A stretch of DNA of 34,192 nt from Prosthecobacter sp. (GTDB taxonomy: Bacteria; Verrucomicrobiota; Verrucomicrobiia; Verrucomicrobiales; Verrucomicrobiaceae), in contig NZ_JAQSEA010000076.1 of the NCBI RefSeq assembly GCF_029946185.1, forward strand, positions 26,056-60,247. The letters are read 5' to 3'. Of the stretch, positions 1 through 34,192 are shown one piece after another (the first letter of the stretch is position 1; the number at the start of each line of letters is the position of its first letter). The translations under genes and the position numbers were made by a program. The notes beneath the pieces were generated by a model that was given only the letters and a program-made list of their open reading frames with translations, was not told the DNA's origin and ran no database searches.

Positions 1-221
1 CAGAGGCCGAGCACGGCACCGTCCCACCAATTGGATGTCGTTAAATCCCACTCGCCCGCTCCGCCAAGGCCGGCCCCATTCACATTGTTGCCAGCAGCAC
101 TGGTGTCGGTATCCCAATAGAAAGCAGCTGCTTGCGCAGCCCCCAACTGACACATCAGCAGAGTGAAAACAATGAGTCCGCACCTTGCGGGAATGCTGAA
201 CAGTTTACTATGGGCCTTCAT
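1..221 (-). CDS. N-terminus of a second secreted autotransporter-repeat-type surface protein (partial, runs off left edge)
   Basis: Reading the minus strand from the ATG at 221 gives 73 open codons to the window edge. Residues 1-32 are a signal peptide: MKAHSK basic start, hydrophobic core GLIVFTLLM, small residues ending AAQAA. The mature start, AFYWDTDTSAAGNN with GEWDLTTSNWWDG further on, is the FYW...W...NWW pattern that opens autotransporter-associated beta-strand repeat proteins. The giant protein encoded just upstream opens similarly with [10 protein letters not shown] and DGANW. The rest lies outside the window, so repeats and a PEP-CTERM tail are expected but not seen. I infer a secreted, surface-exposed paralogue transcribed in the same direction as the giant gene, 427 bases downstream. 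No Shine-Dalgarno motif precedes the start. Confidence 0.8.
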   Translation of the reverse strand, partial: MKAHSKLFSIPARCGLIVFTLLMCQLGAAQAAAFYWDTDTSAAGNNVNGAGLGGAGEWDLTTSNWWDGAVLGL

Positions 222-259
222 GAAGCTATGAATGAAATAGACGCTCTTAAATCACCGGT

Positions 260-320
260 GCAGTTCACCGCGCATGTGATCAGACTGGTTATGTTGGAAA
301 GATTAGTCTGAGTGAACTGC
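260..320 (-). repeat. Nested inverted repeat in the leader of the left-edge gene
   Basis: GCAGTTCAC (260-268) and GTGAACTGC (312-320) are perfect 9-bp complements. Inside them CAGACT (281-286) and AGTCTG (305-310) form a second 6-bp stem. The right arms are separated by one base, so the two stems can nearly stack with a 12-base bulge on the other side. The element ends 39 bases from the start codon at 221, so on a minus-strand transcript it would be a folded 5' leader. Alternatively it is an operator-like dyad. Next to it, CTTTGG/CCAAAG (324-329 and 336-341) form a further 6-bp hairpin with a 6-base loop. Confidence 0.5.
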
Positions 321-378
321 ATTCTTTGGAACAGCCCAAAGTGATCCTTACCTCAACACTTGGAGGAAAGTTTAGCAT

Positions 379-473
379 GTTGGAGCTTTAACTTTATAAA
401 GTAAGTGGCTATTCCTTTACCTCTATTAAGGGGTAATCTTTGTTACGGCTCTAAAAAGGAAGGGCGCTCCAAC
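379..473. other. Candidate multi-stem structured element
   Basis: Three sets of complementary segments are nested. GTTGGAGC (379-386) pairs with GCTCCAAC (466-473). TTCCTTT (412-418) pairs with AAAGGAA (455-461). ACTTTATAAAGT (391-402) is a perfect 12-base palindrome between the left arms. GTAA/TTAC (433-436 and 443-446) form a small apical hairpin. Together they would fold into a branched structure on either strand. I do not recognise a known riboswitch or small-RNA consensus. The pairing is directly visible; the RNA function is inference. Confidence 0.3.
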
Positions 474-575
474 GACAAGATCTAAACCCAGCTATTCCGA
501 AGATACTTTTACCACGCTAGCACGGTAATTTATGTGACTCTTTTTTATAGTCTAATCCTTAGGAGGAAGGCATTA

Positions 576-629
576 ATGGCCAGCCGCAATCTAGCGCGAC
601 GCAGAACCTTTCCTTTATCGCAATCATAA
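576..629 (+). CDS. Possible 17-residue micro-ORF behind a strong Shine-Dalgarno site
   Basis: AGGAGG at 561-566 lies 9 bases before the ATG at 576, an ideal spacing. The ORF encodes MASRNLARRRTFPLSQS, a basic peptide, and stops with TAA at 627-629, 19 bases before the stop codon of the giant gene on the other strand. It is the best Shine-Dalgarno match noticed at any start in the window, where most genes lack one. No promoter is evident and a peptide this short could be chance. It might act as a leader or not be translated at all. Confidence 0.15.
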   Translation: MASRNLARRRTFPLSQS

Positions 630-648
630 CTGGCCCCGACCACGCAAC

Positions 649-3600
649 TCAGCGCGTTGAACGGCGGCGGCGAAGCATCAAGCCGGAAAAGCCAAGCATG
701 AGGAATAGCACACGCGAGGGCTCCGGAACGACGACGATGAGGCCGTAGGTGGTGAAAGCCGATGTGTCCCAGGACAGGCCGGATGCAGCCAAATCGGGAA
801 GGCTGAAGTCGGTGCTGGCATTGAAGCTGCCGCTGTAGCCAGCCCAGTCGATGAGATTGAACACATCTCCCAGCTGCGGACCCGATGTGGAGTAGCCTTT
901 GTCGAGCACGGTGATGGTTCCGGTTCCAGTACCAAGGACCAATGAACCGGCCCCCAGATTGACGAAATCATGGTTGCCGGGAGTCGCGCTGTTCCAAGTG
1001 GCCAGACTTGAGCTGCCGATTCCTTGAAGGTAGGAAAGGGCTGTGGTCGCGGTGCCGCCCAGGCCATCGTGATAGGCTCCACTGTAGTAAACACCTGACG
1101 CCTGGGTGGTAGGGGCGGTGATTCCAAGCTCGATCCTGGCACCGTCATTCACGGTCAATGTGTTGGTGACTGCGGTGAACGTGAGCGTTTGATTGCTGGT
1201 GTCCGTGTTGCCGGTGCCGGGAGCGAGAACGGTGCCGCTGTTGAGAACGGTGCTGCCAGCGATGCTGCCAGAGCCAGTGAGCCTGCTGCCCGAGTTGCTG
1301 ACGGTCACACTGCCAGTGCCGGTGCCTGACCCGGAAGTGTTAGCTACCTCCAGCGTACCGCCGGAAACGGTGGTGCCACCGGTGTAGGTGCTGGCCTGAT
1401 CCAGGGCGAGAGTGCCAGCGCCCAGCTTGGCAAGACCGACTGAATTGGCACCTGCATTGGTGTCTGCGATGGCCGTGGAATAGGTGAAGCGGCCGCCTGT
1501 TGCATTGGAGGTGTCGAACCCAATTTTTGAGCCATTTTCAAAGCCACCAGTAGCGGTGCCGAGAGGCTGGATGATGGCGATGTCTGAGGCGGTGAACTCT
1601 CCGGCTCCGCCGACATTGAAGGCGGCTGTGGCACCGCTGATGACAACGAGATTTGTGGCAGTCCAGTTTGCGGCGATGTTATTGTAGAAAGAGGTTTGTT
1701 GGGCGAATGCAAGTGTGCCAGCGCTGACCGTTGTCACGCCGGCGTAGGTGTTGGTGCCGCTGAGAGTTTGCGTGCCTGCTCCGGTCTTGGTCACGGTGCC
1801 GCTGCCGCTGATGGAACCGCCATAGGAGAAGCTGCCGAAGCGGTTGTACACCAATGCGGCGTTATTGATGATGCTCTGGCTGTTGCTGATCGTGCCATCG
1901 TTTCCGCTGGTGCCATCTCCCAATTGCAATGTGCCGTTGCTGATGGTGGTGGTGCCTGCGTAAGTATTGGCACCGGTCAGGGTCATGGTGCCGCTGCCCT
2001 GCTTGGTCAATCCACCGGAGGTGCTGCTGATGACGCCACCATAGGTGGTGGAGGTGTTATCGCTGCCAGCATTGAGGGTCTTTGCTCCCAAGACCACGCT
2101 GGCTCCGCTACCGCCGGCCAATGATGCGATGGTGGCGGACGTGGGAGTCACACCACTGATGTCAAATATTCCGCCTGTGCCGGTCACGGTGATCGCGCTC
2201 AAAGTCGCGGTGCCGGTGGTGCTGAGTGCGAGGGTGCCGGTGCCGACGGTGGTGGTTCCCGAGTAGGTGTTGACGCCTGTCAGAGTCAGCGCTCCTCCAT
2301 TGATGGCGAGGTTCACTTTCTGGGTGCCGCTGCCGACGACGTTCTGAATAATGCCCGCATACAAGGATGTGCCCGTGAGAGTGAGTGTGGAATCCGACGT
2401 GGTGGAACTGTTGCCGATTGTTGCCGTACTGGCGCCTTTGACGATGCCGACCAAAGACTGGTTGAAGCCCCCAAGATCGAAAATCCCTGCTGCCGTGGAG
2501 GCAATGGTGAGTTTGGCTGTGGTGGCAATGCCGTTGTTGGCACCGATGGCGATTGTGTCCTGGTTGTTGGTGATGCCAGTGTAACCCGTGCCACCACCCG
2601 AGAAAACGACGGTGCCGATGCGCGCGGTCACTTCCACCGACGAAGTGATGACGCCTGTCACATTCAAAATTGTGCCGGCCGTGGGTGCAGCAAAATGGCC
2701 GCCGGCGGCAGCGACATTGTTGATGGTGATCGGCCCGGAAACGGTCGCCGCTCCAGCCGTTGTTCCCGCTTCAATGAGGCCTCTGCCACTGGTGGCGTTG
2801 TTGGCCCCGATGATGATGGCGTTGGTGAAGTTAAGTCCCGTGCCAACGACGAGTCGAACGCCCGTGGAATTGAACGTGAGAGTGCCGCTGCCCAAGGCGC
2901 TGGCATTGTCAGCTTGAATGATGCCGTTGCTGAGCGTGGTGCCGCCCGTGAAGCTGCTGGCCGTGTTGAGGATGAGCGTTCCCGTGCCGGTTTTGATGAG
3001 TGACAAAACTGAGCTGGTGCCGGTATTTTGAAGCAGGCCACTGAAGGTGCTGGAGGCGTTGTTGCTGCCGACCGTCAATGTGCTTGTGGTGCTGTCGGCC
3101 AGATTGTCCACGGTGCCAGTGCCACTGAGCCCGTTCACGGTGTCGCTGAAGCCGTTCATGTTCAGGAGGCCGTTGGTGGTCACGAAATTGCCTTTGCCAG
3201 TGCCATCCGGAAGGACGTTGCTCGATCCGAGCTGAAGGGTGCCGCCACCGAATGCGAAGGTGGTGTCACCAGCATAAGCGTTGGTGCCCTCAAGAATGAG
3301 TGTACCGCTGGTTGATTTGACCAAGGCCGCGCCCGCATTGAATTCGGTGAGGTTTTTGAGCGTGCCCTGCTGGAGATTGAAGTTGGTGACCAGATTGCCG
3401 CTCGCACCAATGGTGCCGTTGGTCATGTCGAGGATGCCGCCATTGAGCGTGAGAGTGGAGGTTTCTGATCCCGTGCCATTGGTGGCAGCAATGTTGCCGT
3501 CCATCGTCAGGATGCCCCCGTTGATGATGATGGAGTTGGACACCGCATTGAGGGCGTTGACGGTGGTATTGCCCATGGTGAGGTTCCCCGTCACACGAAG

Positions 3601-6600
3601 GCTGCCGCTGTTAAGATTGATCGTGGCGGTGCCTGTGGTGGCAAGGGTGGCCGTTGCAGCGGCATTGTTGACGGCCATGTTCAGGGTGCCGATGGTCGTC
3701 GTGGATCCATTGATGTTGAGCGTGGCCTGCGTGCCACTGGAGGCCGTGGCACCGCTGACGCTGAGGGCCCCCATGTTCAGGGTCGTCACAGCGACGGTCC
3801 CCAAGCCGCTGATGCTCAGGGTGGAAATAGCACTCCCTGAAGATGTTGCCGCAGAGGTGGAGTTGACGCTCATGTTCACGGTCGTGAATGTCGCCGTGGT
3901 TCCAGCGGTGGTGCCGCCGAGGGTCAGATTGCCCGTCACATTGCCGGTCGTCAGACTGGATCCTCCCCGGCTCGCGAGAGTTACCGTTGTTGCAGCCAGC
4001 GTTCCAGTGTCAAAGGTCAACGTTCCCGTGGTGTCTGAGGTGGTGGCACTGGCCGTGGGTGCACGCGAAGCGATGGTGAGAGTGCTGGCCAGAATGTCCA
4101 CGCTGTTTCCAGCAAACAAAGCGTTCGCTGTGAGAACGGTGTTAGTGCTGCCCGTGGTGTTGACCAAATTGATCGTGGTGGCCCCTGTGCCGTTGAGCGC
4201 GCGAATTTTTAACGTGCCTGCACCCGCGGCAAAGTTGACCACACCATTGCTGCGGGCGACGGTAGTGCCCGTGGATACGCCGCCGATATTAAAGATGTCG
4301 GCATTGATGGTGGTGACGCCGGTGCCCAGAGTGAGAGTGGTTGTTCCTCCATGAGTGGTGGACGCACCCACATCCACCAAAGCAGCGGTGATGGTGCTGG
4401 TAGGAGCGAGCAAAACACTCACCGTGTCCGAGACACTGCCAGTATCCGAACTGCCGAGACGGAAGGCACCGCCGCCGAGATTGGCAATAAAAGTGCCGAG
4501 CCCGGTCATATCCAGAGTGGAGGTGCTGGCGACGGTGCCGCCACCGCCCACGCGGAAGATCGCGCCTGGCGAAGAGACGCTCCAGGTGCCCACGCCTGCG
4601 GTGACACCGGTGACGGTCAGCTTGGAAATGGTCGTGCCCGCAGTGGTCGAGGCACCGACAGAGACGTCATTGTTGGTGTTGAGCGTCATACCCGAACCGA
4701 TCTTGATGACATTGCTGGAAGCGGAGTTGGTTTGCGAGATCAAGCCGCCGCCAAAGGTGGCGCTGACGCTGGTCAAATCCAAAGTGCCCACGTTAGTGAT
4801 GGCGCTGGAGGTGCCAAACACCAAGGTGTTGGTGGCCGAGTTGAGATTCTGCTCCGTATCAAAAATCACCGTCCCCTGATTGATGACCGTGCTGCCGTCG
4901 TAAACATTGATCCCTGACAAGCGAAGGGTGCCCGCGCCAGATTTGGTGATGCTGAAAAGAGATTCGGCGTCATCGATCACACCGGCGATGGTGAGTGTTT
5001 TCGCGGTGACGTTGATGGTGGAAGAGCCTTGGAGAGTCACGGCTCCGGTGCCGGTATTCAAATCGTTGGAGCCGATGAAGATGGAACTGCCATTCAAGTT
5101 CAGCGGATTGTTGCTGAAGGTCATCGCAGCGCCCGAAGTGTTGTCAAACGACCCGCCGCTGATGGTGAAGGCATTGGCCCCGATGGCCGCAGCTCCGCCG
5201 ATGTTCAAGGTGCCGACGGTGAGATTGACACCGCTGCTGATGGAGTTCGTACCGCCCAAGTTCAGGAGGCCGCCTGTGACGTCCACCGAGCCGGTGATGG
5301 TGCTGTTGCCATTCAGGGTCGTGGTGCCGCCGGAGATGCTGATGCCGCCGCCGAGGGTGTTCGTTGCGCCGCCGAAGGTCGCTGTGCCAGCGGTCACCGC
5401 GAGACTTCCGCCAATGCTGACACTGCCACCCACTGTCAAGGTGCCTGCCCCAGCCTTGGTCAGTGAACGATTGTCTCCGCCGTCACCGATGGAACCGCCG
5501 ACGGTCAGCGTGCTGGCGGTGGTGGTCAGGATGGTATTGGCACTGAGGGTCACACTGCCCGAGCCAAGATTCAGCGTGTTGGTGCCGGTGAAGGTGAAAC
5601 TGCCATTCCAGATCATCGGATTGTTGGCCGTCAGGCTCACTCCAGAAGCTGAAGTGTTATTGATCGTGGTAAGGGCATTGATGGTGAAGGTGCCGGTGCC
5701 CAGAGCATTGTTGGCATTGATGTTCAGCGTGCCGCCGGACAGTGTGAAACCACCGGCACCCGTGTTGCTGGTGCTGTTGAGGGTAAGAGCGCCAGCGCCA
5801 GCCTTGTTGATCAGAGCATGGATAGTCACAGGGCCGCTGACGAGCAGGGACGCCCCGGTGCCGTCTACATTCCAAGTCTGACTCGCCACATTAGCGCTGG
5901 AGGCCACCACCGGTGCCGCGATGGTGATGTTTCCTCCATTGGCACCGACGAGAATACCGCCGGAGGTGCTGCTGGGCGCGAGGGTGAGGGTGCCCGAGAT
6001 GCCCTGGTTGATCGTCACCGCAGTGACGCCTGTGGGGGCCGCGATGAATTGCAGACCATCAATGGTATAATTGCCATCGAGTGTGGTGGTGATGGTCGGG
6101 CCCGTGGCATTGGTGGCACTGAAGATCACAGTGTCGGTCGTGGTCGGCACGGTGGTGTAGTTGGTGTTACCCTCGGGATTCGTGGCCCAGTTGGTCAAGG
6201 GGCCGGCGTTGGTGGTGGCCCAGGAGGTGGTGGCCTGGCTGCCCGTCCAGTAGATGGGCAGGTAGGAGACCACATCGAGGCTGATCAGCGTCGCGCTGGT
6301 GTTGAGGGTGTAGTTATAACCGACCGGAGCATTGCCCAGCGCAAAGGTCGCGAGATCCAGTCCGCTGGCGGCTGAAATGAGATTGTAGCTGCCCGCACCG
6401 AATCCAGAGAGGTTGAAGAAATCGAGCGTGATGGTGCCGCTGACCACGGCAGCCACGGAGCTGATGATTTGATCGCTTACGCCAGAGGCTCCCAGTTCAA
6501 AACCAAGGCGAGCCCCGCCAGCCACTTGAAGAACACCCGTAGCGAATGTGAGAGCCTGCGCGCTGTCGTTTTGGAAACTCATTACTCCGGTGGAGGCGAC

Positions 6601-9600
6601 GGTGAGCGCATTGATGCCGCCCGTGCCAAACCCGGCCTGCAGCTTGCCATCGTTCACGATGACCGCATTGGCACCGCTGTTCCAGGTGTTGGTGCCGGAG
6701 ATGATGACCGTGCCAGCCCCGGTCTTGGTCAGGTCACCGGTGCTGCTGCTGCTGATGCCACCGGAAAGGGTGAGAGCACCGGTGGCGCTGGTGGTTTCGA
6801 GGGTGCCGCCGGAAGAGCCGAGGGTGAGCACACGCGTGGAGGTGAGATCCACGGCACCGGAACCAGAGTAGCTAAGCGTGCCGCCATTGATGCCGACGGT
6901 GTTGGTGGCGGAGGCATTGCCCAAATTACCACTGGTGGAGAAGGACAGTCTGCCGCCATTCGCATTGACTGCGCCACTGAAGGTGCTGGTGGAATTGAGT
7001 GTGACGGTGTCTGCCGTCGTCTTGGTCGCGCCCACGCTGCCGGAGAGAATGGCATTTACGGTGCCGCTGCGCAGATCGAAATCTAACGTGGAAGTGAGCA
7101 CGCCGGTGGTGCTGGTGATGAGGCCGCCCTGCAGACTGACCGTGCCGACGGTGTTGGAGAAGGTCGTCAGATCCAGTGTGCCGCCGTTCACAGTCACATT
7201 TCCAGTGCTGGCGAGGGTGTTGTTCGCGCCAAGAGCAAGCGTGCCGCCGGAGACGGTGGTGCCTCCCGTGTAAGAGTTTGCGCCTGACAATGTCAGCGTG
7301 CCTGTGCCAATCTTGGTCAACCCGCCGGAAGTGTTTGCCGTGGCGAGCGCACCCAAGGTGATGGATGCGCCAGTGCCGCCGCCGCCGGTCAGTGTCAAAG
7401 TGGGAGTAGTGCCGCTGACATAGGTGCCGGATGAAGTGACCACCACACCGACCACTGCTCCGCCGCTGATGAGCGCATAACCTGCGGCTGGAGTGCCGCC
7501 AGGCATAAGACCGGCACTGCTGAAGACGACTGCGGGCGCGCCAATGTAGCCACTGCCGCCGACGACCATCATATCAGCCTGCGTGACGCCGACACCGGTG
7601 GCAGCGGTCAGCGGCTGATTGAGAGCGCTGTTGAAGCCGTTGCTGTCAAAGACCAGCCCACCGTTGAACGATGGAGCACCGGAGACGGCGCTGTTGTCGA
7701 TGGCACCAAAGAAGGTGGAGGTAAAAGTGATGCCAGCACTCGACACCGGCACCCAGTTGGAAATCCCTGCGGTGGTCTTCAGGGTGCCGCCGGCAAAATT
7801 CAGGTAGGCGTTGTTGGCACCCGCTGCATTCACGCTCGAAACGATGCCCGTGCCTACACTGAGTGTGCCGGCGGCCAGATTGACAAAGCCGACGTTGCCA
7901 CTGCCATTGGTGGTGTTGTTGCCGAATCGTACGGGTTGTGCGCCGGTGATGACGGTGCCGCCCGCCAGATTGAGAACGCCGTAGGTCCCGCCGGTCACGG
8001 TACTGTCCATGAAGATGGCGAATGATGCCGTGGAGCCGGTGTGATCAATCACGCCGCTGTCGGCGACAGTGATCTGTCCCAAGCTGTAGCCGTTGATGAA
8101 CCATTCCGCATTGGTATGGTCGAGAAAGCCGGTGCCACCCACATAGACCACACCCGCGGAGGAGGTGGCAGGGTTCAGCGCATTGCCGAGGCTGGAGGAT
8201 CCGTTGACGTCAAACCGGTTGCCGGCGATGAAAGTGCCTCCGGTAAGATTGAAGTAACCGTAGGAGCCCGCTGCTTTGGCCACATATTGAATATTGCCTG
8301 TACCGGGCGCAATGGTGACTGTGCCGGCCGTCTGATTGTATACCGCCGCACCACCGGCAAAGTTGCCGCCGGTGATGGCGTACAAGGTCATGTTACCGCT
8401 CACGTTCACAATCGTATTGTTTATTGTGGAACCATAGACCAGCGTGGCGGTGGTCGTGTTACCGGTGATGGAACCAGTGACGTTGAGAGTGCCGTTGTTG
8501 ACGGTGGTGTTGCCGACATAGGTGTTTGCGCCGCTCAGCGTGAGTGTTCCGGTGCCATTTTTGACAAGCGCCAGATTGGCGACACCGCCATTTTGCAGCA
8601 CGCCCGCAAAGGTGGTGGAGGTATTGTCGGCACCCAGGGTGAGGGTGATGGCTGTCACCGCGCTTCCATTCTCAACGACAGCGCCCGCAGCACCCGCGAG
8701 TGAAGCGATGGTATTGCTGAAGCCGTTGAGCTGGAGTTTGCCGGCGGCACCGATGACCACGGCGGAGTTTGCGCTGAAGGCAGTCGTAGAGCCAGCACGC
8801 AACATGCCGCCATTGATCGTGGTAATGCCGTTGTAGGTGGAGGCATTGGCCGTGGTGAGTTGCAGAATGCCGTTCCCCAGCTTGGTCAAATCGAAGCCAT
8901 TGCCAGTGACGCCACCTGACACGTTCAGCACTGTCGTGGCGTCTGCAACGGTCCAGCTCTGAGCAGCGGCGAGAACGAGCGCGGCGGAGATGGTCACCAA
9001 TGCAGGAGCGCCCGTCTGGAGATTGATGCCGTTGGTCGAAGCCGTCGGTGTGAGCGTGAGGGAACCACCCGTGCCGGCAGCGATCGTGATCGCATTCAAC
9101 GGACCAGCCCCCACGTTGCTGTTGAAGGTGAGGTCTTTGATAGTAAAAGCTCCATCAAGCGTCGTGCTCAGGGAGATGCTGGTCAGGCCATTGGCACTGA
9201 AGATCACGCTGCTGTCCGCCCCGGGAGTGCCGAAGATGTTTGAAGTGCCTGCAAGATCGGAAGTGAAGTTTGAGATGGCACCATTGAATCCAGTCCAGCT
9301 ATTATTGGCCGCTCCTTTCCAATAGAAGTCTCCGGTGGAAGCCGCCGCCGTGAGCTGGACGAGGCTGTCTGTGCTGGAGAACGAAAAACTGTAACCTGCC
9401 ATCAGGGAAGAAACGGAACTGAGACCATAGGCAGCACCACTTAAACCGCTGGTTGCCGAAATGAGCGTGTAGATGCCGGGGCCAAAACCAGTGAGGCCCG
9501 TGAGGCGGAAATTCACTGCATTGGCGGTCGTCGCCGTGCCAGTCAGTGAAAGGGAGTCGTAGTTGCTTGTGGAGCCAAGCTCAATGCCCAAGAAGGCTGT

Positions 9601-12600
9601 TCCTGTGCCCGCACCGAGGTTCAGGCTTGTCAGGTTCAGCGTCTGACCCAGGGTGTTAACGGTGTTGAAGGTGCCGCCGGCAGCCACGCTGAGGCTTGTC
9701 ATGGAAGGAGTCGCGGCAGTCGAGCCCGTGATGCTCAACGTGCCAGCGCTCACGGTCGCGCTGTTGAAGTTCAAGTTCGCCGAACTCAAGATCAAGGCCG
9801 AGGTGGCGCTGTTCTGGATCACACCGGTCACATTGGAACCGATGTCGGCACTGATGGTGGTCGTGCCGGTTGCGGTGCCGGAATTGGTGATGGTGCCAAT
9901 GTTGTTGAGGGCGTTGGTGCCGAAGGTCATGGTGGCCGTCGTGGCCGTGTTGTTGATGATCACATTGCCCGTGCCGGTGATACCGCCATTGAGCTGGGAG
10001 GTGCCGGTGGAGCCCGTTCTGCTTATGGTCAAATCATGGCTGTTCAGAGTGACCGCGCCGTTCCAAATCGAACTGGCAGAACCCGTGCCCAGAATGAGTG
10101 TGGCAAGACCGGCGTTTCCGGAGGCAACCGTGATGGACTGCTGATAGGTACCCGAGTTGGTCACCTGCAGGGTTGCGTTGGATGAACCCGATGAATCACC
10201 GAGGGTGATCACGTTGGCATTGTCGCCAAAGGTATTGGCATTGCTGCCGCCGATGACGGTGCCTGCTTTGATGGTGAGGCCGGAGTTCCAAAGGTTGACG
10301 ACTGCGCCAAGCGTGAGGCTGGAGGTGAGGCTGTTTTGGATAACGCCGGTCACATTGGTGCCGATGATGGCGCTGATGGTGGTCGTGCCGGTGGCGAGAC
10401 CGCTGTTGGTGATGTTGCCCGAGTTATTGATGGAAACGGTGCTGATGGTGATGACTCCAGTCGATGTCACATTGTTACTGATGATCACATTTCCCGTACC
10501 GGTGATGCCGCCGGAGATGGTGGAAGTGCCCGTGGTGCCTTCCTTGGCAATGATCACATCTCTATTGAGGGTGATGCCACCTGTCAGAGTCGGGCTGCCT
10601 GTGGAGCCGCCGAGAAAAATAGTGGCAGCACCCGTGCTGCCCGCTGCCACCACAACGGGGTTGGCATAGGTGATCGTATTGAAAAAGTTGATGCTGGCAT
10701 CGAAGCTGCCGGAGGTGTCACCCAAAGTAATCACGTTGGAGCTGGCGCCGAAGGTGTTGGCGTTGCTGCCGCTGACGACTGTGCCCGCCTTGATGGTGAG
10801 GCCGCCGGTGAAGGTGCTGGCAGTGGCACCCAGAGTCAGGGTGCCGAGGCCCATTTTCACGATGGCGATGTTGTTCTCGTTGGTTCCCGCTCCGCCGATC
10901 AAACCCAAGTACGAGGTGTTCGTGTTTTGATTGATGGTCAGGGTTGAGACCGAGCTGTTTCCACCCACGAGGAAGGCCCCGGCAACGGCGCTCAGGTCTG
11001 TGATGGTTTGATCTGATGTGGTCGTACCGCCCAACTGCAGCACCCCGGTGCTGCCTAATGTCAGGCTGGCCGTGGTGGTCAGACGGTCTGCGCCGCCGTC
11101 GAGAATCAAGCGCCCCGCGTTGATGATGGTTGCTCCGGTGAAGGTGGAGGAGGCATTCAGCGTGAGCGAGCCCGTGCCGATCTTGGTGAGAGTTCCTGCG
11201 CCACTGTTACCGATGGAGTTGGCGAATGAAATGTTATTGCCATTGGTGTCAAAGGTTGCGCCACCCAAGCCAACCGTGATGGTCTTGGAGGAGGGATCAT
11301 AAACTCCGGCAAATTGCAAGCCGCCGCCAAAGAAGTTCAGGCTGCCGCTGCCCAGCTTGTTGAGCGCGTCCGCCTGCACGAGGCCCAAATTGACATAGAG
11401 ATCGGTGAAGGCATTGCTGGCGCTGCCAAACACGAGCGTGCCCGCGCCCGATTTCACGAAGGTGGTGGCGGTGGTGAGCGCGGAGTTCACTGTCAGTGAT
11501 CCGGATGCATTCGTGACATAGGCGTAGTAAGGTGTGCCGCCGGTGGTCAGGGCGGTGAAGGCACCGATGATGTTGGCCACCGCATTGGCTGAAAGGATGG
11601 CACCGCTGGTGATTTGCAGCGCACGCGAAGGACCGGTGAGGGTGATCCCCGTCGCAGCATCAATCAGCAAAGAATTGATGGTGGTGGTCGTGCCGGCGAG
11701 CGTTGCTCCCGTGGTAAAGCGGACATTGTTCGTCGTCACGCTGGTGATCGCATTGAACCCGGCGGCTTCCTGAATGTATTCCGTGGCGGTGTTCAGAGTG
11801 CGCAGCCCCAGCGTGCCATCCACGAACGTGACAAACGAGTTGCCAACGTTGGTGGCAGCGACGGGAGCGGCAGCCGTGTTCTCGCCAATGAAGTAGGGAT
11901 AGATGCTGTAGGTGGCGGCACCAGTTCCCGAGCCGGCAAGCCCGCCGCCAATGGCCCCGCCAGGATCAATGCTGAACACAATTCTGCCGCCCTGGGTGGC
12001 GACCGTGTCAAAGCTGCGGGCCAGGAGCAGCGCGGTGGAGAAGTTGTTGCGCACCAGCGGAGCAGCCAGGGTGAATTTCGGACCTCCTATGCGGGAGGCA
12101 GCCGTGCCGTCTGCTGAGATCGTGTTCTGTCCGGCGTTCAGGGTGAGAACACCCACGGTTTCCAGAGAGGCCGTGGTGCCGCCGCTGCGCGTTGCGTAAA
12201 AGCCAAGGCCACCTGCGGTGTTGCTCAAGGTGACCGGAGTCGCATCCGGAATGCGATTGATGCTGGTGGTCTGGTCATTGTTAATCTGCAGCGTGCTGCC
12301 CGATCCATTCAATACGATGGAGTTCAACGCCGCACTGAACTGAGTGACGTTGCCACTCAGGAGTAAAATGCCCTGATTGATCTGAAGCGTTCCGACAAAG
12401 CCGCTGCCACCACTGGCAGAGTAGGTCAGTGTCGATGCGCCGTTTTTCACCAACGTGGTCGTCGCACCTCCTGTAAAAAGACCCGAATAGCTGCCCGTTG
12501 CCGCTTGATTGATGATGAGAGTGCTGCCGGTCCCAAGCGCCACCGTCGCGCCGCCGTTCGTGCCGTTGTTGCCGCCACTGAGACTGCCCACCGCCTCAGT

Positions 12601-15600
12601 GGTGCCAGCCGCCAGGCTAAAGACGACGGGAGCGCCCACGGCCGCAAGAATCAGCGCCTGGGTGTCGCCGACAGCAAAGCCGCCGGAAGCGATAACCGTA
12701 CCGCCCAGCAAACTGAAGGCTCCCGTCGAGTTGTTGTATCCGCTCAGCGCCAGAGTGCCTGCGCCGCCTTTGGTGATCAGAGTCGCGCCTGTGATCGTGG
12801 AGGAAACTGCGAGAGACTGGCTGAGACTGTCCGTGGTGAAGATCAGTTCGTTGCCCACATTACCGGCGATACGGCCGCCACTGATGGTTGTCACACCCGC
12901 GCCGGAGGTCTGGAGAATGCCGCCGCTGTCAATGCGCAGCAGGCCGCCTGTAGTTATCGTGATATTGGAGGCGCTGGATGAATTGAAACGCAGACTGTTG
13001 ATGGCGGTCTCTGTGTCCAGCGTGCCGGTGAATCCGCTCGAGTCCGAAATGTTTTGCCCAGCCTGCCAGTTGGTCACGACGTCCTGAAGGGTGCTGGTCG
13101 CAGCAACGATGTTGCCACCTGAGACCGTGCCAAAGGATGTCACGCCACCACTCGTCACCGTCAACCAACCGCCGCCGGCACCAACCAAACCCGTGGTGGT
13201 ATCGTTGGTGGTGGAAGTGATCACGCCATGGGTCGCGCTCTGAGTGCCCGAGGCGAGATTGATACGCAACACACCTCCACCCGCAGCTCGGGTGATGGCT
13301 CCGAGATTCAGCACCAATTCCTGGCCCGCGCCCGGATTCAAAAGGATGTTCGATTGTGCGCCGGCAGCAAACGTGGTGCTCGCGACGACCTGTGAAGTGT
13401 CCGCAGAAGCATTGCCATTCAACACCAGGGTGCCACCCAGCAGTGACAAGGCTCCGGTAGTGCTAATTTTGGCAGCATTGGAACCTGTATAATCCAACAA
13501 AAGAATGCCGCTGTTGAGTGTCGTGGTGCCAGTCAGCCCCGAGTTGTCTCCAGTAAGCGTGAGTGTGCCGCCCGCGCTGGTGCTCTGAACGACAAGGCCG
13601 GTGAACGTGTTGTCACCCGTGAGCAACAAATTGCCGGCACCCGATTTGGTCAGAGCGAATGCTCCGGTGATGGGAGCAAACACCGAAAGCTCGTACGCGC
13701 CCACTGCCGCAACATTGGTGCTGTCCCCAATGGTGAACGAACGCGCGGCGCTCAGTGTGATATTGCCCGCGCCAGTGCCGGTGATCACCGCGCCCAGCGG
13801 ATTGCCGGTGCTGGTGTAAGTCACGGTGCCGCCGAGAGTGAGTGTGCCGGTGCCGAGATTGATCGCACCTTGGGCGATGGGGACAGTGCTGGTGCCTCCG
13901 AAGGTGATGGCGGCGGAAGTAAAATGATAGCCGTTCAAATCCAACAGAGCAGACAAAGCAGTGGAGCCGACGGCGATGGTCACCGTGCCTGTTATATTCA
14001 GCGCCTGATTTACTCCAAAGCGAAGCGTTCCTGCCCCGATGATCGTGCCACCTGTCCAGTTATTGGTACTGGTGAGAGTCAAAACACCGGTGCCCAGTTT
14101 GGTCAAAATATTGGTGGCTATGCCCGTGACGGCGCCGCCCGCCACCGAGCCTGAAGCAGCAAAAGTACCGGAGAACGTCGTCGAGGTGTTGTCACCACCG
14201 ACCGCGAGGGTCTTGGCAGTGGTGTTCGAATTGAAGATGCTACCAGAACCTGAGATGGAACCCACCGTCTCGGTCTGACTGGCAGCCGTCCCATTGATGT
14301 CGAGACTGCCCAAGGCTCCGATGGTGACGGGCGCAGTGTCAGTAATGAAATTGGAGGCTCCACCCTGAAGAACCCCATTATTAATAAACACAGGTCCGGT
14401 GAAGGTATTAGTCGCACCATTGAGCATCAGTGTGCCAGTCCCGATTTTAGTTAATCCCCCAGCCCCCGAGACGACGCCCGCGAGTGTGAGGATGGTCGTG
14501 GCCTGAGTGACATCAATCGTGGCATTGCCGCCCTGCAGCAAATAAGTGTGCGCGCCTGCGGTCGTAGCGGCACCGCTGATGGTGCCGGTTACACCCGTGT
14601 ACTGCAGAGTGGCGCCATCGCGCAGTGTCACGGCGGTCGTTGAACCGCTGCCGAGGCTGCCTGCACCGCCGGCGGTCACATTGCTGAAGCTCAGGGTGCC
14701 ACCGTCCACAATAACTGTTCCCGTGAAGGTGTTGGTGCCAATAAGCGTGAGCAGGCCCGGACCGGTTTTGACGAGGTTCAGGGTACCGGCACCATTGCCG
14801 ATGCCTGCATTTACGGTCACTCCATTGGTGATGTTGTACTGCTGAAAAATAAGATCTCCTCCTGCCACAGTCGCCTGTCCCAGGACCCCGCCGCCTGTGG
14901 CCTTGATGTTCCAGCCATCGGTGCCGTCAATGAGGATGGCACCCGGCGTCGCCGTAGTGCCCCCGCCCAAGGTCATGTTCAACGCACCCGCACCAAGATC
15001 CAGCGTCTGCCCCGTCCCGACACTGGAACTGAGCTTCAGTGTGCCTATGGTGGCAGATGCGGTGGTCTGCGTTTGGCTGGCCGTCAAAATATAGGCGGTG
15101 CCGGTTGCACCACCACCGGCCACGGGAAGGACCGTAGAAGGCACAAAACCTGACATCGCTGTCGAAGCCGATCCATTGTTGTACGCCCAGTTGAAGGTAT
15201 TGGCAGTGCCATCACTGAAAACCAGTCGACCATTGATCGCCGTTGAGGCAATTGCCGTGCCGATTTTAAACGTAGTGGTGGCCGGGGCGACGATCAAGAG
15301 AGCTCCGCCTGAAGCGGTGGCTGTCAATGCTCCCGTTGTAAGACTGGTGCTCGTCCCCCCATTGGGTGTCAAAGTGATGGCTCCCCCTGTGACTCCCAAG
15401 GTCAAGGCACCCACCGTTTGCGAGACGAGCGTTCCGGAACGACCTATCATCTGGAAATCCCCGCCGGTGATTTGCAAAGGGGTCGCGCCAAGAAAGCCGC
15501 TGGTGAGAGCGCTGGCAGAAGTATCCAGAACGATCGCACCACCATTGACGATGGTGTTACCCGTGTAGGTTGACCCTGCGACACCGTTTGCGGGCTGAAG

Positions 15601-16488
15601 GGTCAAGGTGCCTGCACCGATCTTGGTGATGGCAATGTTGGCTGCGGTCGTGGGTGCAATTCTCCCTGTAAACGTGGTGCTCGTATCATTGCGTCCGATC
15701 GTCAAGATGCGTGCCGATGACGAGTTGGTCAGAAGCCCCCCACCACTCAGCGAACCCATGGTGAGTGCCTGCTGAACGTCCAGAGTCGCGCCCGTGGCAA
15801 TCGTCACCGCACTGCGCACAGGCAGAGCGGCGGCTCCATTCAAGATCATTGTACCCGCATTGATCGTCGTCGCACCGGCATAGGTATTGGCACCTGAGAT
15901 ACGAACCGTCCCCGAGTCATTTTTGATCAAGCTGCCCCCTGTGCCGATGATTCCCGAAATATCAATCGAGCCCGTGGCAACCGCACCCGTTCCGTTGAGC
16001 GTGATATCGGAGAGTGTCGAACGTAAGGTGCCGGAGATCGTGAGGGTGCCGCTGGTTTCATTGTTGGTGATCGCCAGCGTGTCTTTGAAAATAGAATTGG
16101 CAGAAATGGTATCCGCACCGCCGCCCGTTTTGATGATCGCCGCAGAACCGGAACTCACATCGAACATCAAGGTGCCCGTTCCCACGGTGATCGCATTGCC
16201 TGAACCACTGCTGTCACCGATGTTGAGAGTGCCGAGGGTGACTGGCTGATTCAGACTGACCGTCTGCGCTCCATTGAGGCTCGCCGTCAAATTCGCGATG
16301 TCATCCACGGCATTGGGGAAATCAGAGGCCGGCAGCCAGTTGGCACCATCGTTCCAGGTGTAGGTTCCGGTGGCAGACTGGTTCCAATAAAATGTCGCTG
16401 CCTGCAACGGGGGCCCGATCTGCCACATGAGCATCAGAACAACCATCAGTATGCCCAAAGAACGGCGGAAAGGGCGTATGTAACTCAT
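649..16488 (-). CDS. Giant secreted autotransporter-associated beta-strand repeat protein with PEP-CTERM anchor (5,279 aa)
   Basis: A signal peptide (residues 1-30, [15 protein letters not shown] core, PPLQAA cleavage region) leads into a Gly/Thr/Ser/Ala/Asn-rich protein of roughly half a megadalton. I noticed no cysteine while reading the translation. At least 20 copies of the autotransporter-associated beta-strand repeat are visible, of the form [16 protein letters not shown] followed by a GGT-type turn. The FYW...W opening motif recurs near residues 32, 2388 and 3412, so three passenger-like modules are concatenated. The C-terminus has PEP (5255-5257), a short hydrophobic helix (5260-5272) and RRRR (5273-5276), the PEP-CTERM signal known to be processed by exosortase. 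No outer-membrane beta-barrel is present, so it is not a classical autotransporter. I infer a long beta-helical fibre or adhesin at the cell surface or in matrix. Start: ATG at 16488 directly before the signal peptide. Confidence 0.93.
9760..10803 (-). repeat. Tandem 522-bp duplication inside the giant gene
   Basis: Two adjacent blocks, 10282-10803 (residues 1896-2069) and 9760-10281 (residues 2070-2243), are each exactly 174 codons and diverged copies of each other. Both begin GLTIKAGTV, then (G/S)GSNANTFG and NVITLGD. Both share [11 protein letters not shown] in the middle and ATGTTTISA(D/I)IG followed by NVTGVIQNS near the end. The nucleotide sequences are clearly similar but not identical. 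This is direct evidence of growth of the protein by in-frame unequal duplication. Confidence 0.8.
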
Positions 16489-16712
16489 GTTTATAATTTT
16501 AATTAGCGGACCGCCATGGTAATGGTTACGGCCACATCAGGGCAAGCAAAAGCCGAGTAAGAATCTAAAGATTTATTACTTTTGCCGGTAAAATGAAAAC
16601 GCCGTTTAGTAAATCAGCTGCATAAGATCCTGCGGACCCATTTGGCCTACGTCTGTGACCATCTTGGGTGGTGTTTGGTAAGATGTGTTCTTTCCCGGCG
16701 TTTCCCCGCCGC
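16489..16712. promoter_or_regulatory. Divergent promoter region between the giant gene and the first sulfatase
   Basis: This 224-base spacer separates two divergent reading frames and must carry both promoters unless the genes are read from elsewhere. It is AT-rich over about 16555-16620, as expected for promoters. I could not identify a convincing sigma-70 or sigma-54 site for either direction, and no Shine-Dalgarno motif precedes the giant gene ATG. The role is inferred from gene orientation only. Confidence 0.4.
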
Positions 16713-18230
16713 ATGAGACTTCCAGCCCTTCTCGCCACCGCCCTACTTCTTGTCTTTTCTCAACTGCACGCCGCACCGCGGCCGAACGTCCTGTTCATGA
16801 TGGCGGACGATCTCAACAACAGTCTCGGCTGCTATGGCCATCCGCTCGTTAAAACACCGAATCTCGACAAGCTGGCTGCCCGTGGGATGCGCTTTCAGAA
16901 CGCTAACTGCCAGTACCCGCTCTGCGGTCCCAGCCGGAACTCGATGCTCACCGGTCTTTATCCGAACACCAACGGAATCCTTGGCAATGCCCAGCTTTTC
17001 CGCCAAACGATCCCTAACGCGGTCAGCCTGCCCCAGGCATTCCGGCAGGATGGCTACTTCGCGGCCCGTATCGGAAAACTTTATCACTATGGAGTGCCCA
17101 ACGGCATAGGCACAAATGGTCACGATGACCCCGCCTCCTGGGAACTGGAACTCAACCCCGCCGGCTGCGACCGCTTGCTGGAGCACCCTGCTATCTTCTC
17201 CCTCATCCCCGGAAACTTTGGCGGCACGTTGAGCTGGTACGCCTCGCCAAGGCCAGACGAAAAACACACCGACGGCCTCCAGGCCAAGGATGCCGAGTGG
17301 GTCCTGGAACGCTGTGCGAAAGACAAGGACCGTCCGTTTTTCCTCGCCCTGGGTTTCTTCCGCCCACACACCCCCTATGTCTCCCCGGCGAAATGGTTCA
17401 AAGGTTACCCTGAGTCAGAGATGCCTGTGGTGCAGGGAGTTAAGGAAGATCAGGTCGACCTCCCAGCCCCGGCGCTCGGCAGCTATAAAAAGGAACAGGA
17501 CAAACTCACCGACGACCTGCGCCGTCAGACTGTGCAGGCCTACTACTCCGCCATCAGTTTCATGGATGCGCAGGCCGGCAAGGTGCTGGATGCGCTTGAC
17601 CGCCTCGGACTGGCTGAAAACACCATCGTGGTCTTCACCAGCGACCATGGCTATCACATGGGCGAGCATGGCCTGTGGCAAAAACAGAGCCTCTTTGAGG
17701 AAAGCGCCCGCGTCCCGCTGCTGATCGCTGCGCCGGGCATGAAGCAGGGCGTTGTAGCCAACACGCCCGTCGGACTCATCGACCTCTACCCCACGCTGAC
17801 CGAACTTTGCGGCATCAAGGCACCTGAAAACCTCCAAGGCCAGAGCCTCGTACCCATGCTCAAAAACCCCGAAGCCAAAGGTCGCGGCTGGGTGCTCAGC
17901 CAGGTCGTACGTGGCGGCGGCTTCAAGCGCATGGGAGCCAGCCCGGCCAGAGGCGATGACGGCAAACGGATCTTTGGCTATGCCTTCCGCACCGAGCGCT
18001 ATCGCTACACCGAGTGGGACGAGGGCAGGGCTGGCAAAGAACTCTACGACCACGAAACCGACCCCAAGGAGCTGACCAACCTGGCTGACAAACCCGCGCA
18101 GGCCGAAGTGCAGGCAAGACTCGCCGAGCAACTCCACGCCGCCGTGAAAACCACGTTTCCCCCAGATGGGAAGACGCCTGAAATTCAAAAGGGGAGTGTC
18201 ATGTATAACCCCCAACTGGTGGACCCTTGA
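16713..18230 (+). CDS. Exported sulfatase, iduronate-2-sulfatase-like
   Basis: The product (505 aa from the chosen start) hydrolyses sulfate esters, most likely on a glycan. Residues 1-20 are a signal peptide (MRLPALLATALLL, ending QLHA). The sulfatase signature is CGPSR starting at Cys71, the cysteine converted to formylglycine in this family. Metal ligands include Asp32-Asp33 (MMADDLNN), IGKLYH follows further on, and TSDHGYHMGEHG lies in the C-terminal half. The DDLNNSLGCYG opening and the HGYHMGEHGLW motif resemble human iduronate-2-sulfatase and bacterial relatives. In-frame upstream starts at 16683 (ATG) and 16668 (GTG) exist; I chose 16713 because the signal peptide begins there. It is followed by a second sulfatase on the same strand, which suggests sequential desulfation. 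The true substrate cannot be read from sequence. Confidence 0.92.
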   Translation: MRLPALLATALLLVFSQLHAAPRPNVLFMMADDLNNSLGCYGHPLVKTPNLDKLAARGMRFQNANCQYPLCGPSRNSMLTGLYPNTNGILGNAQLFRQTIPNAVSLPQAFRQDGYFAARIGKLYHYGVPNGIGTNGHDDPASWELELNPAGCDRLLEHPAIFSLIPGNFGGTLSWYASPRPDEKHTDGLQAKDAEWVLERCAKDKDRPFFLALGFFRPHTPYVSPAKWFKGYPESEMPVVQGVKEDQVDLPAPALGSYKKEQDKLTDDLRRQTVQAYYSAISFMDAQAGKVLDALDRLGLAENTIVVFTSDHGYHMGEHGLWQKQSLFEESARVPLLIAAPGMKQGVVANTPVGLIDLYPTLTELCGIKAPENLQGQSLVPMLKNPEAKGRGWVLSQVVRGGGFKRMGASPARGDDGKRIFGYAFRTERYRYTEWDEGRAGKELYDHETDPKELTNLADKPAQAEVQARLAEQLHAAVKTTFPPDGKTPEIQKGSVMYNPQLVDP

Positions 18231-18242
18231 GAAAACTGCACC

Positions 18243-18298
18243 GTCAAGGGGTCAAAGATTCTCAAGACGGTCAGCCACCCCTTGACCTCTCCTTGACC
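18243..18298. repeat. GTCAAG/CTTGAC repeat cluster between the two sulfatase genes
   Basis: The 100-base spacer contains GTCAAG (18243), GTCAAA (18251), TCAAGAC (18262) and GGTCAG (18269) on the left, and CTTGACC at 18281 and 18292 on the right. GTCAAGGGGT (18243-18252) and ACCCCTTGAC (18277-18286) are perfect 10-bp inverted repeats. The same unit recurs in the spacer before hisF. It may be a hairpin processing or attenuation site in the sulfatase transcript, or a protein-binding array. No T-run follows, so it is not a typical intrinsic terminator. Confidence 0.6.
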
Positions 18299-18330
18299 TG
18301 CCTCTCCCCATCTTCTCTTCAATCTCTCTC

Positions 18331-19803
18331 ATGAAACCGCTGTTCCTTCTGCTTTCGTCATTCATCGCTTGGCATTCGTCCTTTGCGGCCACGCCGAACA
18401 TCGTCCTCATCAACATTGATGATCTCGGTTATGCCGACATCGGCCCTTTCGGGGCTAAAATTTCCACCCCGAACATCGAGCGCATGGCGAAGGAGGGGAT
18501 GAAGCTCATGAGCCATTATGCGGCACCGGTTTGCACCCCTTCGCGTGCGGCGATGATGACTGGCTGCTATCCGAAACGCGTGCTGCCGGTTCCCCATGTG
18601 CTCTTTCCGGCGGCAGCGGTGGGTTTGAACCCGAACGCCATCACGGTGGCTGAAGTGCTGAGGGCTGCAGGATATGCCACCGCCTGCATTGGCAAATGGC
18701 ATCTCGGAGACCAGCCGGAGTTTCTCCCCACAAGCCAGGGGTTTGACAGCTACTTCGGCATCCCGTACTCGAACGACATGGGGCCTGCGGCTGAAGGCTC
18801 CAAGAGCAATCCTGATCAACCGCTGCGCAAGGGGCCCGCCAAAGGAAAGGCGGGTGCGGGAAAGGCCGAGGCTGATCCCGAAACTGGCGTTAAAGGCGGT
18901 GCACAGCCGCCGCTGCCGTTGGTCGATAACCACAACGTCGTGGAACGCGTCAAAGCCGCGCAGCAGCACACCTTCACCCGCCGCTACACCGAACGCGCGG
19001 TGAAGTACATCCGCAAAAATCAGAAGCAGCCTTTCTTCCTCTATCTCGCTCACAATGCGGTTCACTTCCCACATTACCCGCACCAGGATTTCACCGGCAA
19101 ATCGGGCATCAGTCTGCAGAAGGACTGGGCCATGGAACTCGATTGGTCAGTCGGCCAGGTGCTCGACACGCTGCGGGAATTGAAACTGGACGCCAACACG
19201 CTCGTCATCTTCACCAGCGACAACGGCGGTCCGCTTAATCAGGGTGCGGACAACAGCCCGCTGCGCGGCAGCAAAGGCAGCACGCTGGAAGGCGGCATCC
19301 GCGTCTGCACGATTGCGTGGTGGCCAGGGAAGATCGCTGCGGATTCGAAGACCAACGAGATCACCGCGCACATGGACTGGCTGCCGACCTTTGGCGCCTT
19401 GGCTCGCTGCAAAAGCGTGGGCGAGCTGCAGCTCGACGGCAAGGACATCTCCCCTGTGCTGCTCGGCCAGAAGGACGCCGCCGGGCATGATGTGTTCCAT
19501 TACTATGCCGGATTCAATCTCCAGGCCGTGCGCAGCGGTGCGTGGAAGCTGCACCTTGGAAAAAACGAGCTGTACAATCTTGATGATGACATCGGCGAAG
19601 CCAGGAACGTCGCTGCAGATCATGCGGACATCGTGTCGCAGTTGCAGAAGCATGCGGAAACGATGAAGGCGGATCTCGGTGACAAGACCAAGGACGCCCC
19701 CGGTGTGCGTGAACTAGGCCGTGTGGAGCATCCGCAGCCGCTGATTAGCGCTGACGGCACCGTGCGAAAGGGCTTCAACAAAATCGCCAAAACACTGCCA
19801 TGA
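18331..19803 (+). CDS. Exported sulfatase, arylsulfatase A-like
   Basis: This 490-residue protein has a signal peptide (residues 1-20, ending SSFAA). It carries the core sulfatase features: Asp30-Asp31 in NIDDLGYAD, the CTPSR formylglycine motif at Cys68, GKWHLG at 121-126 and TSDNGG in the C-terminal half. Overall it resembles the arylsulfatase A/GALNS type, unlike the IDS-like enzyme upstream. A basic Lys/Gly/Ala-rich stretch at about residues 166-192 looks like a flexible insertion relative to family members. The ATG at 18331 follows a strikingly pyrimidine-rich leader with no Shine-Dalgarno motif. The stop overlaps the start of the next gene (ATGA), so the two are probably translationally coupled. 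Substrate unknown; a sulfated polysaccharide is inferred from export and neighbours. Confidence 0.93.
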   Translation: MKPLFLLLSSFIAWHSSFAATPNIVLINIDDLGYADIGPFGAKISTPNIERMAKEGMKLMSHYAAPVCTPSRAAMMTGCYPKRVLPVPHVLFPAAAVGLNPNAITVAEVLRAAGYATACIGKWHLGDQPEFLPTSQGFDSYFGIPYSNDMGPAAEGSKSNPDQPLRKGPAKGKAGAGKAEADPETGVKGGAQPPLPLVDNHNVVERVKAAQQHTFTRRYTERAVKYIRKNQKQPFFLYLAHNAVHFPHYPHQDFTGKSGISLQKDWAMELDWSVGQVLDTLRELKLDANTLVIFTSDNGGPLNQGADNSPLRGSKGSTLEGGIRVCTIAWWPGKIAADSKTNEITAHMDWLPTFGALARCKSVGELQLDGKDISPVLLGQKDAAGHDVFHYYAGFNLQAVRSGAWKLHLGKNELYNLDDDIGEARNVAADHADIVSQLQKHAETMKADLGDKTKDAPGVRELGRVEHPQPLISADGTVRKGFNKIAKTLP

Positions 19804-20384
19804 AATCTATTCTGCTTCTATTTCTCGCCGCTGCTGCACTGGCTGCCGAGGCACCCCTGCTGAACGACGACTTTTCCGCACCCAAGCTGGCCACACGCCG
19901 CGCCTCACGGGGTGAATGGAAATTTGCCGACAACGCCGCGACCTGCACGCAGGACAACGAGGTGTACAAAAAGCACAAGGACCATGGTCCCATCATCTTC
20001 TATGATCTCGCCTACACGGATGCGACCATTCGTTTTGCGGTGAAACCGGATGCTGCGAACAAGGCGATTGTCTTCACTGCGAACAGCGCTGAGGGCCATG
20101 TGTTCCGTCTGGTGTTTAGTCAGGCCGGCATGGGCGTTCGCGCTTTTCCGCCGGAGGGGAAGGACCACAAGTCGATCTCACTGGGCCATGAAGCTGCGGC
20201 GAAGCTGAAGGTCGGGGAGTGGACGCACATCAGCGTCGAACTACGCGGGTCCAAGGCCACGGTCAAAGTGGGTGCTGTCACCCAGAGCTATGAGCATGCC
20301 AGCATTGCTCGCGCGAAGTCCAATCTCAGTGTGGGATTCAGTTTCGGCACGGTGAGCGTGAAGGGCTTGGCAGTGGAGAAGTAG
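19800..20384 (+). CDS. Small secreted protein, possibly LamG/DUF1080-like beta-sandwich
   Basis: A 194-residue protein with a signal peptide (MKSILLLFLAAAALAA). After cleavage the sequence LLNDDFSAP, then WKFADNAATC and an alternating beta-type pattern (IRFAVKPD, HVFRLVFSQAG, WTHISVELRG, VKVGAV), resembles the concanavalin-like domain common beside sulfatases in Planctomycetes and Verrucomicrobia. The family assignment is by pattern and not firm. It begins 4 bases inside the end of the second sulfatase, so it belongs to the same transcript. It probably binds or helps process the same carbohydrate. It ends 15 bases from a convergent EVE-domain gene. Confidence 0.75.
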   Translation: MKSILLLFLAAAALAAEAPLLNDDFSAPKLATRRASRGEWKFADNAATCTQDNEVYKKHKDHGPIIFYDLAYTDATIRFAVKPDAANKAIVFTANSAEGHVFRLVFSQAGMGVRAFPPEGKDHKSISLGHEAAAKLKVGEWTHISVELRGSKATVKVGAVTQSYEHASIARAKSNLSVGFSFGTVSVKGLAVEK

Positions 20385-20399
20385 GCCTGCGTTGGCGCG

Positions 20400-20864
20400 T
20401 TAGAGGCCGCCCAGCTTGCAGATGCGCTCCCAGTGCTTTTCTTCCACCGGAGTGATGGAGAGGCGGTTGCCGCGTTTCAGAGTAGTCAGGTCGGCGAGCT
20501 TGGCATCGGCGCGCAGCATGTCGAGGGTCACGAAGGTCTTGAAGTCGGCCTCCCATTTCACATCGACCATCAGCCAGCGTGGCTCTTCGCGTTTGCTGCC
20601 TTTGTCGAAGTACTCGGAGGAGGGATCGAACTGGGTGTGATCGGGGTAGGCCTCTTTGACGATCTTCACCACGCCAGCGATGCCGGGAACGTCGCAACTG
20701 GAGTGGTAGAAGAAGCCGAGGTCTCCCTCGGCCATCTGGTCCCGCATCATGTTGCGCACCTGGTAGTTGCGGACGCCGTTCCAAGGCTCAGTTTTCTTCG
20801 GGCGCTTCTTCAGGTGGTCGAAGGAGAAGACGTCGGGTTCGGATTTGAGGAGCCAGTGGTTCAT
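20400..20864 (-). CDS. EVE domain-containing protein
   Basis: The 154-residue product is a single EVE domain, the PUA/YTH-related fold also seen in human THYN1. Visible features are the N-terminal WLLKSEPDVFSF, the WNGVRNYQVRNMM motif, the GDLGFFYHSS strand and PRWLMVDV. EVE domains are thought to recognise modified bases in nucleic acids; the ligand here is unknown. Length is typical for the stand-alone form. It lies 47 bases downstream of the PLP enzyme on the same strand and may be co-transcribed, although a functional link is not obvious. Confidence 0.9.
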   Translation of the reverse strand: MNHWLLKSEPDVFSFDHLKKRPKKTEPWNGVRNYQVRNMMRDQMAEGDLGFFYHSSCDVPGIAGVVKIVKEAYPDHTQFDPSSEYFDKGSKREEPRWLMVDVKWEADFKTFVTLDMLRADAKLADLTTLKRGNRLSITPVEEKHWERICKLGGL

Positions 20865-20911
20865 GAGGATGACCTGCGCAATGCACGGAAAGAAAATCTA
20901 ACCTGCCGGAC

Positions 20912-22027
20912 TCACACCGTGATCAGCCGGTTCCGCGCCGTAATGGGCCAGCGTTCGGTGGTTTTGAAGCCGTCGATGACGTAGGCTTCGCCGTGCATGG
21001 AGACGGTGGGGCAGACGTGACGGGGGATGCCGTGGAGAGCCTGGCCGATGGTGAATTCGTGAGCGCGTTCTGTTTCGAGGACGAGGTGCTCTTCGCTCTG
21101 CATCACGACGACGGCATCAGGCAGTTCTTCGAAGCGGACGCGCGGATGCGGATTCTCGGGTGCCACGGATTTGTGACCGAGATCGAGGGTGATGCGGTTT
21201 TTTCCGGGCTTGCTGATGACGCGGGCCAGCAGCACGGCGGCGGGCTGGAACGGCAGGTCAGTGGGGTATTTGTCGCCGTAGCCGAAGTCCCACAGCACGG
21301 TGGTGCCGGGGCTGAGAGTGCGGTCCGGATAGGTCGCGTGGATGCCGAACGTGGGGGAACCGCCGGCGACGAGTTCTTTGACGATGATCCCTTCGCCCTG
21401 CAGACGGCAGCGGAACTGAAGAACGGGGGCGAAGGCGGCGTCACAGCGCTCGCGACGGACGTCGAGGCTGTCGTCGTGAATATGCCCGTCATAGGCGTGG
21501 ATGCCGCGGAACTGGAGACGGGGCATGTCTTTGAGGACATGCGCGAGAATGGCCGCCTCATCTCCCGGCATAATGCCGGTGCGGCCCATGCCGCAGTCGA
21601 TTTCAATATAAACCCCGAGCGTGACATTTTGCTGCTGCGCGGCGGAGGCGAGGAAGGCAATGGTCTCCTCGGCATCGACGATGCTGGAGAACTGCGTTTC
21701 AGGGAACTTCGCGGCCAGATCGGCCAGACGATGCGCATTGATCCCAACGCAAGGCATCGCGAGGAGGACATCCGTGGCTCCGACGGCGGCGCACATCTCG
21801 GACTCGGCGATGGTCGAGGTCTTGAACCGGGTGATGCCGAGGCGAATCTGCATGGCGATGACCTCGGCGGCCTTGTGCGTCTTCACATGCGGGCGCAGGC
21901 GCTTGGGATCTCCACCCGCAATCTCCAGCATGAGTGCCAGATTATGCTCAATGCGCTTGCGGTAAAACAGGAGCGCGGGCGATGGGATTTCAGCTTCGTT
22001 TTCGACGTGGAACCAGGCGGGTTGCAT
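20912..22027 (-). CDS. PLP-dependent D-threonine aldolase / D-serine dehydratase-family enzyme
   Basis: The 371-residue protein has the alanine-racemase-type N-terminal barrel with RPHVKTHK, where Lys49 is the expected PLP-binding lysine, and a C-terminal beta domain. CGMGRTG and VAGGSPTFG are typical phosphate- and cofactor-contact motifs. Near the C-terminus HVCPTV places His337 and Cys339 at the metal site. As I recall, a His-X-Cys pair is described for D-serine and D-threo-3-hydroxyaspartate dehydratases, while D-threonine aldolases use His-X-Asp, so dehydratase activity is somewhat favoured. The enzyme would act on D-beta-hydroxy amino acids in the cytoplasm. A GTG start at 22033 is in frame; the ATG at 22027 is preferred. 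No Shine-Dalgarno motif. Confidence 0.88.
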   Translation of the reverse strand: MQPAWFHVENEAEIPSPALLFYRKRIEHNLALMLEIAGGDPKRLRPHVKTHKAAEVIAMQIRLGITRFKTSTIAESEMCAAVGATDVLLAMPCVGINAHRLADLAAKFPETQFSSIVDAEETIAFLASAAQQQNVTLGVYIEIDCGMGRTGIMPGDEAAILAHVLKDMPRLQFRGIHAYDGHIHDDSLDVRRERCDAAFAPVLQFRCRLQGEGIIVKELVAGGSPTFGIHATYPDRTLSPGTTVLWDFGYGDKYPTDLPFQPAAVLLARVISKPGKNRITLDLGHKSVAPENPHPRVRFEELPDAVVVMQSEEHLVLETERAHEFTIGQALHGIPRHVCPTVSMHGEAYVIDGFKTTERWPITARNRLITV

Positions 22028-22139
22028 GGCCACACCGTGGCGAGGACCTCAGGCGCGGTCAAATGCGCGCATGAAGTAGATTTTTGAGAATTCCGTCAGG
22101 GGTCGCACGGCACCGCATGGCGCGCGCAAGCGCTGCCGC

Positions 22140-22185
22140 ATGAGTTCATTGGGAGTCTTTGCAGGAGAAGTTCCGTTGAACTCAT
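22140..22185. repeat. Inverted repeat between lipoprotein and PLP-enzyme genes
   Basis: ATGAGTTCA (22140-22148) and TGAACTCAT (22177-22185) are perfect 9-bp complements separated by 28 bases. It lies downstream of the small lipoprotein gene and upstream of the PLP enzyme on the minus strand. It could be a terminator-like hairpin or a regulator site; there is no T-run. The rest of the 180-base spacer shows nothing I can name. Confidence 0.3.
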
Positions 22186-22207
22186 CCCGCAGCACAAAAC
22201 GGCTGCT

Positions 22208-22354
22208 CTACGTGTTCTTCGGAATCCAGTTGCCTTCGCGATAATCGAGAGGTTTCTCTTTGTCGGTATCGTGCTCCAGCTTCACGGGTTGGAAGCCGCT
22301 GCAGCCAGGCAGCATCAGCAGAAGGGCGGCAAGAAGAAACAGGGAAGGTTTCAT
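22208..22354 (-). CDS. Small lipoprotein (48 aa)
   Basis: The ATG at 22354 opens a 48-codon frame ending in TAG at 22208. Residues 1-17 form a short lipoprotein signal, MKPSLFLLAALLLMLPG, followed by Cys18, giving an LPGC lipobox. The mature part is only 31 residues, charged and hydrophilic (KLEHDTDKEK, then DYREGNWIPK). The positive N-terminus, hydrophobic core and lipobox in exact order make chance unlikely. I do not recognise a family. It is probably anchored in a membrane facing the periplasm. It lies 180 bases upstream of the PLP-enzyme gene on the same strand. Confidence 0.65.
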   Translation of the reverse strand: MKPSLFLLAALLLMLPGCSGFQPVKLEHDTDKEKPLDYREGNWIPKNT

Positions 22355-22479
22355 GCAGCGGAAGATGCGCCTTCCTTTCCAAGGAGCAAGCTAACAAATC
22401 AAAGGGATGAAATCCGTTCATGCAGCCCCCGCAGTGCGTGCTTGACCATGCCGCCACACGCCGTCAGCATCCGGGCACC

Positions 22480-23628
22480 ATGATCCGCTCCTCCCTAGCC
22501 TTTGCTTTTGCCGCGCTCACCACCACCGCCATCGCGGGGGAAAATTTCCTCGTGTACTTCGGTACGAATACAAATGCGAAGAATGGCAGTAAGGGGGTTT
22601 ACGTAGCCCGCTTCAATTCCGCTTCCGGCGAACTGACTCAGCCCAAGCTCGCCGCTGAGGCCGGCAACCCCGGATTCCTGGCGGTCCATCCGTCGAAGAA
22701 ATTTCTGTATGCCTGCGGGGATGTCACAAGCGCTGATGGCAAAAAGGCGGGGGGGATCAGTGCGTTTGGCATCGACAAAGCCACCGGCAAGCTGGCGCTG
22801 ATCAATCAGGCTGCCACAGCGGGCGCGGGGCCATGCCATGTCAGTGTGGACAAGACGGGCAAGCTGGCGACGATCGCGAATTACGGCGGCGGCAGCATCG
22901 GTTCTTTTGCGATCAAGGAGGACGGCTCGGTCTCTCCCGAAGTGAGTTTTTTCCAGCATGAGGGCTCAGGCGCTGACCCGAAACGTCAGGCAGGACCGCA
23001 CGCGCATTCGGTGAACTTCAGCCCGGACAATCGCTTTGCCTTCGCCTGTGACCTGGGTCTGGACAAGGTGCTCATCTACAAGACCGACCCCGCCACCGGC
23101 AGGCTGACGCCGAATGATCCGCCCTTTGCCAAAACACCCCCCGGCGGCGGCCCGCGCCACCTCGCGTTTCATCCCAGCGGCAAGTTTGTGTTTGTGAACA
23201 ACGAGATGGGCATGTCCGAGACCGTCTTTGCCTACGATGCGGAAAAAGGCGCGCTCACAGAGATCGAAACCGTCTCCACGTTGCCGGAAGCGGACCGTGG
23301 CAAGAAGGGCTTCAGCACGGCTGAAACGGTGGTGCATCCGAACGGGCGTGTGGTCTATGTTTCCAACCGCACGCATGACACCATCGCCGTCTTTGCCTGT
23401 GACCCTGCCACCGGAAAGCTCACGCCACTCCAGCATGTGTCGGCTGAAGGCGAGGTGCCGCGCAACATCTGCCTCGATCCCACGGGCAAGTGGCTCATCG
23501 CCGCGCATCAGAACAGTGGCACTGCAGCGCTGTTCAAGGTGGATCAGGACAGCGGCAAGCTCACCTTCACCGGCAGCAAAGTAAACGTCCCGGGCAGCAT
23601 CTGCGTCCGGTTCCTCGCGCTTGATTAA
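22480..23628 (+). CDS. Exported lactonase of the seven-bladed beta-propeller (6-phosphogluconolactonase-like) family
   Basis: The 382-residue protein has a signal peptide (residues 1-19, [19 protein letters not shown]) and then the Pgl/lactonase propeller. Repeated blade motifs are visible: [75 protein letters not shown] and [17 protein letters not shown]. In E. coli Pgl this fold hydrolyses 6-phosphogluconolactone in the cytoplasm. The signal peptide here suggests a periplasmic lactonase with a non-phosphorylated or different lactone. The neighbouring gene is transaldolase, which hints at sugar metabolism but may be incidental. An in-frame ATG at 22420 would add 20 residues and bury the signal peptide, so 22480 is preferred. 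Confidence 0.9.
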
Positions 23629-23674
23629 CCCGCCACCGCCTTTACTCTTCTCTCCCCCTCAAATCCCCCAGACT

Positions 23675-24613
23675 ATGACCCAGCTCGATCAGCTCAAGCA
23701 GTACACCGTGGTGGTCGCCGACACCGGCGACTTCGAAGCCATGAAGGCCTACAAGCCTCAGGACGCCACGACCAACCCCTCTCTCATCCTCCAGGCTTCG
23801 CAGAAGGCTGAGTACAAGACGTTGTTCGACAAAGCTGTGGCTGATGGCAAATCCGGCGGCGTGAGCGCTGTGATGGACAACCTCGTGGTCGCCTTTGGCC
23901 TGGAAATTCTGAAAATCGTCCCCGGTCGTGTTTCGACAGAAGTGGATGCCCGCCTGTCCTTCGACACTCAGGCCAACATCGACAAGGCTCGCCAGTTGAT
24001 CGGCATGTATGAAAACGCCGGTATTGGTCGCGAGCGCATTCTGATCAAAATCGCCTCCACTTGGGAAGGCATCAAAGCCGCTGAAGTGCTGCAAAAGGAA
24101 GGCATCAACTGCAATCTGACGCTGCTTTTCAGCCTGGCTCAGGCCGCGGTTTGCGCCGAAGGGGGCATCAAGCTGATCTCTCCCTTCGTGGGCCGCATCC
24201 TCGACTGGCACAAGAAGAGCACGGGCACGGATTTCGCGCCGACGGAAGATCCAGGCGTACAGTCCGTCACGCAGATCTACAACTACTACAAACACTTCGG
24301 CTACTCGACCGAGATCATGGGCGCCAGCTTCCGCAACAAGGGCGAGATCACTGAACTCGCCGGCTGCGACCTGCTGACCATCAGCCCCGGCCTCCTGGGT
24401 GAACTGGCTTCGAGTGAAGAAGCTCTCGCACCGAAGCTCAATGCCGCCAACGCGAAGTCCCTCCAGATCGAAAAGATTGGCAGCGATGAAAAAGCTTTCC
24501 GCTGGTTGTTCAACGAAGACGCGATGGCGACTGAGAAAACCGCCGAAGGCATTCGTAACTTCGCGAAGGACATCGTGAAGTTGGAAATGATGGTGGCGGC
24601 GGCTTTGGGCTGA
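23675..24613 (+). CDS. tal: Transaldolase
   Basis: The 312-residue enzyme transfers a dihydroxyacetone unit between sugar phosphates in the non-oxidative pentose phosphate pathway. It matches the TalB-type (class I) family in length and motifs: [11 protein letters not shown] near the start, [13 protein letters not shown], Lys125 in [11 protein letters not shown] as the Schiff-base lysine, [11 protein letters not shown], and [11 protein letters not shown]. The start ATG at 23675 gives the usual TalB N-terminus; the in-frame upstream extension is proline-rich and atypical. The leader is pyrimidine-rich with no Shine-Dalgarno motif. It lies 46 bases downstream of the lactonase and is followed by the GTCAAG/CTTGAC array before hisF. 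Confidence 0.97.
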
Positions 24614-24621
24614 GCCCACAA

Positions 24622-24716
24622 GCGTCAAGAAACGGTCAAGGCACAGTCAAAGAGGTCAAGGCGTTCGCGTCTTGACCACCTTGACCAATCCTTGACCTCT
24701 TGACCATTACTTGACT
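24622..24716. repeat. Symmetric GTCAAG / CTTGAC array forming a large inverted repeat upstream of hisF
   Basis: Left half: GTCAAG or GTCAAAG units begin at 24624, 24635, 24646 and 24655. Right half: CTTGAC(C/T) units begin at 24671, 24680, 24691, 24699 and 24710. The two halves are mirror complements around the 10-base centre GCGTTCGCGT (24661-24670). Outward spacing is 9, 11, 11 on the left and 9, 11, 8, 11 on the right. The array fills the whole tal-hisF spacer. It could fold into an imperfect hairpin of about 40 bp, or bind a protein on one face of the helix given the near-helical-turn spacing. The same units occur at 18243-18298. Confidence 0.75.
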
Positions 24717-24722
24717 GTTCCC

Positions 24723-25481
24723 ATGCTGACCAAACGCATCATCCCCTGTCTCGACGTAAAGGAAGGTCGTGTCGTCAAAGGCACGAAATTCCTGCAACTG
24801 CGTGACGCCGGCGATCCGGTGGAATGTGCCCAGGTTTATAACGCGCAGGGGGCGGATGAACTAGTTTTCCTCGACATCACGGCGAGCCATGAGGAGCGCA
24901 AAACGATGGTCGATGTGGTCGCACGCACGGCCGCAAGCTGCTTCATGCCCCTGACCGTGGGAGGTGGCATTCGGACCGTGGCCGACATGCGTGAGATGCT
25001 GCTGGCCGGTGCCGACAAGGTGGGCATCAACACAGCCGCAGTGAAGACGCCGCATGTCATTGACGAGGCCGCCAATGCTTTTGGCTGCCAGTGCTTGGTG
25101 GTGGCGATCGATGCGAAGCGCAACGAGCGCGGATCGTGGACGGTTTATACGCATGGGGGCCGAAATGCGACCGAACTGGATGCGGTGGAATGGGCCGCCG
25201 AGGTGTGCAGGCGCGGCGCGGGTGAAATTTTGCTGACGAGCATGGACTCCGATGGGACCAAGGCAGGTTATGATATCGCTCTAACCCGCGCCGTGAGTGA
25301 GGCGGTGTCCATTCCCGTCATCGCCAGCGGCGGTGCCGGCAATATCGACCACATGGTGGATGTGCTGCGCGATGGGAAGGCTGACGCCGTCCTCGCGGCA
25401 AGCATTTTTCATTTTGGTGAGTACACCGTGGGAGACGTGAAAAAGTACCTGGGGGCACATGGCCTGCCGGTAAGACTGTAG
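24723..25481 (+). CDS. hisF: Imidazole glycerol phosphate synthase cyclase subunit HisF
   Basis: The 252-residue (beta/alpha)8 barrel closes the imidazole ring from PRFAR using ammonia delivered by HisH, in histidine and purine-linked biosynthesis. Key features are [12 protein letters not shown] with catalytic Asp11, [17 protein letters not shown], Asp130 in [24 protein letters not shown] and [11 protein letters not shown]. Length is typical. I chose the ATG at 24723 because the family starts [11 protein letters not shown]; an in-frame TTG at 24711 lies inside the repeat array. No other his gene is in the window, so hisF is isolated here. The array immediately upstream may affect its expression. 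Confidence 0.97.
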
Positions 25482-25487
25482 GAAGGC

Positions 25488-25544
25488 CAGGGCTTCCCTG
25501 CTTGGATGCCCAGCGCTGGTAGGGCTGGCTGTCCTCAGCCAGCC
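25488..25544. terminator. Paired hairpins downstream of hisF (possible terminator or REP-like element)
   Basis: Just after the hisF stop, CAGGG/CCCTG (25488-25492 and 25496-25500) form a 5-bp hairpin with a 3-base loop. Further on, GGCTGGCTG (25523-25531) and CAGCCAGCC (25536-25544) form a perfect 9-bp GC-rich stem with a TCCT loop. No T-run follows, so this is not a textbook intrinsic terminator. The compact palindrome looks like a dispersed REP-type element. It lies before the end of the minus-strand cluster. Confidence 0.45.
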
Positions 25545-25593
25545 GCCGTCGAAGCCCAGGATCTTCGAGCAAGAAACAGCCCGCTAAACGGAA

Positions 25594-25695
25594 ATGAGTT
25601 TTGCGAACCGCTATAACAACGGCAGCAAGGTTCTCATGAAAGTGGACACCAACCTCGACAGCGTTTTTGAAAATGACATTCTGACGGACAAATAG
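25594..25695 (+). CDS. Orphan 33-residue ORF or gene remnant
   Basis: The ATG at 25594 opens 33 codons ending in TAG at 25693. The peptide begins MSFANRYNNGSKVLMKVDTN and ends DSVFENDILTDK. Composition is protein-like (balanced charged and hydrophobic residues) and unlike the low-complexity shadows elsewhere. No Shine-Dalgarno motif precedes it and an in-frame TAA lies three codons upstream (25585). I do not recognise a family. It may be a small protein or the tail of a deleted gene; it sits between strong hairpins and the convergent prfC end, a plausible place for debris. Confidence 0.25.
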   Translation: MSFANRYNNGSKVLMKVDTNLDSVFENDILTDK

Positions 25696-25709
25696 TCAGG
25701 TGTCACCTC

Positions 25710-27314
25710 TCACGCCTTCTCCACCTCATCCCATGGGATCTCGGAGAGTTCGGCGTTGGGGTTGCGGCGCTCGAAGTAGTTGATGGCCCATTGGTCGCTG
25801 AAGAAGACGACCCAGCGGTCGTCGCTGTCCTGGGCGGTGGTGACGCCGCTGGGGATGTCGAAGTCTTCGATGGCGCCGCCGTCTTTGGTGCGCACCCAGC
25901 GCAGGACGGTGTAGGGGGCGTTTTCGATGCGGCTCTGGGCGTTGTATTCGCTCTCCAGACGGAACTGCACGACTTCGAACTGCAGGGGGCCGACGGCACC
26001 GAGAAGGGGGACGCGTTGGCCGGCGTGGGGCTGGGTGAACTGCTGCACGACGCCTTCGCTGAGGAGCTGCTCCAGGCCGTCGCGGAAGCGCTTGTAGTGC
26101 GCGGTGCTGGGGTTGTGGATGTAGGCGAAGACTTCGGGGGCGAAGCGGGGGATTTCGTCAAACTTGAGCTTGGGATCGATGGCGAGGGTGTCGCCAATGC
26201 CGAAGCCGTGATTGCCGACGATGCCGACGACATCGCCCGCGTAGGCTTCATTCACGGTTTCGCGATCCTGGGCGAAGAGTTTTTGGGAGTTGGCGAGCCG
26301 AACGATTTTGCCGGTGCGGGTGTGGGTGACCTGCATGTCGCGCTCGAACTTGCCGCTGACGATGCGGACGAAGCTCATGCGGTCGCGGTGGCGGGGATCC
26401 ATGTTGGCCTGGATCTTGAAAACGAAGCCGGAGAAGCCTTCGTCGGTGGGCTCGATGACGCGACCATCGGCGGCCATGCGTGCTTCGGGCGGCGGGGCGA
26501 GTTCGAGGAAGCCGTCGAGGAGCATCTGCACGCCGAAGTTGTTGCTGGCGCTGCCGAAGAAGACGGGGGTGAGCTCGCCACGGTCGATCTTGGTGCGGTC
26601 GTAGGCGTGGCCTGCGCCGTCGAGCATTTCGAGCTCCATCTTGGCCTGTTCGAGAGCTTCGGGGACGGTGTGCTTGGCGACGAATTCGTCATCGAGGCCG
26701 CCGACTTTTTCGGGGGCACGGTACGCGCCGTGGACGGTGCGCTCAAAGAGATGAACGTCGTTTTTGCGGCGGTCATAGACGCCACGAAACTGCTGGCCGA
26801 GACCGAGGGGCCAGTTGATGGCGCAGGCACCGATGCCGAGGACGGTTTCGAGTTCGTCGAGAAGGGTGAGGGGCTCGCGCGCGGGGCGGTCGAGCTTGTT
26901 CATGAAGGTGAAGATGGGCACGCCACGGCGGCGGCAGACTTCAAAGAGCTTGCGGGTCTGGGCCTCGATACCTTTACCGGCATCGACGACCATGATGGCG
27001 GCATCGACGGCGGTGAGGACGCGGTAGGTGTCTTCGGAGAAGTCTTTGTGCCCGGGGGTGTCGAGGAGATTTATGACGCTGCCTTTGTAGTCGAACTGCA
27101 GGACGGTGGAGCTGACGGAAATGCCGCGCTGTTTTTCCAGCTCCATCCAGTCAGAGGTGGTGGCGCGCTGGTTCTTGCGCGCGGTGACGGAGCCTGCGAG
27201 CGCGACGGCACCGCCGTAGAGCAGGAGCTTTTCGGTGAGCGTCGTTTTACCGGCGTCGGGGTGCGAAATGATCGCGAAGGAACGACGGCGGGCGATTTGG
27301 GCTTCGTAGGGCAT
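25710..27314 (-). CDS. prfC: Peptide chain release factor 3
   Basis: The 534-residue GTPase recycles RF1/RF2 from the ribosome after peptide release. The G domain is complete: SHPDAGKTTLTEK (P-loop), QRGISVSSTV (switch I), DTPGHKDFSEDTYR (G3), and FMNKLDRPAREP (G4). RF3-specific features are the IARRRSFAIISHPD start and the LFAQDRETVNEAYAGDVVG stretch, followed by the C-terminal RF3 domain (VGPLQFEVVQFRLESEYN). Length is close to E. coli RF3. ATG at 27314 gives the canonical N-terminus; an in-frame TTG at 27338 would add eight residues. It is the last gene of a minus-strand cluster, 48 bases after truA. Confidence 0.97.
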   Translation of the reverse strand: MPYEAQIARRRSFAIISHPDAGKTTLTEKLLLYGGAVALAGSVTARKNQRATTSDWMELEKQRGISVSSTVLQFDYKGSVINLLDTPGHKDFSEDTYRVLTAVDAAIMVVDAGKGIEAQTRKLFEVCRRRGVPIFTFMNKLDRPAREPLTLLDELETVLGIGACAINWPLGLGQQFRGVYDRRKNDVHLFERTVHGAYRAPEKVGGLDDEFVAKHTVPEALEQAKMELEMLDGAGHAYDRTKIDRGELTPVFFGSASNNFGVQMLLDGFLELAPPPEARMAADGRVIEPTDEGFSGFVFKIQANMDPRHRDRMSFVRIVSGKFERDMQVTHTRTGKIVRLANSQKLFAQDRETVNEAYAGDVVGIVGNHGFGIGDTLAIDPKLKFDEIPRFAPEVFAYIHNPSTAHYKRFRDGLEQLLSEGVVQQFTQPHAGQRVPLLGAVGPLQFEVVQFRLESEYNAQSRIENAPYTVLRWVRTKDGGAIEDFDIPSGVTTAQDSDDRWVVFFSDQWAINYFERRNPNAELSEIPWDEVEKA

Positions 27315-27362
27315 GGAGGGGCGGTCTTCATGCCCCAAGGGTCGGTGGTACGCAAGCGGCGG

Positions 27363-28196
27363 TCACGCGACCGGGTAGTCAACGCTGACAAGATACAACC
27401 CACACGCCGGGGCGGTTTGGTTGCTTTGCGGGCCGGTGGGATCGGTGAGGAGGCGGGCGAACCATTCCTTGGGTTCGCGGCCCCGGGCGACGTGCATGAG
27501 GCTGCCGACGATGAGGCGGACCATTTTGTAGAGGAAGCCGTCGCCGGAGAATTCGAGTTCGATCACATCGCCCACTTCGCGCAGTTCGGCGCGATGGATG
27601 CTGCGGGTGGTTTTATCAATGCGGAGACGGCGCTCGGTTTCGGGCATGTCGCCGCGATTGGCTGAGAGGCGGACGAAGTTGTGGGTGCCGACGAGTTGTT
27701 CGCAGCACCAGCGCACGGCATCGAGATCGAGAGGGCCATAGATGTGCCAGGCGCGGTCGGCTTCAAAGGGGGAGAGCATGCGCGGGCACCAGATGCGGTA
27801 GCGGTAGGTTTTGCCGAGGGCGTCAAAGCGTGCGTGGAAGTTTGGGGAGCACTCCTCGACCTGCAAAATGCGGATGGTGAGGGGGAGGCAGGCGTTGAGG
27901 GCATGGGCCCAGGATTCGCAGCTCATGCGCAGGGTTTCTGGCACATCGCAGTGGGCGGTTTGTGCTAGGGCGTGCACTCCCGCGTCGGTGCGGCCGCTGC
28001 CATGCACGCGGACGTCGATGCGAGTAGCTCTGCGGAAGGCAGCGTGGAGTTCGTCGGTGACGGTGCGGCCGCCTTCGAGGCTCTGCCAGCCGCGCCATGG
28101 GGTGCCGCAGTAGGCGATGGTGAGGCGCAGGCGTTTGAATCCCGGCTCGGGGCCGTTATTCTTGCCGGCCTTACTTTCGACGTCGCTTCGGCTCAT
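27363..28196 (-). CDS. truA: tRNA pseudouridine(38-40) synthase TruA
   Basis: The 277-residue enzyme isomerises uridines 38-40 in the anticodon arm of tRNAs. The catalytic aspartate is Asp71 in GSGRTDAGVHA. Other TruA features are LRLTIAYCGTPWRGWQ, FHARFDALGKTYRYRI, GTHNF and GDGFLYKMVRLIVGSL. About 20 extra charged residues precede the usual start, and these are encoded where the gene overlaps the end of ruvX by 26 bases. The only ATG that fits is at 28196. The overlap implies translational coupling to ruvX. Confidence 0.96.
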   Translation of the reverse strand: MSRSDVESKAGKNNGPEPGFKRLRLTIAYCGTPWRGWQSLEGGRTVTDELHAAFRRATRIDVRVHGSGRTDAGVHALAQTAHCDVPETLRMSCESWAHALNACLPLTIRILQVEECSPNFHARFDALGKTYRYRIWCPRMLSPFEADRAWHIYGPLDLDAVRWCCEQLVGTHNFVRLSANRGDMPETERRLRIDKTTRSIHRAELREVGDVIELEFSGDGFLYKMVRLIVGSLMHVARGREPKEWFARLLTDPTGPQSNQTAPACGLYLVSVDYPVA

Positions 28197-28662
28197 CGGT
28201 CCATTGAAGTTCGTAGGAGGCGTCGGGCAGGAGGAAGCCCTCGGGGCCGCGCTGCTGGTTCAAATACTCCTGGAGGATGACGACGGCGGCGAGCTGATCG
28301 ACGATCTCGTTGCGCTCCTTTTTGCCGGTGATGCCAGCGCGTGACATGGAGGCTTCGGCTTCGACGGAGGAGAGGCGTTCATCGACGAACTCGATGGGAA
28401 CCGAGTGCTGCAGTTCCTTGCCGAGGCTGAGGGCAAATTTTTCGACACGCTCGGCGGCGCTGCCTTTCTCCCCGCTCATGCGGTAAGGCATGCCGATGAC
28501 GATTTTGGCGATGCGCTTTTCCTGCACGATGCGGGCGAGGGCGCGCTCGGGCTCCTGCGTGGCATCGATCGTTTTGAAGGGGCTGGCGACGATCTCGGTC
28601 TCGTCACTGAGGGCGAGACCGATACGCACGGTGCCGTGATCAATGGCGAGAATGCGCGGCAT
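28171..28662 (-). CDS. ruvX: Putative pre-16S rRNA nuclease / Holliday junction resolvase YqgF (RuvX)
   Basis: The 163-residue RNase H-fold protein carries the YqgF motifs: ILAIDHGTVRIGLALSD with Asp8, IVIGMPYRMSGEKG, VDERLSSVEAE with the catalytic glutamate, and VDQLAAVVILQEYL. E. coli YqgF trims the 5' end of 16S rRNA, and the family was first proposed as a Holliday junction resolvase. A basic tail (EPKRRRK) extends beyond the usual end and overlaps truA. It starts 11 bases after manC. The leader GAGGGACTTTTTT has a weak purine-rich site. Confidence 0.95.
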   Translation of the reverse strand: MPRILAIDHGTVRIGLALSDETEIVASPFKTIDATQEPERALARIVQEKRIAKIVIGMPYRMSGEKGSAAERVEKFALSLGKELQHSVPIEFVDERLSSVEAEASMSRAGITGKKERNEIVDQLAAVVILQEYLNQQRGPEGFLLPDASYELQWTDEPKRRRK

Positions 28663-28673
28663 AAAAAAGTCCC

Positions 28674-29756
28674 TCAGCGCAGTTCCACAGGCAGACCATC
28701 CACGATCTTTTTGATGCTCTCGGCCTTGCTGCGGCTGGCGACGAGGAGCCCGTCTTTGGAAGCAACGACGATGAGATCCTGCACACCGATGAGGGCCACA
28801 TGCTGACCGGTCTGGGTGAAGACGATGTTGTTGGTGGCCTCCTGCTGGGAGAGGGCGCAGTTGTGCTGATTGCCGCTGTTATCGGAGGTGAGGTAGCGGC
28901 CGACGCTGGTCCAGTTGCCGACGTCATCCCAGTCAAAAGTGGACTCAATGTTGAGCACGCGGGAGGCGCGCTCCATGAGGGCGTAGTCGATGGAGAGCTT
29001 GGGCAGCTTGCCGAACTGTTTATCAACGGTGGCGCTGAAGTCCTTCGAGCCGCGCAGTTCAGAGATGAAATCGGCCAGCACAGGGCAGTGGCGGCTGAGT
29101 TCGCTGAAAATGGCGGGGATGGTCCAGATGAACATGCCGGCGTTCCAGAGGAAATTGCCCTGGCTGATGAAGTGCTCGGCGAGGTCGGGATTGGGCTTCT
29201 CACGGAAACGGGCGACCTCCCAGACGGGGAGGTCATCAAGACCGCCGATGCTGGCGCGGCGGCCGCGCTCGACATAACCATAGCTGGGGCACGGCCAGGT
29301 GGGGGTGATGCCCACGGTGACGAGGCTGCCGCTGTTTTCGGCAGCCAGCGCGGCATTGGAAAGCACCCGCTGAAACTCGGCGTGGTTTTTGATCAAGTGA
29401 TCGGCAGGCAGCACGATCATGGTGGCGGTAGGTTCACGGGAAACCACCCAGCCGACGGCGAGGGCGATGGCGGGAGCGGTGTCGCGCTTCTCGGGTTCGG
29501 CAACGATGTTTTCTGCCGGCAGATCTTTGATCAGTGCACGGACGGAAGCTTCCTGCTGCTTGTTGGTCAGGATCAGGATGTTTTCCTTGGGCACGAAGCC
29601 GTCAAGACGCTCGATGGTGAGTTCGAGCAGTGTTTTTTCACCGAAGAGCTTCAGCAACTGCTTGGGCTGGGCGTCGCGGCTGATGGGCCAAAAGCGTTGG
29701 CCGCTGCCGCCAGCGAGGATGAGGGCATAACGTTTTTTGGATGCAGCTTGGGACAT
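28674..29756 (-). CDS. manC: Mannose-1-phosphate guanylyltransferase
   Basis: The 360-residue nucleotidyltransferase makes GDP-mannose from mannose-1-phosphate and GTP for surface glycans. The signature LAGGSGQRFWPISRDAQPKQ (nucleotide binding, near residue 14) is followed by EPEKRDTAPAIA, VLPADHLI, FREKPN, NAGMFIW, DYALMERA and FDWDDVGNW. It has no C-terminal cupin (isomerase) domain, so it is the monofunctional form. It is the first gene of a minus-strand cluster and sits 96 bases from a divergent small membrane-protein gene. That spacer should carry its promoter; I could not identify one. Confidence 0.95.
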   Translation of the reverse strand: MSQAASKKRYALILAGGSGQRFWPISRDAQPKQLLKLFGEKTLLELTIERLDGFVPKENILILTNKQQEASVRALIKDLPAENIVAEPEKRDTAPAIALAVGWVVSREPTATMIVLPADHLIKNHAEFQRVLSNAALAAENSGSLVTVGITPTWPCPSYGYVERGRRASIGGLDDLPVWEVARFREKPNPDLAEHFISQGNFLWNAGMFIWTIPAIFSELSRHCPVLADFISELRGSKDFSATVDKQFGKLPKLSIDYALMERASRVLNIESTFDWDDVGNWTSVGRYLTSDNSGNQHNCALSQQEATNNIVFTQTGQHVALIGVQDLIVVASKDGLLVASRSKAESIKKIVDGLPVELR

Positions 29757-29852
29757 GGGCAGTGGTGTTTGGGACAGCTGCTCTCTTAGCCGGAAAGCCG
29801 GATGCGGGCAAATTCCACTTTGGTGATTCTCGCAGAGAGGTTATGATGTACC

Positions 29853-30176
29853 ATGCAAGAGAACACCTCCGCTCGCAGTTACGAAACCTATGCTTCACTG
29901 ATCGCCCCTGCCGCTGCAGGCTGCGCGCTGGGTATCCTGTTTGGTCGTGGAATGCGGCGTGGAACTTCTAACGTGATCGCCCTGACTCTGCTGGCCGCCA
30001 GTGCTGCCATTGCCGCCCCCGTCATCACCGGACTGGTGCAGCGCACCGCCAATCGTCCCGGCAGTGAACGTGGCAGCCGCCGCAGGCTGGAAGGCATCCG
30101 CAATCACGGCATGCCGGACGGGGATGTGGACGAATTTTTTGCCGACACGCCCGAGTCTTTTGTGACAGGCCGCTGA
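29853..30176 (+). CDS. Small two-helix membrane protein of unknown function
   Basis: The 107-residue protein has two predicted transmembrane segments, about residues 13-31 (YASLIAPAAAGCALGILFG) and 40-63 (NVIALTLLAASAAIAAPVI). A basic loop GRGMRRG lies between them. The C-terminal 45 residues are charged (RGSRRRLE, then DGDVDEFFADTPESF). GAGAGG-like purines (GAGAGG at 29835-29840) precede the ATG by 12 bases. I do not recognise a family; it resembles small inner-membrane proteins with a YtxH/DUF-like layout, which is only an impression. It is divergent from manC and 61 bases upstream of the hydrolase lipoprotein. Confidence 0.7.
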   Translation: MQENTSARSYETYASLIAPAAAGCALGILFGRGMRRGTSNVIALTLLAASAAIAAPVITGLVQRTANRPGSERGSRRRLEGIRNHGMPDGDVDEFFADTPESFVTGR

Positions 30177-30187
30177 GCTGCGCCTCG

Positions 30188-30206
30188 CAGGGCATGCGCC
30201 GCCCTG
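30188..30206 (+). terminator. Weak GC-rich hairpin after the small membrane-protein gene
   Basis: CAGGGC (30188-30193) and GCCCTG (30201-30206) form a 6-bp stem with a 7-base loop, 11 bases after the stop codon. The following TGTCTTGG is not a clear T-run. It may attenuate read-through into the next gene. Confidence 0.3.
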
Positions 30207-30237
30207 TGTCTTGGTGAAACGCTCCCCATAGACCAGC

Positions 30238-31263
30238 ATGCCACTCACATCGAAGAGGAAGATGCTGGGCAGAGGGTCTTTAGGGCTGCTGCTGCCCGTG
30301 ATCCTGGCTTCCTGCCTGACGGGTGGCGGGCGCTTTCAGAAGCGGATGGGCGAGGGCCCGCCTCTGTACGATGAGCCGGTTTTGAAATGGCAGGCCTCAG
30401 ACAAGGCGGTCGTGCCGTACTGCCGCTGGCTGCCGCCAAAGGGAGTGTCGCAGAAGGGCCTTCTGATCGCCGTGCCGGGCATGGATGAGCCTTCGGTGGA
30501 CTGGGCCCAGCTGGGCAGACATTTGTCGGCCAGGGGCTATGAGGTGTATTCCTCGGATCTGCGTGGCCAAGGCAAGGATTTTGACTCCCCCGAACGTGGC
30601 AACTACCACCGATGGACGCGCTGGGTGGAGGATGTAAACGAGTTTGCGGCACAGGCTCGTGGCGGTAGAAGGCTGCCCGTTGCTTATATGGGGCACAGTC
30701 TGGGAGGGATGGTCGCGCTTGCGGCTGCATCTCAGGCGAAGGGCGCGGCTGCTCCTGATGCCTTGGTACTTTATGCGCCGGCATTCGTGCTCGCGTTTCC
30801 TCCGTGGTTTGCGCGTCCGGCGGCGAGGTCCGCGCAGCTTTTAAGTTTGAATTTGGCGCGGGTGACCGGGCCTGCTGTGTTCAAGTTGATGAACCGGAAT
30901 CTAGTGTCCAACGAGGTGGACGAAGCTGCCTGGGAACGGTCCAGTGACCGGCTCAGCGGCGGCATGTCTTTCCGCTATGTCTCGGCGTGTTTGGGCGTGG
31001 GCCAGCACGTGAGGGAACTGCCCGGCCGGTGGACCTCACCCGTGCTGCTTGAGTATGGCCAAAGCGACAAAACCATTCCAATGTCCCAACGCAGTCCAGA
31101 GCGCATCCTGGGCATGTTTAAGTCGCAGGACAAGGAATTGTGGTGGCATCCCAATCCCAAGGCGAACCACGACATGCTGAACGACCGCCTGGTCAGAAAG
31201 GAAATGCTGGCCAAGACCAGTGCATGGCTGGATAAGCGACTGGCGGGGGGAGCGTCCAGGTGA
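30238..31263 (+). CDS. Lipoprotein alpha/beta hydrolase (lysophospholipase / monoacylglycerol lipase-like)
   Basis: The 341-residue protein has a lipoprotein signal ending in LASC (Cys26), then an alpha/beta-hydrolase fold. The nucleophile is Ser154 in GHSLGG, the acid is probably Asp277 in YGQSDKTIP, and the histidine is His311 in KANHDM. GLLIAVPGMDEPSVDW precedes the oxyanion region and YSSDLRGQGKD is the family's DxRGxG strand. It resembles serine aminopeptidase S33/monoacylglycerol lipase proteins. A membrane-anchored esterase acting on lipid or cell-wall substrates is inferred; the substrate is unknown. Its stop lies 4 bases from the convergent HD gene. Confidence 0.88.
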   Translation: MPLTSKRKMLGRGSLGLLLPVILASCLTGGGRFQKRMGEGPPLYDEPVLKWQASDKAVVPYCRWLPPKGVSQKGLLIAVPGMDEPSVDWAQLGRHLSARGYEVYSSDLRGQGKDFDSPERGNYHRWTRWVEDVNEFAAQARGGRRLPVAYMGHSLGGMVALAAASQAKGAAAPDALVLYAPAFVLAFPPWFARPAARSAQLLSLNLARVTGPAVFKLMNRNLVSNEVDEAAWERSSDRLSGGMSFRYVSACLGVGQHVRELPGRWTSPVLLEYGQSDKTIPMSQRSPERILGMFKSQDKELWWHPNPKANHDMLNDRLVRKEMLAKTSAWLDKRLAGGASR

Positions 31264-31267
31264 ATGA

Positions 31268-31840
31268 TCAACCAGCGAAGTTCAGTCGCACATTTTGCAG
31301 CAGTTCGGTGAGGTGACGCTGCGCCCGCTGGACGGGTTCTTCCGCGCTAAACGCTAGCTCCATCACCTGGGTGGTCCGCATGATGCGGCTCTCCAGTTCC
31401 TCATCATCATGATCCAACGTGTCGGCGGCATCGGCGAGTTTGATAAGGCGTGTCTGCCAGTCGCACGAATGGAGGCGCTTCAGATGCAGCACGGTGTCCT
31501 GTTCCGGTTCGCGGCTGAGACGCTGGACCCGCATGGCGATCTGGCGTCCGAATTGGCGGCACAGCTCATCAAAGGAGACATCGGACTTTTCCAGCACGTT
31601 ATGCAGGAGGGCTGCCGCCAGCACGGGGGGCTCTGGGCAGTGATAGAGAGAGGCGACCGTAAGCGCCACGCGAGTTGCTTGCGCCAGGGAAGGGGAGATC
31701 TCTCCGTCGCGAACTTCTGCAGCATGGACATGGGCCGCAAAAGACGCGGCCTTTTGCCACAGCGGCTGGGTGATAGCTTCGGCAATGCCCTCCTGCTGCT
31801 GTTTAAGCTGTTCGTTTAGAAGCGTGGCCATGAAGTTCAT
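31268..31840 (-). CDS. HD-domain protein of RelA/SpoT-hydrolase (MESH1-like) type with altered catalytic residues
   Basis: The 190-residue protein is all-helical and matches the ppGpp-hydrolase domain pattern of SpoT/MESH1. AASFAAHVHAAE, then AALLHNVLEKSDVSFDEL, FGRQIAMRVQRLSRE, and RLIKLADAADTLDH align with family segments AALLHDTVEDTD...F and LVKLADKLYNL. The HD pair is His-Asn (LHN) and the ED pair is Glu-Lys (EK), and an NHP-type histidine is not apparent. The metal-binding and catalytic residues are therefore largely lost although the later LAD aspartate remains. I infer a regulatory or nucleotide-binding, probably inactive, domain. GTG 31843, ATG 31840 and ATG 31831 are all possible starts. 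No synthetase domain follows. Confidence 0.7.
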   Translation of the reverse strand: MNFMATLLNEQLKQQQEGIAEAITQPLWQKAASFAAHVHAAEVRDGEISPSLAQATRVALTVASLYHCPEPPVLAAALLHNVLEKSDVSFDELCRQFGRQIAMRVQRLSREPEQDTVLHLKRLHSCDWQTRLIKLADAADTLDHDDEELESRIMRTTQVMELAFSAEEPVQRAQRHLTELLQNVRLNFAG

Positions 31841-32174
31841 CACCGACTTTTTCGCATCATGTCGGCTGCTTGGCCGTAGTGATTTGTGCAGAAACGGCAG
31901 AAGGTGGTATGATTATTATTGCTCTTCTGGAAGTCGCGCCTGAAAATACATCCTGCCTTGAGAGGTGATCACCCTGCGCTTCGAAAGCACGCAGATCTGG
32001 ACATCCGCTGAGTGTTTCGCGTCGTTTACTGTGATCGATACAGCTAAAACGGGTTTGGAAACGATATGGGCTTACTGATTACGGCCCTAGGATTACAAAA
32101 AAAATGCACTAAACTATATTGAAAATCAGCTAATAAAAGCCAGATGCCTATGCCTTTTTCAGCAAACGATTTCT
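31841..32174. other. Intergenic region between divergent HD-protein and kinase genes
   Basis: This 334-base spacer must contain promoters for both divergent genes. A perfect 10-base palindrome, GGTGATCACC, lies at 31964-31973. CCGAC (31843-31847) and GTCGG (31861-31865) can form a small hairpin right before the HD-gene start. A candidate promoter for the kinase is listed separately. The remainder is AT-rich from 32085 to 32140 and I see no coding frame. Confidence 0.5.
32092..32120 (+). promoter_or_regulatory. Candidate sigma-70 promoter for the histidine kinase
   Basis: ATTACA (32092-32097, 4 of 6 match to TTGACA) is separated by 17 bases from TATATT (32115-32120, 5 of 6 match to TATAAT). 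Transcription would start about 45 bases before the kinase ATG at 32175. The spacing is ideal but the motifs are only moderate. Confidence 0.35.
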
Positions 32175-34192
32175 ATGAATGACGTGGGTCGTCTGGACGA
32201 GTCGCTTATCCAACAGGAAGAGGCATTAACCACGCTGGGAGGTGGGACTCTGCCTCGGCCGGAGCCGAGATGGCAGGAGACCGAAGCTGAGAAGTTCCTG
32301 CGCATTGAACGAGAGCGCTTGGCGCTGGCGCTGTCAGCAGGGCAGATGGGAGTCTATGAGTTGACCCTAAAGACCCATGTTTTATGGTGGTCGCCAGAGA
32401 TCTACACGGTCTTCGGGGTATGTCCGAAGACTTTCACGCCCACGCGTGACTCCTTCACGGAACTGGTGCATCCGGATGACCGGGAAAGGTTTTGGCAGCA
32501 TCTGGAAGAATGCATTGAGCAGCGGTTGTATTTTATGCATGAGTTCCGTATCCGGCGGCCAGACGGGCAGGAGCGGTGGATCAGCAACCGGGCGGAGACG
32601 GAGTATGATGATGCCGGTATGGCAGTGCGGCACTTTGGGGTGGCCATGGATATCAATGACAGAAAAAGGGCCGAACTGCACAGCCTGCAAAATGCGGAAC
32701 TTTTTTCCTCGTTGATCGAGCAGGCTCCCATCGGCACCTACGTTCTGGACGGTGACCTCTGCATGCGTCAGATCAATCCGGTGGCGATGCCAGCATTTTG
32801 CGGCATTGAGCCGCTGATCGGCCGCAAATTGGCAGAAGTGCTCGCGCTCCAGTGGGGACCGGAGCTGGGAGCTGTCCTTCTGGCCCATTTTCGGCACACT
32901 CTGGAGACGGGTGAGCGGCACATCTCGCCACGCTTTGCGCAAATGCGGCATGATCGCGGGAACGAGGAAGCCTATGAGTGGGAAACACAACGGGTGCTGC
33001 TGCCCGAGGGGGGCTATGGCGTGGTCTGTTACTTCAGCGACATCACCCCGCGGTACCGTGCAGAAAGAGCGTTGGTGGAGAGTGAGGAGCGCGTGCGTAT
33101 GGCTACGGCTGCCACGGGTGTGGGTATCTGGGAGTGGAATGTGATTGCGAATACGATCTGGTGGGATGCGTCCATATTCGATATTTACGGCATTCCCCCG
33201 ACTCCTGACGGCATGGTCGATTATCAGGACTGGCGCGGAGCTGTGCTGCCGGACGACTTGGCGGAGAATGAAAAAATCCTGCAAGACATGGTGCTCAAGG
33301 GGGGGAGCAGCGCGCGCTCCTTCCGCATTCGACGTCGGAGTGATGGAGCGCTACGACACCTGGAATGTGTGGAAACGGCACGAGTGAACGCTTTGGGGCA
33401 GACAGAGTGGGTCGTGGGCACCAACTTGGATGTCACGGAGCGGAAAATTGCTGAGGAGGCGCTTGCCAGGAGCGAGCGCTTTAACACTGCCGTCTTGGAC
33501 GCGCTGCCTGCGGAGATCGCCGTCCTGGACTGCGCAGGCCGGATCATCGCGATCAACAAGCCTTGGCTGAAATTTTCCCAAGGGGATGCGGAAATCCCGA
33601 TGGATCGTGTAGGTGTCGGGATGGATTACCTGGCTGTATGCCAAAAGGCAGTAGCCGAGGGAGATTCCGAGGCAGCTCAGACGCTGGAAGGACTTCAGAG
33701 CGTCTTGAGTGGCAAAGCCACGGAGTTTAAGCTGGAGTATCCCTGCCATGCCCCCGATAAAGAACGCTGGTTTGTCATGCATGTGATCCATGCCCCGCCT
33801 GAGGTGGGCGGTGCGATCGTCGCGCATACGGACATCACCGAACGGCGCAAGCTGGAGACCGCACTGATCGCGAACGCGGCGGAGCTCACCGAGGCCGGCC
33901 GGCGGAAGGATGAATTTCTGGCCATGCTGGCGCATGAGCTGCGCAACCCTCTGGCACCGATGCGCAACATGACGGAATTGTTGAAGTCGGCCACACTCAC
34001 TGAGGAAGAGCGCTGGCATTCGCTGGCCATTCTGACGCGGCAGATCGAAAACATGAGCCGCATGACCGATGACCTCTTGGATGCGGCGCGCATCACCCAA
34101 GGGAAGATCGAGCTGAGTAGGAAGCCGGTGGCGCTGGACGAAATCCTGAAGTCGGCGGTGAACCTGGCGCAGGCGGAGTGCAGACAGCGCGG
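32175..34192 (+). CDS. Multi-PAS sensor histidine kinase (partial, runs off right edge)
   Basis: Reading from the ATG at 32175 gives 672 open codons to the window edge. Four PAS-type sensor domains follow each other at about residues 46-166, 174-297, 302-426 and 434-556. PAS-associated linkers DINDRKRAE, DITPRYRAE, DVTERKIAEEAL and DITERRKLE end each one. The first and third are of the PAS_3 type (FTELVHPDDRERF; WW near VIANTIWWDAS). The HisKA domain begins near 576 with the H-box FLAMLAHELRNPL, phosphoacceptor His587. The HATPase domain lies outside the window. No transmembrane segment is seen, so the kinase is soluble and senses an intracellular signal. It is read divergently from the HD protein gene. 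Confidence 0.93.
   Translation, partial: MNDVGRLDESLIQQEEALTTLGGGTLPRPEPRWQETEAEKFLRIERERLALALSAGQMGVYELTLKTHVLWWSPEIYTVFGVCPKTFTPTRDSFTELVHPDDRERFWQHLEECIEQRLYFMHEFRIRRPDGQERWISNRAETEYDDAGMAVRHFGVAMDINDRKRAELHSLQNAELFSSLIEQAPIGTYVLDGDLCMRQINPVAMPAFCGIEPLIGRKLAEVLALQWGPELGAVLLAHFRHTLETGERHISPRFAQMRHDRGNEEAYEWETQRVLLPEGGYGVVCYFSDITPRYRAERALVESEERVRMATAATGVGIWEWNVIANTIWWDASIFDIYGIPPTPDGMVDYQDWRGAVLPDDLAENEKILQDMVLKGGSSARSFRIRRRSDGALRHLECVETARVNALGQTEWVVGTNLDVTERKIAEEALARSERFNTAVLDALPAEIAVLDCAGRIIAINKPWLKFSQGDAEIPMDRVGVGMDYLAVCQKAVAEGDSEAAQTLEGLQSVLSGKATEFKLEYPCHAPDKERWFVMHVIHAPPEVGGAIVAHTDITERRKLETALIANAAELTEAGRRKDEFLAMLAHELRNPLAPMRNMTELLKSATLTEEERWHSLAILTRQIENMSRMTDDLLDAARITQGKIELSRKPVALDEILKSAVNLAQAECRQR

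Follow-up and report, generated by a model that had tools for sequence, protein, structure and literature searches.

A mirrored GTCAAG/CTTGAC array between tal and hisF and its dispersed relatives in Prosthecobacter

Introduction

What is a 92-base symmetric array of hexamers, filling most of the gap between tal and hisF in a Prosthecobacter genome, and is it there for the sake of hisF? The array occupies positions 24624-24715 of the window (the whole 34,192-nucleotide stretch of DNA analysed here), out of the 109 bases that separate the two genes (Table 1). An initial annotation described it as nine copies of a short unit in mirror-image halves around a 10-base centre, with spacings mostly of 9 and 11 bases, and this is right provided that a mutated GTCAAA copy is counted. 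We asked whether the array has relatives in its own genome, in the genus and in the phylum, where these lie relative to genes, and which of the readings proposed for it fits best.

Results

The array is exceptional by its clustering and folds strongly

The array is made of three exact and one mutated (GTCAAA) copies of GTCAAG, a 10-base centre and five exact copies of CTTGAC. Counted outward from the centre, the start-to-start spacings are 9, 11 and 11 bases on the left and 9, 11, 8 and 11 on the right. The stop of tal ends 10 bases ahead of the array, and the ATG of hisF given by our gene call lies 7 bases past it; a mechanical list of open reading frames puts the hisF start at TTG 24711 instead. 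Over the whole window CTTGAC is not enriched (19 found vs 17.8 expected), and the exceptional feature is its clustering, not its number. An excess of the unit across the genome, to which the initial annotation had looked, is seen for clusters, which exceed their controls (see below); single units were counted in the window, where they occur at the expected number. The array also folds far better than shuffled sequence on both strands: -44.6 kcal/mol vs a shuffle mean of -23.4 on the plus strand (z -6.47) and -50.5 vs -29.7 on the minus strand (z -6.05).

Several familiar forms could be set aside. The best match to a known Rfam RNA scored 21.3 bits vs a curated threshold of 79, and nothing exceeded its threshold. 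CRISPR arrays have repeats of 24-48 bases and unique spacers, whereas the units here are 6 bases long with linkers mostly of 2 or 5. A promoter with TTGAC as its -35 element was also rejected: the scan found none, and the position would be wrong.

Table 1. Coordinates of the array, its neighbouring genes and other features of the window.
Feature	Positions	Strand	Remarks
Single open frame of about 5,266 codons	649..16446	-	codon-usage gene call
Smaller second family copy	18243..18297	.	one exact GTCAAG and two exact CTTGAC; flanked by sulfatase-family genes (PF00884 in both)
tal (transaldolase)	23675..24613	+	TIGR00874, 474.5 bits; gene call
Left arm	24624..24660	-	units 24624-24629, 24635-24640, 24646-24651 (GTCAAA, one mismatch) and 24655-24660; CTTGAC on the minus strand
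Centre, 10 bases	24661..24670	.	sequence GCGTTCGCGT
Right arm	24671..24715	+	five exact CTTGAC at 24671, 24680, 24691, 24699 and 24710
hisF	24723..25481	+	TIGR00735, 386 bits; gene call; orthologues

The array belongs to a family dispersed through its own genome

The genome that carries the window (G000; 6.19 Mb in 317 contigs, 95.9% complete) contains 77 matches to CTTGAC N0-8 CTTGAC N0-8 CTTGAC vs 0 for a reversed-pattern control. The many intergenic clusters anticipated by the initial annotation were found with the mirrored pattern GTCAAG-GTCAAG-CTTGAC, which gave 110 matches (106 in the scan of 39 genomes described below) vs 2 for its reversed control; matches overlap inside arrays, and their number is not the number of elements. 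The opposite order, CTTGAC-CTTGAC-GTCAAG, gave 0 (control 1).

Element statistics were drawn from 597 kb fetched around hits, out of the 6.19 Mb. This sample holds 53 clusters of at least three exact units (gaps of at most 60 bases), 35 of them two-sided and 18 one-sided, several of the latter lying at contig ends, where they were probably cut. All 35 two-sided clusters have GTCAAG on the left and CTTGAC on the right. A de novo search of the same 597 kb for mirrored hexamers ranked GTCAAG first, with 24 clusters, followed by its shifted forms, and the next unit that does not overlap GTCAAG reached 2 clusters.

The second copy in the window lies in the gap of a sulfatase pair (Table 1). An element is present in this gap in G000 and G008 and a single unit in G012; no unit was seen in six other orthologous gaps, that of G002 being covered in part. 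At L106 (6552-7120, G000:C303) a tandem GGACGA array, broken by an assembly gap (a run of N), lies in the 525 bases that separate a one-sided GTCAAG array from a one-sided CTTGAC array. At L087 (2614-3578, G000:C146) GTCAAG and CTTGAC arrays flank a stretch with two small candidate genes that resemble, by eye, an antitoxin and a PIN-type toxin.

Elements are extragenic and lie close to gene ends

With genes called by an in-house codon-usage script rather than a standard caller, the midpoints of all 35 two-sided elements fall outside called genes, and L118 reaches 21 bases into the end of a gene; among one-sided clusters, L108 is inside a called gene and L098 half overlaps one. Both neighbours are known for 32 two-sided elements, of which 20 lie between tandem, 7 between convergent and 5 between divergent genes; the background of gaps of at least 60 bases comprises 139, 52 and 58, respectively, and elements are not significantly fewer in divergent gaps than this background (5/32, p 0.38). 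In tandem pairs the upstream stop is closer than the downstream start for 17 of the 20 elements (p 0.003), and the nearest gene 3' end, where one exists, is a median of 14 bases away (n 27). The relation to gene boundaries thus stands, but the coupling to the start of hisF that the initial annotation envisaged is not supported: the element adjoins many other genes and, in tandem pairs, lies nearer their stops.

Units are shared, whereas spacings are not mirrored and arms are interchangeable

Among 182 spacings between same-strand neighbours, 76 are of 8 bases, 44 of 11 and 15 of 9, with none at 12 or 13; for a second hexamer found in relatives, TGGAGT (see below), 27 of 28 spacings at the loci examined are of 8 bases. 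Peaks at 8 and 11 do not support the helical-turn spacing suggested by the initial annotation. Nor is the mirrored spacing of the window copy general, the first left spacing equalling the first right one in 3 of 27 elements vs a shuffled mean of 4.6. The 2-base linkers are CT in 48 of 76 cases, and CACCC, CACTC or CATTC are the commonest 5-base linkers (18/44). In 19 of the 35 elements the centre includes GTCG or CGAC, vs 13% of random stretches from the same loci, the centre of the window copy being without either. Three of the 35 have an intact core that reads GTCAAG-GCTCGACT-CTTGAC on one strand or the other; the core is altered in others, and close variants of it occur in G028 and G030. 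The centre motif and the shared core together argue for a common ancestor of the elements. An alignment of three orthologous tal-hisF copies shows variation at 4 of 48 unit columns vs 6 of 24 linker columns, a difference that is suggestive only (p 0.07).

Folding is a general property of the family, with a median z of -3.3 over the 27 elements that have at least two units per side. When the arms of different elements were swapped, the fraction of chimeras that equalled or surpassed the element itself in stability averaged 0.51 (Wilcoxon p 0.97, 27 elements) and was 0.57 for the window copy; few elements, for example L111 (0.00), clearly beat their chimeras. The units alone can therefore account for the fold and, the spacings being unmirrored too, there is no general sign that the arms co-evolve as a stem; both tests of a long registered hairpin were negative. 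A run of five T was found within 20 bases on either side of none of the 35 elements (a run of four in 7), and no terminator-like site was predicted in 24500-24800 of the window; the array is therefore not an ordinary intrinsic terminator. These tests weaken the registered-hairpin and intrinsic-terminator readings and may be compatible with a hairpin whose arms slip.

The tal-hisF gap carries different mirrored designs in different congeners

A search of 39 genomes gave 30 hisF loci; the 17 with tal upstream were kept and the 13 without a tal end seen were dropped. Assigned by eye (the default label of the script being the purine/T-run type), the gaps of the 17 congeners fall into four designs: GTCAAG in five (G000, G008, G012, G031 and G057), a purine/pyrimidine hairpin with a T run in nine, TGGAGT in two (G001 and G017) and GGATGA in one (G011). 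Conservation in close relatives, the last expectation of the initial annotation, is thus borne out in some congeners.

On the best tal + hisF tree the gap types need 7 changes, the minimum possible being 3. Shuffled gap types need 7.3 on average and as few in 107 of 200 trials, so that gap type is no better clustered on the tree than at random. The well-supported sisters G016 and G011 have different gap types, and if well-supported branches only are counted, the purine type must have changed 3 times and GTCAAG and TGGAGT 2 times each; this is a gene tree with weak support at 7 of its 14 inner branches, and the gap may have recombined. Judged by eye, the bases adjoining the tal stop look alike whatever the gap type, suggesting replacement of the central part of the gap. 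Four mirrored designs in one gap point to a turnover of words within an architecture that is kept.

Related arrays in the genus and the phylum

Over the 39 genomes of the genus, G000 included, the mirrored GTCAAG pattern has 549 matches vs 32 for the reversed control. Abundance varies widely, with 171 matches in G008, 88 in G057, 12 in G006 (74% complete) and none in 15 of the 39. The opposite order has 12 matches genus-wide (reversed control 20); arrays of this order in G026:C58, G008:C10 and perhaps G021:C627 appear real. A mirrored match occurs in 31 of 387 genomes of the phylum, and the maximum in the 383 outside the genus is 3, a level also reached by the reversed control; the search required exact units, which decayed or diverged relatives would escape. 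The GTCAAG family is seen above background only in this genus among the phylum genomes scanned. A scan of a named collection listed at least 80 loci, of which 8 were inspected: among these, one locus of Verrucomicrobiaceae (L277) is two-sided, and at one of Verrucomicrobiales (L262) two arrays face each other across about 250 bases.

Other words have the same layout. Across the 39 genomes TGGAGT has 304 mirrored matches, vs 5 for the reversed control and 3 for the opposite order; G029 has 77 of them, G016 73 and G000 none. At the loci examined, 1 of 10 pairs of successive 2-base linkers is a match. When 110 kb of intergenic sequence from 13 congeners was scanned de novo, 9 mirrored-unit arrays were found vs 0-1 in five Markov controls, four of the nine being GTCAAG arrays at tal-hisF gaps that had been fetched on purpose; the others are built of GTTGCC (three, in one stretch of G001), CGCAAA and TGGAGT. 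A purine-rich left arm was considered as a general rule and rejected, being found in 6 of the 9 and contradicted by the three GTTGCC arrays. The stretch L178 (4623-6214, G001:C29) combines mirrored GTTGCC/GGCAAC arrays with a long AACTCGGC tandem run. One very long array, at G033:C6:419322-419665, has about 25 GTCAAG-bearing units of 8 bases, then some 77 bases and then about eight CTTGAC units of 9 bases, and resembles a variable tandem repeat.

Discussion

The scattered family, and the other designs found in the same gap, argue for a REP-like element of gene ends and not for a special control of hisF. We therefore propose, at even confidence, that the array is one copy of a REP-like dispersed family of extragenic palindromes whose probable role is that of an RNA barrier at 3' ends. 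Each element consists of tandem hexamers, GTCAAG to the left and CTTGAC to the right, joined mostly by 2- or 5-base linkers and often placed just past a stop; in the transcript, its hairpin would block 3' exonucleases and/or help to end transcription between genes, and new sites may arise by copying of the ancestral core. The array occupies the place that is taken in nine congeners by a T-run hairpin with the look, by eye, of a terminator, and its role after tal is probably similar. Since every GTCAAG is able to pair with every CTTGAC, the arms can gain or lose copies by slippage while a hairpin is kept.

The main rival holds that the array works as DNA, each hexamer being the site or half-site of an oligomerising DNA-binding protein, such as a nucleoid protein or global regulator, that the inward-facing arrays load from both sides. 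The hexamer is indeed kept while linkers drift between consecutive TGGAGT units, orthologous copies are suggestive of the same, the arms of elements are not matched to each other, and such a role was proposed for the Geobacter arrays in the available text of the paper that describes them (PMC2700814). However, (i) spacings of 8, 9 and 11 bases do not hold one face of B-DNA, (ii) sites near stops and between convergent genes would be unusual for a regulator and (iii) the hexamer differs by species at the same gap, so that the protein would have to change too. We regard a DNA site array as possible but doubtful, and we would say the same of its corollary that the fold is a by-product.

The family might instead be a mobile miniature element of the REPIN or MITE kind, moved by a transposase in trans and devoid of host function. 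The dispersed copies, the shared centre and the patchy presence at orthologous gaps would all be accounted for, and G000 has 18 matches to Y1 transposases and one RAYT-like Y1 gene (L338/L161, G000:C38:3514-4575; NF047646 match below cut-off) with CTTGAC and GTCAAG in its flanks. Yet just 2 of the 18 Y1 loci have a cluster of at least two units in the fetched flanks. The RAYT-like gene is matched in 34 of the 39 genomes, with a fragment and weak hits in G057 and no match in G006 or G033, and its terminal repeat (GGGGTCAG..TGCAA..CTTGACA) differs from the arrays; with its own repeat different and the gene absent from some genomes that have arrays, it was rejected as the driver and kept as a weak lead only. 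GTAG lies within 12 bases of 1 of the 35 elements (random 7%) and CGTC of 7 (random 17%), neither being enriched, and no target-site duplication could be defined. We thus consider a mobile origin without function unlikely. A neutral origin by slippage during replication and by copying templated on hairpins, without any selected role, is very unlikely: it would suit the long tandem expansions (8-base unit runs in G033 and G018) and the interchangeable arms, but alone it fails to spread one hexamer in one arm order over dozens of sites or to keep hexamers while linkers drift.

Beyond the REP-like reading of this one array, there may be end-of-gene elements that form a class by their constant architecture, mirrored arrays of one short word, with the word swapped between species and the dominant word of each genome being read by a fast-changing partner, protein or RNA. 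We consider this quite unlikely, but if it were true, partner and words would co-evolve and whole sets of gene ends would switch word together. What is surprising in the data is that congeners differ in the word found at one gap. The four designs in the tal-hisF gap amount to a natural experiment on the function of end-of-gene repeats, and GTCAAG and TGGAGT are two words that differ sharply in abundance from species to species within one genus.

Comparison with known systems

Like Rho-independent terminators, the elements are placed after stops, and at tal-hisF 9 of the 17 congeners have a T-run hairpin in the gap (by eye); unlike them, all 35 elements are without a run of five T within 20 bases. 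With REP, BIME and REPIN sequences, as these are presented in the available text of PMC3733652, PMC12306157 (RepRanger) and PMC3116915, the arrays share a multicopy, extragenic and palindromic nature and families that are specific to a genome. They differ from them in consisting of many hexamers rather than a single stem-loop of 20-40 bases, in the GTAG/CGTC tag, which is not enriched, and in that no tied RAYT transposase was found among the 18 Y1 loci of G000.

The initial annotation could name no known form for the array, but a similar one has been described. In a literature search that covered few subscription papers, only the Geobacter/Pelobacter and REP papers were relevant; the available part of the Pelobacter paper (PMC3543383) describes no such array. 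Of the descriptions found, the closest concerns the 'predicted global regulator binding sites' of classes 1-3 in Geobacter metallireducens (Aklujkar et al. 2009, PMC2700814). According to the available text of that paper, their units (GTTGCTYN, TCTCCGTS[Y] and MTYCTGA) are multicopy tandem repeats of 7-9 bases 'mostly found in pairs', which in classes 1 and 2 lie on opposite strands at a variable distance; the sites are proposed to be of the IHF/HU type, and a fourth class is likened there to multicopy sequences of many genomes. The arrays described here come from another phylum and their units are unlike the published consensus, the comparison being one of consensus and description and not of alignments. 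The likeness lies in multicopy tandem units, spaced here mostly by 8, 9 or 11 bases, and in mirrored arms, found in 35 of 35 two-sided clusters, and the mirrored GTTGCC arrays of G001 resemble the published class 1 consensus, GTTGCTYN. The family ties an unnamed feature of this genus to one already noted in a Geobacter genome paper.
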